Part shown: piece after piece, positions 1-64,000 of the stretch | How positions within the stretch are numbered: the first letter of the stretch is position 1 | Layout: every line of letters starts with the position of its first letter | NCBI RefSeq assembly: GCF_028463845.1 | Contig: NZ_CP116805.1 | Location: forward strand, 3,034,001 to 3,098,000 | Source of the DNA: Gimibacter soli | GTDB lineage: Bacteria > Pseudomonadota > Alphaproteobacteria > Sphingomonadales > Kordiimonadaceae | Length of the DNA: 64,000 bases | Direction of reading: 5' to 3' | Translations under genes and position numbers: made by a program | Notes under the pieces: model-generated | The model's input: only the letters and a program-made list of their open reading frames with translations | The model's database searches: none | What the model was told of the DNA's origin: nothing

Positions 1-655
1 TGAGGGCGAGACCGAACCAGGTCATCGCATATTCGAAATGGTTATTGGGAATATCCACCCGCGCCTGCCCGGCTTCCGGCAGCGGTGCATCCTGCCACGG
101 GTCCGCGATCACCCGGAAATGATAATATTCCTTGGTGCGCAGCCCGAAAACAGCCGCCATCTCGTGCACATCGGCTGTATAGAACACCCGCTTTTCCGGC
201 TCGTTTTCTGGCGACATGAAGCCCGGTACGGCGCTCACACGGAAGACCCCGCTGAGGGCCACTTCCTGCCCGCGCGGCAGCGGCACGTCCATCTGGTCCA
301 TCGGTACCCAGCCGAAATTGACCATCACCGCCATGCCAAAGCGCGTCTTGACCGGCAGATACAGGTGATAACCGCCCTTGCCCGTCTGGTTCGTGGCGAA
401 CACCGGCAGGGGATCAGCATCGGCGACGATGCCTTCAAGGCTCACCCGGCGCCAGTCAAGCATGGTCGGATCGTCCACATGCACCGGCAGCGGCATCGGA
501 TCGGTCGTCAGCCCCACATGGATACGGTTGAGAAGCGCCCGTTTTTCGGGAATACGGCCAATCTGCCAACTGCCGAGGCCGATGAGGATGGCAAGGGCGA
601 CAAGCGTGGCGATGGTCAGCCCCATGCCGGGGCGGAAGCGGCGCTCACTCGTCAT
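1..655 (-). CDS. SURF1 family cytochrome oxidase assembly protein (3' end cut by window)
   Basis: Reading the minus strand from the ATG at 655 gives MTSERRFRPGMGLTIATL..., with an N-terminal membrane helix at about residues 11-29 followed by the GSWQ motif typical of SURF1. Near the window edge it reads NNHFEYAMTWFGLAL, the conserved start of the C-terminal SURF1 helix. About 218 codons are present; roughly the last 20-30 are outside the window. SURF1 proteins help insert heme a into subunit I of cytochrome c oxidase at the cytoplasmic membrane. The start overlaps the end of the DUF983 gene by 11 bases, so this is the last visible gene of the oxidase operon. Identification is strong because of both end motifs and the context. 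Confidence 0.93.
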   Translation of the reverse strand, partial: MTSERRFRPGMGLTIATLVALAILIGLGSWQIGRIPEKRALLNRIHVGLTTDPMPLPVHVDDPTMLDWRRVSLEGIVADADPLPVFATNQTGKGGYHLYLPVKTRFGMAVMVNFGWVPMDQMDVPLPRGQEVALSGVFRVSAVPGFMSPENEPEKRVFYTADVHEMAAVFGLRTKEYYHFRVIADPWQDAPLPEAGQARVDIPNNHFEYAMTWFGLAL

Positions 656-1067
656 CGTGCAGTCGGCCTTCATGGGCATCGTGGCGAACTTGCAAGGCAA
701 AAAGGATGCCCTTGAAAACCCGCAGCATCCACAGCCCGAGCCCGGACACAAACACCGGCCACAGGATGATATGCACCCAGGTGGGCGGCGCGATTTTCAC
801 TTCCACGATGATGGCGGCGATCGTGACGATGGCGCCAAGGATCAGGATCACGAAAACGGCGGGGCCGTCGCCGGGGTCAGCGGAGGAAAGGTCACGGCCG
901 CAATCAGCGCAGCGCTCGTTCAACGCCAGCGAAAAGAAGCTCGGGAACAAGGCACCCTTGCCGCAATAGGGGCAACGGCAGCCAAGACCGGCCTTAAAAG
1001 GCGACACCGGCCCGGGCTTGCCGCCCGGACCGGTGTGCATCGTATCGTTTTGGCCTTCGTCAGCCAT
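645..1067 (-). CDS. DUF983 family small membrane protein of the cox operon
   Basis: A 140-residue protein beginning MADEGQNDTMHTG. It has a zinc-ribbon-like pair of CxxC motifs (CPYC near residue 30 and CADC about 20 residues later), followed by two closely spaced membrane helices (VFVILILGAIVTIAAIIV and IILWPVFVSGLGLWML). This is the DUF983 pattern, a family often found beside ctaE and SURF1 in alphaproteobacteria; its molecular role is not established. The ATG at 1067 shares one base with the ctaE stop (TGATG), which suggests translational coupling. A longer open frame reaches 1121, but it would run back into ctaE and lacks support. A role in oxidase maturation is inferred only from position. 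Confidence 0.88.
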   Translation of the reverse strand: MADEGQNDTMHTGPGGKPGPVSPFKAGLGCRCPYCGKGALFPSFFSLALNERCADCGRDLSSADPGDGPAVFVILILGAIVTIAAIIVEVKIAPPTWVHIILWPVFVSGLGLWMLRVFKGILFALQVRHDAHEGRLHDDE

Positions 1068-1933
1068 CAGTGCGGCGTACCGCCATAGACGACATAGACG
1101 AAGATGAAGAGGAACAGCCACACCACGTCCACGAAGTGCCAGTACCAGGCAGCAGCCTCGAAGCCGAAGTGATGATCTGGCTTGAAGTGACCGCGGTAAG
1201 CACGACCAAGGCAGACGGCAAGGAAGATGGTGCCGACAAGGACGTGGAAACCATGGAAGCCCGTCGCCATGAAGAAGGTGGCGCCGTAAATGTTGCCCGA
1301 GAATGCGAAAGCTGCATGGGCATATTCATACACCTGGACGCAGCTGAAGAAGGCGCCAAGGAGAACGGTGCACCACAGGCCCTTCTTGAGGCCGTCACGG
1401 TCGCCGTGCAGGATCGCATGGTGCGCCCAGGTCACGGTCGTACCCGAGAGCAGCAGGATCAGCGTGTTCATGAACGGCAGGTGCCAGGGGTCGAAGGTCT
1501 CGACGCCGGCCGGCGGCCAGGCTGCATCGGTGCTGATCACATCCCAGAAGCTGCCCATGTCAGCGATATGATGCAGCGGGTACATGGCAGCGCCGAAGAA
1601 GGCCCAGAACCAAGCCACGAAGAACATCACTTCCGAGGCGATGAAAAGGATCATGCCATAGCGCAGGCCGATGCGGACAACGGGCTTGTGGTCGCCGCGT
1701 TCGGCTTCCTTCACCACGTCTTTCCACCAGGCGAACATGCTGTAAATCGTGCCGAGGAAACCGGCACCGAAGAACCACAGGCCGAACGACGCGCCTTGCG
1801 CACCAAAAAGGGTGGCTTCCGGTTTCATGCTGAAGACGGCACCAACCATCATGAACAGAACAGCCAACGAGGCCACAGCCGGCCACGGGCTGGGGTCTAC
1901 AAGATGGTAGTCGTGATGAACATCGCCCGCCAT
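1067..1933 (-). CDS. ctaE: Cytochrome c oxidase subunit III
   Basis: A 288-residue protein with about seven membrane helices and the subunit III hallmarks FWAFFGAAMYPLHH and TGFHGFHVLVGTIFL, ending in WYWHFVDVVWLFLFIFVYVVYG. Subunit III stabilises the aa3-type oxidase core and binds structural lipid; it carries no redox metal. The start is well supported: AAGGAGAG lies just upstream of ATG at 1933. It follows ctaG after 58 bases and is coupled to the DUF983 gene. Length is slightly above the usual 260-275 residues because of the N-terminal and interhelix loops. Identification is secure. Confidence 0.97.
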   Translation of the reverse strand: MAGDVHHDYHLVDPSPWPAVASLAVLFMMVGAVFSMKPEATLFGAQGASFGLWFFGAGFLGTIYSMFAWWKDVVKEAERGDHKPVVRIGLRYGMILFIASEVMFFVAWFWAFFGAAMYPLHHIADMGSFWDVISTDAAWPPAGVETFDPWHLPFMNTLILLLSGTTVTWAHHAILHGDRDGLKKGLWCTVLLGAFFSCVQVYEYAHAAFAFSGNIYGATFFMATGFHGFHVLVGTIFLAVCLGRAYRGHFKPDHHFGFEAAAWYWHFVDVVWLFLFIFVYVVYGGTPH

Positions 1934-1991
1934 AAAGTCTCTCCTTGAATAGCACCGGTCAGGGCCGGCGTTTCCATACCCTATACTGACC

Positions 1992-2558
1992 TCAACGCCC
2001 GCTGGCTACTTCCTTTTCGTCCTTGACGAAAAAGGTGTAGGACAGGGTCACTTCGGTCACTTCTTCCACACTGCGATCCTCGACCATTGCGGGATCGATG
2101 AAATAGACAACGGGCATCATCACCCGCTCGCCCGGCTGCAATGTCTGCTCGGTGAAACAGAAGCAGTCGATCTTGGCGAAATAGCCGCCAACCTTCAAAG
2201 GCGCCACATTATAGGTCGCCGTACCGGTGATTGCCCGGTCTGTCGGATTGTAGGCTTCATAATAGGCCAGCGCCTGCTCGCCCAGACGCACGGTCTGGTC
2301 ATGCTGCGCGGGTTTGAACTGCCACGGCATGTCGCCGTTGAGGCTGGCATTGAAGCGCACGCGCATGGTGCGATCAAGCACTTCGCCGGTCACCCCTTCA
2401 GCGCGCGAGGTGGTGCCGCCGTAGCCGGTCACCTGGCAGAAAAGCTTGTAAAGCGGCACAGCGGCATAGGATGCGCCAACCATGCCAAGCGCCACAACAC
2501 CGACAATGATACCAACCCGGTTGTTCCGGCTGATCGATTTGTCCACAGGTGCGGTCAC
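1992..2558 (-). CDS. ctaG: Cox11/CtaG copper chaperone for cytochrome oxidase
   Basis: A 188-residue protein with one N-terminal membrane helix (VGIIVGVVALGMVGASYAAV) and a periplasmic immunoglobulin-like domain containing IDCFCFTEQ, the CFCF copper-binding motif of the Cox11 family. Cox11 delivers copper to the CuB site of subunit I. The start is GTG at 2558. It overlaps the stop of the upstream 42-codon gene in a GTGA arrangement, so translation of the two is probably coupled. Length matches the family. Lies between the small ORF and ctaE in the same operon. Confidence 0.96.
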   Translation of the reverse strand: MTAPVDKSISRNNRVGIIVGVVALGMVGASYAAVPLYKLFCQVTGYGGTTSRAEGVTGEVLDRTMRVRFNASLNGDMPWQFKPAQHDQTVRLGEQALAYYEAYNPTDRAITGTATYNVAPLKVGGYFAKIDCFCFTEQTLQPGERVMMPVVYFIDPAMVEDRSVEEVTEVTLSYTFFVKDEKEVASGR

Positions 2559-2683
2559 GGGCTCAGAACCTCGATCTTGAAGAAGCTGACAACACCGATG
2601 AAGATCACAAGAGCTGCGAGCGCGAGGCCCACCGCACGGTTGCGCTTCTTCATGCGGGCGTGCATTTCCGAATAATCGTCCAT
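2555..2683 (-). CDS. 42-residue single-helix membrane peptide in the cox operon (CoxF-like)
   Basis: The minus strand encodes [20 protein letters not shown] followed by ALAALVIFIGVVSFFKIEVLSP and a stop. It is a short acidic start, a basic stretch, one membrane helix and a short periplasmic end. The gene is tightly packed: its ATG shares a base with the ctaB stop (TGATG), and its TGA overlaps the GTG of ctaG (GTGA). Small single-helix ORFs at this spot in alphaproteobacterial cox operons are known (called CoxF in some annotations) and are often missed because of their length. Function is unknown; a role in Cox11/heme maturation is a guess from position. Codon use resembles its neighbours. Confidence 0.85.
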   Translation of the reverse strand: MDDYSEMHARMKKRNRAVGLALAALVIFIGVVSFFKIEVLSP

Positions 2684-3606
2684 CAGGCTAACATCCTCGA
2701 TACGATCTTCTCGCCGGCCAGAACCGCGAAAATGGTGAAGAGATACAGGATCGAGAAGGCGAAAAGCTTGCGGTCCGCCTTTTCAACCTTGCGCCAGACC
2801 TGCACGGCAAGGGCGACAAGCACCAGACCGAACAGGATGGAAACGGCGCCGTAAACAGCACCTGCGAAACCCATGCCCCACGGCGCCACGGCAATCGCGG
2901 CGGTCAGTAGGGCATAGAGAAGGATCTGGCGGCGCGTTTCGTCCTCGCCGGCCACCAGCGGCAGCATCGGCACGCCAACGCGCGCATAATCCTTCGAGAT
3001 GAACAGCGACAGCGCCCAGAAATGGGCGGGCGTCCACAGGAAGATGATCCCGAACAGCACGAGCGATTCCAGGCTGACCGTATCGGTTGCCGCCGCCCAG
3101 CCGATCACCGGCGGGAAAGCGCCTGCAGCCCCGCCGATCACGATATTCTGCGGCGTGCGGCGCTTCAGCCACATCGTGTAAACGACGACATAGAAGAAGA
3201 TGGTCAGCGCCAGCAGCACGGCAGACGTGATGTTGACGGCGAGCCCCAGAAGCACAACGGACGCCACCGAAAGCACCATGCCGAAGCCGAGTGCGGTTTC
3301 CGGTCCCATGCGGCCAGCCGGGATCGGGCGGCCTGCGGTGCGGTCCATGATCGCGTCGATATCGGCGTCATACCACATATTCAGGGCACCGGAGGCACCG
3401 GCACCGATGGCGATCAGGAGGATCGCGGTGGCAGCCAGAACGGGGTTCATGGTGCCGGGTGCCGCAATCAGGCCCACGAAGGCCGTGAAAATGACAAGCG
3501 ACATCACCCGCGGCTTCAAAAGCGCGAAGAAATCATGCGCTTCGGCCTCCCGCGCGCCGGTTTCACCGGATGCGGAAGGCCGATTTGCTTGTTTCAAGGC
3601 TGTCAT
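2683..3606 (-). CDS. ctaB: Protoheme IX farnesyltransferase (heme O synthase)
   Basis: A polytopic UbiA-superfamily prenyltransferase of 307 residues. The first aspartate-rich motif is [15 protein letters not shown] followed by GRPIPAGRM; the second conserved loop is [20 protein letters not shown]. It transfers a farnesyl group from farnesyl diphosphate to heme b, giving heme O, the precursor of heme a for the aa3 oxidase next door. I chose ATG at 3606 ([11 protein letters not shown]). A TTG nine codons upstream is also open, but neither start has a strong Shine-Dalgarno site, so the N-terminus is uncertain. Sits 42 bases after ctaD and is coupled to the small ORF downstream. Confidence 0.95.
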
Positions 3607-3648
3607 ACTCTCAGCCAATTGCAGTTCCTTCAAACGAACCGGACAGTC

Positions 3649-5274
<1,626 letters not shown>

Positions 5275-5278
5275 TCAC

Positions 5279-6169
5279 TCAGCGACCGAGTGCAGTGGTG
5301 CGCGCGTCGGCATATTCAGCCTTGGCATGCTCCACCCACTTGGCGAAATCTTCTTTGGTCATAACCTCGACCACGATCGGCATGAACGCATGGTCCTTGC
5401 CGCACAGCTCCGAGCACTGACCGTAGTAGGTGCCGGGCTTGTCAGCTTCGAACCAGGTTTCGTTCAGGCGGCCGGGAACGGCGTCAAGCTTCACACCGAA
5501 GGCCGGAACGGTCCAGGCGTGGATCACATCGGAAGCGGTCAGCTGCACTTTCACCTTGGTGTTTGCCGGCACCACAAGGCGGGTATCGGCATCCAGAAGG
5601 CGGGCATTGAGCGTGGCCGGCTTGCCGAGGAAGCCCGTGAGGGCTGCTTCGTATTCGGCACGCTCGCTGGCGTTCACGAAGGCGCTGTCCGGCACGACAA
5701 CCGAGGTGAACTCGATGCCGTCATGATCCGGGTAGCTGTAGGTCCAGTTCCACTGGTTGCCGGTCACACGGACGGCAAACTCGGTTTCAGGAACCACGTC
5801 TTGATAATAAAGCAGCGGCAGCGAGGTAAAGCCGATCACCACAAGGATCAGGATCGGAACCACAGTCCACACGAACTCGATGATCGTGTTGTGACTGGTT
5901 TTCGAAGGAACCGGGTTGGCCTTGGCGCGGTACCGGAACATCACCCAGAACATCAGCACGAAAACAAAGATGGTGATGACGGTGATGATCCACATCAGCA
6001 TGATGTGGAAGTCGTCGATCCGCTGGGCCTGCTCGTTGGCCGCCGGGATGAGCCAGTGGCCGCCATCGACGGGCATATGCTCTGCGGCATCGGCGAGCGC
6101 CGTGGCTGCGAAGCCGAACGCTGCTGCAACGGCAGCCACGATTCCGGCGAATAGCCTTTTGACGATCAT
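5279..6169 (-). CDS. coxB: Cytochrome c oxidase subunit II
   Basis: A 296-residue protein with a signal-peptide-like first helix, two membrane helices and a periplasmic cupredoxin domain. The binuclear CuA site is visible as CSELCGKDHAFMP, with its upstream histidine in DVIHAWTVPAFGVK. It accepts electrons from cytochrome c and passes them to heme a in subunit I. There is no C-terminal cytochrome c domain. I chose the ATG at 6169 because GAGGAAAG lies just upstream; an ATG nine codons earlier would bury that site inside the coding region. First gene of the oxidase operon; its promoter must lie in 6170-6479, shared with divergent tldD. Confidence 0.97.
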   Translation of the reverse strand: MIVKRLFAGIVAAVAAAFGFAATALADAAEHMPVDGGHWLIPAANEQAQRIDDFHIMLMWIITVITIFVFVLMFWVMFRYRAKANPVPSKTSHNTIIEFVWTVVPILILVVIGFTSLPLLYYQDVVPETEFAVRVTGNQWNWTYSYPDHDGIEFTSVVVPDSAFVNASERAEYEAALTGFLGKPATLNARLLDADTRLVVPANTKVKVQLTASDVIHAWTVPAFGVKLDAVPGRLNETWFEADKPGTYYGQCSELCGKDHAFMPIVVEVMTKEDFAKWVEHAKAEYADARTTALGR

Positions 6170-6479
6170 AGTAAGCTTTCCTCTTTTTCCACCCAATGGG
6201 ACGGGTTTCCGCCATTTCCGGAGTATTTTCCGGCTAAGCGAAATGGCCTGCGCGACACCAAGACCGGTGCCGATAACAGACCTGAATGCGGCGACGTTAT
6301 ACCAGACGATTACGCACGCTCAAGCCTCATCAAGGGCTTGCTGCCATTTTTCTGCCGCAGGGCTTAAAATTCGGCAGCGCTTCTGGCATAGACCCCGAGC
6401 CCACCCCATTATAAGGTGAGAGAAACCGGCTTGTCGCGTGCCAAGGCATCTGCGTCTGCCCAGTAACCGGAGACCCTTC
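6170..6479. other. Divergent intergenic region between coxB and tldD (310 bases)
   Basis: No convincing gene is seen here. It must hold the promoters for the oxidase operon (minus) and tldD (plus). A six-base inverted repeat, CAAGCC...GGCTTG, sits around 6323-6343 and a TATAAG-like block at about 6411. A short minus-strand open frame crosses from tldD and ends in KWQQALDEA at about 6320, but it has no start signal of its own. The tldD ribosome-binding site (GGAGA) ends the region. Confidence 0.6.
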
Positions 6480-7916
6480 ATGGCCGAGACCGCCCCAGCC
6501 CTCGATTTCTTCTTCGCCGAAAACGGCCTCGACGAGGCGCGTACCCTGCAGCTTGTGGACGATGCACTGGCCGGCATGGACGACGGAGAACTGTTTTTCG
6601 AGGCAACACAGGCCGAGTCCTTTTCTTTCGATGATGGCCGCCTGAAGGCCGCAAGTTTCGACAGTGCGCAGGGATTCGGCCTTCGTTCCGTCCTTGGCGA
6701 GTCGACCGGTTATGCGCATTCAACCGATATGAGCGAGGAAGCGATCCGCCGTGCCGCTGAAACCGTGCGCGCGATCCAGACGGGGGCAAGTGGCTCGATG
6801 GCGATTGCGCCTGCGCGGTCGAACAAACGTCTTTACGGTGACCATAACCCGCTTCTCGGCATCGATTTCGCGAAGAAGGTGAAGCTTCTGGAGGAAATCG
6901 ACGCCTTCGCCCGCGCCGCCGATCCGCGCGTAAAGCAGGTTTCCGCCGCCCTTGTCGGCAGCTGGCAGCAGGTGGAGATCATCCGGGCCGGCGGACATCG
7001 GGTGCGCGACATCCGCCCGCTCGTGCGGCTCAATGTCTCGGTCATGATGGCGGACGGCGACCGGCAGGAAACTGGCTATGACGGCGCCGGCGGCCGCCGC
7101 GACTATGATTTCCTTTTCGACGAAAACCAGTGGCAGGCGCAGGTGCATGAGGCAATCCGGCAGGCCAGCGTCAATCTTGAAAGCGTCGATGCGCCCGCAG
7201 GCGAGATGACCGTGGTGCTTGGCCCCGGCTGGCCCGGTGTGCTGCTGCATGAAGCCGTCGGCCACGGGCTTGAGGGCGACTTCAACCGCAAGAAAACCTC
7301 GGCCTTCGCCGGGCTTCTGGGTGAACAGGTTGCTGCCAAGGGCGTAACCGTGGTGGACGATGGCACCATCGAGGCACGCCGTGGGTCGCTTTCGGTCGAC
7401 GACGAAGGCACGCCCACCGAGCGTACCGTGCTGATCGAGGATGGTATTCTGAAAGGCTATATGCAGGACCGGCTGAACGCCCGCTTGATGGGTATGAAGC
7501 CCACCGGCAACGGCCGCCGCCAGGGCTTCTCGCACAGCCCCATGCCGCGCATGACCAACACGTTCATGCTGGCCGGCAACCATGACCCCGCCGAGATCGT
7601 GGCAAGCGTCAAGGACGGTCTTTACGCCGTCAACTTCGGGGGCGGACAGGTGGATATCACGAGCGGCAAGTTCGTCTTCTCCTGCACCGAGGCCTACCGC
7701 GTGCGGAACGGCAAGGTGATGGAGCCGGTAAAGGGCGCCACGCTCATCGGCAACGGGCCGGATGTGCTGAAACGCGTGTCGATGATCGGCAATGACCTGA
7801 AGCTTGATAACGGCGTCGGTATCTGCGGCAAAGCGGGGCAAAGCGTGCCTGCAGGTGTTGGCCAGCCGACGCTGAAGATCGACGGCCTGACCGTCGGCGG
7901 CACGGCTGCGGCCTGA
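6480..7916 (+). CDS. tldD: Metalloprotease TldD
   Basis: A 478-residue member of the TldD/PmbA (modulator of DNA gyrase, peptidase U62) family. The zinc-binding HExxxH motif is visible as HEAVGHGLEGD at about residues 257-267. The family's C-terminal glycine-rich strands are also clear (VNFGGGQVDITSGKFVFSC). TldD works with TldE/PmbA as a heterodimeric protease that degrades unfolded peptides and matures some peptide natural products; the partner gene is not in this window. The start at 6480 has GGAGA seven bases upstream; an in-frame ATG at 6438 is less likely. Divergent from coxB, a frequent arrangement in alphaproteobacteria. Confidence 0.95.
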   Translation: MAETAPALDFFFAENGLDEARTLQLVDDALAGMDDGELFFEATQAESFSFDDGRLKAASFDSAQGFGLRSVLGESTGYAHSTDMSEEAIRRAAETVRAIQTGASGSMAIAPARSNKRLYGDHNPLLGIDFAKKVKLLEEIDAFARAADPRVKQVSAALVGSWQQVEIIRAGGHRVRDIRPLVRLNVSVMMADGDRQETGYDGAGGRRDYDFLFDENQWQAQVHEAIRQASVNLESVDAPAGEMTVVLGPGWPGVLLHEAVGHGLEGDFNRKKTSAFAGLLGEQVAAKGVTVVDDGTIEARRGSLSVDDEGTPTERTVLIEDGILKGYMQDRLNARLMGMKPTGNGRRQGFSHSPMPRMTNTFMLAGNHDPAEIVASVKDGLYAVNFGGGQVDITSGKFVFSCTEAYRVRNGKVMEPVKGATLIGNGPDVLKRVSMIGNDLKLDNGVGICGKAGQSVPAGVGQPTLKIDGLTVGGTAAA

Positions 7917-7935
7917 ACGGAGAAGTCACCCTACC

Positions 7936-8727
7936 ATGCTCTCCTACCAGCACAGCTATCACGCCGGGAATCTGCCCGACATCCACAAACACGCCGTTCT
8001 GGCCACCTTCCTGAAGGCCATGACCGAAAAGCCCAAGGCCATGACCGTGGTGGAAACCCACGCCGGACGCGGGCTTTATGATCTGGGTGGCATGGAAGCC
8101 CAGAAGACGGGCGAGGCCAGCGAAGGGATCGTGCCGCTTCTGAAAAAGAAGCTGTTGCCTGCCGACCACCCGTTCCTCACCGCCGTTGCCGCCACCCGCA
8201 AGGCGCATGGGGCCAGCGCCTATCCGGGATCGCCGCTGATCGCCCAGCATCTGCTGCGCGAAGGCGATATCCTGCATCTAATGGAACTGCACCCGCAGGA
8301 GCATGCCGCACTGCGTGAAACTGCCCGCGCACCGGGCGTGAATATTCACCGCCGGGACGGCTACGAGGGCGTGCTGTCCGTCTCGCCGCCCACGCCGCGG
8401 CGCGGCCTGGTACTGATTGACCCGAGCTACGAGATCAAAAGCGAATATATGGAAGCAGCTTCCTTCATCAAGGAACTGCATGCCAAATGGCCGGAAGCCA
8501 CCATCCTCCTCTGGTATCCGATCCTGAAGGCGGGCCTGCACGAGCTGATGCTTGATGCACTTGAAGGCACCGACCTGCCGGGCGTCTGGCACGATCAGGT
8601 GTTGTTCAGCGACACGAACCTGCGCATGCTCGGCTCCGGCCTTTTCGCCGTCAACCGGCCCTATGGCATCGACGAGAGCCTTGGGGAAATTTCCGCGGCT
8701 GTTTCCAGACTGGCGGGCAATCCATGA
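7936..8727 (+). CDS. rlmJ: 23S rRNA (adenine-N6)-methyltransferase RlmJ
   Basis: A 263-residue protein opening MLSYQHSYHAGNLPDIHKH, the signature of RlmJ (YhiR), which methylates A2030 of 23S rRNA using S-adenosylmethionine. VVETHAGRGLYDL is the SAM-binding region. The catalytic loop reads LIDPSYE (Asp162), whereas the usual family motif is DPPYE, so one motif proline is replaced by serine. Its stop overlaps the next gene's ATG in an ATGA arrangement. It therefore heads, or is transcribed into, the binding-protein/transferase quartet, with no obvious functional link. Confidence 0.93.
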   Translation: MLSYQHSYHAGNLPDIHKHAVLATFLKAMTEKPKAMTVVETHAGRGLYDLGGMEAQKTGEASEGIVPLLKKKLLPADHPFLTAVAATRKAHGASAYPGSPLIAQHLLREGDILHLMELHPQEHAALRETARAPGVNIHRRDGYEGVLSVSPPTPRRGLVLIDPSYEIKSEYMEAASFIKELHAKWPEATILLWYPILKAGLHELMLDALEGTDLPGVWHDQVLFSDTNLRMLGSGLFAVNRPYGIDESLGEISAAVSRLAGNP

Positions 8728-9470
8728 TCCGTGCCTTTGGCGTTTCGCTTTGTCTGTTGATGAGCGTCGCGGCAAAGGCAGACGATGCGCCGCCCATTGC
8801 CGTGCCCTATTACGAATATCCGCCCAAGATGGTGATCGTGAACGGCGTGCCCACAGGCAGCTATATCGACACATGGAAAGCGATTGCCGAAAGGGCCGGT
8901 GTCCAGCTTGAATGGATGCCCTCATCAATCTCCGAAGAAACCGCCATGCTGGATCGCGGCACCCGGCCCATGTGCAACACCGGGCGGCTGATGACCGAGG
9001 AACGCCGCAAGACATGGGTCTTCCTGCCCTATGTTTATGACTGGCTGGCCGAGGATGTGATCGTCACCAGCCCCGCGTTCAGGCAGCGCATCGCAGCGCA
9101 CCCGCACCTGAGGGACCTTCTGACCGATACGAGCCTGCATCCGACCTTCGTCGGCGGGCTGGCTATCGGTGAAGGCGTTGAAGGCGCGAAGGCCAACCGC
9201 TCGCACTGGCGCGATCTGGATGTGAAATCCGAAGCACAGGCGGTGCGTATGGTGGGGGCGGGCCGCGCCGACTATACATTATCAAACGCCGATCAGTTTG
9301 CCGAAGCCGTCCGGGATGACCCGGCACTTGGCAAGCTTGTGACGTTGCGGCTGCCCGGCATGTATCCGCGCACGCCAGTTTCCATTGCCTGCACGCGCGG
9401 CACACCGCCAGCGCTGATCGAGGCAATCGGCAAGGCAATGCAGGAACTGGGATACGTACCTGCCCCCTGA
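8724..9470 (+). CDS. Periplasmic solute-binding-protein-like protein, copy 1
   Basis: A 248-residue protein with a signal peptide (MIRAFGVSLCLLMSVAAKA, cut near residue 19). The mature domain has the type-3 extracellular solute-binding fold layout: PYYEYPPKMVIVNGVPTGSYID at the start and GAGRADYTLSNADQFAEAV in the second lobe. Two cysteines, Cys84 (MCNTGRL) and Cys223 (IACTRGT), are conserved in the second copy at 12353-13114 and might form a disulfide. ATG overlaps the rlmJ stop. No ABC permease or ATPase gene is nearby, so an amino-acid uptake role is doubtful; the neighbouring LtaS-like enzymes suggest a sensing or accessory role, which is inference. The ligand is unknown. Confidence 0.8.
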   Translation: MIRAFGVSLCLLMSVAAKADDAPPIAVPYYEYPPKMVIVNGVPTGSYIDTWKAIAERAGVQLEWMPSSISEETAMLDRGTRPMCNTGRLMTEERRKTWVFLPYVYDWLAEDVIVTSPAFRQRIAAHPHLRDLLTDTSLHPTFVGGLAIGEGVEGAKANRSHWRDLDVKSEAQAVRMVGAGRADYTLSNADQFAEAVRDDPALGKLVTLRLPGMYPRTPVSIACTRGTPPALIEAIGKAMQELGYVPAP

Positions 9471-9499
9471 CGGGCGAGCGAAGGCGTAAGGGGGGCAGC

Positions 9500-10870
9500 A
9501 TGGCGGAAACACAGGAACAATCAGAAACTGGCATCGATGGCCGCCGCCCGGTCAGCAACCTCACCTACATGCTGGCCAGCATCCTGATCTGCAACCTGCC
9601 CTTCATCGGATTCTATATCATCGGCAGCGCCCCGCGCCTGCCCTTCATCCTGGCCTATACCGTCCTCGCCATCCTTGTTGGTGTGCGGCCCCGTATCCTC
9701 TATCTCCTCGCCTTCTGGGCCATGCTGATTTACGACCTGCTTACAACGGCTGCCGGGGTCTTCTATTTCTCGGTCGAGGAAATCGCGGCGGCGGCCAAGT
9801 TCCTGCCGATGCTGAGCCCGTCCGAAGGTTTTGCCTTCTATCTGCCGTTCGTTGCCATTCTTGTATGCGGCACGCTCGCGACCCTTGGCGCGCTGCGCTA
9901 CCGCCCCGCCAATCCCGTTCGGCTGATCCTGCCGTTCATCGGCCTCACGCTGGCTGTGGGGGCGGTAGAACATCTGAATGTCGCCCTCAGCGGCTATCAC
10001 CTTGGCAAGGCAATGGGACAGGACAAGCCGTTCGAATCCGCCGTGAACGCCTCGGGCTTAGAAGCCCGTGTCGAAGCCCTGCCGAAGGGGCGCAAGGCAC
10101 TTCTGGTGATGGTGGAAAGCTACGGCCTTTATCTTGACCCCGCGATCAGGGCGCAGATTGCTGCCCCCCTTCACGCCCCTGCCTTGCAGGAACGTTTCTC
10201 CATTCGCGAAGGCACCACCACATTCCTTGGCCACACGACCGACGCTGAAATGCGGGAACTCTGCGGCACGTGGGCCGGATACCGCGACATCGGCGCGCCC
10301 GACAGCCTGCCCATCGGCCCCTGTCTGCCCCAGCGACTGGCGGGTGCTGGCATTGAAACAGTCGCCATCCACGGGTTCTGGAGCGCCATGTTCAACCGCG
10401 CCGACTGGTTCCCGAAGATCGGCATCGGTCGCAGCATCTTTTATGAACAGATGAAAGGCTTGGGGCTTGAAGAATGCCGGGGCGTCTTCATCGGCCCGTG
10501 CGACCCTGAAATGCTGGACAGCAGCGTCGTGGACGAACTCACAAGCGGCGACACGAAGCTTGTCTATTTCCTTACGCTCACGAGCCATCTGCCCTTTGTG
10601 GCAACCGATCGCTACGACACACCCTTCCCCTGTGGCACGGACACATCGCCCATCACCGATTACCAGGCCTGCAAGCAGGCGAACTATCTGCACAGCTTCT
10701 TCGTCCATCTGGCCGGCACGCTGGCGCGCGATGACCTGCCGGTCGATACGATCCTGCTGGTCGGCGACCATGTGCCGCCGTTCCTGAAGCGGGACGCCCG
10801 CGCCCTTTTCGATCCCGGCGTCGTGCCATGGGTCGCCTATGACCGGCACGCAGAAAAAAGCGCGAACTGA
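9500..10870 (+). CDS. LtaS-like membrane sulfatase-fold transferase, copy 1
   Basis: A 456-residue protein: five N-terminal membrane helices (about 21-41, 47-64, 66-88, 110-130 and 141-158), then a periplasmic alkaline-phosphatase-superfamily domain. Active-site elements of LtaS/MdoB-type phosphoglycerol and phosphoethanolamine transferases are visible: Glu206 in VESYG, nucleophile candidate Thr246 in GHTTDAE, HGFWSAMFNR (His291, Arg300), LTSHLPF (His363) and GDHVPP (Asp423, His424). It probably moves a phospho-alcohol group from a phospholipid to a periplasmic or envelope acceptor; donor and acceptor are unknown. It starts 29 bases after binding protein 1, behind a GGGGGG run. Clear paralogue of the next gene. 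Confidence 0.82.
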   Translation: MAETQEQSETGIDGRRPVSNLTYMLASILICNLPFIGFYIIGSAPRLPFILAYTVLAILVGVRPRILYLLAFWAMLIYDLLTTAAGVFYFSVEEIAAAAKFLPMLSPSEGFAFYLPFVAILVCGTLATLGALRYRPANPVRLILPFIGLTLAVGAVEHLNVALSGYHLGKAMGQDKPFESAVNASGLEARVEALPKGRKALLVMVESYGLYLDPAIRAQIAAPLHAPALQERFSIREGTTTFLGHTTDAEMRELCGTWAGYRDIGAPDSLPIGPCLPQRLAGAGIETVAIHGFWSAMFNRADWFPKIGIGRSIFYEQMKGLGLEECRGVFIGPCDPEMLDSSVVDELTSGDTKLVYFLTLTSHLPFVATDRYDTPFPCGTDTSPITDYQACKQANYLHSFFVHLAGTLARDDLPVDTILLVGDHVPPFLKRDARALFDPGVVPWVAYDRHAEKSAN

Positions 10871-10958
10871 CTGATTTTATTCAAACATAAAGCGCTTCTT
10901 AACGGTCACGTGTCACGCTGGGCTCAAATCGGCAAAACGGGCGGGGGTCCGGACGGGC

Positions 10959-12356
10959 ATGACTTTAGTTGAGACGCAAAAGGCGGCTGCACAGGCAGAC
11001 AATCGCCGCCCTATCGGCAATTTCGCCTACATTCTGGCCTGTCTGGTGATCTGTAACCTGCCGTTCGTCGGCTTTTACATCATCGGCACCGGATCGCGCG
11101 CCAACTATCTGGCGCTTTATGCACTGATGGGCATCCTCCTCGCCCGCAAGGCAAAGCCTGGCTATGTGGTGCTGTTCTGGCTGATTTTCCTATCGGATAT
11201 CGTCTCGACTGCGGCACGGATCTTTTCCTTCTCGCTTCTCGAGTTCACCGCCGCCTTCCGCTTCATCCCGATGCTGACACCGACGGACGGCCTTGCCTTC
11301 TATGCGCCTTTCGCCCTGCTGTTTGTCGCGGGTATTGCCGTCACATGGGGTATCTATCGCTACCGCCCGGCCACACCTGACAAGCTGACCATGCCCTTTG
11401 CCCTTGTCACGCTCGTCGCCGTTGGGGCCGAGCATTTCGTGGCCTCCGTGCCCGCAGCCAACATCTATGGCCCCGGCGACGCGCCGTTCCAGTCGGCCAT
11501 GATGCAAACAGACTTCGAGGCGCGCACGCTGGCGCTTCCGGAAAATGGCAAGACGCTGCTAATCGTCGCCGAAAGCTACGGCGACTATCTGGACCCCGCC
11601 ATCCGGCAGGCCATCAGTGCGCCGCTGATGTCAGCCCCGGTGACCGCACAGTTCGATGTGCAGGAAGGCACCTCCCGTTTCGCCGGCCACACGCCGCAGG
11701 GCGAACTTCGCGAGCTTTGTGGTCGCTATCTCGATTACGAGGATATCGACGCTGCAGCGAAGGCAGATATGCCCTCCTGCCTGCCCGAACAGGCGAGCGA
11801 AGCCGGCGTTGAGACAGTCGGCATTCATGGCTTTTCCGGGTGGATGTTCGACCGCACCGAATGGTATCCGCTGGTCGGGTTCGACCGCATGGTCTTCGCC
11901 GAAGACCTTCAGAACCAGCAACTCAAGGAATGCAAGGGTATCCTTGTTGGCCTCTGCGATATTCCGCTTCTGGAAACCCGAATCGCCGAGGAACTGCAGG
12001 GGGAAGGACGGAAAATGGTCTATTTCCTGACCCTCACAAGCCACCTGCCCTTCGTCGCTCACGAATATGGCGAGCCGTTTGACTGCGAAGGGGAAGACCG
12101 CGCAATTGCGGATTTCCAGGCCTGCCAGCAAGCCAACTATCTGAACGGCCTGATGGGCCGGGTGGCTGCACTGATCGCAAGTACGGGCCCCGAGCTTGAT
12201 TCGGTGCTGATTGTAGGTGACCATCGCCCGCCTTTCATTAAGCGCGATGCGAAGGAAATGTTCAGGGTCGATACTGTTCCCTATTTCTATCTGACCCGAA
12301 AGCGCAACGACGTCGCCCACGGCGACGTGGCAGAGAATGTGGAGTCCGGTGTATGA
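10959..12356 (+). CDS. LtaS-like membrane sulfatase-fold transferase, copy 2
   Basis: A 465-residue paralogue of the preceding gene, aligning along its whole length: NLPFVGFYIIG in helix 1, Glu205 in AESYGDYLDPAIR, Thr245 in GHTPQGELRELCG, His290/Arg299 in the HGFSGWMFDRTEW block, LTSHLPFVA and GDHRPPFIKRDA. All predicted metal and nucleophile residues are kept, so both copies are probably active. The acceptor-side region between about residues 255 and 285 differs most, which may reflect different substrates (inference). An 88-base gap separates it from copy 1, enough for a promoter, though no clear one is seen. Its stop overlaps the ATG of binding protein 2. Confidence 0.82.
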   Translation: MTLVETQKAAAQADNRRPIGNFAYILACLVICNLPFVGFYIIGTGSRANYLALYALMGILLARKAKPGYVVLFWLIFLSDIVSTAARIFSFSLLEFTAAFRFIPMLTPTDGLAFYAPFALLFVAGIAVTWGIYRYRPATPDKLTMPFALVTLVAVGAEHFVASVPAANIYGPGDAPFQSAMMQTDFEARTLALPENGKTLLIVAESYGDYLDPAIRQAISAPLMSAPVTAQFDVQEGTSRFAGHTPQGELRELCGRYLDYEDIDAAAKADMPSCLPEQASEAGVETVGIHGFSGWMFDRTEWYPLVGFDRMVFAEDLQNQQLKECKGILVGLCDIPLLETRIAEELQGEGRKMVYFLTLTSHLPFVAHEYGEPFDCEGEDRAIADFQACQQANYLNGLMGRVAALIASTGPELDSVLIVGDHRPPFIKRDAKEMFRVDTVPYFYLTRKRNDVAHGDVAENVESGV

Positions 12357-13114
12357 GTAAGGCTTGGGGAAGCCTCGTATCGCTTGTGTTTCTGAGTGCC
12401 CAGATTCTGGCCGCGGACGACAGGCCCGCGATCAACGTGACCTATTACGACTATCCGCCGACCATGAAGATCGTCGATGGCCGTCCGGCCGGCCCCTATG
12501 TGGACCAGATCGTCAGGGTTGCCGAAACCGCCGGCCTCACAATCCATTGGCTGCTGACCACCATCAACACCGAAACAAAGATGTTGGATCAGGGCGTGCG
12601 GCAAATTTGCACAACAGGACGCCTGCACAATGAAGATCGCGCTTCGCGCTGGCTTTATGTGCCCTATGAATGGGATTGGTTGCCCGGTGACATCATCATC
12701 GCCCAGCCCGACAAAGCGACGGCTGTGGCCGAGCATGCCCACATACTCGATCTGTTGCATGATCGTAGCCTGCACCCGATGATGGTGGGCGGCAGCACTT
12801 TTGGAAACGTGATCGACAAGGCTATCAAGTACCGCGACCACTGGATTGCAAACGATGTAGGCTCGGAAATCCAGGTAATCAAGCTGCTGGCCGCGGGCCG
12901 CGCTGATTATACGGTCATTGCCTTCGACCAGTGGGAGGAAGCACTGGCGGCTGACCAGAGCCTTTCGTTCCTTTCCGCCTTGAAGATCGACGGTGTCCTG
13001 CCACCTGCCCCAATATACCTGACCTGCAGCAAGGCGACCGATCCAATGGTCATCACCAAGCTGGGCGAGGCCATGGGCAAGCTCGGCTACAAATACCGAC
13101 CCGACATCCACTGA
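12353..13114 (+). CDS. Periplasmic solute-binding-protein-like protein, copy 2
   Basis: A 253-residue paralogue of the protein at 8724-9470, with a signal peptide ending near ILAADD. Shared blocks include VTYYDYPPTMKIVDGRPAGPY, ETKMLDQGVRQICTTGRL, RSLHPMMVGG, AAGRADYT and the C-terminal LGY. Both conserved cysteines are kept (Cys86, Cys225). The ATG overlaps the stop of the second LtaS-like gene (ATGA). A bidirectional terminator follows immediately, so this closes the operon. The gene order binding protein, transferase, transferase, binding protein is mirror-like, although all four are on the same strand. Function unknown; a ligand-sensing partner of the transferase is one hypothesis. Confidence 0.8.
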   Translation: MSKAWGSLVSLVFLSAQILAADDRPAINVTYYDYPPTMKIVDGRPAGPYVDQIVRVAETAGLTIHWLLTTINTETKMLDQGVRQICTTGRLHNEDRASRWLYVPYEWDWLPGDIIIAQPDKATAVAEHAHILDLLHDRSLHPMMVGGSTFGNVIDKAIKYRDHWIANDVGSEIQVIKLLAAGRADYTVIAFDQWEEALAADQSLSFLSALKIDGVLPPAPIYLTCSKATDPMVITKLGEAMGKLGYKYRPDIH

Positions 13115-13123
13115 CCAGCAACA

Positions 13124-13158
13124 AAAAGGGCCGGCAACCTTGCAGCTACCGGCCTTTT
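13124..13158. terminator. Bidirectional intrinsic terminator
   Basis: An AAAAGGGCCGG arm and a CCGGCCTTTT arm surround a 14-base spacer, leaving one bulged G. It lies between the convergent ends of the quartet operon (stop at 13114) and scoB (stop at 13177). It has T-rich tails on both strands, so it can serve both. Confidence 0.75.
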
Positions 13159-13176
13159 CCAATTCCTTCTACAAGA

Positions 13177-13809
13177 TCAGCTGACGAGCGTGGCTTCCGT
13201 CTTGGCCTTAACTTCGTCAAGCGTCACGCCGTCGGCAAGCTCGACAACCTTCAGGCCGCCTTTGACCACATCGAACACGCCAAGCCCCGTGATGATGCGG
13301 TCCACAACGGCAGTGCCTGTCAGCGGCAACGTGCAGGTCTTCAGGAGCTTCGACTCGCCCGCCTTGTTGGTGTGATCCATGATCACCACAACGCGCTTCA
13401 CACCGGCCACAAGGTCCATGGCGCCGCCCATGCCCTTCACCATCTTGCCGGGGATCATCCAGTTGGCGAGATCGCCGTTTTCGGCCACTTCCATGGCGCC
13501 GAGGATCGACAGGTCGATATGCCCGCCGCGGATCATGCCGAAGCTGTCGGCCGACGAGAAATAGCTGGTGGTGGCGAGTTCGGTGATCGTCTGCTTGCCG
13601 GCGTTGATGAGGTCAGCGTCTTCCTCGCCCTCATAGGGGAACGGCCCCATGCCGAGCATGCCGTTTTCGGACTGCAACGTCACCTCGATCCCATCCGGGA
13701 TATGGTTTGCTACAAGCGTCGGGATGCCGATGCCGAGGTTCACATAGAAACCGTCTTCGAGTTCACGGGCGGCACGTGCCGCCATCTGGTCGCGGTCCCA
13801 AGCCATCAT
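13177..13809 (-). CDS. scoB: 3-oxoacid CoA-transferase subunit B
   Basis: A 210-residue beta subunit of the SCOT/AtoA family. The catalytic glutamate lies in [13 protein letters not shown], and [19 protein letters not shown] is the conserved N-terminal block. With subunit A it transfers CoA from succinyl-CoA (or another donor) to acetoacetate or a related 3-oxoacid, linking ketone-body and short-chain acid use to acetyl-CoA. Its ATG overlaps the scoA stop (ATGA), so the two subunits are translationally coupled. The exact acid specificity cannot be read from the sequence. Ends at a shared terminator. Confidence 0.94.
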
Positions 13810-14510
13810 GCGGTCTCCTTCTTGCGCACGGTGCGCTGTTCGATGCGCTTCTCGAAGCTGCCCTTGATCAGGCGCTGCACGAAAATGCCGGGGGTGTGGA
13901 TATGATCGGGGTCAAGGCTGCCGGCGGGCACAATCTCCTCGACCTCGGCGACCGTCACCTTGCCGGCAGTTGCCATCATCGGATTGAAGTTCCGCGCCGT
14001 TTTCCGGTACACGAGATTGCCTTCGGTATCGGCTTTCCATGCCTTCACGATGGAAAGGTCGGCCACAAGGCCGGTTTCCATGATGTAGGTTTCGCCGCCG
14101 AAGTCCTTGTGTTCCTTGCCCTCAGCAATCAGGGTGCCCACACCGGTCTTGGTGTAGAAACCGGGAATACCGGCGCCGCCTGCGCGGATGCGTTCGGCAA
14201 GCGTGCCCTGCGGGTTGAACTCAAGCTGCAGTTCGCCCGCCAGATACTGGCGTTCGAATTCCTTGTTCTCGCCCACATAGGACGAGATCATTTTGCGGAT
14301 GCGCTTGGCATCCAGAAGCACACCAAGGCCGAAGCCATCGACGCCGCAGTTATTGGAAATGACCGTGATATCCTTCACGCCGCTTTTGAGAAGCGCCGCG
14401 ATCAGATTCTCCGGGATGCCGCAAAGGCCGAAGCCCCCCGACATGATGGTCATGCCGTCAAACAGCAGGCCTTCCAGCGCTGTTCCGGCATTATCAAACA
14501 CTTTTCTCAT
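13806..14510 (-). CDS. scoA: 3-oxoacid CoA-transferase subunit A
   Basis: A 234-residue alpha subunit with the CoA-transferase family 1 signature [13 protein letters not shown] and the conserved [15 protein letters not shown]. The start is ATG at 14510 (MRKVFDNAG), preceded by GGGGAG at a good distance; the open frame runs 29 codons further upstream but without support. It forms the heteromeric CoA-transferase with scoB. A perfect seven-base inverted repeat at 14565-14582, some 55 bases upstream of the start, is a candidate operator. Confidence 0.94.
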
Positions 14511-14564
14511 GGCCACTCCCCAGGCTTGTTGGCACCGCTGGCGCCAAAATTTCAATGAGCGTTG

Positions 14565-14582
14565 AAAATCGATAACGATTTT
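14565..14582. promoter_or_regulatory. Inverted repeat upstream of scoA (candidate operator)
   Basis: AAAATCG-ATAA-CGATTTT is a perfect inverted repeat with seven-base arms. It lies in the 184-base divergent region between scoAB (minus) and a small membrane protein gene (plus). Its position fits an operator or -35/-10 overlap for scoAB. It could instead be a weak hairpin read on the plus strand, because extra T residues follow the right arm. No regulator gene lies next to it. Confidence 0.45.
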
Positions 14583-14694
14583 TTGCACTGCACGCAAGAC
14601 GGAGTAGCTTTGAATATGCCGTATTTCGGCCTATATTGAAGGCACAAATATAAAAGCCGGATCACATTCCGGCGACAGCGAGCGGAGACCAACC

Positions 14695-14964
14695 ATGATG
14701 CGCATCCTGTGCCGCACAATAGGCACCTTTTTCTGTCTGATCGGAATAGTCGGCATGCTGACGCCCATTCCGCTTGGCCTCATCTTCTTCATTATCGGCC
14801 TGATGTTCCTGATCCCGTCGACCCCTTCGGCGGCAACTGCCGTGCGTTGGGCGCGCCGCAAGTCGGACATTTTTGACCGTTCGATGGATGCCGTCACCGT
14901 GCGCCTGCCGGTGCCCTACCGCCGGGTATTGCGCCAGACCGAGATAGATTTCTACGAGGTTTAA
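14695..14964 (+). CDS. Small two-helix membrane protein, paralogue of the one at 56884
   Basis: An 89-residue protein: a membrane hairpin (TIGTFFCLIGIVGMLTPIPL, then a second helix up to FLIPSTPS) followed by a basic cytoplasmic tail. The pattern G-x4-IG-x5-PIPLG-x4-IGL-x-L recurs in the small protein at 56884-57186. It resembles the PGPGW/DUF454-like groups of small integral membrane proteins; no function is known. The start has GGAGA upstream. Its TAA overlaps the TAA of the convergent WYL regulator (TTAA at 14961-14964), a very tight tail-to-tail arrangement. Confidence 0.75.
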   Translation: MMRILCRTIGTFFCLIGIVGMLTPIPLGLIFFIIGLMFLIPSTPSAATAVRWARRKSDIFDRSMDAVTVRLPVPYRRVLRQTEIDFYEV

Positions 14965-15683
14965 GCCAGGCTTGCGCCTTCATCGGGGCAAGCCGCCCGA
15001 CGCTCGCGGCTGGCTTCCTCGAACCAGCGGCGCACCAGATCGTCGCGCCTGCCCGGGTAGCGCGCCCCCACAAGGCTTTGCGAGACCATCCTGTCCGGCC
15101 GGAAGTTCCTGAAGCTCCGCCGCATCTCGCACCAGGCGCCGAGCACTGCCGAGTTGCCGAAAAAGACCAGCGCGATCGGCCAGATGGTCCGTTCCGAGCG
15201 CTCCCCTTTTTCATTGATATAGGCAATCGTCACCTTCTCCTGCCCCCTGATGGCGCCACGGATTAAGGTGAGGTCGATAGGCCCGGCGAGCCGGTCATCA
15301 ATCGGTGCAGCGAAATAGGCAGTGGCTTCCATATCGGCCCGCACGTCTTCGGGCAGCACGGTGCGCACCTTGGCAAGCAGCGATTCGGCTGCCCGGATCA
15401 GCGCCTTGTCGCCGTACCGGCCGGCGAGTTTGGCGCCGATCACCACGGCTTCCACCTCTTCGGTTGTCAGCATCAGGGGCGGCAGGTGATAGCCGGCGTG
15501 CAGCACATAGCCGATCCCGGCCTCGCCCTCGATGGGGACGCCGTCAGCCTGCAGGCCGGCGATATCGCGGTAAACGGTCCGCACGGAAACGCCGATTTCT
15601 GCGGCGATATGGTCTGCCGTTACCGGCCTGCCGTGGCGCCGCAGTATCTCGATCGTTTCAAAAAGACGGTCGGCTTTGCGCAT
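14961..15683 (-). CDS. YafY-type HTH/WYL-domain transcriptional regulator
   Basis: A 240-residue regulator. The N-terminal winged helix (MRKADRLFETIEILRRHGRP... VRTVYRDIAGLQADG) is followed by a WYL domain (VTIAYINEKGERSERTIWPI... FFGNSAVLGAWCEMRRSFRNF). Members sense small or nucleic-acid ligands and usually act locally. The start at 15683 is set by GAGGGG six bases upstream; the open frame extends further without support. It is divergent from a glutathione-transferase-like gene. The region between them holds a CTGACA...TGTCAG palindrome plus an extra half-site, so control of that gene and of itself is likely, though inferred. Confidence 0.9.
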   Translation of the reverse strand: MRKADRLFETIEILRRHGRPVTADHIAAEIGVSVRTVYRDIAGLQADGVPIEGEAGIGYVLHAGYHLPPLMLTTEEVEAVVIGAKLAGRYGDKALIRAAESLLAKVRTVLPEDVRADMEATAYFAAPIDDRLAGPIDLTLIRGAIRGQEKVTIAYINEKGERSERTIWPIALVFFGNSAVLGAWCEMRRSFRNFRPDRMVSQSLVGARYPGRRDDLVRRWFEEASRERRAACPDEGASLA

Positions 15684-15726
15684 GAAAACCCCTCGGGTCA
15701 ATTTTCTGCACCCTATCTTAAAGCTA

Positions 15727-15754
15727 CTGACAAGCCCTGTCAGCAGCCTGTCAG
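15727..15754. promoter_or_regulatory. Candidate operator between the WYL regulator and the GST gene
   Basis: CTGACA-AGCCC-TGTCAG at 15727-15743 is a perfect six-base inverted repeat with a five-base spacer. A further CTGTCAG half-site follows at 15748-15754. The 134-base region has no other strong symmetry and separates the regulator start (15683) from the GST start (15818). This is the arrangement expected for autoregulation plus control of the divergent target. Binding itself is inference. Confidence 0.55.
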
Positions 15755-15817
15755 TATGGTGCCCCTGTCGCCGATCGACAGCGGCGACGCGAGATCCAGA
15801 ACAAGGGGACCCGAGAC

Positions 15818-16552
15818 ATGACAAGCGAGACTTTCACCCTCCTGCAATTCCCGACGGCACCGGGTGCCGTCAATCTTTCCTGCTTCTGTATCAAGGCAGA
15901 AATCCTGCTGCAGATGACAGGGGCGACTTACCGGACCGACGAAACCGAAGACTTCATGAAAATGCCCAAGGGCAAGTTTCCCGTGCTTCGGGCCGGCGAC
16001 AAGCTGATCCCGGATTCGGAATTCATCCGGCACTATCTTGAAGAAACGCTTTCGAAAGATCTGGACGCCGCCCTCACCCGCAGCGAACGGGCCGTGGCCC
16101 ATGCCTTTGCCCGCATGATCGAGGAACGGCTTTACTGGGTCGCGGTCTATAGCCGTTGGGTGGACCCTGCCGTGTGGCCGATCCTCAAGGAAGCCGTCTT
16201 CGATGACGTCCCGGCCGAGATGCGGAACGAAGTGGCTGACGGCGTGCAGAAGGAAATCCTGCGCGACCTGCATGGCCACGGCCTTGGCCGCCACAGTCAG
16301 GAAGAAATCTATGGCCTCGGCGCGCGGGACATTGCCGCCATCGCCGATTTCCTGGGCGACAAGCAATGGATGATGGGGCCGGGTCTTTCGAGCCTTGATG
16401 CCGTCGTCATCGGCCTGCTTGGCAGCATCATGGGCGCGGGCCTGCCTTCGCCCCTGATTGCCGAGATCGAACGCCATCCGAACCTTGCCTGGTACGTGGA
16501 ACGTGGCCTTGGCCGTTTCTTCCCGGCCGTTCAGATGAAAAAGGCAAGCTGA
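15818..16552 (+). CDS. Glutathione S-transferase family protein (Fax/metaxin-like)
   Basis: A 244-residue protein with a thioredoxin-like N-terminal half (TLLQFPTAPGAVNLSCFCIKAEILLQ, then KGKFPVLRAGDKLIPDSEFI, the cis-proline and glutathione-binding Asp-Ser region). The all-helical C-terminal half ends LSSLDAVVIGLLGSIM. The layout resembles the failed-axon-connection/metaxin-like branch rather than classical GSTs. Substrate is unknown; detoxification or thiol chemistry is plausible. It is divergent from a WYL regulator and is probably its target. Two hairpin terminators follow. Confidence 0.85.
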   Translation: MTSETFTLLQFPTAPGAVNLSCFCIKAEILLQMTGATYRTDETEDFMKMPKGKFPVLRAGDKLIPDSEFIRHYLEETLSKDLDAALTRSERAVAHAFARMIEERLYWVAVYSRWVDPAVWPILKEAVFDDVPAEMRNEVADGVQKEILRDLHGHGLGRHSQEEIYGLGARDIAAIADFLGDKQWMMGPGLSSLDAVVIGLLGSIMGAGLPSPLIAEIERHPNLAWYVERGLGRFFPAVQMKKAS

Positions 16553-16590
16553 GGTTCCTTGCCCACCTCCCGCCTTCCCCCGAAAGGCGA

Positions 16591-16629
16591 AGGGCCGCCC
16601 GGTTTCAGCCCCGAGCGGCCCTATTTTTT
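16591..16629 (+). terminator. Intrinsic terminator after the GST gene
   Basis: The arms AGGGCCGC (16591-16598) and GCGGCCCT (16615-16622) form a strong GC-rich stem, and a T-rich tail (ATTTTTT) follows. It lies about 40 bases after the GST stop. Confidence 0.8.
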
Positions 16630-16646
16630 CGGGGCCCCTGAAACAG

Positions 16647-16676
16647 AAAAGCCGCCCGGTCGCCCGGACGGCTTTT
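16647..16676. terminator. Terminator hairpin serving ppa (and possibly the GST gene)
   Basis: The arms AAAAGCCG...CCGG and CCGGACGGCTTTT pair with one mismatch. The left arm begins with A residues, so the structure has a T-tail on the minus strand just past the ppa stop at 16699. It also has a T-run on the plus strand, so it works in either direction. Confidence 0.75.
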
Positions 16677-16698
16677 TTATCGGTCATGCGCGCGAGGC

Positions 16699-17226
16699 TC
16701 AGCCCTTGTAGTTGGCCATGCCTTCTTCCACGAGCTGGGCGGCTTTCTCAGGGCCTTCCCAGCCAACAACCTTCACCCATTTGCCTTTTTCGAGGTCTTT
16801 GTAATGCTCGAAGAAGTGGGTGATCTGGTCGAGGAAGATCTGCGGCAGCTCGTCGTAGCTCTTCACGTTCGAATAGAAGGGGTGCAGCTTGTCGACCGGC
16901 ACCATCAGGAGCTTCTCATCCATGCCGCTTTCGTCTTCCATGATGAGGACGCCAAGCGGACGGCAGCGCACAACGCAACCGGGCATGAAGGGGGTGCGGT
17001 TGGCAAGGAGAACGTCAACCGGGTCGCCATCGTCCGCCAGCGTGTGCGGGATGAAGCCGTAGTTGCAGGGATAGCGCATCGCGGTGTGCATGATGCGATC
17101 CACAAAGAGGGCGCCCGATTCTTTGTCCATCTCGTATTTCACGGGCTCGGTGCCGGCGGGCACTTCGATGATGACGTTGACGTCCCAGGGGGCGTTTTCG
17201 CCAACCTTGATCTTGCTGATATCCAT
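16699..17226 (-). CDS. ppa: Inorganic pyrophosphatase
   Basis: A 175-residue family I soluble pyrophosphatase. The metal-binding signature DGDPVDVLL is present, as are EMDKESGALFVDR and the C-terminal KWVKVVGWEG block. It hydrolyses pyrophosphate to two phosphates in the cytoplasm and pulls biosynthetic reactions forward. Length is the usual 170-180 residues. The AGGAT upstream of ATG at 17226 fits a ribosome-binding site. It lies 31 bases downstream of ubiA on the same strand and is followed by a terminator. Confidence 0.97.
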   Translation of the reverse strand: MDISKIKVGENAPWDVNVIIEVPAGTEPVKYEMDKESGALFVDRIMHTAMRYPCNYGFIPHTLADDGDPVDVLLANRTPFMPGCVVRCRPLGVLIMEDESGMDEKLLMVPVDKLHPFYSNVKSYDELPQIFLDQITHFFEHYKDLEKGKWVKVVGWEGPEKAAQLVEEGMANYKG

Positions 17227-17257
17227 GGGGAGGATCCTTGCTTTACTTGGGTAGTGG

Positions 17258-18181
17258 CTAACCCCACATCCGGTCCGCGACGATGCCGATGAAGACGATC
17301 CAGCCGAAATGGATGTTGGAGCGGAAAACTCTCAGGCACACTGCCGGGTCATCGATATCGACGCGCACGATCTGCGCGCCAAGGTGAAGCCCCGCAAGCG
17401 CGATGCCGATGTAGTAGATTTGGCCCATGTTTGCAAGCAAACCCGCACCGACAAGGCAGGCGAGAAAGAGGCCATAAAAAAGGGTAACCCAGCCCTTGGT
17501 GCCGGCGCCCAGCCGAAGGGCCGTGGACTTCACGCCGATCAGGGCATCGTCTTCCTTGTCCTGATGGGCATAGATCGTATCGTAGCCGAGCGTCCATGCA
17601 GGCCCGCCAGCATAAAGGACGATAGCCCAAAGGGGCAGCTCGCCCATTGCCGCCGCTGCGCCTAAAAGGGCGCCCCAGTTGAAGGTGAGGCCAAGCCACG
17701 CCTGCGGCCACCAGGTGATCCGCTTCATGAAGGGGTAGCCGGCGACAAGCAGCAGCGACGCCGCGCCCACCATCACCGCAAACTGATTGAAACTGAGGAG
17801 GACCGCGAGCCCCACAAGGCACTGTGCCCCAAGAAAGACCCACGCACCTTTCAGCGTCACCTCACCCGCCGGGATCGGACGGCTGCGGGTACGGGCGACC
17901 TGCCCGTCGAAATCGCGGTCGACGATATCATTGTAGGTGCAGCCGGCCCCGCGCATCACGAGCGCACCGATGGCAAAGAGGGCGAGATACAGGATATCCG
18001 GCCCGCTGCCTTCAGGGGCCGCCATCGCGAGCGCCCACCAGCAGGGCCACAGAAGGAGCCATGTGCCAACCGGCCGGTCCATCCGGGCAAGCTTCAGCCA
18101 CGGCCGCCAGCTTGCGGGCGCGTGCCGGTAAACCCAGCTTCCCTCGACCGCATCGGCGGTTTTTTGCACTGTCACGGCCAT
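17258..18181 (-). CDS. ubiA: 4-hydroxybenzoate polyprenyltransferase
   Basis: A 307-residue polytopic prenyltransferase of the ubiquinone pathway. The first aspartate motif is NDIVDRDFDGQVARTRSRP and the second YDTIYAHQDKEDD, both typical of UbiA proper rather than heme O synthase. It attaches the polyprenyl tail to 4-hydroxybenzoate in the cytoplasmic membrane. I favour ATG at 18181 (MAVTVQKTADAV), with GAGGG five bases upstream; ATG at 18193 is also possible. The open frame runs back to 18739, but that extension would lie antisense to rsmE. Divergent from rsmE. Confidence 0.95.
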   Translation of the reverse strand: MAVTVQKTADAVEGSWVYRHAPASWRPWLKLARMDRPVGTWLLLWPCWWALAMAAPEGSGPDILYLALFAIGALVMRGAGCTYNDIVDRDFDGQVARTRSRPIPAGEVTLKGAWVFLGAQCLVGLAVLLSFNQFAVMVGAASLLLVAGYPFMKRITWWPQAWLGLTFNWGALLGAAAAMGELPLWAIVLYAGGPAWTLGYDTIYAHQDKEDDALIGVKSTALRLGAGTKGWVTLFYGLFLACLVGAGLLANMGQIYYIGIALAGLHLGAQIVRVDIDDPAVCLRVFRSNIHFGWIVFIGIVADRMWG

Positions 18182-18298
18182 TGCTGCCCTCATGTTTCCA
18201 TACCCTGCCCCTTTGTGCCATGCCTGCCGCCAAGTCAAGCACGGCTTGACAGCCGCCCGCCCCCGTCGCAGTTCTTGGGGTGAACCTAACGGGAGACG

Positions 18299-19045
18299 AT
18301 GATGCGCGCCATGAGCGGGATCAGGCTTTTTGTGGAAGACGACCTGCCGGGCGCGGGGCTCGTGACCCTGTCGGCCGATCAATCCCACTATCTGGGCAAC
18401 GTGATGCGCGCCCGCATCGGCGACAGCGTCCTTCTGTTCAACGGACGGGACGGCGAGTGGGAAGCCTCGGTCGCCGAGATCGCCAAGAAGGCTGTCACAC
18501 TCAGCCTCAAGGCCCGCACTCGGGATCAGGCCGCCTCGCCGGACCTGTGGCTTTGCTTCGCGCCCATCAAACGCGCGCGGCTTGATTATATCGCCGAGAA
18601 AGCGACCGAGCTTGGCGTCTCTCACATCGTGCCGGTGATGACCCGCCGCACCAACGCCGGCCGGGTGAATACCGACCGCCTGCATGCCAACGCCGTGGAA
18701 GCCGCCGAACAGTGCGAACGGCTGGACGTGCCCACCCACACCGACCCCCAGAAACTTGAAAAGCTGCTGGCCGATTGGCCCGAAGGCCGCCGCCTAATGT
18801 TCTGCGACGAGGACCTTTCCGGCAAAAGTGCCGTCGAAGCGCTGCGCGAAACGGCGAGCAACACGACCGATCCATGGGGCATCCTCATCGGCCCGGAAGG
18901 TGGGTTTGATGACGCCGAACGCGCCATGATCCGCCGCATGCCACAAACGATAACAGTTTCTCTCGGACGGCGAATCCTTAGGGCTGATACTGCAGCCATG
19001 GCCGCAGTCGCGCTATGGCAAGCCGCGATTGGTGACTGGAAGTAG
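18299..19045 (+). CDS. rsmE: 16S rRNA (uracil-N3)-methyltransferase RsmE
   Basis: A 248-residue SPOUT-class methyltransferase with an N-terminal PUA-like domain (HYLGNVMRARIGDSVLLFNG). The C-terminal trefoil knot reads WGILIGPEGGFDDAE and SLGRRILRADTAAMAAVALWQ. It methylates U1498 of 16S rRNA. ATG at 18299 follows GGGAGACG; further in-frame ATGs lie one and four codons on. It sits in the alphaproteobacterial ubiA-rsmE-gshA neighbourhood, here interrupted by a thiol dioxygenase gene. Confidence 0.96.
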   Translation: MMRAMSGIRLFVEDDLPGAGLVTLSADQSHYLGNVMRARIGDSVLLFNGRDGEWEASVAEIAKKAVTLSLKARTRDQAASPDLWLCFAPIKRARLDYIAEKATELGVSHIVPVMTRRTNAGRVNTDRLHANAVEAAEQCERLDVPTHTDPQKLEKLLADWPEGRRLMFCDEDLSGKSAVEALRETASNTTDPWGILIGPEGGFDDAERAMIRRMPQTITVSLGRRILRADTAAMAAVALWQAAIGDWK

Positions 19046-19165
19046 AATCATTTTCTACAAATTATCGAGATAAATTCGAACTTCGCAAACACTTTTCGGG
19101 CATAGGGTGGTATTGTATCCCACATAATTGCAGCAAGACGCGAATATGATTTCAGGGAATATGCC

Positions 19166-19696
19166 ATGCCGCGCGATACTATTTTTCTGCAAACCAGCCT
19201 CAGCGACTTTATCGTTCGCCTGACTGCAGCGCTCGACGCCGACGGCTCCACCCCGAAAGATACTGTCGCCGCCCTGATGCGTGACATGATCGACGAGATC
19301 GACCTCGCCCCCCACCTCACCTCCCCCGCCAATGACTGCGGCTACAGCCGCAACATCGTCCACACCGACCCCAAGGGCCGCTTCAGTGTGCTCGCCATCG
19401 AGTGGCTGCCCGGCGCCATGACCGCCATCCACGGCCACCGCGCCTGGGGCTGCGTTGGCGTGGCCGAGGGCACCATCGGCTGCGACATGTTCGAACTGGT
19501 GAATGAAGAGACCCATCAGGTGCGCCTGTCGGACTTTATCGAAGCCGGGAAAGGCGCCATTGCCGCCGTCGACCCCAAGCCCTGCGGCATCCACCGGCTG
19601 TATAACCGTGGCACCAGCCGCGCCGTTACCCTACATGTGTACGGGATCGACCTTTCGACTGACCCCTGCTGCATCAACGTGCCTTACCATTTCTGA
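19166..19696 (+). CDS. Cysteine dioxygenase family thiol dioxygenase
   Basis: A 176-residue cupin. The iron ligands are visible as IHGHRAWGCVG (two histidines) and CGIHRLYN (third histidine), with a later TLHVYG holding the family tyrosine. It oxidises cysteine to cysteine sulfinate or 3-mercaptopropionate to its sulfinate; the sequence alone does not decide which. WG after the HxH resembles the mercaptopropionate branch. A cysteine five residues after the second histidine matches the crosslink position of animal cysteine dioxygenase. It has its own AT-rich leader and AGGGA ribosome-binding site, and lies between rsmE and gshA, so two cysteine-consuming enzymes are neighbours. Confidence 0.85.
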   Translation: MPRDTIFLQTSLSDFIVRLTAALDADGSTPKDTVAALMRDMIDEIDLAPHLTSPANDCGYSRNIVHTDPKGRFSVLAIEWLPGAMTAIHGHRAWGCVGVAEGTIGCDMFELVNEETHQVRLSDFIEAGKGAIAAVDPKPCGIHRLYNRGTSRAVTLHVYGIDLSTDPCCINVPYHF

Positions 19697-19727
19697 CACG
19701 CGTCCGATCACGGGTTAGCCTTCCTTT

Positions 19728-19760
19728 CGTCACGACCCCGTGACGAGAAATAAGATTTCT
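19728..19760. promoter_or_regulatory. Back-to-back hairpins upstream of gshA
   Basis: CGTCACG-ACCC-CGTGACG (19728-19745) is a perfect inverted repeat. It is followed at once by AGAAAT-AAG-ATTTCT (19746-19760), a second perfect one. The first could terminate the dioxygenase transcript. The second is AT-rich and lies 60 bases before the gshA start, so it could be an operator or promoter element. Confidence 0.5.
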
Positions 19761-19819
19761 TGTACGGCCAACTTTCAGCGCTTATGAGGGTTTCAACATA
19801 GAAACCTGAGGGCAGCGAA

Positions 19820-21184
19820 ATGTCAGAGTACGGTCCAATCATTGAATCGAAAGCCGAACTCACGGCTTATCTGGAAGGCGGTTCCAAACCGGATCGTGCC
19901 AGTTGGCGGATCGGGTCGGAGCACGAAAAGTTCGTCTTCCACCGTGCCGACAATGCCCCGCTCGCCTATGAAGGAACCGATGGTCGCCCCGGCATCCATG
20001 ATGTGCTGAAGGCTTTTGTGGATCGTGGCTGGAACGGGATCGGCGAAGGCGACCATATCATCGCCGCCGAAAAGGACGGCGCTTCCATCACGCTGGAGCC
20101 CGGCGGCCAGTTCGAGCTTTCGGGTGCTCCCCTGGAAACGCTGCATGAGACCTGCAACGAGACCTCGGCGCACCTGCGCGACGTGAAAGCGATTGGCGAA
20201 ACACTCGGCATCGGCTTCCTCGGCCTTGGCTTCCACCCCGTGTTGAAGCGCGAGAATGTGCCCGTGATGCCGAAGGGCCGTTACAATATCATGCGCGCCT
20301 ATATGCCCACCAAAGGCAGCCTCGGGCTCGATATGATGCTGAGGACCTGCACCGTTCAGGTGAACCTCGATTTCGCGGACGAAGCCGACATGGTGGAAAA
20401 GTTCCGCCTCAGCCTCGCCCTGCAGCCGCTCGCCACCGCGCTTTTCGCCAATTCGCCCTTCAAGGAAGGCCGCCCGAATGGCATGAAAAGCTACCGCAGC
20501 CACATCTGGACGGATACCGACCCCGACCGCTGCGGCATGCTGCCCTTCGTGTTCGAGCCCGGCATGGGCTTCGAGCGTTATACCGACTATCTTCTTGATG
20601 TACCGATGTATTTCGTGAAGCGCGACGGCAAATATATCAATGCCGCCGGCCAGTCCTTCCGCGATTTCATGGCGGGCAAGCTGCCGGCCCTGCCGGGCGA
20701 GAAGCCGACGATGGAAGACTTCAAGGATCATATGACCACCGCCTTCCCGGAAGTGCGCCTGAAGCGTTATCTGGAAATGCGCGGGGCCGACGCCGGCCCG
20801 TGGTCGCGCCTTTGTGCCCTGCCCGCTTTCTGGGTCGGCCTCCTGTATGATGCGAACGCCCAGACCGCCGCTTATGACCTTGTGAAAGGCTGGTCGGTCG
20901 CCGACATGGAAGCCCTGCGCGTGGACGTGCCGACGCATGGTCTTGACGCCACGATCCAGGGACGCAGCCTGCAGGATCTATCGCTGGACGTGCTGAAGAT
21001 CGCCGACAGCGGCCTCAAGGCCCGCAATATGGCATCAACCTGCGGGGAAACCGAGCAAGGCTTCCTTGCCGATCTTTTCGAAACCGCCCGCTCGGGCAAG
21101 GCGCCCGCCGATATCCTCATGGACCGCTATAACGGTGAATGGGGCGGCGACGTGACCCGCGTATTTGCAGACTTCGCCTACTGA
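19820..21184 (+). CDS. gshA: Glutamate-cysteine ligase
   Basis: A 454-residue ligase of the EgtA/plant-like class common in alphaproteobacteria. The N-terminal WRIGSEHEKFVF and ITLEPGGQFELSGAPLETLHET blocks carry ATP/metal ligands, and GRYNIMRAYMPTKGSLGLDMMLRTCTVQVNLDF is characteristic of the class (quoted here in part only as a landmark). It joins glutamate and cysteine, the first and limiting step of glutathione synthesis. Start ATG at 19820 follows a GAGGGCAGCG ribosome-binding site. A GNAT gene follows 9 bases after its stop. Glutathione supply fits the GSTs and gamma-glutamyltransferase elsewhere in the window. Confidence 0.96.
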   Translation: MSEYGPIIESKAELTAYLEGGSKPDRASWRIGSEHEKFVFHRADNAPLAYEGTDGRPGIHDVLKAFVDRGWNGIGEGDHIIAAEKDGASITLEPGGQFELSGAPLETLHETCNETSAHLRDVKAIGETLGIGFLGLGFHPVLKRENVPVMPKGRYNIMRAYMPTKGSLGLDMMLRTCTVQVNLDFADEADMVEKFRLSLALQPLATALFANSPFKEGRPNGMKSYRSHIWTDTDPDRCGMLPFVFEPGMGFERYTDYLLDVPMYFVKRDGKYINAAGQSFRDFMAGKLPALPGEKPTMEDFKDHMTTAFPEVRLKRYLEMRGADAGPWSRLCALPAFWVGLLYDANAQTAAYDLVKGWSVADMEALRVDVPTHGLDATIQGRSLQDLSLDVLKIADSGLKARNMASTCGETEQGFLADLFETARSGKAPADILMDRYNGEWGGDVTRVFADFAY

Positions 21185-21193
21185 GGGAGACCT

Positions 21194-21676
21194 ATGAGCC
21201 AGATCGACATTCGCCTTGGCAGCAAGGCCGACGTACCCGTCATCCTATCTTTCATCAAGGAACTCGCGGAGTATGAGCGCCTGTCGCATCTGGTGGTCGC
21301 AACCGAGGAAACGCTTGGGGCGGCGCTGTTTGGCGACCGCCCGCAAGCCGAGGTGGTGATTGCGGCACTGGGCGGCAAAGACGTGGGCTTCGCCCTCTTC
21401 TTCCACAATTTCTCGACCTTCCTTGGCAAGCAGGGCCTTTATCTTGAAGACCTCTATGTCCGCCCCGAAGCGCGCGGTGCTGGCGCCGGCAAGGCGCTTC
21501 TGAAGCATCTCGCCAAAATAGCCGTCGAGCGCGATTGCGGCCGTTTTGAATGGTCGGTCCTCGACTGGAACGAACCCTCGATCCAGTTCTACAAATCGCT
21601 GGGCGCCAAACCGATGGACGAATGGACCATCTTCCGGCTGGACGGCGACGCGCTCACCGCACTCGCGGGCAACTGA
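21194..21676 (+). CDS. GNAT family N-acetyltransferase
   Basis: A 160-residue GNAT protein. The acetyl-CoA pyrophosphate loop is RPEARGAGAGKALL, preceded by the LYLEDLYV strand, and WNEPSIQFYKSLGAKPMDEW is typical of the diamine/thialysine acetyltransferase branch. It acetylates an amine of unknown identity. It follows gshA by nine bases with a GGGAG ribosome-binding site, so they are probably co-transcribed. A polyamine or thialysine substrate is suggested by similarity only. Confidence 0.88.
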   Translation: MSQIDIRLGSKADVPVILSFIKELAEYERLSHLVVATEETLGAALFGDRPQAEVVIAALGGKDVGFALFFHNFSTFLGKQGLYLEDLYVRPEARGAGAGKALLKHLAKIAVERDCGRFEWSVLDWNEPSIQFYKSLGAKPMDEWTIFRLDGDALTALAGN

Positions 21677-21738
21677 CCCCTCACGCGACCAATTCCCTCG
21701 CCCCGAAAATTCTGATAATCTCCGCCCTATCGGCCACG

Positions 21739-21780
21739 AAAGGCCGGGTCGGCAAAAGGCCGGCCAGAACAAAAATGTTC
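21739..21780 (+). promoter_or_regulatory. Structured leader of the flagellin gene
   Basis: Two direct copies of AAAGGCCGG (21739-21747 and 21755-21763) start 16 bases apart. They are followed by GAACA-AAAA-TGTTC (21767-21780), a perfect inverted repeat ending 22 bases before the flagellin ATG. Flagellin messages in alphaproteobacteria are often controlled through their 5' leader. No clear sigma-28 or sigma-54 promoter was recognised. Confidence 0.4.
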
Positions 21781-21802
21781 GGTAAGCGAAAGAACACGCG
21801 TT

Positions 21803-22639
21803 ATGGCCTTCTCGGTCAATACGAACCCCAGCGCCCTTCTGGCGCTGCAGATGCTGTCCAAAACCAATGCAAGGCTCGAAGTCTTGCAGCGGCAGATTGC
21901 GACGGGTCTCAAGGTTTCTTCCGCCAAGGATAATGCTGCCGTTTTTGCCATAGCCCAGCGCATGCGGGGCGAGGTCGCCGGGCTCAATGCCGCGCGCGGC
22001 TCCATTGACAGGGCACTTTCCGAAGTTGATGTGGCGCTCGCCGCCGGCGAAGCCATTTCCGACCTGATGATCGAGATGAAGGAACTGGTGGTTGCCGCCA
22101 AAGACCCGGGACTCGATAGCGCCAGCCGCAAGTCGCTCAACGACGAATTCATCCAGCTGCGCGACCAAATCAATTCGATTGCCAACAACGCCACCTTCAA
22201 TGGCCGCAATGCGGTGAAGAATGGCGGAAACTCAATTCAGGCCATTACGGATTCGACCGGCTCTGCCGCCAATGTCATCACGATTGCTGCGCAGGACTTT
22301 TCGCTGGAAGGCAACACGGTCAATCTCCTGAGCCTCACCTCCAACATTTCTAGCATCGAAGGCGCGGGCTCCGTGCAGGCACTTCTCGAGACCTCGCTTG
22401 ATAATGTGAACGAGGCGCTTTCCAAGCTTGGTGCCGGCGCCAAACGGCTTGAAATCCAGAAGGAATTCACCGGCAAGCTGCAGGACAGCATCAATGTGGG
22501 TATCGGCAATCTTGTGGATGCCGATATGGCCCGCGTGTCAGCCGAATATAATGCCCTTCTGGTGCGCCAGCAGCTGGGCCTGCAGGCGCTGGCCATTGCC
22601 AATCAGGGCCCGCAGCTGATCCTCGCCCTCTTCCGCTAG
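21803..22639 (+). CDS. Flagellin
   Basis: A 278-residue flagellin reduced to the D0/D1 core. The N-terminal helix pair reads SVNTNPSALLALQMLSKTN and LQRQIATGLKVSSAKDNAA, and the C-terminal helix is VSAEYNALLVRQQLGLQALAIAN. Only a short central part remains, so variable outer D2/D3 domains are absent. It polymerises into the flagellar filament after export by the type III flagellar apparatus. No other flagellar gene is in the window, so it is a detached or additional flagellin locus. The ribosome-binding site is weak, and the leader is structured. A strong terminator follows. Confidence 0.93.
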   Translation: MAFSVNTNPSALLALQMLSKTNARLEVLQRQIATGLKVSSAKDNAAVFAIAQRMRGEVAGLNAARGSIDRALSEVDVALAAGEAISDLMIEMKELVVAAKDPGLDSASRKSLNDEFIQLRDQINSIANNATFNGRNAVKNGGNSIQAITDSTGSAANVITIAAQDFSLEGNTVNLLSLTSNISSIEGAGSVQALLETSLDNVNEALSKLGAGAKRLEIQKEFTGKLQDSINVGIGNLVDADMARVSAEYNALLVRQQLGLQALAIANQGPQLILALFR

Positions 22640-22666
22640 TTCCCCCCAAGACGACCCCAAAGAAGA

Positions 22667-22690
22667 AAGGGCCCCGACGGGGGCCCTTTC
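22667..22690. terminator. Terminator after the flagellin gene
   Basis: AAAGGGCCCC-GACG-GGGGCCCTTT is a perfect ten-base stem with a four-base loop, 28 bases after the flagellin stop. The T tail is only three long, but the stem is strong. It also faces the convergent CsgG-like gene and can serve both. Confidence 0.8.
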
Positions 22691-22716
22691 ACTGTCATCA
22701 GCAGATTGGTGAAGGC

Positions 22717-23670
22717 TTATTTCGCAAGCTCGAAGAGGATCGAGGAAACCCAGCCCTTGTTGCCAAGCTCGTCTTCCACTTCCCACATCACGCCTTCCTT
22801 GTTGCCGGTCGGATACAGCATCATGCCGGGGTCAACGGGGCGCACAACGGCGCTCGCCGGGTCAGCCGTCGTATACATGCGGCCCGGCTTCACCATATTG
22901 ACTGCCTGGCTGAAGTTTTCTTCCGAAGCGTTGTCCGGCAGCGCACTGAACTGCGAGACGAGATCGGTGTAGGCCTGCAGATAGGCGAGCGTGATCACCT
23001 GCCCGATTTCGGTATTCTCATAGCCGGACGCGCCAGCCGCACCAAGGAAACCGCCCGAGAAGAGACCGCCACCGGCGCCCCAGCCGAGGTCTTTCTTCTT
23101 GGCATGGCCTTCCACCATCGCGACCTGCTCGGACGAGCGGACGTCGGTGACGGTGAGAACGACGTTTGCCGTTTTCTTCTTGATGCTGATCCCGCCGGCG
23201 ATAGCACCAGCGGTACGACCGCCAAGCAGGCCACCGACAAGGCCGCCGATGGCGTTGCCGCCAGCCGACGAGTTCGAGGACACCAGATCAGGCACCAGCA
23301 CATAGTCGGCCGCTTTCATCTGGCCTGCCCCGATGTTGGAGCCCCGGCGCAGGTCGCCGCCCGAGGCAAGCGCACGTTCGGCCTGCAGTGCCACCATGCC
23401 CTTGCCGCGATCGACAAGCGTAAAGCAGCCGGATTTCATCACAAAAACCTTGATCAGCGCCTCGGGGCTGCCGAGCTCATACTGGCGCCACCACTGGTTT
23501 TCCGGCTCCACAACGGCAAGCGCGCCGAGCTTCTTGTCGCAATGGGGAATCTGTGCGGATTTTTCGTCTTTTACCTTCTGAACATCCTTCGCGAGGACGG
23601 AGGAAGGCGTAATAAGCATCGCCACAGTGGCAAAAACAGCCGCCACGGGGCCCATAGTTCTGATAGTCAT
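22717..23670 (-). CDS. CsgG/HfaB-like secreted protein with C-terminal SH3-like segment
   Basis: A 317-residue protein with a signal peptide ending near SSVLAKD. The CsgG-like core includes SGCFTLVDRGKGMVALQAER, SNIGAGQMKAADYVLVPDLV and a glycine-rich stretch (IGGLVGGLLGGRTAGAIAGG). The last 60 residues look like an SH3-type fold (MLYPTGNKEGVMWEVEDELG and GWVSSIL). CsgG forms the outer-membrane curli pore; this protein has no lipobox cysteine and no curli neighbours, so it is probably not a curli transporter. HfaB-like holdfast or a general envelope role is possible. Start ATG is at 23670; its order relative to the TorF-like gene suggests separate transcription. Confidence 0.75.
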   Translation of the reverse strand: MTIRTMGPVAAVFATVAMLITPSSVLAKDVQKVKDEKSAQIPHCDKKLGALAVVEPENQWWRQYELGSPEALIKVFVMKSGCFTLVDRGKGMVALQAERALASGGDLRRGSNIGAGQMKAADYVLVPDLVSSNSSAGGNAIGGLVGGLLGGRTAGAIAGGISIKKKTANVVLTVTDVRSSEQVAMVEGHAKKKDLGWGAGGGLFSGGFLGAAGASGYENTEIGQVITLAYLQAYTDLVSQFSALPDNASEENFSQAVNMVKPGRMYTTADPASAVVRPVDPGMMLYPTGNKEGVMWEVEDELGNKGWVSSILFELAK

Positions 23671-23778
23671 TGAGCACCCCTGCTGAGTATGTATCGGGAC
23701 GCAAAGACTACGCCCGGATCAGGGGATTGTCCAGTTAACGAGACACCTCAGGCGGTATAAAAAACCACCCCGCCCGGC

Positions 23779-24462
23779 TCAGAAATAGAAGCGCGCGCCG
23801 ACGCTGACCGTGCCCGAGGCGCGGGGGTCGTTTTTCGATGTATCGTCATACATCAGCGTCAGTTCTACCCGATCCAGAAGGAAGGCGGAAAGCCCGACAC
23901 CCCAGTCCCAGAGGTTGGCGCGGCCATCGCTGCGCATGTCATAGCCCAAACGGGTGACGAAGGTCAGCTCGGGCAAGTTCGGGACCGGCACTTCGAGGTC
24001 GGAAAAGGCATAAAGGCTTGCCACATCCGGCGTGTGCCAGCGCCCTTCGGGCGACCAGGCAAGTCCGCCACGGACGAAGAAAAGCCCAAAGTCACGCGCC
24101 ATGCTGCCACGAACGCCCGGCAGCGTGCGGGTGCCATCGTCGCCGTGATACATGTCAAGCTCGCCCGAGATATCATAGATCACGGTGCCTTTGTCGACGC
24201 GGTAGCCCGCGAAAAACTCGGTTTCCACCTGCCCGCCCAACCGGTCGTCAAAAGTGGCCGCCAGCATGCCGCCATAAAGCCCGCTGGTGTGATAGGCAGC
24301 AACTGACCCGAGGGCGGCGAAATCCTTGTCGGAAAGACTGATGCCGCGGTCACGGTAATCGCTGACAACGCCGACATAGCCTTCAAGATCGATATCGCTT
24401 GCCTGCACGGCAGGGGCCGCCGCCACAAGGGCCAGGGCCGTCAGCATGTAACGTGTTGTCAT
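23779..24462 (-). CDS. TorF family putative outer-membrane beta-barrel protein
   Basis: A 227-residue protein with a signal peptide (MTTRYMLTALALVAAAPAVQA). The first beta strands read GYVGVVSDYRDRGISLSDKD, the hallmark of the TorF/Gcw_chp family. Alternating aromatic strands end in a terminal phenylalanine (VGARFYF), as expected for outer-membrane insertion by BAM. The family is annotated as putative porins; the substrate is unknown. It lies 74 bases downstream of xseA on the same strand. The GC-rich start region has AGGAAAG upstream of ATG. Confidence 0.85.
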   Translation of the reverse strand: MTTRYMLTALALVAAAPAVQASDIDLEGYVGVVSDYRDRGISLSDKDFAALGSVAAYHTSGLYGGMLAATFDDRLGGQVETEFFAGYRVDKGTVIYDISGELDMYHGDDGTRTLPGVRGSMARDFGLFFVRGGLAWSPEGRWHTPDVASLYAFSDLEVPVPNLPELTFVTRLGYDMRSDGRANLWDWGVGLSAFLLDRVELTLMYDDTSKNDPRASGTVSVGARFYF

Positions 24463-24536
24463 TCTTTCCTCTCCTCGCTGCCTGTTTTCCCTTCTCTGCG
24501 GGGCAAAGCGGGCAAAAATGCGGCAGACTGCGCCTT

Positions 24537-26012
24537 TCAGAACAGGCTGCCCTGTCCGGCGGGTGGTTCCTTGCGCTTCGGTGCCGGTGCCGGTTTGGGC
24601 TTCGGGGCAGCAACGGACTTCGCGCCCGCCTCGCCGCCGTCGACCTGCATGCTAACAGACCCGTCCCGGAAACGCACATCGACACGGTCTCCGGCACCAA
24701 GCGAAGCCGCTGCCGTCACCGGCTGGCCATCAGCGTCCGTGACCATCGTATAGCCGCGCTCCAGCACCCGCTCGAACGACAGGCTTTCAAGGATTCGGCC
24801 CTGCGCCACCAGCCGTTCGCCAAGCCGGTCCAGCTTCGTGGCATAAGCCGGATTGAGCCGCGCCGAAACACTCGTCAGGCGTTCGTTCCGGTAGCGGATC
24901 GATTGCTTCAGCGACGACAGGCTGAGTGCCCCGACGAGCCGATTGAGCCGCGATTCCTGCGTGCGCGCCACGGCCATCAGGGCGCGCGGCAAGCGTTCCG
25001 AAAGCTCGTCACAGCGCTGGCTGGCGAGCCCCAGAAGATCGCGCGGCTTGGGCAGCGCGCGGGCCAGATGCGTCAGTCGCTCGCGTCGGTCGGTGATCAG
25101 CCGACCACGCTGGAACGCCAGCCGCTTGCCGAAATCGGCAAGCGTATAATCGAGATCGGCCTTCACCGGCACTGCCATCTCGGCCGCCCCCGTAGGGGTG
25201 GGTGCCCGCAGGTCGGAGGCGTAATCGATCAGCGTCGTATCGGTTTCGTGGCCCACCGCTGAAATCAGCGGAATGGTGCTTTCAGCCGCCGCCCGCACCA
25301 CGATTTCCTCGTTGAAGGCCCAGAGGTCCTCTATGGAGCCACCGCCGCGCGCCACGATCAGCAGATCGGGCCGGGGCACAGCACCCATGCCATCAATGGC
25401 ATTGAAACCCCGGATGGCTGCAGCCACCTGCCCCGCCGCACCCTCGCCCTGCACCAGCACAGGCCAGACAATCACATGGCGCGGGAAACGGTCGCTCAGC
25501 CGGTGCAGGATATCGCGGATTACCGCCCCCGTCGGCGACGTCACCACACCGATCACCTGCGGCAGATAGGGGATGGGCTTCTTGCGCGAAACCTCGAACA
25601 GGCCTTCGGCCGCCAGCTTCTTCTTGCGTTCCTCAAGAAGCGCCATCAGGGCGCCGGCGCCGGCTGGCTCCATTTTCTCGACGACCATCTGGTATTTGGA
25701 GCGGGCCGGGTATGTTGTCAGCTTGCCGGTGCAAACCACCTCAAGCCCGTCTTCGGGGTTAAAGGCAAGCTTGCGGGCCTGCCCCGCCCAGCAGACGCCG
25801 TCCATCACCGCATTCTCGTCCTTGAGGCCGAAATAAAGGTGGCCGGAAGCCGCGCGCTTGACACCCGAAAGCTCGCCGCGCACCCGCACATGGCCGAAGA
25901 TATCCTCGACCGTGCGCTTCAGATTGTTCGAAAGCTCGGAAACGGTGAAGGCATGGGCATTCGTCGCGTTTTCCGCGCCTTGGCCGCCCCAGCCTTCGTC
26001 ATCGTATCCCAT
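24537..26012 (-). CDS. xseA: Exodeoxyribonuclease VII large subunit
   Basis: A 491-residue protein. An OB-fold domain comes first (FGHVRVRGELSGVKRAASGHLYFGLKD), then the catalytic domain with the VVTSPTGAVIRDILHRL block and the DLLIVARGGGSIEDLWAFN and ISAVGHETDTTLIDYASDLRAPTP segments. A coiled-coil stalk and a Pro/Lys/Ala-rich tail follow. With the XseB small subunit (not in this window) it degrades single-stranded DNA into acid-soluble oligonucleotides. The start at 26012 is preceded by GGGGGAA. It is divergent from purD, a common alphaproteobacterial arrangement. Confidence 0.96.
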   Translation of the reverse strand: MGYDDEGWGGQGAENATNAHAFTVSELSNNLKRTVEDIFGHVRVRGELSGVKRAASGHLYFGLKDENAVMDGVCWAGQARKLAFNPEDGLEVVCTGKLTTYPARSKYQMVVEKMEPAGAGALMALLEERKKKLAAEGLFEVSRKKPIPYLPQVIGVVTSPTGAVIRDILHRLSDRFPRHVIVWPVLVQGEGAAGQVAAAIRGFNAIDGMGAVPRPDLLIVARGGGSIEDLWAFNEEIVVRAAAESTIPLISAVGHETDTTLIDYASDLRAPTPTGAAEMAVPVKADLDYTLADFGKRLAFQRGRLITDRRERLTHLARALPKPRDLLGLASQRCDELSERLPRALMAVARTQESRLNRLVGALSLSSLKQSIRYRNERLTSVSARLNPAYATKLDRLGERLVAQGRILESLSFERVLERGYTMVTDADGQPVTAAASLGAGDRVDVRFRDGSVSMQVDGGEAGAKSVAAPKPKPAPAPKRKEPPAGQGSLF

Positions 26013-26124
26013 TGCTGTCGTTCCCCCTTAAAGGCTTGAGTGATGGTGAACCTATGCTACAAGGGGCCGGCATTTCAAGCCCGGCGCGGCCTGCCGGGCT
26101 CTTTCAAGTCTGGCGAGGTGGCAT

Positions 26125-27408
26125 ATGAATATTCTTCTGATCGGATCGGGCGGCCGGGAACATGCGCTTGCCTGGAAAATCCGCCAGAGCCCGATGGTCG
26201 ATACGCTTTATGCCGCCCCCGGCAACGGCGGGATCGATGCCGTCGCCACCAATGCGGGTCTGGACGTAACCGACCATGCCGCCATCATCGCCTTCTGCCG
26301 CGAAATGGCCATCGAACTGGTTGTTGTCGGCCCCGAGGCACCGCTCGTTGCCGGCCTTGTCGATGACCTCCGCGCGGCAAACATCAAGGCCTTCGGGCCC
26401 ACCAAGGCGGCAGCCCAGCTTGAGGGTTCCAAAGGCTTCACCAAGGATATCTGCGCCCGCTACAACATCCCGACCGCCGCGTACAAGCGCTTCACGGACG
26501 TTGCCGCCGCCAAGGCCTATGTAACCGAGCAAGGCGCGCCTATCGTGATCAAGGCGGACGGCCTTGCCGCCGGCAAGGGCGTGATTGTCGCCATGACGCT
26601 CAAGGAAGCGCTTGAAGCCATCGACGATATGTTCAGCGGCGAGTTCGGCGACGCCGGCGCCGAAGTGGTCGTTGAAGCCTTCCTTGAAGGCGAGGAAGCC
26701 AGCTTCTTCGCGCTTTGCGACGGCAAAACGGCCCTCGCGCTTGCCACAGCACAAGACCACAAACGCGTGGGCGACGGCGACACCGGCCCCAACACCGGCG
26801 GCATGGGCGCCTATAGCCCCGCCCCCGTGATGACGCCTGCCCTGTGCGACCGCGTGATGGCGGAAATCATCGAGCCGACCGTGAAAGCCATGGCCGACAT
26901 GGGCCACCCCTATACGGGCGTTTTCTTCGCCGGGCTGATGATCACCGACAAAGGCCCGGAGCTGATCGAATATAACTGCCGCTTCGGCGACCCCGAATGC
27001 CAGGTCCTGATGACCCGCATGAAAAGCGACATCGTGCCGCTGCTCATGGCTGTGGCCACCGGCGACCTTTCGAACGCTGCCGTCGAATGGTCGGATGACC
27101 CTGCCCTCACCATCGTCATGGCCGCCAAGGGATACCCCGGCGCCTACCAGAAAGGCAGCGAGATCAAAGGGATCTCAGAAGCCGAAGGCAAAACCGGCGC
27201 TCATGTCTTCCACGCAGGCACCAAGGCGGAAGGCGGCCATGTGCTGGCCACCGGCGGCCGCGTGCTGAACGTAACAGCGACCGGCAAAACCGTTTCCGAA
27301 GCGCAGGCCAAGGCCTATGCCGCCGCCGATATCATCGACTGGCCCGAAGGCTTCTGCCGCCGCGACATCGGCTGGCGGGCGGTGGCGCGGGAACGCGGCG
27401 AAGCATAA
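26125..27408 (+). CDS. purD: Phosphoribosylamine-glycine ligase
   Basis: A 427-residue ATP-grasp enzyme. The N-terminal nucleotide-binding start is [18 protein letters not shown]. The ATP-grasp core includes [15 protein letters not shown] and [14 protein letters not shown], and [13 protein letters not shown] is the metal-binding signature. It ligates glycine to phosphoribosylamine, giving GAR in purine synthesis. Start ATG follows GGCGAGGTGGCAT. A perfect inverted repeat 11 bases after the stop may end the transcript. Confidence 0.97.
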
Positions 27409-27418
27409 GCCACCAATA

Positions 27419-27441
27419 GCATTTGCGCACACTGCAAATGC
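27419..27441. repeat. Inverted repeat between purD and the K+/H+ antiporter
   Basis: GCATTTGC-GCACACT-GCAAATGC is a perfect eight-base inverted repeat. It has no T-run, so it is not a classical terminator. It could be a Rho-assisted 3' hairpin for purD or an operator for the antiporter, 73 bases downstream. Confidence 0.5.
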
Positions 27442-27513
27442 CCGGTAGATCATAAGGTAAGAGGCCGCCACGCATCTGGCGCAGGTGGCCCGCAACCGAA
27501 CAGCCGGGGCCTT

Positions 27514-29325
27514 ATGATCGACGCCATCAACATTGGCATCCTTGTCGTATCGCTTTTGATCGTGATCGCCGTATTCACGAGCCTCTTCAGCTCGCGCTTC
27601 GGTGCCCCGCTGCTGCTTGTCTTCCTTGGCGTCGGCCTGCTGGCCGGCGAAGACGGGCTTCTTGGCATCCAATTCGACAATGCGGCGACGGCCTACTTCA
27701 TCGGCTCCATCGCGCTTGCGCTGATCCTCTTTGACAGCGGGTTCGAAACAAAGCTCGCGAGCTTCAAGATCGCCGCCACGCCTGCCATCACGCTAGCCAC
27801 CGCCGGGGTATTGCTGACCACCGGCATCATGGGCGCGGCTGTGCATTATCTGTTTGATCTGCCTTGGCTTCTCGCCCTCCTTTGCGGCGCGATTGTAAGC
27901 TCCACGGACGCCGCTGCCGTCTTCTTCCTGTTGCGGCTGGGTGGCATCCATTTGCGTGATCGGATGCAATCCACCATCGAGGTGGAATCGGGCTCGAACG
28001 ACCCGATGGCCATCTTCCTCACCATCATGCTCGTGGAGCTGATTGCCGCCCCCGCGGGCGAGACGCACACGGCATGGAGCTTCGTGCAGATCCTGTTCCA
28101 GCAGATCGGTTTCGGTATCGCACTTGGCGTCGGCGGCGGGCTTGTGATTGTCGAGCTTGTGAACCGCGTGAAGCTTGATGCGGCCCTTTACCCCATCGTG
28201 CTTCTGGGCTCGGCACTCGCTCTGTTCGGGCTTGTCGGCACGCTTGGTGGCAGCGCCTTCCTCGCCGTTTATGTAGCAGGGCTGTATGCGGGGAACGTGC
28301 CGCTCCGGAACGCCGGATCGCTCCGCCGCTTCCAGCGTGTGACCACATGGCTGGCGCAAATCGGCATGTTCCTCACGCTGGGGCTTTTGGCCACGCCGTC
28401 CGAATTCGGCGTCGTGCTGGTGCCTGCACTTGTTTTGACGGTCATCCTGATTTTCATTGCCCGCCCTGTGGCCGTATGGGCCTGCATGTGGTTCTTCGAT
28501 TTCAGCCGGGCCGACATCACCTTCATGTCGTGGGTGGGCCTGCGCGGGGCGGTGTCGATCCTCCTCGCCATCGTGCCGCTTCTGGCTGGTATCGAAGGCG
28601 CGCAGATGGTGTTCAATGCCACTTTCATCGTGGTGATGGCTTCGCTGGCTATCCAGGGCTGGAGCATCGGCCCGGTGGCCCGGTGGCTGAAGGTGACCGT
28701 ACCCCCGCGCGAAGGCCCGGTGGAGCGGATCGACCTGCCCTTGCCCGTGGAAACCGATCAGGAAATCCTTGTTTACAAGGTCCATCCCCAAAGCCGGGTC
28801 GCCAAGGGCGAGCTGATCCCGCGCTGGGCCATGCCGTCCCTGATCTTGCGGGACCGGCAACTGCTGCAGTCCCACATGGCCGGCAACATCAAGGCGGGCG
28901 ATCACCTTTATGTCGTCACCGCACCCGGCCGGGCCGGGCTTCTGGACCAGCTTTTCGCCGGGCCTGCTGCGGACGACCATGACCGTGACCTGTTCGGGGA
29001 CTTCATCCTGTCGCCTGATGCGCTGCTCGCCGATGTTGCCCGGCTATATGGCTTCCCGCTCAAGAAAGGCGACGAGGAAGTGACCGTCGCCGGCGCCATC
29101 AAGCGCGAACATCACGGCCTTCTGGAACGCGCCGACCGGGTCGCCTACGGCCCGGTGGACCTGATCGTCCGTCATGTCGACGACCGCCACCGCATCACGG
29201 AGGTTGGCCTGTCGCTTGATGCCGACGACCTGTCCCCTAAACCGATTGTTAAGGACGGGCTGCTAGACCGCTTGAAGGCAAACCTCGCGGCCCGGCGCAA
29301 ACAGCGCGGCAGCGAGGACAAATAA
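27514..29325 (+). CDS. K+/H+ antiporter, CPA1 family (NhaP2/CvrA-like)
   Basis: A 603-residue protein. About 12-13 membrane helices occupy residues 1-385, with the cation/proton antiporter core GAIVSSTDAAAVFFLLR and IEVESGSNDPMAIFLT containing the conserved Asp residues. After the membrane part come a TrkA-C-like regulatory domain (EILVYKVHPQSRVAKGELIP) and a CorC/HlyC-type domain (LLADVARLYGFPLKKGDEEV). This order matches NhaP2/CvrA potassium/proton antiporters that protect against potassium overload and regulate cell volume. GGGG lies six bases before ATG at 27514. The hydroxylase gene starts 13 bases after its stop. Confidence 0.92.
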   Translation: MIDAINIGILVVSLLIVIAVFTSLFSSRFGAPLLLVFLGVGLLAGEDGLLGIQFDNAATAYFIGSIALALILFDSGFETKLASFKIAATPAITLATAGVLLTTGIMGAAVHYLFDLPWLLALLCGAIVSSTDAAAVFFLLRLGGIHLRDRMQSTIEVESGSNDPMAIFLTIMLVELIAAPAGETHTAWSFVQILFQQIGFGIALGVGGGLVIVELVNRVKLDAALYPIVLLGSALALFGLVGTLGGSAFLAVYVAGLYAGNVPLRNAGSLRRFQRVTTWLAQIGMFLTLGLLATPSEFGVVLVPALVLTVILIFIARPVAVWACMWFFDFSRADITFMSWVGLRGAVSILLAIVPLLAGIEGAQMVFNATFIVVMASLAIQGWSIGPVARWLKVTVPPREGPVERIDLPLPVETDQEILVYKVHPQSRVAKGELIPRWAMPSLILRDRQLLQSHMAGNIKAGDHLYVVTAPGRAGLLDQLFAGPAADDHDRDLFGDFILSPDALLADVARLYGFPLKKGDEEVTVAGAIKREHHGLLERADRVAYGPVDLIVRHVDDRHRITEVGLSLDADDLSPKPIVKDGLLDRLKANLAARRKQRGSEDK

Positions 29326-29338
29326 GGCGAGACGGCAT

Positions 29339-30169
29339 ATGGACCTGATGATTGCAGGATGGGAACGGCTGGAAGGCGCGACACTCGACCTGCTGCTGGC
29401 GGCCTGTTTCTTCGTACCGCTCGGGCTCCTCGTCAACTGGCGCAGGCTGCGCGCCGGGATCGCCCCTTTAAGGGAAGAAACACGGTTCAATCTCACCGTC
29501 TTTGCCATCGACGTCCTGTTTGTGACGCCGATTATCGTGATGCTCGTGTATCAGATGCGGCTGGCCATGCCGGATAGCCTGATCCCCGGCCTGACGCCCG
29601 AAACCTATGCGCTAATCGGCATTCCCCTGACGGCGTTTCTGGCGGTTTTCGCAGGTGACGCGACCAGCTATTTCCGGCACCGGCTGGAACACAGCAGGCT
29701 ATTGTGGCCCGCGCATGTGATGCATCACAGCGACCGCGCCATGACGTTTCTCGCGATCTTCCGCTTTCATCCGGTGAACCGGCTGACCACTGCCCTGATC
29801 GACGGCTTTGTGCTTGCGGCCCTCGGCTTCCCGGCATGGGCCGTCGTCATCAACAGCCTTGTCCGGCACTATTATGGCATGTTCATCCATGCCGACCTGC
29901 CTTGGACCTACGGCCCGCTCGGGCGCTTCTTCGTTTCACCTGCCATGCACCGCTGGCATCATGTTCGGGAAGGGGCAGGCGTCGGCAGCAATTTCGCGAC
30001 CGTCTTTTCGATCTTCGACCAGCTTTTCGGCACCTATTATGTGCCCGGCCCCTGCCGCGAGCCGCTGGGCGTGACCGAGGCCGCTGGCAAAGGCGTTTCC
30101 GGCCAGCTGGCGCACCCGATCAGGATCTGGAGCCGCGCACTGACCCCTCGCCGTCCCGAAGAGGCTTGA
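29339..30169 (+). CDS. Fatty-acid hydroxylase / sterol desaturase family membrane enzyme
   Basis: A 276-residue membrane protein with the eight-histidine di-iron pattern: FRHRLEHSRLLWPAHVMHHSD, then HYYGMFIHADLP and HRWHHV. Four membrane helices precede or flank these motifs. Such enzymes use oxygen and an electron donor to hydroxylate or desaturate lipids. The substrate is not readable; hopanoid, carotenoid, sphingolipid and fatty acid are all possible. It follows the antiporter by 13 bases and is likely co-transcribed. The end of the gene is convergent with the histidine kinase. Confidence 0.88.
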   Translation: MDLMIAGWERLEGATLDLLLAACFFVPLGLLVNWRRLRAGIAPLREETRFNLTVFAIDVLFVTPIIVMLVYQMRLAMPDSLIPGLTPETYALIGIPLTAFLAVFAGDATSYFRHRLEHSRLLWPAHVMHHSDRAMTFLAIFRFHPVNRLTTALIDGFVLAALGFPAWAVVINSLVRHYYGMFIHADLPWTYGPLGRFFVSPAMHRWHHVREGAGVGSNFATVFSIFDQLFGTYYVPGPCREPLGVTEAAGKGVSGQLAHPIRIWSRALTPRRPEEA

Positions 30170-30177
30170 CCCGCCGC

Positions 30178-31695
30178 CTACTGCTGTTCGTGCTTGGATT
30201 TCTTGGGCTTCACCTTGTCGCCCGGGAAAACAACGCTGATCGAGGTGCCGACACGCGGCACGCTGTCGATCCCGACCGTTGCCCCCATCTTGTCAGCAAA
30301 GGCGATCACCAGCGGCAGGCCGAGGCCCGAGCCTTCATGGTTGCGGGCAAGGCCACTGTCCACTTGCCCGAAGGGCCGCTTGGCGACACGGATTTCATCC
30401 GCCGTCATGCCGATGCCGGTATCTTCCACAATCAGCGCCGCACCGCGGCCGAGGGTGCGTTCGAACTTCAGGGTTACCGTGCCGCCGGCTTCGGTGAATT
30501 TCACGGCGTTCGACAGCAGGTTGAGGCATATCTGCCGGAACAGGCGTTCGTCCGCTTCCACATAGATGCTGTCGTCGATATCGCGCACCAGCGTGACGCC
30601 GCCGTTTTCGGCGCGCTGCTCCATCAGGTGCGTGACCAGATCGAAGCTTTCAACCGGATCGATCCAGGTAAGCGAAGCTTCCAGTCGGCCGGCCTCCACC
30701 TTCGACAGATCGAGGATATCGTTGATGATGGACAGGAGGTGCGTGCCGCTGTTGTGGATATCGCGGGCATATTCGGCATAGCGGGCCATGCCAATCGGCC
30801 CCAACATCTGTTCGGCCAGAATCTCCGAGAAGCCGAGAATGGCATTGAGCGGCGTCCTGAGCTCATGGCTCATGTTCGCCAGGAACTCGGATTTCGCGCG
30901 ATTGGCGATCTCGGCCGTGTCGCGGCTGCGGGCCAGTTCCTGCGCCTGCACGATGTCTTCGGTCACGTCGCGACCGATCAGCAACAGCACCGGTTCCGGC
31001 GCGGTTTCGATCTTCTGGGCGAAGAGGCGGAAATGGCGGATCACATTGCCACGCGCCAGCACGGTGGCTGGCACATCGGTCATCGAAGCCGTCATCTTCA
31101 GCTCTTCCGAGAAGCGGCTGTTGAACATGGGATCTGCCCACATGCAGATTTCCTCGGCCGTCTTGCCGATCACGTCGTCGCGCCGGCGGCCAAGGACATT
31201 GAGGAAACTGGGGTTAACATCAAGGAAGCGACCGTCCTTGAGGCTGGATAGCGACATGGCATCGGGCATCAGGCGAAAGACATTACGGAACAAGGCTTCC
31301 GAACGTGCCCGCCCTTCGCGCTCCTGCACTGTCTCAGTTACATCCGTGATGCTGCAGACAACAGCCTTGCGACCACCCCACAGCGTGGCGCGGGGGCCAC
31401 AAGAAAGCCAGCGCAGGCGATTCTCGCCGTCGATCACCCTGATTTCATGGAAGCCGGCACCAGCATCACAACCATCAGGTGACAGGATCGCATCTAACCC
31501 GTCGGCGTCTTCAGGATGGACCCAGCGGCGCAGATCGACGTCCGCCAGCTTCCGTCCACCGGCCTGCAGCCCGAGAATTTCATAGAGGCGCCCATTGGCA
31601 AAAAGCACCGCATCTTCCGATACGACCAGAATGCCTTCAGCAAGTGAATCGAGAAGGACGGCGAGACCGTCCCTGAATTCCAGCTCGATCGACAC
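30178..31695 (-). CDS. PAS-PAS sensor histidine kinase (orphan)
   Basis: A 505-residue kinase. There are two PAS domains (LLDSLAEGILVVSEDAVLF and VFRLMPDAMSLSSLKDGRF starting the two), then the HisKA phospho-acceptor box FLANMSHELRTPLNAILGFS. The ATPase domain shows N-box LNLLSNAVKFTEAGG, VEDTGIGM and GSGLGLPLVIAFA. No membrane segment is seen, so it is probably cytoplasmic. I chose GTG at 31695 because GGGGGAG lies at the right distance; a longer open frame to 32034 lacks a ribosome-binding site and covers the divergent promoter. No response regulator is adjacent. It is divergent from the RND efflux operon, which may be a downstream target (inference). Confidence 0.88.
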   Translation of the reverse strand: MSIELEFRDGLAVLLDSLAEGILVVSEDAVLFANGRLYEILGLQAGGRKLADVDLRRWVHPEDADGLDAILSPDGCDAGAGFHEIRVIDGENRLRWLSCGPRATLWGGRKAVVCSITDVTETVQEREGRARSEALFRNVFRLMPDAMSLSSLKDGRFLDVNPSFLNVLGRRRDDVIGKTAEEICMWADPMFNSRFSEELKMTASMTDVPATVLARGNVIRHFRLFAQKIETAPEPVLLLIGRDVTEDIVQAQELARSRDTAEIANRAKSEFLANMSHELRTPLNAILGFSEILAEQMLGPIGMARYAEYARDIHNSGTHLLSIINDILDLSKVEAGRLEASLTWIDPVESFDLVTHLMEQRAENGGVTLVRDIDDSIYVEADERLFRQICLNLLSNAVKFTEAGGTVTLKFERTLGRGAALIVEDTGIGMTADEIRVAKRPFGQVDSGLARNHEGSGLGLPLVIAFADKMGATVGIDSVPRVGTSISVVFPGDKVKPKKSKHEQQ

Positions 31696-31863
31696 AATAC
31701 TCCCCCGGAAAGGGTTGGCGCAGGAGCGGTTTGAAAATTCGGAACCGCCCAGTGCAACATCATAGAAAGACTTGGGGTTTAAGGGAAGCACGAACATGAC
31801 AACGGTTACGATAGGGCATACATCGGACTGATATAGTCCCGCCCCGACATTTAGCCGTGACAT

Positions 31864-31920
31864 GTATATAGATTTGATATATACCTGCTGACATAAACAA
31901 CAGGGCTCGAAAAAGAGCCC
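31864..31920. promoter_or_regulatory. Palindromes in the promoter region of the RND efflux operon
   Basis: GTATAT-AGATTTGAT-ATATAC (31864-31884) is an AT-rich inverted repeat. GGGCTC-GAAAAA-GAGCCC (31903-31920) is a GC-rich hairpin. The ATG-proximal hairpin ends 24 bases before the GTG of the adaptor gene. The AT-rich one resembles a TetR-family operator in size and place; no TetR gene is adjacent. Confidence 0.45.
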
Positions 31921-31944
31921 GCAAACAGCGAAAGCGAGGACACA

Positions 31945-33153
31945 GTGAGGAAGATTCTCAAAGTCGCAGCACCTATCGCGGTGCTGGTGGCTGGTGTGGC
32001 AGCATTCCAGATTCTGGATGCCACCAAGCCGCAACCCGAAAAAAACGAAGACAAGCCCCGCCCGACGTCACTTTATGTCGATGAAGTGCGCTCTGAAACC
32101 GTGACCGTCGGCGTGAAAACGCAAGGCGAAGTCAGCGCAAAAACGCAGATCGACCTGATCCCGCAGGTTTCAGGCCGTATTGTGAAGGTTTCGGACGCGT
32201 TCGCGGCTGGCGGCACCTTCCGTCCGGGCGATGTTCTGGTCCAGATCGACCCCGCGGACTATGAGCTGGCGGTGACCCGCGCCCGCGCCCGCATCGCCGA
32301 AGCGCGCGTGAAGCTCGATCAGGAACTGGCCGACGCCGAAATCAAGCAGAAGCAGTGGAAAGACTGGGTGAAGGACGGCGAGCCGACCCCGCTGGCGCTG
32401 AACAAGCCGCAGGTCGCTGAAGCCGAAGCCAAGCTCCGCGCTGCTGAAGCCGATCTGGCCGAAGCGCAGCTTGCCCTCAGCCGTACCCGCATCACCGTGC
32501 CCTTCAATGGCCGTGTGGTTGCCCGCAACATCGGCGTTGGCCAGGTGGTGAATGCCGGCACCTCGATCGGCCGCGTGTTCGCGACCGATGTTGTCGAAAT
32601 CAAGCTGCCGCTGACCGACAGCCAGATTGCCGAACTCGGCCTGCCGATCGGCTTCAACGCCAACACCAACAACCCCGCGCCGGTTGTTACCCTTTCGGCA
32701 ACGCTTGGCGGTCGCCAGCATGTCTGGGAAGGCTCGCTTGTCCGCACGCTTGCCGACGTCGACAAAGACACCCGCCTGATCTACGCGGTCGCTGAAGTTC
32801 AGGACCCTTATGGCAAAAGCGCCGATATGGGCATGCCGCTTGCGGTTGGCCTTTTCGTGAACGCTGAAATCGCCGGCACCAGCTCGCGGGCAGCCCTTGT
32901 GATGCCCCGCGTGGCGCTCCGTGGTGAAGACAAGGTCTATGTCATCAACAAGGATGACAAGCTTGAAATCCGCCCGGTGGAGATCGTTTCCACGTCGGTC
33001 GACACGCTGCTTGTCTCCGAAGGCGTTGCAGCCGGTGAACGCGTTGTCGTGTCGCCCGTGCATTCGGCCTTCGATGGCATGCATGTTGTGCCCATCATCC
33101 GCACCGTGGAAAACGAGTCGGCCGCAGAATCCGCCACTGTTGCGTCGCGCTGA
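31945..33153 (+). CDS. RND efflux periplasmic adaptor subunit
   Basis: A 402-residue membrane-fusion protein. An N-terminal anchor helix is followed by the lipoyl half-motif IPQVSGRIVKV... FRPGDVLVQIDPADYE, an alpha-hairpin rich in A/E/K (about residues 110-175), and the second half TVPFNGRVVARNIGVGQVV with beta-barrel. The start codon is GTG at 31945, with GAGGA five bases upstream. It bridges an inner-membrane RND pump to an outer-membrane channel; the channel gene is not in the window. The permease follows 15 bases downstream. Confidence 0.93.
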   Translation: MRKILKVAAPIAVLVAGVAAFQILDATKPQPEKNEDKPRPTSLYVDEVRSETVTVGVKTQGEVSAKTQIDLIPQVSGRIVKVSDAFAAGGTFRPGDVLVQIDPADYELAVTRARARIAEARVKLDQELADAEIKQKQWKDWVKDGEPTPLALNKPQVAEAEAKLRAAEADLAEAQLALSRTRITVPFNGRVVARNIGVGQVVNAGTSIGRVFATDVVEIKLPLTDSQIAELGLPIGFNANTNNPAPVVTLSATLGGRQHVWEGSLVRTLADVDKDTRLIYAVAEVQDPYGKSADMGMPLAVGLFVNAEIAGTSSRAALVMPRVALRGEDKVYVINKDDKLEIRPVEIVSTSVDTLLVSEGVAAGERVVVSPVHSAFDGMHVVPIIRTVENESAAESATVASR

Positions 33154-33168
33154 TAGGGGGACCGCATC

Positions 33169-36100
33169 ATGAATGGATTGATCGAATGGTGGGCCCGCAA
33201 CCCGGTAGCCTCCAATCTCCTGATGATCGGCCTCGTTATTGCCGGCATCCTTGGTTACAACCGTATGGAACGGGAACTGGACCCCACGGTCCTGTTCTCC
33301 GGGCTTGAGATCGAAGTTTCCTGGCCGGGCGCTGCGCCGCAAGAGGTCGAGGAACAGATTGTCATGCGCATCGAGGAAGCGATCAGCGACCTCGACAATA
33401 TCGAATGGGTCCAGTCCAGGGCCAGTGAAGGCTTCGGGGGCATCTATATCCTCGCCGACAGCAAAGTGGACTTCACCCAGTTCATGAATGACGTGAAGCT
33501 GCGGCTTGATTCCATCGCCACCTTCCCGCGCGACATGGATCAGGTGCAGGTACGCCAGTGGGTGAACCGCAACGAATTCATCCGCGTCGCCCTGCATGGC
33601 AACGTCAGCGAGCGCGAACTGAAGCGTACCGCTGAAAAACTGCGCCGTGAAATGGCAGGCCTGCCCGGCCTTTCGCTGGTTGAGCTCTTTGGCACACGCC
33701 GCGAGGAAGTGTCGATCGAGGTCAGCGAGGAAGCCCTGCGCCGCTACAACCTGAGCTTTGCCCAGGTTGCCGATGCTGTGCGTGGCAACTCGATCAACTT
33801 GTCGCTCGGTTCGGTTCGCACCGAGGCAGGCTCCAACTCGCTCCGCACCCGCAACATGGCGGACACCGAGCATGACTTCGACAAAATCATTATCCGCCAG
33901 ACAGAAGATGGCGGTATCATTCGCGTTGGCGACGTTGCCAAGGTGATCGACGGGTTCGAGGAAGAGGAAATCCTCGCCACCCTCAACGGCGAGCCTGCCG
34001 TTCTGCTGCAAGTGATGACCACCGAGACGATGGACGTGGTGAAAGCGTCTGCATCGGTGAACAAGTGGCTCAAAGACCGCTCCGACAGCCTGCCTGCCGG
34101 CATGAAAATGACGCTTTGGACCGATGCTGCCGAAGACTTCAACGGCCGCATGACCACCATCGTCAATTCGGCCATGCAGGGCCTTGCACTGGTGATGATC
34201 GTGTTGCTGCTGACCCTGCGGCCCATTGTGGCCTTCTGGGTGACCGTCGGCATCGCCACCGCCTATGCAGGGGCCTTCGTGCTGCTGCCGACGGTCGGCA
34301 TCTCGCTCAACATGCTCTCCACCTTCGCCTTCCTGCTGGTGATCGGTATCGTCGTTGACGATGCGATCGTGGTGGGCGAGAGCATCCACACGGAATCGCA
34401 CCGCACCGGTGGCGGCATCACCGCTGCCGTCCTTGGCGCCCAGCTTGTTGCCAAGCCGGTGATCTGTGCGGTTCTCACCACCATCATCGCCTTCCTGCCG
34501 TGGATCTTCCTCTCGGGCGGCACCAGCGAATTTACCCGTCACATCACCTGGGTGGTGATCCTGGCGCTGACCTTCTCGCTGGTTGAGGCCTTGTTCATCC
34601 TGCCGGCGCACCTTTCGAAACTGAAGCCGCGCGAACATGCGGCAGGCTTCAGCCTGATGCAGAAGCGCATTTCGGATGGCATCATTGCAAGCGCCCACAC
34701 CTTCTATCGCCCGATCGGCGACTGGGCCGTGCGCAACCGCTATGTCACCTTCTCCGCCTTTGTCGTCGTTGTGATGGTCGGCTTCGGCCTTCTGGCAACC
34801 GGCTGGGTAAAAACCAGCTTCATGCCCGATATCGAGGCCGAGGAAGTGGTCGTGAATGTGGACCTGCCCGATGGCACGCCCTACAGCCGCGCCCTCGAAA
34901 TCCTTGCCAAGCTGCAAACAGCTGAACAGGCACTTGTCGACGAAGTGGAAAAAGCTTCGGGCGGCGAAAAGGAAATCGTGGAAAACTGGTACACCCGGTC
35001 TCGCCGCGACAACGTGATCGCCATCGTGAAGCTGGCACCGCCTGAAAAGCGCGATATGTCGGCCAAGCAAGCCGCTGAACGCCTGCAGGAACTGATCGGC
35101 GAGATTCCGGACGCTGAAGCCGTGTCGGTGCAGTTCACGCTCGGCAACAACGACCCGGATTTCGAAATCTCGGTCAGCCACCCGGATCTCGATATCCTGC
35201 GGGAAGCAACGTCCGACCTCGTGACCTACCTGCGTCGCTACTCGGCCCTTGTGAACCTGCGCGATAACCTCCGGGACTCGAGCGAGGAAATCCGCGTTCA
35301 CCTGAAGCCTGGCACCGAAAAGCTCGGCCTCACCCTTGCCGATGTCTCGCGTCAGGTACGTCAGGCTTACTATGGCGAGGAAGTCCAGCGCCTGCCGCGT
35401 GACGGTCAGGACGTGCGGGTGATGGTCCGCTATCCGCTGACCAGCCGCCGCAACATGGAAAGCCTGAAGGATTTCCGTGTACGGACCATGGATGGCCGCG
35501 AACTGCCGCTGCTGGCGATTGCCGACCTCGAGTTTGCGCCCGGCATCAGCCAGATCAACCGCCGGGACCGCCGCCGTGCCTCCCGCATCAGCGGTGACCT
35601 GACCGAGGATATCCGCGGCCAGATCATGGAAGACCTAGAGAAGAACTTCTATCCAGACTGGCAAAAGCGCTATCCGGGGATCAAAACCGGTGCTGTCGGC
35701 CAGGCCGAAGGTGAAGCGCGCTTCATGGAAGAGGTGATGAGCCTCTACACTATGGCACTCTTCGGCATGTATATGCTGCTCGCCGTGGTGTTCCGCAGCT
35801 ATTTCCAGCCGGTGGTGATCATGATCGCCATTCCCTTTGCCGTCGTCGGCGCCATCGTCGGCCACATGGCAACGGGAACCACCATGGCGATCTTCAGCTA
35901 CTTCGGGATTGCCGCTGCCGCCGGCGTGGTGGTGAACGACAACCTCGTGCTGCTGGACTATTTCAACAAGCTCGTTGAACGTGGCATGAAGCCCGCACAG
36001 GCCATCGTGGAAGCCGCTGTCTCGCGCTTCCGTCCGATCCTGCTGACGACGCTGACCACCATCATCGGCCTTGCGCCCATGATGCTGGAGGAATCGATCC

Positions 36101-36315
36101 AGGCCCTGTTCCTGAAGCCGGTGGTGATCGCCCTCGTCTTCGGTGTCGCCATCGCCTTCTTCGTCACGCTCTTCTGCGTGCCGGCGCTCCTCATCATCGG
36201 GGAAGACGTGAAGGCCGGCTTCCGCTGGATTGGCCGCAAGCTGAAGGCCCTGTTCTTCATGCTGATCGGTCGCAAACCGGCAACCGAAGCCCAGGATCCG
36301 GTTCAGGCTGAATAA
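33169..36315 (+). CDS. RND efflux transporter permease
   Basis: A 1048-residue inner-membrane pump with 12 predicted helices and two large periplasmic loops. Helix 4 contains LVIGIVVDDAIVVGESIH, with the proton-relay aspartate pair of the AcrB/hydrophobe family; the GAAPQEVEEQIVMRIEEA block is the conserved porter-domain start. The MNGLIEWWARNPVASNLLMI N-terminus is of the type found in uncharacterised proteobacterial RND pumps rather than AcrB itself. Substrates are unknown. GGGGGACC precedes the ATG, and a strong terminator follows. A 1043-codon open frame on the opposite strand is a high-GC shadow. Confidence 0.95.
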   Translation: MNGLIEWWARNPVASNLLMIGLVIAGILGYNRMERELDPTVLFSGLEIEVSWPGAAPQEVEEQIVMRIEEAISDLDNIEWVQSRASEGFGGIYILADSKVDFTQFMNDVKLRLDSIATFPRDMDQVQVRQWVNRNEFIRVALHGNVSERELKRTAEKLRREMAGLPGLSLVELFGTRREEVSIEVSEEALRRYNLSFAQVADAVRGNSINLSLGSVRTEAGSNSLRTRNMADTEHDFDKIIIRQTEDGGIIRVGDVAKVIDGFEEEEILATLNGEPAVLLQVMTTETMDVVKASASVNKWLKDRSDSLPAGMKMTLWTDAAEDFNGRMTTIVNSAMQGLALVMIVLLLTLRPIVAFWVTVGIATAYAGAFVLLPTVGISLNMLSTFAFLLVIGIVVDDAIVVGESIHTESHRTGGGITAAVLGAQLVAKPVICAVLTTIIAFLPWIFLSGGTSEFTRHITWVVILALTFSLVEALFILPAHLSKLKPREHAAGFSLMQKRISDGIIASAHTFYRPIGDWAVRNRYVTFSAFVVVVMVGFGLLATGWVKTSFMPDIEAEEVVVNVDLPDGTPYSRALEILAKLQTAEQALVDEVEKASGGEKEIVENWYTRSRRDNVIAIVKLAPPEKRDMSAKQAAERLQELIGEIPDAEAVSVQFTLGNNDPDFEISVSHPDLDILREATSDLVTYLRRYSALVNLRDNLRDSSEEIRVHLKPGTEKLGLTLADVSRQVRQAYYGEEVQRLPRDGQDVRVMVRYPLTSRRNMESLKDFRVRTMDGRELPLLAIADLEFAPGISQINRRDRRRASRISGDLTEDIRGQIMEDLEKNFYPDWQKRYPGIKTGAVGQAEGEARFMEEVMSLYTMALFGMYMLLAVVFRSYFQPVVIMIAIPFAVVGAIVGHMATGTTMAIFSYFGIAAAAGVVVNDNLVLLDYFNKLVERGMKPAQAIVEAAVSRFRPILLTTLTTIIGLAPMMLEESIQALFLKPVVIALVFGVAIAFFVTLFCVPALLIIGEDVKAGFRWIGRKLKALFFMLIGRKPATEAQDPVQAE

Positions 36316-36340
36316 GCCTGCATTCCGAACAACACAATGA

Positions 36341-36377
36341 ACCGCCGCGCCCGCCCGGACGCGGCGGTTTTTCTTTT
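36341..36377 (+). terminator. Intrinsic terminator of the RND operon
   Basis: ACCGCCGCG (36341-36349) pairs with CGCGGCGGT (36360-36368) and is followed by a T-rich tail (TTTTCTTTT). It starts 25 bases after the permease stop. Confidence 0.88.
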
Positions 36378-36427
36378 ATCTGCCCCATGCTAGGCTTGCG
36401 CCGCAGCGATCAAGGGGGAGACCGGAC

Positions 36428-36883
36428 ATGAAACCTGCACCGAAGGATTGGCCGCGCCTGTCGTCATCCATCTTCTATGAGGATGCGCCGATCATGATCG
36501 ACTGGCTGATGAAGGCTTTCGACTTCAAGCTGAAGATCAGGGTGGAAGGTGAAACGCCGGGTGTGATCATGCATGCCGAGCTGACCTACGGTGAGGCCAT
36601 CATCATGGTCGGAAGCCACAGCAAACTTGTCGGCGAACGGTTCGGCACGTCATATCTCAGCCCCCGCGAAGCAGGCGGCTGCACCCAGTCCCTGATGCTA
36701 TATGTGCCCGACATTGAAGCGCATCATGCGACAGCCAAGGCCGCCGGCGCGAACATCCTCGCTGAACCGGCAATCAGTGACTATGGCCCTGAATACTGGT
36801 CCGACAAGGCCTACGGGGTACTAGACCCCGAAGGCCATCTCTGGTGGTTTGCCGAGCGGCTGAGAAACCCGCCCGGCATCTGA
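36428..36883 (+). CDS. VOC family protein (PhnB/glyoxalase-like)
   Basis: A 151-residue vicinal-oxygen-chelate fold protein with two beta-alpha-beta-beta-beta modules: SSSIFYEDAPIMIDWLMKAF and QSLMLYVPDIEAHHATAKAA, ending YGVLDPEGHLWWFAE. The layout matches the PhnB-like/glyoxalase-related group. Possible activities range from metal-dependent isomerisation to antibiotic binding; none can be assigned. GGGGGAG precedes ATG. Convergent with gamma-glutamyltransferase, with a gap of three bases. Confidence 0.82.
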   Translation: MKPAPKDWPRLSSSIFYEDAPIMIDWLMKAFDFKLKIRVEGETPGVIMHAELTYGEAIIMVGSHSKLVGERFGTSYLSPREAGGCTQSLMLYVPDIEAHHATAKAAGANILAEPAISDYGPEYWSDKAYGVLDPEGHLWWFAERLRNPPGI

Positions 36884-36886
36884 CAC

Positions 36887-38641
36887 TCAGAAACCGGCGG
36901 CGAGCGAACCCGGGCGGCGCGGATCGGCCGCCCCCTCCAGCACGCCGTCCGGGCGGCGCAGGATCGACTGGGTTGAGCCGAGAACGCGGTCCCAGCTTTC
37001 GGTTTCGTCCAGCACGCCCTTCACCTGATGCCCCATGGTGCCGAGGATACGGGCCGTGTCGATCGAATGGCCGGGCTCCATCAGCAGGCGGTCGGGATAC
37101 CATTGGTGGTGAATGCGCGGCATGGCGGTCGCTTCCATCATGTTCATGTCGAACTCCAGAACATTCAGCATGGTCTCCAGCGTCACCGTGATGATGGTGG
37201 AACCGCCGGGGCTGCCCGTCGCCATGAAGGGCTCGCCGTTCTTGAGCACCAGCGTCGGCGTCATCGAGGACAGCGGCCGCTTGCCGGGCTCGATGGCGTT
37301 AGCCTCCCCGCCTAGAAGCCCGAAGGCGTTCGGCACGCCGGGCTTGGAGGAGAAGTCGTCCATCTCGTTGTTCAGCAGGAACCCGGCACCATCGACCGAG
37401 CGACCATTGCCGTAGCTGAAGTTCAGCGTATAGGTGTTCGAGACCATGTTGCCCCAGCGGTCGGCCGTCGAATAATGCGTCGTCTGCGGGCTTTCATAGG
37501 GCAGCCTCTCGGCCGGCAGAATTTCACTCGACGGCGTCGCGTGGTCGGGGTCGATCTTTGCGCGGATCGCGGCGGCATAGGCCTTGTCGGTCAGCGCATC
37601 TACCGGCACATCGAAGAAGTCGGGATCGCCAAGATATTTGGACCGGTCCGCATAGGCATATTTGAAAGCCTCGGTCAGGCGGTGGATATAGGCCGCACTG
37701 CCATGGCCCATCGACTTCAGGTCATAGCCTTCAAGGATATTGAGGATTTGGATGACGTGCACCCCGCCCGATGACGGCGGCGGCATGGAAACCACCTCAT
37801 AGCCCTTGTAGGTGCCGCGCACCGGCGTGCGCTCGATGGCCTTGTAATTCTTGAGGTCATCATGGGTGATAATACCGCCGCCTGCTTCCATGGTGGCAAC
37901 CATCTTGTCGGCAACCGCACCTTCATAGAATCCGGCAGCGCCCTTGTCGGCGATGGTTTTCAGTGTTTTTGCCAGATCCTTCTGGCGCAGGATTTCACCC
38001 GCGCGGTAGGGGCTGCCATCCGCCTTGAAGAAATAGCGGGCGGTCACCGGATCGGCGGTCAGGCGTTTCTGGTAGCGTGCCATTGAATCCGCCAGTGCAT
38101 AGCTCACCGGGAAGCCTTCTTCCGCCAGCCGGATCGCCGGGGCCATCACCTTCTTCAGCGGCATGGTGCCATATTTGGCGAGCGCCTCGGTCATGCCCAT
38201 CACGGTGCCGGGCACGCCCGATGCCTTGTTGCTGAACCAGGTGAGCTGCGTATCGACGTCACCCGCCGCATTCAGGAACATGTCGCGGTGCGCGCTCGCC
38301 GGCGCCATTTCGCGGTAGTCGATGGCAATCACGCGGTTTTCCTTTTTCAGGTAAACCATCATGAAGCCGCCACCGCCGATATTGCCTGCCTGCGGATGCG
38401 TGACTGCAAGCGCAAACCCGGTGGCAACTGCGGCGTCCACCGCATTTCCGCCCGCCTTCAGGATTTCAAGCCCCGCTTCGCTCGCGTGCCCTTCCTGCGA
38501 CACCACCATGCCACGTTCGGCCAGAACGGGATGGAACCGACTTGTATAGTCGATGATCGGCGTATCGCCGTCTGCCGCCATCGCGGCAACCGACCAGAAC
38601 GGCAGGAGAAGCAGGACAAAAAGGACGCGCAGCAAAGACAT
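36887..38641 (-). CDS. ggt: Gamma-glutamyltransferase
   Basis: A 584-residue precursor with a signal peptide (MSLLRVLFVLLLLPFWSVAAMA). The autocleavage threonine lies in the QTTHYSTADRWGNMVS block, and NNEMDDFS and RPLSSMTPTLVLKNG are conserved small-subunit sites. After self-cleavage the periplasmic enzyme removes or transfers the gamma-glutamyl group of glutathione, feeding cysteine and glutamate salvage. I chose ATG at 38641 because GGGGGAA is upstream; two further in-frame ATGs lie up to 12 codons earlier. This fits the gshA locus earlier in the window. Transcribed alone. Confidence 0.94.
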   Translation of the reverse strand: MSLLRVLFVLLLLPFWSVAAMAADGDTPIIDYTSRFHPVLAERGMVVSQEGHASEAGLEILKAGGNAVDAAVATGFALAVTHPQAGNIGGGGFMMVYLKKENRVIAIDYREMAPASAHRDMFLNAAGDVDTQLTWFSNKASGVPGTVMGMTEALAKYGTMPLKKVMAPAIRLAEEGFPVSYALADSMARYQKRLTADPVTARYFFKADGSPYRAGEILRQKDLAKTLKTIADKGAAGFYEGAVADKMVATMEAGGGIITHDDLKNYKAIERTPVRGTYKGYEVVSMPPPSSGGVHVIQILNILEGYDLKSMGHGSAAYIHRLTEAFKYAYADRSKYLGDPDFFDVPVDALTDKAYAAAIRAKIDPDHATPSSEILPAERLPYESPQTTHYSTADRWGNMVSNTYTLNFSYGNGRSVDGAGFLLNNEMDDFSSKPGVPNAFGLLGGEANAIEPGKRPLSSMTPTLVLKNGEPFMATGSPGGSTIITVTLETMLNVLEFDMNMMEATAMPRIHHQWYPDRLLMEPGHSIDTARILGTMGHQVKGVLDETESWDRVLGSTQSILRRPDGVLEGAADPRRPGSLAAGF

Positions 38642-38738
38642 GGATTTCCCCCGGGGAACAAATTTCATCATGGGCAAGTTGCCGCATGATAGCGGTCAAG
38701 GCCGGTTCGTCCAGCCCCTAGCAGCAATGTGAAAAGCT

Positions 38739-39296
38739 TCAGGCGGGGATAAGTTGCACGGACGGGATCGATGCGTAGGCGGGATCGATGCCCTGCCCGA
38801 GGTCCACCAGCATCCGCTCGCGCACTTCCCCGATCCGGGCAACCGGATTGGTCAGCGCGTTGTTGTAGGGGATATCGAAATGCAGGAGGACCATCAGCTC
38901 GTTTGGCTTCCCATCTTTGTGCGAGAAGGGAAGGTGGAGGAAATGGCTGTCATAAGCCTCGCTCTCGGTGACCCATTCACGGGTGCCCGTCAGCCCCATG
39001 GGCCAACTGAGCATGCTGGCGTAAAGGTCTTTCAGAAGATCGATATCTTCCTCAAGATGGCTGCCGTTTTTAAAGAAGTTGCGATGGGTGATTTCTTCGC
39101 CAAGCCGATCGACAATTTCAGTGCCGGCAAGCCGCACGACAAACTCGTCGGCGTCGTCACGTTCAACGATGATCATGCGGGGCAACAGGTGGCGGACACG
39201 GACAGGACGGAAGTCGGCGCGACTCGGCACCAGCTTGTCCCCCCGCAGTTCCTGCCAGTAGGCGATGAACTCTCTGAAATGGCTCAGCACTGCCAC
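38739..39296 (-). CDS. PAS_5-type PAS domain protein
   Basis: A 185-residue protein matching the single-domain PAS_5 family of alphaproteobacteria: YWQELRGDKLVPSRADFRPVRVRHLLPRM, with DEFVVRLAGTEIVDRLGEEITH as the PAS core. No output domain is present, so it may act through protein contact. The start codon is GTG at 39296 with GGTGAG upstream; no ATG is available nearby. Ligand and target unknown. It lies downstream of the monooxygenase gene on the same strand, separated by 94 bases. Confidence 0.78.
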   Translation of the reverse strand: MAVLSHFREFIAYWQELRGDKLVPSRADFRPVRVRHLLPRMIIVERDDADEFVVRLAGTEIVDRLGEEITHRNFFKNGSHLEEDIDLLKDLYASMLSWPMGLTGTREWVTESEAYDSHFLHLPFSHKDGKPNELMVLLHFDIPYNNALTNPVARIGEVRERMLVDLGQGIDPAYASIPSVQLIPA

Positions 39297-39390
39297 GAAA
39301 ACTCACCCTATTCGACCCTGTTCCCGAGTATCTGCGAGCGAGCGTTAATAGAGTGTAAATTTCCTAAAATTGTAACTATCTGCCCAAGGC

Positions 39391-40863
39391 CTATGACCAG
39401 CGATAGTCGGCGGCCTCGAATTCTTTCATCCTGAGATGGTATTGCAGGCTGAATCCGGGCCAGATCGTCGTATTCTTGCCGTTCGCATTCAGATACCAGC
39501 TGTTGCAGCCGGTCATCCAGATGGTGCGCTTCATCATTTCCTGGATTTCTGCGTTATAGACGGTCTGCCGCGTATCGGTAACCTCGATACGTCCTGCCCG
39601 GCGGGCCTTAGCCTCCGCCAGACAATCGAGGATATAGCCAATCTGGGCTTCCAGAATGAAGACGATCGAATTGTTGCCGAGGCCTGTGTTCGGCCCCGCG
39701 AGCAGGAATAGGTTCGGGAAGCCTGCAACAGCGACGCCCTTGTAGGCCTCCGCTCCGCCCTTTTCGGCCCACACATCCTTGATATCGCGCCCGCCGACAC
39801 CGGCGAACAGGCCTCTATGGAAGGGCTCGGCGGCTTCAAAGCCGGTACCGAAGATGATCACATCAGCAGGCCGCAGCACGCCGTCCTTGCCGATGATTCC
39901 CTCCGCCGTGATCCGGTCGATCCCTTCCGTGACAAGCGAAACATTGTCGCGCGCGAGGGCGGGATAATAGTCGTTGGCAATCAGGATACGCTTGCAGCCC
40001 GGCAGATAATCGGGCGTGACTTTTGCGCGAAGTTCGGGGTCACCGATATGCTCGGCGATATGCTCCACCCCCATCTTTCGGGCGCGTTCCATGAAGCTCG
40101 GGCGACGCACGAAGCCGATACCGCGCATCTCATAGGTCCAGTATTGCCAGTAACGCCACAGGCGCTGGGTGAAGGGCAGCGTGCGGAACATCCATTTCTC
40201 GAAGGCCGTTACGTCGCGGTCCGGTTTCGGCATCACCCACGGCGGTGTGCGCTGGTAAAGGTCAACCTGCCCTGCCGCCGGCGCGATCTGCGGCACAAAC
40301 TGGATGGCGCTCGCCCCCGTGCCGATCACCGCAATCCGTTTGCCCGCAAGGTCCACATCATGGCGCCACTGGGCCGAGTGGAAGGCTGGCCCCTTGAAAT
40401 CCTTCAGGCCCGGCAGATCGGGCACCACGGGTTCATGCAGCGGCCCAAGGCCGGCGACCACATAGCGCGCCTTCACGGTTGCCCCGTTGCTGAAATTCAG
40501 ATGCCACAGGCTGGTTGCCTCATCGAAACGGGCGGCGGTCAGCTCGTGGCCAAACCAGATGCGGTCCATCACGCCATAGCGGCGGGCCACATCCTCGATA
40601 TAGTCGCGGATTTCCCGCCAGCCCGAAAACATGCGGGACCAGTTCGGATTGGGCGCGAAGGAGAAGGAATAAAGGTGCGAAGGCACGTCGCAGGCGCAGC
40701 CCGGATAGGTGTTTTCCCGCCAGGTGCCGCCCACCCTGTCGGCCTTTTCAAAGACCGCGATATCCCGGTATCCGGCCTCCAGCAGCTGCACGGCCATGCC
40801 GATGCCGCCAAAGCCGGTGCCGACAACGGCAACCTCTACGCTATCCAGCGCTTCACTCCCCAT
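39391..40863 (-). CDS. Flavin-containing (Baeyer-Villiger type) monooxygenase
   Basis: A 490-residue FAD/NADPH enzyme. FAD-binding GTGFGGIGMAVQLLEAG lies at the N-terminus and NADPH-binding IAVIGTGASAIQFVPQI in the middle. FKGPAFHSAQW matches the Baeyer-Villiger fingerprint FxGxxxHxxxW. Such enzymes insert oxygen beside a ketone, giving esters or lactones; substrates vary widely. ATG at 40863 is preceded by AGGGGGA. It is divergent from an M20 peptidase. The downstream PAS protein may be co-transcribed. Confidence 0.92.
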   Translation of the reverse strand: MGSEALDSVEVAVVGTGFGGIGMAVQLLEAGYRDIAVFEKADRVGGTWRENTYPGCACDVPSHLYSFSFAPNPNWSRMFSGWREIRDYIEDVARRYGVMDRIWFGHELTAARFDEATSLWHLNFSNGATVKARYVVAGLGPLHEPVVPDLPGLKDFKGPAFHSAQWRHDVDLAGKRIAVIGTGASAIQFVPQIAPAAGQVDLYQRTPPWVMPKPDRDVTAFEKWMFRTLPFTQRLWRYWQYWTYEMRGIGFVRRPSFMERARKMGVEHIAEHIGDPELRAKVTPDYLPGCKRILIANDYYPALARDNVSLVTEGIDRITAEGIIGKDGVLRPADVIIFGTGFEAAEPFHRGLFAGVGGRDIKDVWAEKGGAEAYKGVAVAGFPNLFLLAGPNTGLGNNSIVFILEAQIGYILDCLAEAKARRAGRIEVTDTRQTVYNAEIQEMMKRTIWMTGCNSWYLNANGKNTTIWPGFSLQYHLRMKEFEAADYRWS

Positions 40864-40960
40864 CCCATCCCCCTACGTTCGACATTCGAACTGCTGAAAC
40901 TTCCGCTTCCCCCGCGTTGGCCACAGCCTATAGTCACGCCTAACGGATGGGAGTGAAAAA

Positions 40961-42349
40961 ATGAAACGAATTCTGATTTCCGCACTGCTGATGGCCGCCA
41001 CATCGCCGCTCGCGCTGGCGGCTGACCGCAATGCGAACGAACAGGCGGCGGTGGATCTCTACAAGGAAGTGGTCGGTTTCCGCTCGGTCGAAGGCCGGGG
41101 CGGCATGCGCCCGCTTGCCAAAATGCTGGCTGACCGCTTTGTGAAGGGCGGCTTCCCGGCGGGTAGCGTTCATTATCTCGAAATGCCGAACGATACGGCA
41201 GCCCTTGTTGTCCGCTATGAAGGCAGCGACGCCACGCAGAAGCCGGTTGTGCTGATGGCGCATATGGATGTGGTTGAGGCCCTGCCGGAAGACTGGCAGC
41301 GCGATCCCTATACGCTCATTGAAGAAGACGGCTATTTCTATGGCCGTGGCACGATGGACAACAAGGAAGGCGTCACTGTCCTTACCCACAATTTCCTGCG
41401 CCTGAAGGCAGAGGGCTATACGCCCGACCGCACGCTGATCATCGCCTTCTCGGGCGACGAGGAAACCCATATGGCGACGACCGAGGCGCTATATACAAAA
41501 CATCTCGACCTCACGAACGCCGAGTTTGCCCTCAACACGGATGGCGGCGGCGGCACGATGGATGCTGCTGGCAACCCACTCGGCGCCGGCGTCCAGACCG
41601 GCGAAAAAACCTACATGAGCTTCTCGCTCACCGCCCGCAATCCGGGCGGCCACAGCTCGCAGCCGCGCGACGACAATGCGATCTACGATCTCGCCGCCGC
41701 GATCATGAAACTGAAGGCCTACCGCTTCCCGCTGAAGCATAACGACACGACCGTCGCCTTCATGAAGGAAATGGCCACCCGCGAAAGCGGTGAACTGGGC
41801 AAGGCACTTGCTGCCTTCGCCAGCGACCCGAGCGACAGGAAGGCCGCCGACGTGATCTGGAAATACCCGTCCTATGTCGGCATCACCCGCACCACCTGTA
41901 TCCCGACGCTGTTGAAGGGCGGCCACGCCGAAAACGCGCTACCGCAATCAGCGGTCGGCACTGTCAATTGCCGGGTCTTTCCCGGCGAAACGGTCGCTGA
42001 AGTGAAGGGCCGCATCGAAAAGGCTATCGACAATGGCACCATCGAAGTGACGGTCCTCGACAAGCCCGCGCCAAGCCCCGTCTCGCCGCTGCGCGACGAT
42101 GTGATGGGTATGATTACGGCGTCGCTGCATACCCAATATCCGGGGGTGAAGATCACACCCTACATGGCGCCTTATGCGACCGACGGCAAATGGTCCCGCC
42201 TGGCCGGTATCCCGACCTACGGCGTGTCCGGCCTGTTCCTCGGGCCTGATGACGACCGCTCCCATGGGCTGGATGAGCGTGTGCCGGTGCAGTCCTTCAT
42301 CAAGTCGAACGCATATTGGTACGATCTTCTGAAACGCGTCGGCGGCTGA
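40961..42349 (+). CDS. M20/M25/M40 family metallopeptidase (secreted)
   Basis: A 462-residue protein with a signal peptide (MKRILISALLMAATSPLALA). The metal ligands are clear: MAHMDVVEALPEDW, YGRGTMDNKEG and SGDEETHM; ARNPGGHSSQP starts the dimerisation domain. It is a periplasmic di-zinc exopeptidase, of carboxypeptidase or dipeptidase type. GGGAGTG precedes the ATG. Convergent with the enoyl-CoA hydratase gene. Specificity is not readable. Confidence 0.92.
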   Translation: MKRILISALLMAATSPLALAADRNANEQAAVDLYKEVVGFRSVEGRGGMRPLAKMLADRFVKGGFPAGSVHYLEMPNDTAALVVRYEGSDATQKPVVLMAHMDVVEALPEDWQRDPYTLIEEDGYFYGRGTMDNKEGVTVLTHNFLRLKAEGYTPDRTLIIAFSGDEETHMATTEALYTKHLDLTNAEFALNTDGGGGTMDAAGNPLGAGVQTGEKTYMSFSLTARNPGGHSSQPRDDNAIYDLAAAIMKLKAYRFPLKHNDTTVAFMKEMATRESGELGKALAAFASDPSDRKAADVIWKYPSYVGITRTTCIPTLLKGGHAENALPQSAVGTVNCRVFPGETVAEVKGRIEKAIDNGTIEVTVLDKPAPSPVSPLRDDVMGMITASLHTQYPGVKITPYMAPYATDGKWSRLAGIPTYGVSGLFLGPDDDRSHGLDERVPVQSFIKSNAYWYDLLKRVGG

Positions 42350-42352
42350 GCC

Positions 42353-43156
42353 TCAGCCGTTCCATTTGAAATCGGGTTGGCGCTTTTCGAGGAAGGCGCC
42401 AATCCCTTCGGCGGCATCGGCGCTATCGTGCGCGTCCAGAAACATGGTGGCGGTGACAGCGTCGTCATCCACCTGCCCGTCTGCGATCAGCCGCAGCGTC
42501 TTCTTGATACCCCGCACCGACGACGCTGCGTTGGCCGCGATCCGGCCGGCGAACGCGAGCACGGCACCTTCCAGCTCCTCATCATCCTGCACGCTATCGA
42601 CAAGCCCGATGGCAAGTGCGGTGCGCGCATCGATCACCTCGGCGGTCATCAGCATGCGGCGCGCCGCTGAAAAACCGACAAGATTGACGAGTTCCCGCGT
42701 GTCATTCAGCGGATAGACAAGGCCGAGCTTTGCGGGTGGAATGCCAAAACGCGCCCCCATCCCGGCAAAGCGGAAATCGCAGTGGATGGCAAGCCCGCAG
42801 CCGCCGCCCATCGCCGCCCCCCGCACCATGGCGATGGTAGGCTTGCTCGTACGGGCAAGGCTCCGCTGCGCATTGCGGATTGCCTGCCGGTTGGCCTCGC
42901 GCCGTTCGGGATGCTCGGCAATATCCTTGAGTTCGGCAAGATCAGCGCCCGATGCAAACGCCATCTCACACGTGCTGGCCACCACAATCGCGCGGACATC
43001 GGGGTCCGCATCAAGTGCCGCCGCGGCCTTCGGCACGGCTTCCCACATCGCCTGCGTCATGGCGTTGCGTTTGTCCGGCCGGTTGATCATCAACCAGCCA
43101 ATCGGCCCATCAGCGCGGATATGGATCGGGGAAGCGGGGTCGTTCAGGTTCATCAT
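42353..43156 (-). CDS. Enoyl-CoA hydratase/isomerase family protein
   Basis: A 267-residue crotonase-fold protein. Oxyanion-hole segments are FASGADLAELKDI and RGAAMGGGCGLAIHCD. The position following the second segment reads IPPAKLGLVYP, so the usual catalytic glutamate of hydratases is not obvious there. The exact reaction (hydratase, isomerase or other crotonase chemistry) is uncertain. ATG at 43156; a second ATG is one codon on. It is probably co-transcribed with the SRAP gene seven bases upstream. Confidence 0.87.
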   Translation of the reverse strand: MMNLNDPASPIHIRADGPIGWLMINRPDKRNAMTQAMWEAVPKAAAALDADPDVRAIVVASTCEMAFASGADLAELKDIAEHPERREANRQAIRNAQRSLARTSKPTIAMVRGAAMGGGCGLAIHCDFRFAGMGARFGIPPAKLGLVYPLNDTRELVNLVGFSAARRMLMTAEVIDARTALAIGLVDSVQDDEELEGAVLAFAGRIAANAASSVRGIKKTLRLIADGQVDDDAVTATMFLDAHDSADAAEGIGAFLEKRQPDFKWNG

Positions 43157-43163
43157 ATGTCAC

Positions 43164-43856
43164 CTAGAAAAGGCTCGTCTGGCGTTCATGCTCGGGCGGG
43201 TCAAGGCATTCAGGGCCATCGAAGCGGACATTGCCAACACGGGTGGAAACCGGCCGCGCATCGAACGCCCGCTCGCCCACAAAGGGAAAGTCTTCCAGAA
43301 AACGGCGTGGCAGCGGATCATGGGTCGTCAGCCATGCATCATGGTCGGCATTTGCCACCACCATCGGGCGGCGGTGATGCACGCTGGACAAGGGGCCGGT
43401 TGCGGGTGCTGTCAGGATTGCCATTGTCTCCAGCCAGTGTTCGCCCCCGGGGCCATGCCATGTAGACCAGACGCCCGCAAACGCCATCAGGCTGCCGTCG
43501 GATGGGCTGATCAGATAGGGCTGCTTGCGCCCGCCCTCGGTTTTCCATTCATACCAGCCGTTCATTGGTACAAGGCAGCGCTTGCGCTTGATGGAGGCAC
43601 GGAAATAGGGCTTGGCTTCAACCGTTTCGATCCGGGCATTGATCACCGGCTCCTTCGCCGGGTCCTTGATCCATTCCGGCACAAAGCCCCATTCGACGGC
43701 CACGAGCTCGGGAATTCCCGCGTCGTCATGCCGCACCACCAGCACAGGCTGCTTCGGGGCGATATTGTAGCGCGCAGGGAAATTGGCGTCCGCCTTCACC
43801 TTGAAAACGGCGCGCATGGCGTCAAGCGGCGATGTCATCAGATAACGGCCGCACAT
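43164..43856 (-). CDS. SRAP domain protein (YedK/HMCES-like abasic-site protein)
   Basis: A 230-residue SOS response-associated peptidase. Cys2 is exposed after methionine removal (MCGRY), and ARYNIAPKQ, NARIETVEAKPYF, RCLVPMNGWYEWK and VHHRRPM are the conserved active-site blocks. It crosslinks to abasic sites in single-stranded DNA through Cys2, shielding them from strand breakage. The true start is fixed by the MCGRY motif at 43856, although the frame is open further upstream. It lies 67 bases from the divergent NUDIX gene. Confidence 0.95.
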   Translation of the reverse strand: MCGRYLMTSPLDAMRAVFKVKADANFPARYNIAPKQPVLVVRHDDAGIPELVAVEWGFVPEWIKDPAKEPVINARIETVEAKPYFRASIKRKRCLVPMNGWYEWKTEGGRKQPYLISPSDGSLMAFAGVWSTWHGPGGEHWLETMAILTAPATGPLSSVHHRRPMVVANADHDAWLTTHDPLPRRFLEDFPFVGERAFDARPVSTRVGNVRFDGPECLDPPEHERQTSLF

Positions 43857-43923
43857 CAGCCTTGCCTCCTTATCAATCGCGAACCAGTATAGGGCCCGAC
43901 CTGAGACGAGGGGAAGACAAGCT

Positions 43924-44394
43924 TTGACAGATGCACGGGAAAATCCCGACCGGCCGGTGGTTGCGGTGGGCGTTGTGGCCTTCCGCGGCAGCGAAGTCCT
44001 GCTAATCCGGCGCGGCAAACCGCCGAAGGAAGGCGACTGGAGCATTCCAGGCGGCCGCCAGCAGCTGGGCGAAGGCACCCGCGCAACAGCCGCCCGCGAA
44101 GTGCAGGAAGAAACCGGCCTTGATGTCGCGGTTGGCGAGCTGATTGACGTTGTCGATTTCATCGAACCCGGCGACGGCGGCAGGCCACGCTTCCACTATA
44201 CCCTTGTCGACTATATGGCCGAGGTACTGGCGGGCGAACCAACCGCCGGCGACGATGCCGTCGAAGCGGCCTTCCTGCCGCTCGACGAAGCTTTCCGGCG
44301 GCTGAAATGGACTGAAACGCGGCGCGTGATTGCACTCGCCGCCCGGCGCCGGGGTCTCGCCCTGCCTGCCGGTTTCGAGAATGAGGCAGCCTGA
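43924..44394 (+). CDS. NUDIX hydrolase
   Basis: A 156-residue protein with a full Nudix box starting at GGRQQLGEGTRATAAREVQE and ending ETGLDV, preceded by GEVLLIRRG-like strands (GSEVLLIRRGKPPKEGDWSI). Nudix enzymes hydrolyse nucleoside diphosphates linked to other groups; this subgroup resembles ADP-ribose pyrophosphatase/MutT-like enzymes. The start is TTG at 43924, with GAGGGG about ten bases upstream; no in-frame ATG is available. Its TGA shares a base with the next ATG (TGATGG). Confidence 0.9.
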   Translation: MTDARENPDRPVVAVGVVAFRGSEVLLIRRGKPPKEGDWSIPGGRQQLGEGTRATAAREVQEETGLDVAVGELIDVVDFIEPGDGGRPRFHYTLVDYMAEVLAGEPTAGDDAVEAAFLPLDEAFRRLKWTETRRVIALAARRRGLALPAGFENEAA

Positions 44395-44630
44395 TGGAAC
44401 CATCCCGCCCCAGCAGCCGTAACGCTATCGGCGTGCTTATCCTGATCTTCGGCCTGATGCTTTATGCGTTTGGCGCCGCCGCCATCGGCGACCTGATCAA
44501 CGACTGGCATGTCGCCATCCAGTTTATCTACTATGCCATCGCAGGCATCCTGTGGATCTTCCCGGTCCGCCGCCTGTTCCTGTGGATGGCGCAATCCAAA
44601 AACCGATCCAATGGGGGACAAACCGAATGA
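44394..44630 (+). CDS. DUF2842 family small membrane protein
   Basis: A 78-residue protein with two membrane helices (AIGVLILIFGLMLYAFGAAA and IQFIYYAIAGILWIFPVRRL) and LFLWM at the end of the second. This matches DUF2842, a small family largely limited to alphaproteobacteria, with no known function. It is coupled at both ends: the start overlaps the NUDIX stop and the stop overlaps the ATG of the M20 hydrolase (ATGA). Confidence 0.88.
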   Translation: MEPSRPSSRNAIGVLILIFGLMLYAFGAAAIGDLINDWHVAIQFIYYAIAGILWIFPVRRLFLWMAQSKNRSNGGQTE

Positions 44631-46042
44631 GAAAACTGACCGCATGGGCGCTCGCCGCCAGCGTTTTCACCGCACCTTGCATGGCCGCAGATGCCACACC
44701 CGATGGTGCCGTCAGCTATGACCATATCGCCAAGATGTCGCGCTCGATCTGGGACTATGCCGAGGTAGGCTACAAGGAAACCAAAAGCAGCAAACTGCTG
44801 CAGGACACGCTGAAAAAGGCCGGTTTCAAGGTCGAGGCCGGTGTGGCCGATATCCCGACCGCCTTTGAAGCCACCTATGGCTCCGGCGGCCCGGTGATCG
44901 CCATCCTCGCCGAATTCGACGCCCTGCCCGGCATCAGCCAGGATGCGAGCCCCGAGCGCCACATTCTGGAAGAAAAGAAAGCGGGCCATGCTTGCGGGCA
45001 TAACCTCTTTGGTGCGGGTTCGGTGGAAGCTGCGATCTCGGTTGCCAAATGGCTGAAGGCAACGGGCACGCCCGGCACCATCCGCCTTTACGGCACCCCG
45101 GCTGAAGAAGGTGGCTCCGGCAAGGTTTATATGGTGCGCGCCGGCCTCTTTAACGATGTCGATTTCGTGCTGCACTGGCACGCTGGCGACCGCAACATGA
45201 CCTCGGCAAGTTCGAACCTCGCCAACAAGTCGGCCAAGTTCCGCTTCCACGGCCTGTCTGCCCACGCTGCAGCTGCCCCGGAAAAAGGCCGTTCGGCGCT
45301 TGATGGCATCGAAGCCATGAACATGATGGTCAATATGATGCGCGAGCATGTGCCCGAGGAAAGCCGCATCCATTATGTGATCACCCGTGGCGGCTCGGCC
45401 CCGAACGTGGTCCCGGACTTTGCCGAGGTTTATTATTATGTCCGCAACCCGGATGCCGAGGTGGTGAAAGATATCTTTGACCGCGTTGTGTCGGCTGCAA
45501 ACGGCGCGGCCATGGGCACCGGCACCACCGTTGACTATGAAATCGTTGGCGGCACCCATGCCCTTCTGATCAACGATACGCTGGCGCAAGTCGCTGACGA
45601 GAAGATGCGTGAAGTTGGCGGTGTCACCTACGATGCCGAGGAACAGGCCTTCGCCAAAACCCTTTATGCGACGCTGAAAGGCGCCGACATCACCATCGAC
45701 AGCGCCCGCGACGTGCTGCCCTACGGCACCACCCGGTCGAGCGGATCGACGGACGTTGGTGACGTTTCGATGGCCGTGCCGACCGTTGGCATCCGCACCG
45801 CAACCTGGGTTCCGGGCACGCCGGCGCACTCGTGGCAGGCGATTGCCGCAAGCGGCATGTCGATCGGCTACAAGGGTGCCACGGTTGCCGCCCGCACACT
45901 CGCCAAGGTCGCGGCTGAACTTTACACCAACCCGGAACTTCGCGAGAAGGCGAAGGCCGAGTTTGAAAAACAACGCGGCGAGGACTTCAAATATGAAGCC
46001 CTCCTCGGGGACCGTCCGCCGGCCCTGAACTACCGCGACTGA
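44627..46042 (+). CDS. M20 family amidohydrolase (AbgB/IAA-amino-acid-hydrolase-like), secreted
   Basis: A 471-residue protein with a signal peptide (MRKLTAWALAASVFTAPCMA). The metal ligands appear in AGHACGHNLFGAGSV and GTPAEEGGSGKV, and GLSAHAAAAPEKGRSALDG starts the lid domain. These features are of the amidohydrolase branch (AbgB, hippurate or indole-acetyl-amino-acid hydrolases). It removes an acyl or aromatic group from an amino-acid conjugate in the periplasm; the substrate is unknown. GGGGGA lies upstream of ATG at 44627. Third gene of a coupled NUDIX-DUF2842-M20 operon. Confidence 0.9.
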   Translation: MRKLTAWALAASVFTAPCMAADATPDGAVSYDHIAKMSRSIWDYAEVGYKETKSSKLLQDTLKKAGFKVEAGVADIPTAFEATYGSGGPVIAILAEFDALPGISQDASPERHILEEKKAGHACGHNLFGAGSVEAAISVAKWLKATGTPGTIRLYGTPAEEGGSGKVYMVRAGLFNDVDFVLHWHAGDRNMTSASSNLANKSAKFRFHGLSAHAAAAPEKGRSALDGIEAMNMMVNMMREHVPEESRIHYVITRGGSAPNVVPDFAEVYYYVRNPDAEVVKDIFDRVVSAANGAAMGTGTTVDYEIVGGTHALLINDTLAQVADEKMREVGGVTYDAEEQAFAKTLYATLKGADITIDSARDVLPYGTTRSSGSTDVGDVSMAVPTVGIRTATWVPGTPAHSWQAIAASGMSIGYKGATVAARTLAKVAAELYTNPELREKAKAEFEKQRGEDFKYEALLGDRPPALNYRD

Positions 46043-46138
46043 CGCTTATAGCCATTGCACGCGCCCGCCATTGCGCGTACAGGAGGGGGAAATTCGAACA
46101 CGCCTGCGCCCACGCGCATCGCATACGGAGTTTCCCCC

Positions 46139-46750
46139 ATGGCACTTCTTGAACTTGCCTTCTACCCGAACCCGGTCCTGAAAAAGCCTGCGGCCACCAT
46201 TCAGGTGGTGGATGACGCCGTGAAGGCGCTTGCCGCCGACATGCTGGAGACCATGTATGACGCCCGCGGCCTCGGCCTTGCCGGCCCCATGGTTGGCCGC
46301 TCGGAGCGCATCTTCGTGATCGACCTGCAGGACGACGGCGTGAAAGCACCCAAAACCTACATCAACCCCGAAGTCGTCTGGGCCTCGGACGAGCTTCAGG
46401 AAGTGGTGGAAGCCTCGCTTTCCTATCCCGGCATCGAAGCCCCCATCGCGCGCCCCAAGGCCATCAAGATCGCCTACACGAACCTCGATGGTGAAATGGT
46501 CGTGGAAGAAACTGACGGCTTCCTTGCAACCGTGATCCAGCACGAGATGGATTATCTGGAAGGCAAGTCCTACCTTGACCTCCTGAAGCCGGTGAAGCGC
46601 AACTTGCTGATCACCCGCATGCAGAAATATATGAAGCGTCTGGCGCGCGGTTCCCATGTGCACGGCCCCGGCTGCGGGCATGACCATGACCATGATCACG
46701 ACCATGACCACGATCATGGCCATGTGCACGGGCCGAACTGCAATCACTGA
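46139..46750 (+). CDS. Peptide-deformylase-like protein with lost metal ligands and a histidine-rich tail
   Basis: A 203-residue protein with the deformylase fold and motif order, but with key residues changed. Motif I is GLGLAGPM (44-51): Met at 51 where active enzymes have Gln. Motif II is EASLS (91-95): Ser93 replaces the metal-binding Cys. Motif III is QHEMDY (134-139): Tyr139 replaces the second metal-binding His. Only His135 of the three usual ligands remains, so classical deformylase activity looks lost. The last 32 residues (172-203) carry alternating His-Asp and HxH with two cysteines, like a zinc or nickel buffer. GGAG precedes ATG. Ends at a strong terminator. A metal-related or regulatory role is inference. 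Confidence 0.85.
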   Translation: MALLELAFYPNPVLKKPAATIQVVDDAVKALAADMLETMYDARGLGLAGPMVGRSERIFVIDLQDDGVKAPKTYINPEVVWASDELQEVVEASLSYPGIEAPIARPKAIKIAYTNLDGEMVVEETDGFLATVIQHEMDYLEGKSYLDLLKPVKRNLLITRMQKYMKRLARGSHVHGPGCGHDHDHDHDHDHDHGHVHGPNCNH

Positions 46751-46759
46751 GATCAAGAC

Positions 46760-46792
46760 ACTGACGCCGGGCAATCCCCGGCGTCAGTCTTT
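46760..46792. terminator. Intrinsic terminator between the deformylase-like gene and ppc
   Basis: ACTGACGCCGGG (46760-46771) pairs with CCCGGCGTCAGT (46777-46788) across a five-base loop, followed by CTTTT. It lies between convergent stops (46750 and 46799) and ends the plus-strand transcript. The minus strand lacks a strong T tail. Confidence 0.88.
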
Positions 46793-46798
46793 TAAGGG

Positions 46799-49603
46799 TC
46801 AGCCGATGGCGCCGATCTCGAGGCCGATAAGGCCGGTGATATCGAGCATCAGCTCGTAGGCCTCGCGCATGGGCTCGAAGATCGTCGCGCGTTCCTTCTT
46901 GTAGCCCGCGCGTTCGCTGCTGTCGGTCGAGGGCTCGCCGAAATCGGCATCGCTGTCGCCGTTCGTGGTGGCAGGGAAGATATCCTTCAGCATCTGGATC
47001 GTGGCCGGCACATCCATATGCAGCAGGCGTTCGACCAGTTCGTCGAGCGAGACATTGAGCCGCGTCGAGAAGCGCGGCACTTCCATCGCTTTCAGGAACA
47101 CGAAATGCATCAGCGCAAGCCGCAGCATGTGAAGCTGCGCCATCGTGGTTTGCGGGTTCGCCGAATGCCCTTCGAACATCGGCAGGGCATCGCGCAGTTC
47201 GCCCTCGTCGCGGCGCAACCGGCGGATCAGCGCCCCGATGTGGGGGCCGCCGCCCATGCCTTCAAGCGCCCGGGACAGTCGACGCTCGCCGCCATGCTCG
47301 CCCGCCTCACCGTCTGCGACATCGAGCCAGTAGCCCGGATCATAAAGCGACAGGTAAGCATCGAGCGCATGCACGTTGGAGCGGTCAAGGGCCGCTACCA
47401 CGAGCGCTGTTACGCGCTGCAGCCGGTCCGATTTCTCATGCAGTTCCGCAAAACGGCTGGCCGACCGCGATACGGCGATACCGAAGCCCGCCACGCTGTT
47501 CACCATATAGCCAAGCTGTTGCAGCATGGCATTGTGCGGAATCGCGCGAATCTGCGAAACCGATTCGAGTCGGGGCACCTGCCCCTCGGCGGCCTGCCGT
47601 TTTGTAGCGCGCGAGCCCGTAGGGAACAGGAGGTTCGGCCCCATCTGGTCCAACAGGCGGACATAGCCCGGATGCTCCACCAGATGATCCTGATATTCCT
47701 TCAGCGTCAGGAAGAAATCGAGCGCCCAGCCGCTGTCATCATAGAAGGGATCTCCCTCGGCTTTCACAGGGGACAGGCGCACATCAAGGAAATCGGTGAG
47801 CGTGTTGAAGGCGGTGTCTTCATCCACGAACCACAGATAACCGTCCCCCCCCTGGAAGCTGACTTCGTGCTTGTGCGGTACATCAAGATCTTCAAGGAAC
47901 TCCCGCACGCGCGGCGGCTGAGTATAAAGGAACCGGTCCTTCAGCGACGCCGGGTGCGCGCCCCGGCCGATGGATTCGCCGTGAGTATCGAAGAACAGTA
48001 GCTGCACGTCGCCGAGGCCCCGGCGTTTCCACAGGCGCACAAGGCGCAGCTTGAAACGCTCGATGGCAAGGCACGCCGCCGGCTGCCCGATGAATCGGCC
48101 CGAATCGGAGAATCCGAGCTGCACGCAGAAGCGCCCTTGCGCGCGGATATAGTCCACGAAGTGCGGGTTATCGAGCACTTCGGCAATCACCCGGTCGCCG
48201 CGCTGCAGGCCGATGGCGGTTTCAAACAGCGGCGAGATTTCCACATGATCTTCCACGCCGTAGCGGCGCGCATAATAAAGCGCAGTCAGGAGCGTGAAGG
48301 GTGTGTCCGATTCCGCGATCAGCAGGCGGATCGGGGTGCGGCCATCGAAATGTTTCTTGAACTGGGCGGCCAGCATGAACAGGCGTTTGGCTGTCGTTTG
48401 CTCGGCCGCTACGGTTCCGTAATGAACATTGGCGGGCTCGATGGATTCAAGAAGCCCGGCGATCGCCGAAAGATAATGGCGCCGCGTACCACTGCGGTCC
48501 GGCGCACGGTCGAGCCCGATTTCGCTGCGGATGGCGTTGTGCAGCTGTTCGGCATTCAGGCGGAAATGGATATGCGTGAGGCCAAGGCCCACATGGCGCC
48601 ATTCAGCCCGGAAGGTTGCGATCTCGAGATGTGCCTTGGCCGGCAGGTCCGCCGCCACCAGCACCTCAAGTGCTGCATTGATCGACGAAAGCGCCGCTTC
48701 CTTGATAGCCCGGCGGCCGAGCGCAGCGCGGTTGAGCGCCGGCATGTCGTCCTTCAGGGTTTCAAGCTTTTCGATCCCGTCTGCGAAACAGCCCCGGAAG
48801 TCGCCCAGGCCTTTCTTGACCGCCGCGATGGCAGCCGCCACCGGCTTTTCAGCGCCGGCGCCGATTTCCTGTTCGACGCTGCCGAAATAGGTGGTCAGTT
48901 CATCAATCCCGGCAACTGCCGAGCGGCAGCGGAATTTCAGGCTCGTCGACCAGCCGATATCGGTGCGGCCATCAAGGTCGAACCCGACCCAGCTGGCAAC
49001 CGAGACGAAGGATGGCGCCAAGAGGCGGGCGTCACCGGGATAAAGCTCTGCCGCCACACCAAGCGCCAGCCGGTTGACCCGGCGGATCGCCCGGCGGATA
49101 GAAAGACTGGCGCGCTCGGACGCAGCCAGTTCCTCGTCAAGGGAAGGACTGCGCTGCGAACGGTAGCGATCAAGCCGCGGGATATCGTCGGCCTCGCCTT
49201 TCAGGTAGCGCACAGCCGCGCGGGCGGCCTCGGCCGACAGGTTGAAGGTCGGGTGCGCGGTGATGACAAAGCCACCAAGCTCGCGCTCAAGGAGGCTCTG
49301 GAAGGCATCATAGGGCAGCAGTTTGCCGTCAGCATCATGCGCAAGGCCGCGGATCAGATCCTTGACGCGCTTCTCGTTGGCGCTGCGGCCGTTGGCGGTC
49401 CACTGGCCTTTCAGGCGGTCCAGCCGGTCTTTCAGAAGCTGGCGGCCAAGGCCGCGCAGTTCGGCATGCACATCGGCGATGCCGGTTTTGCCGTCAATCA
49501 TGCGGGCAGCAAGCGCGCGGGCGGGCGCCAGAAAGGTGTTGCGATCATCCCTGGCTTCGGGGGCGACCGGCATCAGGACGGCAGACAAGGTTCGGTCGGT
49601 CAT
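46799..49603 (-). CDS. Divergent phosphoenolpyruvate carboxylase homologue
   Basis: A 934-residue protein that aligns with PEP carboxylase throughout. TAHPTF contains the catalytic histidine (His117), LNAEQLHNAI corresponds to the RQxSxxH block, QLGFSDSGRFIG to the YSDS block, GSRATKR to SRPxKR, and RAIP is kept. But two of the most invariant motifs are altered: the GGDRDGNP block reads WVGFDLDGRTDI, and the HGRGG loop reads FFDTHGESIGRGAHPAS. The usual enzyme makes oxaloacetate from PEP and bicarbonate; whether this one still does is open. Length is normal, with no frameshift. Convergent with the deformylase-like gene; the upstream 149-base region is AT-rich and promoter-like. Confidence 0.8.
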   Translation of the reverse strand: MTDRTLSAVLMPVAPEARDDRNTFLAPARALAARMIDGKTGIADVHAELRGLGRQLLKDRLDRLKGQWTANGRSANEKRVKDLIRGLAHDADGKLLPYDAFQSLLERELGGFVITAHPTFNLSAEAARAAVRYLKGEADDIPRLDRYRSQRSPSLDEELAASERASLSIRRAIRRVNRLALGVAAELYPGDARLLAPSFVSVASWVGFDLDGRTDIGWSTSLKFRCRSAVAGIDELTTYFGSVEQEIGAGAEKPVAAAIAAVKKGLGDFRGCFADGIEKLETLKDDMPALNRAALGRRAIKEAALSSINAALEVLVAADLPAKAHLEIATFRAEWRHVGLGLTHIHFRLNAEQLHNAIRSEIGLDRAPDRSGTRRHYLSAIAGLLESIEPANVHYGTVAAEQTTAKRLFMLAAQFKKHFDGRTPIRLLIAESDTPFTLLTALYYARRYGVEDHVEISPLFETAIGLQRGDRVIAEVLDNPHFVDYIRAQGRFCVQLGFSDSGRFIGQPAACLAIERFKLRLVRLWKRRGLGDVQLLFFDTHGESIGRGAHPASLKDRFLYTQPPRVREFLEDLDVPHKHEVSFQGGDGYLWFVDEDTAFNTLTDFLDVRLSPVKAEGDPFYDDSGWALDFFLTLKEYQDHLVEHPGYVRLLDQMGPNLLFPTGSRATKRQAAEGQVPRLESVSQIRAIPHNAMLQQLGYMVNSVAGFGIAVSRSASRFAELHEKSDRLQRVTALVVAALDRSNVHALDAYLSLYDPGYWLDVADGEAGEHGGERRLSRALEGMGGGPHIGALIRRLRRDEGELRDALPMFEGHSANPQTTMAQLHMLRLALMHFVFLKAMEVPRFSTRLNVSLDELVERLLHMDVPATIQMLKDIFPATTNGDSDADFGEPSTDSSERAGYKKERATIFEPMREAYELMLDITGLIGLEIGAIG

Positions 49604-49752
49604 TGGCTCTCATTCCCAACTGTTGCACGGCGATGACGATTTTCGGGGCCCCGGCGACCTTTATAGTATTTTTATAATGCCGCGGGCCGGTCGCGGCGGA
49701 GGTCGGACACTAGCGCGTCTTTTGTTGCGGTGCATCAGTTTTTTTTGAAACT

Positions 49753-50928
49753 TTATTTCTTATTTTGGGCTTGCAGCCACAAAAGGGCGAGAAAACCGAG
49801 GAGTAGCAGCGGCGTGAGGCCCAGATGCGTCGCCCCTGCAACCCCGCGCGCCACCAGCGGCCACACGAAAAGGACGGCAACCATCGTCGCCTCTCTTCGT
49901 TGGAAGCCATGCTCGCGGCCATGCAACGCGAACAGCAGAAGCCCGGGCGCAAGGATCATCAGGTCATAATCCAGCACAAAGGGCGTGACGATCAGGGCAC
50001 CTGTCACAAGTGCTGCAGCGCGCACACCGAGTGGCGCACCCCGCCGCCAGATCTGCCAGACAGCAAAAGCTGCGATGACCGCCGCGATACCATGCGCCAC
50101 CATCGCCGCCATGTGCGGTACCCCGACAAGGCGCAGGCCGGTATAAAGGCTTTGCATCTTTGACCAGGGCACAAGTCCTTCGGCAAGCACCCGGGTGGCG
50201 AGCGTGCCCCCTTCCAGAAAGCCGATCCATGTGGCGGTCCCGAAGGCAAGCCAGCTTGCCCCTTGCAGAGCAATCGTGGTGACACCTGCCGCCATGATCG
50301 TCCGCCAATGCCCCCCGGCGAGCAGCGCAAGCGGCCACAGAAGGCCCAGATGCGGCTTGATGGTCAGAAGCCCGATGAAGATGCCCGCGAGCCATGGCCG
50401 CTTGTCGAGTGTGACAAGGGCGGCCCCCATCAGTGCGGCCGTCAGGAAGGCATTTTGCCCGTGCCCGAAGGTGACGAAGGTAGCGGGAAAAGCGAGAAGC
50501 AGCAGAATCGCCGCCTTGTCGGGTGTCATTTGCCGGACGACATACAGGAGGGCCGCAAGTGTCAATCCCAGCCACAGCAGAAGCGCCAGCGGATAGGGCA
50601 GCAGCCCGAACGGTGCCAGCAACATCAGGAAGCCCGGCGGGTAGCTGAAGCTGTAATAGCCCACGTCCTCGCCGGCGATGGCCGTTTCGCGCGCATGATG
50701 CGCCTTGGCCTCGTAGGCAAGCTCCGGCGTGCCGTCCACGGCCAGCGTGGCTGCGGCGTGGAAGCTGATGAAATCGGTGCCAAGGGGCTTGCCGTTGCGG
50801 TCGATGATCCCGTCCGCAAGCAATATCCACGCGGCAAGCGCCACCACATAGAAGGCGATCAGCATGGCGGGATAGGCCGTCAGCCGCTCCGCCGTCATCC
50901 AGCGCGGTATGCCGGCCCGTCCTGTCAC
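49753..50928 (-). CDS. GT87/DUF2029 family membrane glycosyltransferase
   Basis: A 391-residue polytopic protein with about ten membrane helices. It has GTDFISFHAAATLAVDGTPE near the N-terminus, with the acidic residue typical of GT-C folds, YYSFSYPPGFLMLLAPFG and GLLTIKPHLGLLWPLALLAG. This matches the DUF2029/GT87 family, in which characterised members use polyprenyl-phosphate-mannose. Acceptor and sugar are unknown. The start codon is GTG at 50928, overlapping the CoA-transferase stop (GTGA). The 3' side ends in an AT-rich stretch. Confidence 0.85.
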   Translation of the reverse strand: MTGRAGIPRWMTAERLTAYPAMLIAFYVVALAAWILLADGIIDRNGKPLGTDFISFHAAATLAVDGTPELAYEAKAHHARETAIAGEDVGYYSFSYPPGFLMLLAPFGLLPYPLALLLWLGLTLAALLYVVRQMTPDKAAILLLLAFPATFVTFGHGQNAFLTAALMGAALVTLDKRPWLAGIFIGLLTIKPHLGLLWPLALLAGGHWRTIMAAGVTTIALQGASWLAFGTATWIGFLEGGTLATRVLAEGLVPWSKMQSLYTGLRLVGVPHMAAMVAHGIAAVIAAFAVWQIWRRGAPLGVRAAALVTGALIVTPFVLDYDLMILAPGLLLFALHGREHGFQRREATMVAVLFVWPLVARGVAGATHLGLTPLLLLGFLALLWLQAQNKK

Positions 50929-52061
50929 AGGGCCACGGCCTTGGCGGCGGCAAGCGCGTCGATACGCGCGCCATCAATCCCGAGGCTTTCGAGCACCGCA
51001 CGCGTGTCATTCTGCCCGCGTGCCATCATCGGCGGGGTTTCGGGCGCGCCGTCACTATAACGCGGCGCCGGTCTCGGCTGCATCACGCCGCCATTTTCCG
51101 CGAACACGCCGCGCGCGGCCATATGCGGATGGGCCGGGGCTTCGGTCATCGAAAGGACGGGCGCCACGCAGGCGTCGGTGCCTTCGAAAACCGCCATCCA
51201 TTCGTCGCGTGTCCGGGTTTTCAAGGCAGCCCCTACCCGTTCCTTGAGCGCTGGCCAGCCCTTGGCATCCATCTGGGCATCAAGGACCGGATCGGCATCA
51301 AGCCCGGTCAGGCGGCGGAACTCGGCATAAAACTGCGGCTCGATGGGCGCAACCGAGAGCCATTTTCCGTCGGCGCATTCGTAGGTGTCATAGAAGTGCG
51401 CACCGCCATCAAGGAGATTGTAGCCCGCCGCGTCGCGCCACAGGCCCATGCCCTTGAAGCTGTACATCATGGCCATCAGGAGGGCGGCACCATCCACCAT
51501 CGCGGCATCCACCACCCGGCCCTTGGCGCCGTTCTTGACGGCGAGAAGTGCGGCCAGCATGCCGGCCACAAGGAACATGGCACCGCCGCCGAAATCCCCA
51601 ACGAGGTTGAGGGGCGGCACCGGCCGTTCCCCTGCGCGCCCGATGGCATGGAGGGCCCCGGTGAGCGCGATATAATTCATATCGTGCCCTGCAGTGGGCG
51701 CCCACGGGCCGGACTGGCCCCAGCCGGTCATGCGGCCGTAAACAAGCTTGTCGTTCACCGCGAGCAGCGCATCGGCCCCAAGGCCCAGCCGTTCCATCAC
51801 GCCGGGGCGAAAGCCTTCAAGGATCGCGTCAGCGCTGGCCACCAGTTGCTTCACTAGCGCCACACCTTCGGGTGCTTTCAGGTTTACCTGAACGACACGG
51901 CGACCGCGCAACAGGACATCGCGTTCCGCCCCCGGCGAACCGCCCGGTCGCTCGACACGGATCACCTCAGCCCCCTGATCAGCCAGCCACATGCCGGCGA
52001 AGGGGCCGGGGCCGATCCCTGCCATTTCGATCACGCGAACGCCCTTCAGCGGCTTGTCCAT
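50925..52061 (-). CDS. CaiB/BaiF family CoA-transferase
   Basis: A 378-residue class III CoA-transferase: LKGVRVIEMAGIGPGPFAGM, EVIRVERPGG, then LNLKAPEG-like VQVNLKAPEGVALVKQL and the DAILEGFRPGVMERLGLG block. GDFGGGAMFLVAGMLAAL is also characteristic. This resembles the alpha-methylacyl-CoA racemase branch of the superfamily, so racemase activity is possible. The start at 52061 is fixed by GGGAGAG; a longer frame to 52340 lies antisense to hrpB. Translationally coupled to the GT87 gene. Confidence 0.9.
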   Translation of the reverse strand: MDKPLKGVRVIEMAGIGPGPFAGMWLADQGAEVIRVERPGGSPGAERDVLLRGRRVVQVNLKAPEGVALVKQLVASADAILEGFRPGVMERLGLGADALLAVNDKLVYGRMTGWGQSGPWAPTAGHDMNYIALTGALHAIGRAGERPVPPLNLVGDFGGGAMFLVAGMLAALLAVKNGAKGRVVDAAMVDGAALLMAMMYSFKGMGLWRDAAGYNLLDGGAHFYDTYECADGKWLSVAPIEPQFYAEFRRLTGLDADPVLDAQMDAKGWPALKERVGAALKTRTRDEWMAVFEGTDACVAPVLSMTEAPAHPHMAARGVFAENGGVMQPRPAPRYSDGAPETPPMMARGQNDTRAVLESLGIDGARIDALAAAKAVAL

Positions 52062-52122
52062 ATATCTCTCCCACATTTCCCGCCGGTATTTAGACACATG
52101 GACTTGGCGCCGCCAAGCCGGT

Positions 52123-54633
52123 ATGAGCCAGAGCATGAAAGACACGCTGCCCATCGATCCCCTGCTGCCGGAGATTGCCGCCTCGCTCGCGGCAGCGCCG
52201 TCGCTTGTGCTCGAGGCCCCACCGGGCGCGGGCAAGACAACGCGGGTGCCGCTGGCGCTGATGGACACGCTCGGCAAAGCAGGCAAGATCATCCTTCTGG
52301 AGCCCCGCCGGATCGCCGCCCGCACCGCCGCCGAGCGCATGGCCGCAACCCTTGGCGAGCCCGTGGGCGGGCGCGTGGGCTACCGCGTGCGGCAGGACAG
52401 AAAGATCGGCAAGGAGACGATTGTCGAGGTCGTCACCACCGGTTTGTTCCTGCGCCAGATACAGGCCGACCCTTCGCTTGAAGGGGTGGCCACTGTCCTT
52501 TTCGACGAGTTCCACGAACGCAGCCTCGATAGCGACCTCGCCCTTGCCTTTGCCATCGAGGCACAGCAGGGCCTGCGCGACGACCTGAAGCTTGTCGTGA
52601 TGTCAGCAACCCTCGACGGCGAGCGGGTGATGGGCCTGCTACCGGGGGCCAAGCGGCTGACGAGCGAAGGCCGCAGCTTCCCGGTCGCACTGAAATATCT
52701 GGACCAGCCCGCAGGCCAATGGATGGAAACGGGCATTGTCTCTGCCCTTCGGCAGGCCTTGAAGGAACAGCCGGGCGACGCCCTCGTTTTCCTGCCCGGC
52801 CAAGCCGAAATCCGCCGTACCGAACGGCTGATCGCGGAAGCGGGTTTCGCGGGCGATTGCATCATCCTGCCGCTATACGGCGACCTGAAACTTGAGGACC
52901 AGACCCGTGCGGTGCGGCCGGACGCACAGGGCCGCCGCAAGATCGTGCTCGCCACAGCGATTGCCGAAACCAGCCTGACGATTGACGGCGTCACCATCGT
53001 GATAGACAGCGGCTACCGGCGGAGCCCGGCGTTTGACCCGGCAAGCGGCATGACGGCCCTGAAAACCGTGCGCGTTTCTGCCGCCGCCGCCGCCCAGCGC
53101 GCAGGACGGGCCGGTCGAACCGCCCCCGGCACCTGCTGGCGGCTTTGGAGCGAAGCGGCGAACCGCGCCCTCAGCCCCCACACACCGCCTGAAATCATGG
53201 AGGCCGACCTTGCCGGCCTCGCGCTGGAGCTTGCCGTCTGGGGTGACCCGGAAGGCACAGGCCTCGCCCTCCTTGATCCGCCTCCTGCCGCCCCGCTGGC
53301 GCAAGCGCGCGACCTGCTGATGCGGCTGGGCGCGGTGGACGCGGATGGCCGCGCCACAGTCCATGGGCGGCAGATGGCCGCGCTTGGCACCCATCCGCGC
53401 CTCGCCCATATGATGGCGCGTGCCGGGCATGATGGCCTCGGTGCCCTTGCCGCCGATATCGCGGCGATCCTGTCGGAACGCGATTTCCTGAAAGGCCCGC
53501 CGGACGCCCGCGACGCCGACCTGCGGCTGCGGCTGGAGCTTTTGTCCGGCAAGGAACGCATCCCCGCCGGCCTCAGCCTTGATCGCGGTGCGTTCGAGCG
53601 GGCAAAACAGTCCGCCCGTGACTGGCGGCGGCAACTGGGGGACGGCGTGAATACCATCGCAGACCCATCGGAGGCTGGCCGCGTGCTGGCGCTCGCTTAC
53701 CCCGACCGCCTTGCCATGAAGCGCGGCAAACAGGGTGATTTCCGCCTGTCGAACGGCCGGGGCGCCTTGCTGCCCGCCACCGATGCCCTCGCCCGCGAAG
53801 ATTTCCTCGCCGTCGCGCATCTGGACGGCGACAAGCAGAATGCCCGCATCTTTCTGGCCGCACCCATCAATCTTGCCGATATCGAGGCTGATTTTGCGGA
53901 TGCCGTCACGAGCGCTGAAGAAGTCCATTGGGATGGCCGCACCGAAACGGTTGTCGCGCGGCGTGTGAAGCGGCTGTGGTCGCTGGAACTTGAGGAAAAG
54001 CCGCTGAAGGATGCCTCCCCCGACGCCAAAGTGGCGGCGATGGTCGAAGGCATCCGGGCGATGGGGCTGAATGCCCTGCCCTGGACGAAGGAACTGGCCG
54101 CATGGCGCGCCCGTGTGCGCTTCGCCGCGAAGCACGCGCCCGACGACTGGCCCGACCTTTCGGACGAAGCCCTGCTTGCCAGCCTTGAAGACTGGCTCGC
54201 GCCTTACCTGACCGGCGTCAGCCGCAAGGCGCACCTTGCCGGTATTGATCTTTCATCAGCACTCAAAGGGCTGATCGACTGGAACGCGGCCCAGGCGCTC
54301 GACCGGCTGGTGCCGACGCATCTGACAGTGCCGACCGGCAACCGCCACCCGCTCGATTATGACGCGGGCGACGTGCCCGTCCTTGCTTGCCGCCTTCAGG
54401 AAATGTTCGGCGCCACCGAAACGCCCACCATCATGGACGGCCGCGTGCCCGTGCTGTTGCATCTGCTGTCTCCCGCCCATCGGCCGCTCGCGGTGACGCA
54501 GGATCTTGTCAGTTTCTGGAACGGCGCCTATGCGCATGTGAAGGCCGATATGAAAGGCCGCTACCCCAAGCATTACTGGCCAGACAATCCGCTGGATGCC
54601 GAGCCGACCGCGAGGGCGAAGCCGAGGCGTTAG
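52123..54633 (+). CDS. hrpB: ATP-dependent helicase HrpB
   Basis: An 836-residue DEAH-box helicase. Walker A is APPGAGKTTRVPLAL and motif II FDEFHERSLDSDLAL (DEFH). MSATLDGERV is motif III, and QRAGRAGRTAPGTCWRLW is motif VI. The C-terminal HrpB-specific domain starts near DNPLD-containing end sequence YPKHYWPDNPLDAEPTARAK. The cellular role of HrpB is poorly defined (RNA or ribosome-related). ATG at 52123; an alternative at 52135. Divergent from the CoA-transferase. Its stop overlaps the convergent orphan gene's stop. Confidence 0.94.
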   Translation: MSQSMKDTLPIDPLLPEIAASLAAAPSLVLEAPPGAGKTTRVPLALMDTLGKAGKIILLEPRRIAARTAAERMAATLGEPVGGRVGYRVRQDRKIGKETIVEVVTTGLFLRQIQADPSLEGVATVLFDEFHERSLDSDLALAFAIEAQQGLRDDLKLVVMSATLDGERVMGLLPGAKRLTSEGRSFPVALKYLDQPAGQWMETGIVSALRQALKEQPGDALVFLPGQAEIRRTERLIAEAGFAGDCIILPLYGDLKLEDQTRAVRPDAQGRRKIVLATAIAETSLTIDGVTIVIDSGYRRSPAFDPASGMTALKTVRVSAAAAAQRAGRAGRTAPGTCWRLWSEAANRALSPHTPPEIMEADLAGLALELAVWGDPEGTGLALLDPPPAAPLAQARDLLMRLGAVDADGRATVHGRQMAALGTHPRLAHMMARAGHDGLGALAADIAAILSERDFLKGPPDARDADLRLRLELLSGKERIPAGLSLDRGAFERAKQSARDWRRQLGDGVNTIADPSEAGRVLALAYPDRLAMKRGKQGDFRLSNGRGALLPATDALAREDFLAVAHLDGDKQNARIFLAAPINLADIEADFADAVTSAEEVHWDGRTETVVARRVKRLWSLELEEKPLKDASPDAKVAAMVEGIRAMGLNALPWTKELAAWRARVRFAAKHAPDDWPDLSDEALLASLEDWLAPYLTGVSRKAHLAGIDLSSALKGLIDWNAAQALDRLVPTHLTVPTGNRHPLDYDAGDVPVLACRLQEMFGATETPTIMDGRVPVLLHLLSPAHRPLAVTQDLVSFWNGAYAHVKADMKGRYPKHYWPDNPLDAEPTARAKPRR

Positions 54634-55097
54634 AGTGGCTTTGCCTGCATTCGAGACCTAGTCTCTGTCAACTCCGCCGCTAGGCTAGCCCCCTGTCGGC
54701 TCAACTCATCGAGGAGCTGTCCAATCTCGGCCAAATCATCGTGGATTTCGCTCAGTTCTTTTTCCAGATTGAATTTAGCACGCCAGTTGATCAGCTGCTT
54801 TGCTCCATGAGCATCTCGTTGAAACGTGTCAATGCGTCGAAGCTTTGCTTCAAGCTTCTCAAGTTCGGCTTGCATATTGGAAGACCCAAACATGCCATTT
54901 ATGGCGAAAAGGTCGTTCAGCATTAGCCTGTTGCTTTCAGCTACCGAACGGCACGAAATCACCTTGGCACCGAGCTCGGCTCGGCATTTTCTCACTTCGA
55001 CCCTCAGATCAAGTCTCTTCACCGACACAGCCCAATATGCGCTTAGAGTTGAGACCAGAAGGGCTAAGACAGCAATCCAATCGCTGAAATCCAACAT
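54630..55097 (-). CDS. Hypothetical membrane-anchored coiled-coil protein
   Basis: A 155-residue protein with one N-terminal membrane helix (DWIAVLALLVSTLSAYWAVS). The long helical remainder is rich in Leu, Glu, Lys and Arg with heptad-like spacing (MQAELEKLEAKLRRIDTFQ and LAEIGQLLDELSRQG). Base composition and codon use are visibly more AT-rich than in the neighbours, which suggests recent gain. GGAGCGGGGAA precedes ATG at 55097. It overlaps the hrpB end by four bases, tail to tail. I do not recognise the family. A 28-codon ORF upstream starts with a similar peptide. Confidence 0.65.
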   Translation of the reverse strand: MLDFSDWIAVLALLVSTLSAYWAVSVKRLDLRVEVRKCRAELGAKVISCRSVAESNRLMLNDLFAINGMFGSSNMQAELEKLEAKLRRIDTFQRDAHGAKQLINWRAKFNLEKELSEIHDDLAEIGQLLDELSRQGASLAAELTETRSRMQAKPL

Positions 55098-55169
55098 TTC
55101 CCCGCTCCGGAAAATTATCTCTACCTATGATAGATAGGAGAGATCGAAGCGTGTACAAGCGCGCCCGTG

Positions 55170-55256
55170 TTAGTGTGGCGTAGGGCCGGCTGAAATGCCT
55201 GCAGCCCCAGCCACCAATAGGGCGAGTAGCGTTACAAGATCACCGAAATCGAGCAT
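55170..55256 (-). CDS. 28-residue ORF resembling the N-terminus of the next gene
   Basis: The minus strand encodes MLDFGDLVTLLALLVAGAAG followed by ISAGPTPH and a stop, a single hydrophobic helix. Its start mirrors MLDFSDWIAVLALLV of the gene at 54630-55097, at the protein level only; the DNA differs. No ribosome-binding site is evident. It could be a small membrane peptide, a truncated duplicate or chance. It lies in the same AT-richer patch. Confidence 0.3.
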   Translation of the reverse strand: MLDFGDLVTLLALLVAGAAGISAGPTPH

Positions 55257-55274
55257 GCGCGGTGCCGCGTCAAT

Positions 55275-55673
55275 CTACAGCCCGCCTTCAAAGAGGGTGA
55301 CACGCACGCCGTCGGGGTCTTCCACCCACAGGTAGCTGTTGCCCCACGGGCGCGCTACAGGGCCGGTGCAGGGCACCCCAAGGCGGGCGAAATGCGCAGC
55401 CCATGCCTGCAGGTCTTCCGTCCTGATCTGCAGTTCGACCTTGCCGGTCGCCCGCTCGGCGTGAAGATGGCGCTTCTCGGCATCCTGCGAGGTCGCGGCA
55501 AGCTCGATAAAACCGCCCGGTCCTTCAAGCGCAAAAATACAGCCCTTGTCGGTGGCCTCGTCCCATTCCTCCGCCACCTTCAGGCCAAGGATATCGGCAT
55601 AAAAGGCGCGCGCCTCATCGAACCGGCCCGTGCGGATAACCGTCTTGACGGAATGGAGCGGCTTCAAAGCCAC
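55275..55673 (-). CDS. VOC family protein (glyoxalase-like)
   Basis: A 132-residue VOC domain protein: SVKTVIRTGRFDEARAFYAD starts the first module, GGFIELAATS ends it, and PWGNSYLWVEDPDGVRVTLF is the typical C-terminal end. The frame is open far upstream, but the domain begins just after LKPLHSVK. I chose GTG at 55673, with AGGTGG five bases upstream; TTG at 55667 is the alternative. Either way it overlaps the end of the DUF2007 gene and is coupled to it. Substrate unknown. Confidence 0.8.
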   Translation of the reverse strand: MALKPLHSVKTVIRTGRFDEARAFYADILGLKVAEEWDEATDKGCIFALEGPGGFIELAATSQDAEKRHLHAERATGKVELQIRTEDLQAWAAHFARLGVPCTGPVARPWGNSYLWVEDPDGVRVTLFEGGL

Positions 55674-56194
55674 CTGAGCCACCTGATCAGCCACATGAGG
55701 CCAAGCGTGGCGCCGGCGAGCGTGGCACCCCACATGATGGCGAGAAAGAAGGAATCGAAATGGCGGCGGGCGCCTTCGGGATAATAGGTGCCGCATTCGA
55801 TGCAGTGCCGCCAGCGTTCGCCCGGCTTCTGCTTCGTCTTCAGCCCCGGTATCAGCGTCGGCACCGGGCCGGTATGGATGCCAACGCGGGTGGAGCCGCA
55901 CTGCGGGCAGGCGATATCGTCTTCGTCCACCGAAGGCGGCAACGCATGCACCCGGCGCGGCAGGACGGCGACTTTCCGCAGCGCCAGCTCGGCCCGCACC
56001 TTGTCCACCGCCTTCACCAGAAGGTCGATCCGGACACCATAGCCAAGCGTGCCCATATTCTCGTTCGACAGGAAACAGTCGATCCCTTCGGATGCCAGCA
56101 CGCTTTTCATCACCTGCGCTTCCATGGGGTCCAGGCCCGTGCGCAGCGGCAAGAGTTCATCGGGGGCAATCGGTTCTTCAGTCTGGGCAGGCAT
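55664..56194 (-). CDS. DUF2007-like domain / zinc ribbon / membrane-anchor protein
   Basis: A 176-residue protein built from three parts. A DUF2007-like ferredoxin-fold module comes first (GLDPMEAQVMKSVLASEGID and GVRIDLLVKAVDKVRAEL). A zinc ribbon follows with CPQCGSTRVG and CIECGTYYPEG. A C-terminal membrane helix comes last (AIMWGATLAGATLGLMWLIR). DUF2007 is described as a putative signal-transducing module; no activity is known. It overlaps the downstream VOC gene and follows the PPOX gene by five bases, forming a three-gene unit. Confidence 0.75.
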   Translation of the reverse strand: MPAQTEEPIAPDELLPLRTGLDPMEAQVMKSVLASEGIDCFLSNENMGTLGYGVRIDLLVKAVDKVRAELALRKVAVLPRRVHALPPSVDEDDIACPQCGSTRVGIHTGPVPTLIPGLKTKQKPGERWRHCIECGTYYPEGARRHFDSFFLAIMWGATLAGATLGLMWLIRWLRWL

Positions 56195-56199
56195 ATCTG

Positions 56200-56745
56200 T
56201 CAGTCCATCAGCCCGGTCGGGAAGCCGTCGATCGAGGTTACATTCTTGCGGGCCTGATATTCAGTCACGGTTTCAGCGCCCTTCGTTTCGGCCCATTTGA
56301 CAAGCGTCGGGCGTACAGTTTTCAGCTCCATCTCCGGCACCGCATAACCGCAGCTTGTTTGCACGCTTTCCACATCCATCAGCACAATCTGGCGCGCACC
56401 CGCCATATCCGCCGGGAACTGCGCGGCGAGGGCTGCGAATTCCGTATGATGCGGGCGCACCACCCGGCCCCGGCCATACAGGCGCAGGATCATGGGGTTG
56501 CGGGTGAAGCTGTTGAACATGAAGGTCAGCCGCCCGTCATGCTTCAGGTGGGCCGCCGTTTCGTTACCGCTGCCGGTGAGATCGAGATAGCCGCAGAGCT
56601 TGGGGCCAAGCACCCGGAAGGTGTCCATCCCCTTGGGGCTGAGGTTGATCCGCCCTGTGGCGCAGGCCGTGGCGGTGAAGAACATGGGCTGGTCGGCGAT
56701 GAAATCGGCGAGCTTGTCGCTGATCTCGTCAAAGAATTCGGCCAT
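56200..56745 (-). CDS. Pyridoxamine 5'-phosphate oxidase family (PPOX) protein
   Basis: A 181-residue flavin-binding split-barrel protein: FFTATACATGRINLSPKGMD, YLDLTGSGNETAAHL and GRLTFMFNSFTRNPMILRLYG match the PPOX-type general stress/FMN-binding group rather than PdxH. It may bind FMN, F420 or heme-like ligands; substrate unknown. GGAGAG precedes ATG at 56745. Just upstream lies a perfect CGTTCAA/TTGAACG palindrome, probably its operator. First gene of the PPOX-DUF2007-VOC operon. Confidence 0.85.
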   Translation of the reverse strand: MAEFFDEISDKLADFIADQPMFFTATACATGRINLSPKGMDTFRVLGPKLCGYLDLTGSGNETAAHLKHDGRLTFMFNSFTRNPMILRLYGRGRVVRPHHTEFAALAAQFPADMAGARQIVLMDVESVQTSCGYAVPEMELKTVRPTLVKWAETKGAETVTEYQARKNVTSIDGFPTGLMD

Positions 56746-56765
56746 GGGGAAACTCTCCGGTCAGG

Positions 56766-56834
56766 TGTGATCGTTCAATTTGAACGTATTTGACACCATA
56801 AAGTCAAAATTCATCTTTAGATGTGACGATCACA
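56766..56834. promoter_or_regulatory. Palindrome cluster between PPOX and the small membrane protein gene
   Basis: CGTTCAA-T-TTGAACG (56772-56786) is a perfect palindrome. TGTGA-CGA-TCACA (56822-56834) is another. TGTGATCG at 56766-56773 is also repeated inverted as CGATCACA at 56827-56834. The region is AT-rich compared with its surroundings and separates two divergent genes, so these are good operator candidates. Confidence 0.5.
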
Positions 56835-56883
56835 AGATAGAGCGGTCGCCCCGGCGCCGCCTGATTTGGAACGGACCGACGCG

Positions 56884-57186
56884 ATGAAGTCGATCAAACG
56901 CTGGATGGCCCTGCCGCTTGGGGCCCTGATCTTCGTGATCGGGGCGATCCTGTTTCCATTGCCCATTCCGCTTGGCATCCCGCTGATGGTGATCGGCCTT
57001 GCTGTGCTCGCCCTGCATCCCCTGATGCTGCGCGCGTTCCGGCGCTGGCGCGGTCGTCACCCGGAAGCCAGCCGCCGCATCGGGGCGATTGTTCCGCACC
57101 TGCCGGCCTTCCTGCGCCGCATCGCCCACCGCACCACGCCGCCCTCGCGCAAAGGCCCCGGCGCCCCGCCGACTGTGCAAGCCTGA
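56884..57186 (+). CDS. Small two-helix membrane protein, paralogue of the one at 14695
   Basis: A 100-residue protein: a membrane hairpin (LPLGALIFVIGAILFPLPIP, then GIPLMVIGLAVLALHPL) followed by a basic, proline-rich cytoplasmic tail. It shares the G-x4-IG...PIPLG...IGL pattern with the protein at 14695-14964. Its best family match by eye is again the small PGPGW/DUF454-like membrane proteins. ATG at 56884; an in-frame TTG six codons earlier is less likely. Divergent from the PPOX operon. Function unknown. Confidence 0.7.
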   Translation: MKSIKRWMALPLGALIFVIGAILFPLPIPLGIPLMVIGLAVLALHPLMLRAFRRWRGRHPEASRRIGAIVPHLPAFLRRIAHRTTPPSRKGPGAPPTVQA

Positions 57187-57224
57187 GACTTTCCTGAACG
57201 CCATATACCCTTTCCTGTTGCCGA

Positions 57225-57246
57225 AAAATGGTAGCGCTGCCATTTT
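57225..57246. promoter_or_regulatory. LacI-family-type operator upstream of the GH43 gene
   Basis: The 22-base site runs AAAATGG-T-AGCGCT-G-CCATTTT, with seven-base arms around a self-complementary AGCGCT centre and a single mismatched pair. Alphaproteobacterial LacI-family regulators of sugar use bind sites with AGCGCT-type centres. It ends 22 bases before the GH43 ATG, a position suited to repression. No LacI gene is in the window. Confidence 0.7.
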
Positions 57247-57268
57247 CAGCAGCAACGGAGGAAAAGGG

Positions 57269-58954
57269 ATGATCTTCAAGGGACTTCTGGGCGCTGCCCT
57301 CATGATGGCCACGAGTGCCGCAAGCGCCGGTGACGCCCGGTTCGACTGGTTCGATTATCAGGGCAACGACACGATCTATCGTTTCGTGAAGCCTACCGAA
57401 AGCCAGTATCTGAACCCGATCCTTTCGGGCTTCCACCCCGACCCCGGCATCGTGCGCGGCGGTGACGGCGCCTATTATCTGGTGACATCCACCTTCGGCT
57501 GGTTTCCGGGCTTACCCGTCTATCGCAGCACCGATCTTGTCAGCTGGTCGCTGATCGGCCACGCCATCGACCGGCCTGGCATGCTTGATTTTTCAGGCCT
57601 TGGCCTGTCACGCGGGGTGTTCGCGCCGACCATTTCCTACCGCGACGGCACCTATTATATCGCCAACACCTGCGTCGATTGCCGCGGCAATTTCATCGTC
57701 ACGGCGAAGGATCCGGCGGGGCCGTGGTCCGACCCCGTCTGGCTGCCCGATGTGGGCGGCATCGACCCCTCGCTGTTTTTTGATGACGATGGCCGGGTGT
57801 GGCTGATGAACAATGATGCCCCCGAAGGCGAGCCCCGCTATGAAGGCCACCGCGCCATCTGGCTGCGCGAGATTGATCCCAAGACCTTCCAGCCGATTTC
57901 GGACGCCCATGTCATCATCGATGGCGGCGTTCGGCCCGAAGAAAAGCCGATATGGATCGAAGGCCCGCACATCTATAAACGTGACGGCTGGTATTATCTG
58001 AGTGCAGCAGAAGGCGGCACCGCACGCGGGCACTCGCAGGTGATCCTCCGCTCCCGCACCGTCGCGGGGCCTTACACGCCATATGAGGGGAATCCGATCC
58101 TCACCCAGCGCGACCTCAGCGAAAACCGGCCCTTCCCGGTTACCTCGGTCGGGCACGCCGATTATGTGCAGGATGATGCCGGTAACTGGTGGGCCACTTT
58201 CCTTGGTGTGCGCCCCTATGACACCGAGGACCATTACAATACAGGGCGGGAGACCTACCTTCTGCCCGTACGCTGGACGCCGGATGGCTGGCCGATCATC
58301 CTGAAGCGTGATGCCAAGGTGCCTTATCTGGATGAACGCCCGAGCCTGCCGAAAGCCGCGCCGCCAAGCCTGCCGACCAATGGCAACTTCAGCTACCGCG
58401 AGGAATTTGATGGCGCCACACTTGATGGCCACTGGATATCGCTGCGCGAAGGCCACGAAAACTGGGCGAAGCTTGAGGCCGGTTCGCTTGTCCTGACGCC
58501 CCAAATGCTGCCGCTGGGCAGCGGCCGGAACCCGTCTTTCGTCGCACGGCGCCAGCAACATATGACCGCGAGCGCCTCCACCGCCGTCACTTTCGAGCCG
58601 GGCATCAACCAGAGTGCAGGGATCGCGGCATTCCAGAATGACGCCTTTTTCTATGCGCTTGCTGTAACGCTGGATGACACCGGCAACAGGATCGTTGAGC
58701 TGCGTCGCCGCACCGGCGAAGCACATGCACCGGACGGTACCGCGCTAGCGAGTGCCCCGCTCAAGGGTGATGCAGACGCGCCCGTCCGCCTGAAGATAGA
58801 GGCAGACGGCGGCCGCTACAGCTTCCTGTATGCCGAAGGGCCGGACGCGCCCTGGCAAGTTCTCGTGAAAGATGCTGACGGCACGATCCTTTCGACCGCG
58901 GTGGCGGGCGGCTTTGTGGGTGCCGTTTTCGGGCTATACGCGAGCGGGCCATGA
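57269..58954 (+). CDS. GH43 family glycoside hydrolase (beta-xylosidase/arabinofuranosidase-like), secreted
   Basis: A 561-residue protein with a signal peptide (MIFKGLLGAALMMATSAASA). The five-bladed propeller of GH43 starts at LSGFHPDPGIVRGGDGAYYL (catalytic-base aspartate). GGIDPSLFFDDDGRVWL holds the pKa-modulating Asp, and IWIEGPHIYKRDGWYYLSAA the acid Glu. The C-terminal beta-sandwich (from about residue 380) is of the xylosidase/arabinanase type. It releases xylose or arabinose residues from plant or algal polysaccharide. GGAGGAAAAGGG precedes ATG. A LacI-type operator lies just upstream. No other xylan gene is in the window. Confidence 0.9.
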   Translation: MIFKGLLGAALMMATSAASAGDARFDWFDYQGNDTIYRFVKPTESQYLNPILSGFHPDPGIVRGGDGAYYLVTSTFGWFPGLPVYRSTDLVSWSLIGHAIDRPGMLDFSGLGLSRGVFAPTISYRDGTYYIANTCVDCRGNFIVTAKDPAGPWSDPVWLPDVGGIDPSLFFDDDGRVWLMNNDAPEGEPRYEGHRAIWLREIDPKTFQPISDAHVIIDGGVRPEEKPIWIEGPHIYKRDGWYYLSAAEGGTARGHSQVILRSRTVAGPYTPYEGNPILTQRDLSENRPFPVTSVGHADYVQDDAGNWWATFLGVRPYDTEDHYNTGRETYLLPVRWTPDGWPIILKRDAKVPYLDERPSLPKAAPPSLPTNGNFSYREEFDGATLDGHWISLREGHENWAKLEAGSLVLTPQMLPLGSGRNPSFVARRQQHMTASASTAVTFEPGINQSAGIAAFQNDAFFYALAVTLDDTGNRIVELRRRTGEAHAPDGTALASAPLKGDADAPVRLKIEADGGRYSFLYAEGPDAPWQVLVKDADGTILSTAVAGGFVGAVFGLYASGP

Positions 58955-59029
58955 CGCCCGTCACACGTTCGTCACTTGCGCGTTCCGGATCAGATACTTA
59001 ATCTCCGTTCGTCCCGGAGGATTGTTCTG

Positions 59030-59638
59030 ATGAAGCTTTTTGTATCGCCTACCTCGCCTTACGTCCGCAAAGTCCTGATCGCCGCCATTGAACTGGGTCT
59101 TGCCGACAAGCTGCAACTCGTCACTGTCAACACCCTGCCCACCAAGCAGGACCCGGTGATCATTGCCATCAATCCACTCGGCAAGATTCCGGCGCTGCAA
59201 ATCGACGATGGCACCGTCCTTTATGACAGCCGGGTAATCCTTGAATATCTGAACACCGTCGGCAAAGGCACGCTGATCCCGACCGGCGGCAATGCCCACT
59301 GGCGGGCGCTGCGCCTGCAAGCACTGTCGGACGGGCTTCTGGATGCCGCCGTTGCGGCGCGCTACGAAACAGCGCTGCGGCCGGCCCCGCTGCAATGGCA
59401 GCAATGGGTGGACGCCCAAACGGGCAAGATCGTTGCGGCGCTGGATGCCCTGCAGCGCGAAGCCCTTTATGAAAGCGGCATCACAGTCGCCGAAATTTCT
59501 GCCTACGCCGCGCTCGATTATCTCGATTTCCGGTTCGATCATCTCGACTGGCGCTCGGGCCGCACCGCGCTTGCCGACTTTTTCGAAGCTTTCAGCAAGC
59601 GGAAATCGGTGCAATCCCTGCCGACCCGCGCGGCATGA
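59030..59638 (+). CDS. Glutathione S-transferase family protein
   Basis: A 202-residue GST: MKLFVSPTSPYVRKVLIAAI starts the thioredoxin-like domain with the SPYVRK active-site region, and NPLGKIPALQIDDGTVLYDS carries the cis-proline and glutathione-binding Asp-Ser. The helical second domain follows. It resembles the alphaproteobacterial YibF-like group. Substrate unknown. ATG at 59030 follows GGAGG; upstream in-frame codons are unlikely. Its stop overlaps the ATG of the TPR gene (ATGA). Confidence 0.9.
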   Translation: MKLFVSPTSPYVRKVLIAAIELGLADKLQLVTVNTLPTKQDPVIIAINPLGKIPALQIDDGTVLYDSRVILEYLNTVGKGTLIPTGGNAHWRALRLQALSDGLLDAAVAARYETALRPAPLQWQQWVDAQTGKIVAALDALQREALYESGITVAEISAYAALDYLDFRFDHLDWRSGRTALADFFEAFSKRKSVQSLPTRAA

Positions 59639-60297
59639 CCCCGATGCGCGCCCGCAAGTTTTTCGCCCTTTGCCTGCTGGTCACCGCGCCCGCCCTGCCC
59701 GCGCAGGCGCAAACAGCCGGCGACGAATGGGATGCCATGATGCAGGAGGCCAAGGGGCTTCTGCTGATGCGGCAATATGATCTGGCCAGAGAAACACTTC
59801 AGGAAGCCTTGGAGCTGGCGCGGATGGAACGCGGACGCGGACACCCTTCCGTTGCGGTGACGCTTTCAAACCTCGGCGATGTGGAACTGGAACGCGACAG
59901 CCCCGATACTGCTTTCCACTTTTACAAACAGGCGCTGGCCATTTTCAAAGCCTCACCCGAAGGCCCGTTCGCCACGTTCGGCGTGACGCTCAACAATATG
60001 GGCCTCATTGCCGACCGGCGCGGTGAAAGCGAACTCGCCCGTCACTATTACGCCAAAGCCCTTCCGGTTTTCGAGGCAACACTGCCGGCGGATGACGTCA
60101 ATATCGGCCGCACGATCAACAATATGGGGCTTTCCTACATCCGGTCCGGCGAATATGCCAAGGCGGAAGAGAGCCTCAAGCGCGCCCTGCCGATCCTTGA
60201 AGCCGCCCTCGGCCCGGCGAGCCCCGAAGTCCTGTCGTGCCATCACAATCTCGCCACTCTCCGGAAAGTGCTGTCGGACAATCCCGTTTCACCTTGA
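59635..60297 (+). CDS. Secreted tetratricopeptide-repeat protein
   Basis: A 220-residue protein with a signal peptide (MRARKFFALCLLVTAPALPA, starting at residue 4) and about four TPR units: AKGLLLMRQYDLARETLQEA, VTLSNLGDVELERDSPDTAF, VTLNNMGLIADRRGESELAR and RTINNMGLSYIRSGEYAKAE. It is a kinesin-light-chain-like periplasmic scaffold. Function unknown. Coupled to the GST gene upstream; not obviously linked to the iron genes that follow, which have their own regulated promoter. Confidence 0.82.
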   Translation: MTPMRARKFFALCLLVTAPALPAQAQTAGDEWDAMMQEAKGLLLMRQYDLARETLQEALELARMERGRGHPSVAVTLSNLGDVELERDSPDTAFHFYKQALAIFKASPEGPFATFGVTLNNMGLIADRRGESELARHYYAKALPVFEATLPADDVNIGRTINNMGLSYIRSGEYAKAEESLKRALPILEAALGPASPEVLSCHHNLATLRKVLSDNPVSP

Positions 60298-60327
60298 AGC
60301 GGGATTGCGCGCGTGCTATCGCCTGAC

Positions 60328-60344
60328 TTGAGAACGGTTCTCAA
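60328..60344. promoter_or_regulatory. Fur-box-like palindrome upstream of feoAB
   Basis: TTGAGAAC-G-GTTCTCAA is a perfect eight-base inverted repeat, 38 bases before the feoA start. It resembles the TGAGAAT...ATTCTCA type of Fur site known in many proteobacteria. Iron-dependent repression of feoAB is the natural reading. Confidence 0.75.
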
Positions 60345-60382
60345 TATAAGGCTTATCCATGCTGCAACAGACAGGTGAAACG

Positions 60383-60625
60383 ATGCGACTGGGCACACTG
60401 GCGCCCGGCCAAGGGGGCCGGATTGTCGCAATCGAAGAGGCAGACACGCCGAACGCTGCGGAAAATGCCGAACGCCTGCGCGAACTTGGTTTCGCCGAAG
60501 AACTGGACGCGACCGTGCTGCACCAGAGCCCCTTCGGTCGCGATCCCATTGTGGTTGCCGTCGGGTCCATGACCGTTGCCCTGCGCCGCGCCGAAGCCAA
60601 CCTGATTGTGGTGAAATCTCAATGA
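60383..60625 (+). CDS. feoA: Ferrous iron transport protein A
   Basis: An 80-residue SH3-like protein: MRLGTLAPGQGGRIVAIEE, then RLRELGFAEELDATVLHQSP and VAVGSMTVALRRAEANLIVV, the FeoA pattern. FeoA supports FeoB in ferrous iron uptake. I chose ATG at 60383, with AGGTGA five bases upstream; ATG at 60359 is in frame but lacks a site and would add eight residues. Its stop overlaps the feoB ATG (ATGA). Probably controlled by the Fur-like site upstream. Confidence 0.92.
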   Translation: MRLGTLAPGQGGRIVAIEEADTPNAAENAERLRELGFAEELDATVLHQSPFGRDPIVVAVGSMTVALRRAEANLIVVKSQ

Positions 60626-62478
60626 ATGCCCCCGAAACCGTGAAGACGCTGCGGATCGCCCTTGTCGGCAACCCCAACTGCGGCAAGTCCGCCCTTTTCA
60701 ACACGCTGACCGGGCTTCGGCAGAAGGTCGCCAACTATCCCGGCGCCACGGTCGAGCGTCACAGCGGCCGCATGACCGGCGCTTCGCATATCGAGCTGAT
60801 CGACCTGCCCGGCACCTATAGCCTGACGCCCAAAAGCCCCGACGAAGCCGTCACCTGCGACGCGCTTTTCGGGCGGTCGACCCTTGAGGCACGGCCTGAT
60901 GGTATCGTCTGCGTGCTGGATGCCACCAACCTTGGCCAGCACCTGCGTTTCGCGCTTGAACTGAAGGCCACCGGCCTGCCAATGGTCGTGGCACTGAATA
61001 TGACCGACCTCGCCCGCCGCGAAGGTATCGAGATCGATGTCGAGGGCCTCGCGAAGCGCCTTGGCGTGCCGGTGATCGAAACCGTTGCCGTGCGCAAAAC
61101 CGGGATCGCCGAGATCAAGGCCGCCATCGGCGTGCTTGGCACAGCAGCCGAGCATGCCCCGACCGACCTGCCGCCCTTGCGCCAACTGCAGCGCGACGCC
61201 CGCGCCATGGCGCGCGATGTGACCCTCGCGGAAGGCAGCGGCCACAAGATCACCCGTCAGCTCGATGCCCTGTTCCTGCATCCGGTCGCGGGTCCGATCA
61301 TCCTTTTCTCGCTGCTGTTTGTAATGTTCCAGGCCGTCTTCTCGTGGGCGGAAGCCCCGATGGACATGATCGACGGCGGTGTTGCGGGCCTGCAAGGATG
61401 GCTCGCTGATACCTTGCCGGACGGCTGGGTCCTCAGCCTCCTCAACGACGGCATTCTGGCGGGTGTTGGCAGTGTGGTGATCTTCCTGCCGCAGATCCTG
61501 ATCCTCTTCACCTTCATTCTGGCGCTGGAATCGTCGGGCTATCTTGTCCGCGCCGCCTATCTGATGGACCGGCTGATGTCATCCGTGGGCCTCAATGGCC
61601 GGGCCTTCATTCCGCTTCTGTCGAGCTTTGCCTGCGCCATTCCCGGCATCATGGCTGCCCGCACCATCGCCGACCCCAAGGACCGGCTGACGACCATCCT
61701 GATTGCGCCGCTGATGACCTGTTCGGCTCGCCTGCCGGTCTATACGCTTGTCATCGCCGCCTTCATCCCCAACGAGAGCGTTTGGGGCGGTATGGTCGGC
61801 CTGCAGGGCCTTGTGATGTTCGGCCTGTATCTTTCGGGTATCGTTTTCGCGCTTCTGGCGGCCTTCGTGTTCAAGCGGTTGCTGTCAGACGGCCAGCGCC
61901 AGCCGTTCCTGCTGGAACTGCCGAAATATCAGGTGCCGCACCTGCGCTATATTTTCGTCGGCCTTCTGGAGCGGACCAAGGTCTTCCTGCGCCGCGCCGG
62001 TACGATCATCCTGACGGCCATGATCATCCTTTGGGTGCTGGGCTCATACCCGCTGCCGCCTGAAGGTGCCACGGAACCCGATATCGCCTACAGCTATGTT
62101 GGCATCATCGGCAAGGCCCTCGCCACCGTCTTCGCCCCGCTAGGCTTCAACTGGGAAATCTCGGTCGCGCTTGTACCCGGTCTTGCTGCCCGCGAAGTGG
62201 CTGTGGCGGCCCTTGGCACGGTTTACGCGCTTTCGGGGGACGAAGACATGGTGGCAGACAGCCTTGTCGGCCTTCTGGCCTCCGGCTGGACGCTGCCGAC
62301 CGCGCTTGCCTTCCTTGCCTGGTACGTCTTTGCACCGCAGTGCCTGTCGACCATCGCTGTCACCAAACGGGAAACCGGCGGCTGGAAATGGCCGCTTGTG
62401 ATGCTCGGTTACCTGTTTGGCCTCGCCTATCTTGCCGCGTTCCTCACCTACCGGATCGCGCTTGCCTTCAGCGCCTGA
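60622..62478 (+). CDS. feoB: Ferrous iron transport protein B
   Basis: A 618-residue protein. The cytoplasmic G domain has G1 GNPNCGKSALFN, G3 DLPGTYSL and G4 NMTD. The membrane domain has paired Gate regions (CAIPGIMAARTIADPKDRLT and PGLAAREVAVAALGTVYALS). It carries Fe2+ across the cytoplasmic membrane. It is shorter than the roughly 770-residue E. coli protein but similar to compact alphaproteobacterial forms. Coupled to feoA; FeoC is not seen. A hairpin follows. Confidence 0.96.
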   Translation: MNAPETVKTLRIALVGNPNCGKSALFNTLTGLRQKVANYPGATVERHSGRMTGASHIELIDLPGTYSLTPKSPDEAVTCDALFGRSTLEARPDGIVCVLDATNLGQHLRFALELKATGLPMVVALNMTDLARREGIEIDVEGLAKRLGVPVIETVAVRKTGIAEIKAAIGVLGTAAEHAPTDLPPLRQLQRDARAMARDVTLAEGSGHKITRQLDALFLHPVAGPIILFSLLFVMFQAVFSWAEAPMDMIDGGVAGLQGWLADTLPDGWVLSLLNDGILAGVGSVVIFLPQILILFTFILALESSGYLVRAAYLMDRLMSSVGLNGRAFIPLLSSFACAIPGIMAARTIADPKDRLTTILIAPLMTCSARLPVYTLVIAAFIPNESVWGGMVGLQGLVMFGLYLSGIVFALLAAFVFKRLLSDGQRQPFLLELPKYQVPHLRYIFVGLLERTKVFLRRAGTIILTAMIILWVLGSYPLPPEGATEPDIAYSYVGIIGKALATVFAPLGFNWEISVALVPGLAAREVAVAALGTVYALSGDEDMVADSLVGLLASGWTLPTALAFLAWYVFAPQCLSTIAVTKRETGGWKWPLVMLGYLFGLAYLAAFLTYRIALAFSA

Positions 62479-62483
62479 GGAAA

Positions 62484-62502
62484 AAGGGGCGGATTGCCCC
62501 TT
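62484..62502 (+). terminator. Weak terminator-like hairpin after feoB
   Basis: AAGGGGC-GGATT-GCCCCTT is a seven-base stem just after the feoB stop. Only two T residues follow, so it is a poor Rho-independent terminator and may need Rho. Confidence 0.5.
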
Positions 62503-62585
62503 GCCCTCGGGCTGTTCCGCTCGCTAGTCTCTGCCCCAACCGGCCGGGATGTGAAGCGGCACGGATCCAGTCAAGGGGGACAGAC

Positions 62586-63788
62586 ATGAAAAAGACCGTA
62601 CTTTTGGCCCTGCTCGCCGGCGTCAGCCTTGCCGCGTGCGAAGACAAGGTGACCAAGCCCGAAGGCCCGAGCGAGGATGCCGTCCGCATCGCGCAATCAG
62701 CCCTGATCGTTGATACCCATATCGACGTGCCCTACCGCCTGCAGGAAAAGTGGGATGACGTATCGGCTGCCACCGAAGGCGGCGATTTCGATTATCCCCG
62801 CGCCAAGGAAGGCGGTCTCGATGCCCCCTTCATGTCGATCTACACGCCTTCAAAGCTTGATGGCACGCCGGACGCCACGGTGCTGGCGAACGACCTGATC
62901 TCGATGGTCGAAAAGATCGCCGCCGAGCATCCGGACAAGTTCCGCGTGGCCAAGTCGGTCGCCGACGTGGAAGCCGCGCAGAAAGACGGTGTCATCGCCT
63001 TGCCGCTTGGCATGGAGAACGGCTCCCCGATTGCCGAGCTTGATCTTCTCGACCATTTCTACAATCGCGGTATCCGTTACATCACGCTCGCCCATGCCAA
63101 GGCCAACACAATCGCCGACAGCAGCTATGATCCCGCCCGCCCGAACGGTGGCCTTTCGGAATATGGTGCTGAAGTCGTGAGGAAGATGAACGAACTTGGC
63201 ATCATGGTCGATATCAGCCACGTATCTGACGAAGCCTTCTGGGATGTGATGGCGCTGACCGATGTGCCGCCCATCGCCTCGCACTCCTCTGCCCGTCATT
63301 TCACGCCGGGGTTCGAGCGCAACATGGCAGACGACATGATCAAGGCGCTCGCCAAAAAGGGCGGCGTGATCATGATCAACGCGGGCTCGTCCTTCCTCAC
63401 GGAAGCGGCCAACAACTGGGGCAAGGAACGCGACGCCGCCTATGAAGCCCATCTTGCGGCATCGGGCGAGGAAAAGTCGGATACCGGCGAGGATGCCTTC
63501 GGCGTCTCCTACCGCATGACCCACCCTTTCCCCTATGCGACGCTCGATGACGTGCTCGACCATATCGACTATGTCGTGAAAATCGCCGGGATCGACGCCG
63601 TTGGCATCGGATCGGATTTCGACGGAGTGGGCGACAGCCTGCCCATCGGCTTCAAGGACGTGTCCGACTATCCGGTCCTTGTCGATGGCCTCCTGTCGCG
63701 CGGCTATGACGAGGCGGCAATCACCAAGATCCTTGGCGGCAACCTGATGCGCGTCTGGGGTGTGGTCGAGGCTGCGGCCCAGCCCTGA
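62586..63788 (+). CDS. Membrane dipeptidase lipoprotein (peptidase M19)
   Basis: A 400-residue protein with a lipoprotein signal (MKKTVLLALLAGVSLAAC; lipid anchor at Cys18). The renal-dipeptidase family blocks are LIVDTHIDVPYRLQ (zinc-binding HxD), LGMENGSPIAELDLLDHFYN, YITLAHAKANTIADSSYD and VDISHVSDEAFWDVM, with GIGSDFDGVGDSLP near the end. It cleaves dipeptides, possibly D-amino-acid-containing ones, at the periplasmic membrane. GGGGGA precedes ATG at 62586. The open frame begins inside feoB but that part is not coding. Confidence 0.93.
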   Translation: MKKTVLLALLAGVSLAACEDKVTKPEGPSEDAVRIAQSALIVDTHIDVPYRLQEKWDDVSAATEGGDFDYPRAKEGGLDAPFMSIYTPSKLDGTPDATVLANDLISMVEKIAAEHPDKFRVAKSVADVEAAQKDGVIALPLGMENGSPIAELDLLDHFYNRGIRYITLAHAKANTIADSSYDPARPNGGLSEYGAEVVRKMNELGIMVDISHVSDEAFWDVMALTDVPPIASHSSARHFTPGFERNMADDMIKALAKKGGVIMINAGSSFLTEAANNWGKERDAAYEAHLAASGEEKSDTGEDAFGVSYRMTHPFPYATLDDVLDHIDYVVKIAGIDAVGIGSDFDGVGDSLPIGFKDVSDYPVLVDGLLSRGYDEAAITKILGGNLMRVWGVVEAAAQP

Positions 63789-63863
63789 GCGTCCGGTTCT
63801 GCTTGACCCGGTCCTGACTTTCCTAAATGCTTCCCTCCAATTCGGACAGATTGGGGGGGAGCC

Positions 63864-64000
63864 ATGAAGCCGACGACCACACCACCCGCCGGGGAAGCGG
63901 GCAATGAAAACGCGGCGCGCACCTTCGCCGGTGTTTCAGGCGGCATGCGCACCTATATCCTGCTGCTGCTGACCTTCATCTATGCAGTGAATTTCATCGA
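63864..64000 (+). CDS. MFS transporter, N-terminal fragment (cut by window)
   Basis: Starting at ATG 63864, behind a very strong GGGGGGAG site, the frame reads MKPTTTPPAGEAGNENAART then FAGVSGGMRTYILLLLTFIY and AVNFI, and runs off the window. A polar start followed by LLLLTFIYAVNFI is the usual first helix of spinster-like/MFS transporters (TxxYxxNFxD). Only 45 residues are visible, so the family is likely but the substrate is not readable. It may belong with the dipeptidase upstream, 75 bases away. Confidence 0.65.
   Translation, partial: MKPTTTPPAGEAGNENAARTFAGVSGGMRTYILLLLTFIYAVNFI

Follow-up and report, generated by a model that had tools for sequence, protein, structure and literature searches.

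The described systems that come closest to the transferases analysed here are the lipoteichoic acid synthases LtaS and LtaP, the EptA/MCR phosphoethanolamine transferases, which combine a five-helix membrane part with a sulfatase-fold domain, and PptB, which the consulted parts of PMC5383330, PMC3656113 and PMC8445170 give as the pilin phosphoglycerol transferase B of Neisseria. For the binding proteins encoded beside them, the closest named group is TIGR02285, which collects orphan SBP_bac_3 proteins. In LtaS-type phosphotransferases, we take the Thr to be the nucleophile and the Glu, Asp and His to form the metal site. With these systems we compared four genes of Gimibacter soli located in the window, i.e. 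the whole stretch of 64,000 nucleotides that was analysed (contig NZ_CP116805.1, positions 3,034,001 to 3,098,000). The features of this region are the following:

6438-7916, + strand: tldD/pmbA-type metallopeptidase gene (Pfam PmbA_TldD domains); left marker of the interval, conserved in synteny
7936-8727, + strand: rlmJ (Pfam RsmJ/RlmJ), directly before SBP1
8724-9470, + strand: SBP1, 248 aa, SBP_bac_3 binding protein (Pfam PF00497), transporter genes not adjacent
9500-10870, + strand: T1, 456 aa, membrane-anchored LtaS-type transferase with five long N-terminal helices followed by the catalytic domain
10959-12356, + strand: T2, 465 aa, paralogue of T1; the slot that diverges most between the two species
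12353-13114, + strand: SBP2, 253 aa, paralogue of SBP1 by 43% identity
13177-14597, - strand: scoB and scoA, CoA-transferase subunits (Pfam CoA_trans in both); right marker of the interval, conserved in synteny

The original prediction had described a binding protein, two transferases and a second binding protein in this order on one strand (8724-13114), forming two paralogous pairs, and both points were confirmed, with 43% identity within each pair (195/456 aligned positions for T1 and T2, 107/246 for SBP1 and SBP2). The start of SBP1 lies within the 3' end of rlmJ and that of SBP2 within the 3' end of T2, each with an overlap of 4 nt. Since the identical order SBP1-T1-T2-SBP2 is kept in Pseudokordiimonas caeni, the only congener whose genome was searched, the arrangement is not due to chance. 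No paper on such an arrangement was found in the one open-access library covered.

As predicted, the putative catalytic residues E206/205 and T246/245 and the HGF, LTSHLPF and GDH motifs are present in both T proteins of the window. An alignment of 65 family members was chosen from 82 T matches plus the window rows, omitting near-duplicates and the sequences L116, L084 and L112. In all 65, residues E206, T246, H363, D423 and H424 are identical; the conservation of T246 and H363 is partly built in, because the search patterns used for T cover these two residues or their vicinity, and E206, D423 and H424 lie outside them. Six Cys are also invariant in the family. The Pfam Sulfatase profile matches 60 of the 65 members at E <= 0.001, scoring 33.3 bits for T2 (over the cut-off of 25) and 20.3 bits for T1, below that cut-off. 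The NCBIfam search gave no name for either window protein, and its LtaS entry NF053595 matched 15/65 members weakly. Matches of the family profile to photosystem I chains, which involve the membrane part, were taken as chance.

The predicted structure of T1 (pLDDT 89.7, pTM 0.89) has five long helices before residue 165 and a domain at 189-453 that matches LtaS, so that the LtaS-like fold claimed for T1 and T2 is upheld by both the sequence matches and the T1 model. Among the 50 rows of the structure comparison, the VIA Z was 20.8 for LtaS (2w5q), 20.1 for LtaP, 18.4 for GacH and 15.5 for the soluble domain of EptA (4kay); human and bacterial sulfatases reached 15-16. Full-length EptA (5fgn) aligns with the T1 model at Z 15.4 and an rmsd of 5.2 over 362 residues and spans all of it (positions 14-455), although its soluble domain scores below the glycerol-phosphate transferases. 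LtaS and LtaP are the best PDB matches of T1/T2 by sequence as well as by fold, but the identity is only about 15%, the host is Gram-negative, and the T family has its six invariant Cys, which, to our knowledge, Gram-positive LtaS-type enzymes lack. Judged by sequence, T1 and T2 are members of an uncharacterised LtaS-type transferase family, and the solved structures nearest to them by sequence and fold together are glycerol-phosphate transferases. A modelled fold likeness alone shows neither donor nor acceptor; T1 and T2 probably attach phosphoglycerol groups to the cell exterior.

Among the relatives of T1/T2 that we saw, the nearest one whose role is known is a gonococcal ORF (L010:7320-8777), which matches T2 at a tblastn E of 9e-20 with 30.9% identity over T2 residues 188-436. 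Its catalytic residues are those of T1/T2 and none of their six conserved Cys is missing from it, although over the entire alignment its identity to T2 is 25%. The published pptB forward primer fits this ORF at 18/20 bases (14/20 at the next best place), and the reverse primer fits at 17/24 in the correct orientation, with another place tying. The record is unannotated, and the ORF is probably PptB by its sequence. A difference from PptB lies in the host: searches of the window's genome for PilT and pilin-like genes revealed no type IVa pilus. PilT passed its cut-off in 0/4 genomes, including those of the window and of P. caeni, with a weak ATPase match at 959428-960279 of the former. The four pilin-like genes of the same genome are clustered together and preceded by a type II secretion ATPase that passes its cut-off; in the three scanned, GspG and GspJ passed their cut-offs and GspH was best but under. 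A type IVa pilin is therefore not supported as the acceptor. The same applies to OpgG-type glucans, as an OpgB/MdoB reading would have it, since OpgG/MdoG (PF04349) was found in 0/4 genomes (control set 1/14, E. coli only).

Regarding the binding proteins, PF00497 scores 40.6 bits for SBP1 (cut-off 26.4) and 17.7 bits, below the cut-off, for SBP2. SBP1 matches TIGR02285 at an E of 2.2e-8, but it scores 33.7 bits where the cut-off is 143.3 and is not a member, and SBP2 has no listed match. SBP1 is distantly similar to ancestral CDT/amino-acid binding proteins, and its N-terminus, inspected by eye, has a signal-peptide-like stretch lacking a lipobox. The structure model of SBP2 had a mean pLDDT of 52.6 and was left unused. 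The predicted cysteine pair (84/223 in SBP1, 86/225 in SBP2) is present, and both Cys are invariant in 15/15 aligned SBP relatives; therefore, the pair is characteristic of this SBP family rather than of the quartet. Arg94 of SBP1 corresponds in the alignment to the Arg found in the T-x-E-R stretch in amino-acid binding proteins and is likewise identical in 15/15. The claim that an ABC permease is missing holds for the amino-acid type: no permease gene is found among the direct neighbours of the quartet (ORF list, Pfam), and the polar amino-acid permease TIGR01726 was found in 0/4 genomes, the window's included, versus 11/14 in the control set, so that the idea of an amino-acid ABC importer using the SBPs as its subunits was rejected. 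SBP matches were absent from the plasmid collection, and a single-sequence scan of the genome contigs found no relative.

The proposal that the T and SBP families form a module fails on co-occurrence. In the window's order, T is present in 14/196 genomes and SBP in 17/196, and both occur together in only 2 of the 29 genomes carrying either family, these two being the congeners. Among the 80 T loci listed (from named genomes) of 141 confirmed, an SBP gene lies nearby only in P. caeni, and T has no common conserved partner. Within the tldD-scoBA interval, T is missing from six relatives (G005, G014, G017, G020, G021 and G022), which have either one SBP there or two, as seen in 9 regions out of 25 SBP places; G021 and one G022 locus hold a tandem SBP pair. 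A general T and SBP module is therefore rejected as stated, and the quartet looks like a genus-specific neighbourhood rather than a proven new machine.

Around T itself, the commonest neighbour cluster occurs at 13 of the 80 listed loci (the one scanned member is an ATP synthase), a GtrA-type gene precedes T in nine closely related listed loci, and a GT87-type gene lies near it in six, one representative being scanned in each case.

In a tree that omits L083 and L117 as fragments, all four T proteins from the genus fall into a single clade (100/100), and the T duplication therefore lies within this lineage. SBP1 and SBP2 group at 91/88, under the star of the tree program. Joint duplication of the pairs was not borne out, given this value, the weakly resolved T2 pair (67/37 in the full tree) and the tandem SBPs without T. 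Between the window's genome and that of P. caeni, all four genes diverge faster than their flanks, the neighbourhood being 93-99% identical; SBP1, T1 and SBP2 are 81-88% identical and the T2 slot only 48-49%. At full length, the T2 of P. caeni is 53.5% identical to T1 and 48.8% to T2. Its replacement by a copy nearer to T1 was not upheld, as the T2 proteins of the two species group together by their membrane part (95/87); in the catalytic part, neither T2 grouping is rejected (p-AU 0.383 and 0.466).

The reading we favour, with a probability of roughly 55%, is that an LtaS-type T gene was added to an older orphan-SBP interval and then duplicated, the SBPs being independent binders and not obligate T subunits. 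Most likely, a single T gene entered a tldD-scoBA interval that already held one or two orphan SBP genes, rather than T having been lost repeatedly, and was duplicated later. T1 and T2 would be integral inner-membrane transferases. Most likely, their conserved threonine (T246/T245) would be loaded with a phospho-alcohol group, the best guess being glycerol phosphate from phosphatidylglycerol, and the group would then be handed on to an acceptor in the periplasm or at the surface, a glycan more likely than a type IV pilin. SBP1 and SBP2 would bind an amino-acid-like or other carboxylate ligand and may feed a signal receptor. Against this reading count the Sulfatase score of T1, the Z values of 15-16 that sulfatases also reach, the absence of a glycan gene adjoining the quartet, the conservation of the quartet in both genus genomes together with the T2/SBP2 overlap, which fits a shared task, and the faster divergence of all four genes, which is possible for partners under one pressure.

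A less probable, though plausible, alternative is that the ligand-loaded SBP docks on a chemoreceptor, a kinase or a cyclic-di-GMP enzyme, while the transferases only share its transcript. SBP-driven receptors, cyclic-di-GMP enzymes among them, are described in the consulted part of PMC9602780, and that of PMC8846402 names SBP_bac_3 in RmcA. In G022, a Protoglobin-GGDEF gene follows an SBP gene 25 nt downstream, and a look-alike, recognised by reading alone, follows at a second locus; however, such a neighbour was seen in this genome only, and its Pfam matches include no periplasmic domain. We consider it unlikely that the quartet is a true module in which each SBP binds an acceptor or a signal and gates the neighbouring transferase (SBP1-T1, SBP2-T2). 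The shared order, the 4-nt overlap, the common fast divergence and the missing amino-acid permease speak for such gating, but the two families meet only in congeners, and T2, at 48-49%, did not change together with SBP2, which falls within 81-88%. Somewhat more speculative still, the SBP pair could have been recruited in the genus to switch or aim the T pair by a periplasmic ligand, the T2 slot serving as an exchangeable cassette through which species swap specificities in response to phage or predator pressure. That T1 and T2 modify pilins like PptB is improbable, since the probable identity of the gonococcal relative is offset by the PilT result in both genus genomes and by the type II secretion setting of the pilin-like genes.

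Favouring the addition of T to an older SBP interval corrects a tempting reading, as the gene order of one genus resembled a module and the wider distribution separates T and SBP. A fast-diverging quartet in a neighbourhood that is otherwise 93-99% identical is a lead on surface variation. Finally, a broad, mostly alphaproteobacterial LtaS-type family is now placed near a characterised phosphoglycerol transferase and, therefore, envelope phospho-decoration becomes directly testable in these bacteria.

It had been proposed that one interval of the window encodes two paralogous binding proteins (SBP1 and SBP2, SBP_bac_3, PF00497) and two paralogous LtaS-type transferases (T1 and T2). This description of the quartet was confirmed, with four ORFs present and the named residues found:

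8724-13114, all four ORFs on one strand: SBP1, T1, T2 and SBP2, in this order

T1 and T2 share 43% identity, as do SBP1 and SBP2. A search of the whole Gimibacter soli genome (3.59 Mb, single contig) revealed no third T-family gene at E <= 0.01, and Pfam Sulfatase had two further strong, unrelated-looking places. SBP2 as query recovered SBP1 and two weak places elsewhere.

The reading of T1 and T2 as LtaS-like enzymes was right in kind, as judged by PDB sequence matches, predicted fold and residues. T2 scores above the Pfam Sulfatase cut-off and T1 below it. When T1 was used to search PDB sequences, the single chain matched was Listeria LtaP (E 7.5e-5), and with a 65-row T profile LtaP and LtaS came out on top. 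The AlphaFold model (pLDDT 89.7, pTM 0.89) shows T1 as a catalytic domain with five long, hydrophobic helices ahead of it. Foldseek placed LtaP and LtaS at the top. The leading VIA-align matches, at Z 18-21, were LtaS, LtaP, GacH (a phosphoglycerol transferase) and 3lxq, with sulfatases and EptA/MCR next at Z 14.6-15.7. E206, T246, W303, H363, D423 and H424 (T1 numbering) and six cysteines are invariant across 65 aligned members, an invariance which is in part due to selection, since two conserved motifs doubled as search patterns for relatives.

A gonococcal ORF matched T2 at E 9e-20. The published pptB forward primer fits this ORF at 18/20 bases; the reverse primer fits it weakly, tied with another place. 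By sequence, the gonococcal relative is probably PptB, which is reported to attach phosphoglycerol to pilin (PMC5383330, PMC3656113, PMC8445170). By analogy with this probable PptB, we infer glycerol phosphate as the best guess for the group moved by T1 and T2. As for the acceptor, neither PilT (over cut-off) nor MdoG was found in the four genomes searched, and the pilin-like genes of G. soli lie in a type II secretion cluster (three of four scanned). No partner is common to all T genes, and a glycan acceptor is mildly favoured because GtrA-type and GT87-type genes lie near T in some other lineages. In Neoroseomonas soli, the gene after T encodes a protein with a caspase domain (Peptidase_C14; L053:6327-9413).

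Regarding the binding proteins, nine PF00497 places occur in G. soli despite the lack of a detectable TIGR01726 permease. Service to a TIGR01726-class importer is unlikely, since this permease was not found in G. soli, its congener Pseudokordiimonas caeni or two relatives (G014, G022), while the control was positive in 11/14 genomes. The SBP profile matches ancestral cyclohexadienyl-dehydratase-type and amino-acid binding proteins. Arg94 of SBP1, aligned to the carboxylate-binding stretch of amino-acid binding proteins, is invariant in 15/15 SBPs, and D190 is kept in 9/15. In G022, orphan SBP genes are followed by:

L032:8690-9871, Protoglobin-GGDEF (heme-type diguanylate cyclase) gene, 25 nt downstream, by domain scan
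L033:6813-8078, Protoglobin-GGDEF look-alike, by reading the sequence alone

A signalling role for SBP1 and SBP2 appears likelier.

The original prediction of a T and SBP module found no support in their distribution. Alignment-based scanning of genome contigs yielded 141 confirmed T relatives, and 80 of these loci, mostly alphaproteobacterial by title, were examined with an SBP-family profile (ORFs >= 70 aa; flanks of at most 6 kb, some ending early). The sole match was P. caeni (L040, counted as one genome with G001, having the same genes). T occurs in 14/196 genomes of the order and SBP in 17/196, both being present only in G. soli and P. caeni; within the family, the figures are 2/29 and 16/29, some genomes being 76-93% complete. 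An alphaproteobacterial MAG carries a second tandem T pair with a 4 nt overlap (L079:4646-5965 and 5962-7302).

SBP surroundings were compared in nine regions of relatives. In seven, from six genomes (G005, G014, G017, G020, G021 and, twice, G022), SBP lies between tldD and scoBA, the interval holding the quartet in the window, and tblastn found no T there; the other two (L036, L037) lie outside it. G021 and one G022 locus have a tandem SBP pair. G022 oddly contains two full versions of the cox-tldD-SBP-scoBA interval (C26 and C79), which may reflect a mixed assembly.

Identity to the congener is 93.5-99.5% for the flanking genes (best match per gene), falling to 81.5%, 84.2%, 48.8% and 87.6% for SBP1, T1, T2 and SBP2, respectively. 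Against L011, the congener's region, 8724-13114 is a four-gene stretch diverging far faster than its neighbours at 93-99% identity. Nucleotide identity drops to 49-64% over 10901-12300 and rises again in SBP2. A simple count gave dS values of 0.83 for both SBP genes, 0.65 for T1 and 1.60 for T2, versus 0.10-0.60 for tldD, rlmJ, scoB, coxA and ppa. Since the window's own T1 and T2 also differ by a dS of 1.60, either the T2 slots would be about as old as the T1/T2 duplication or one was replaced. In trees, the membrane part joins the two T2 (95/87), and the catalytic part favours neither grouping.

The four T proteins of the genus form one clade (100/100), and SBP1 and SBP2 cluster at 91/88, unstarred by the tree program, so that joint duplication of both pairs, as predicted, is possible. 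The order SBP-T-T-SBP differs from what a single tandem duplication of SBP-T would yield. In the simplest history, the old SBP locus would have come first, with T arriving in the window's genus and then doubling; a partnership of SBP and T restricted to this genus is possible.
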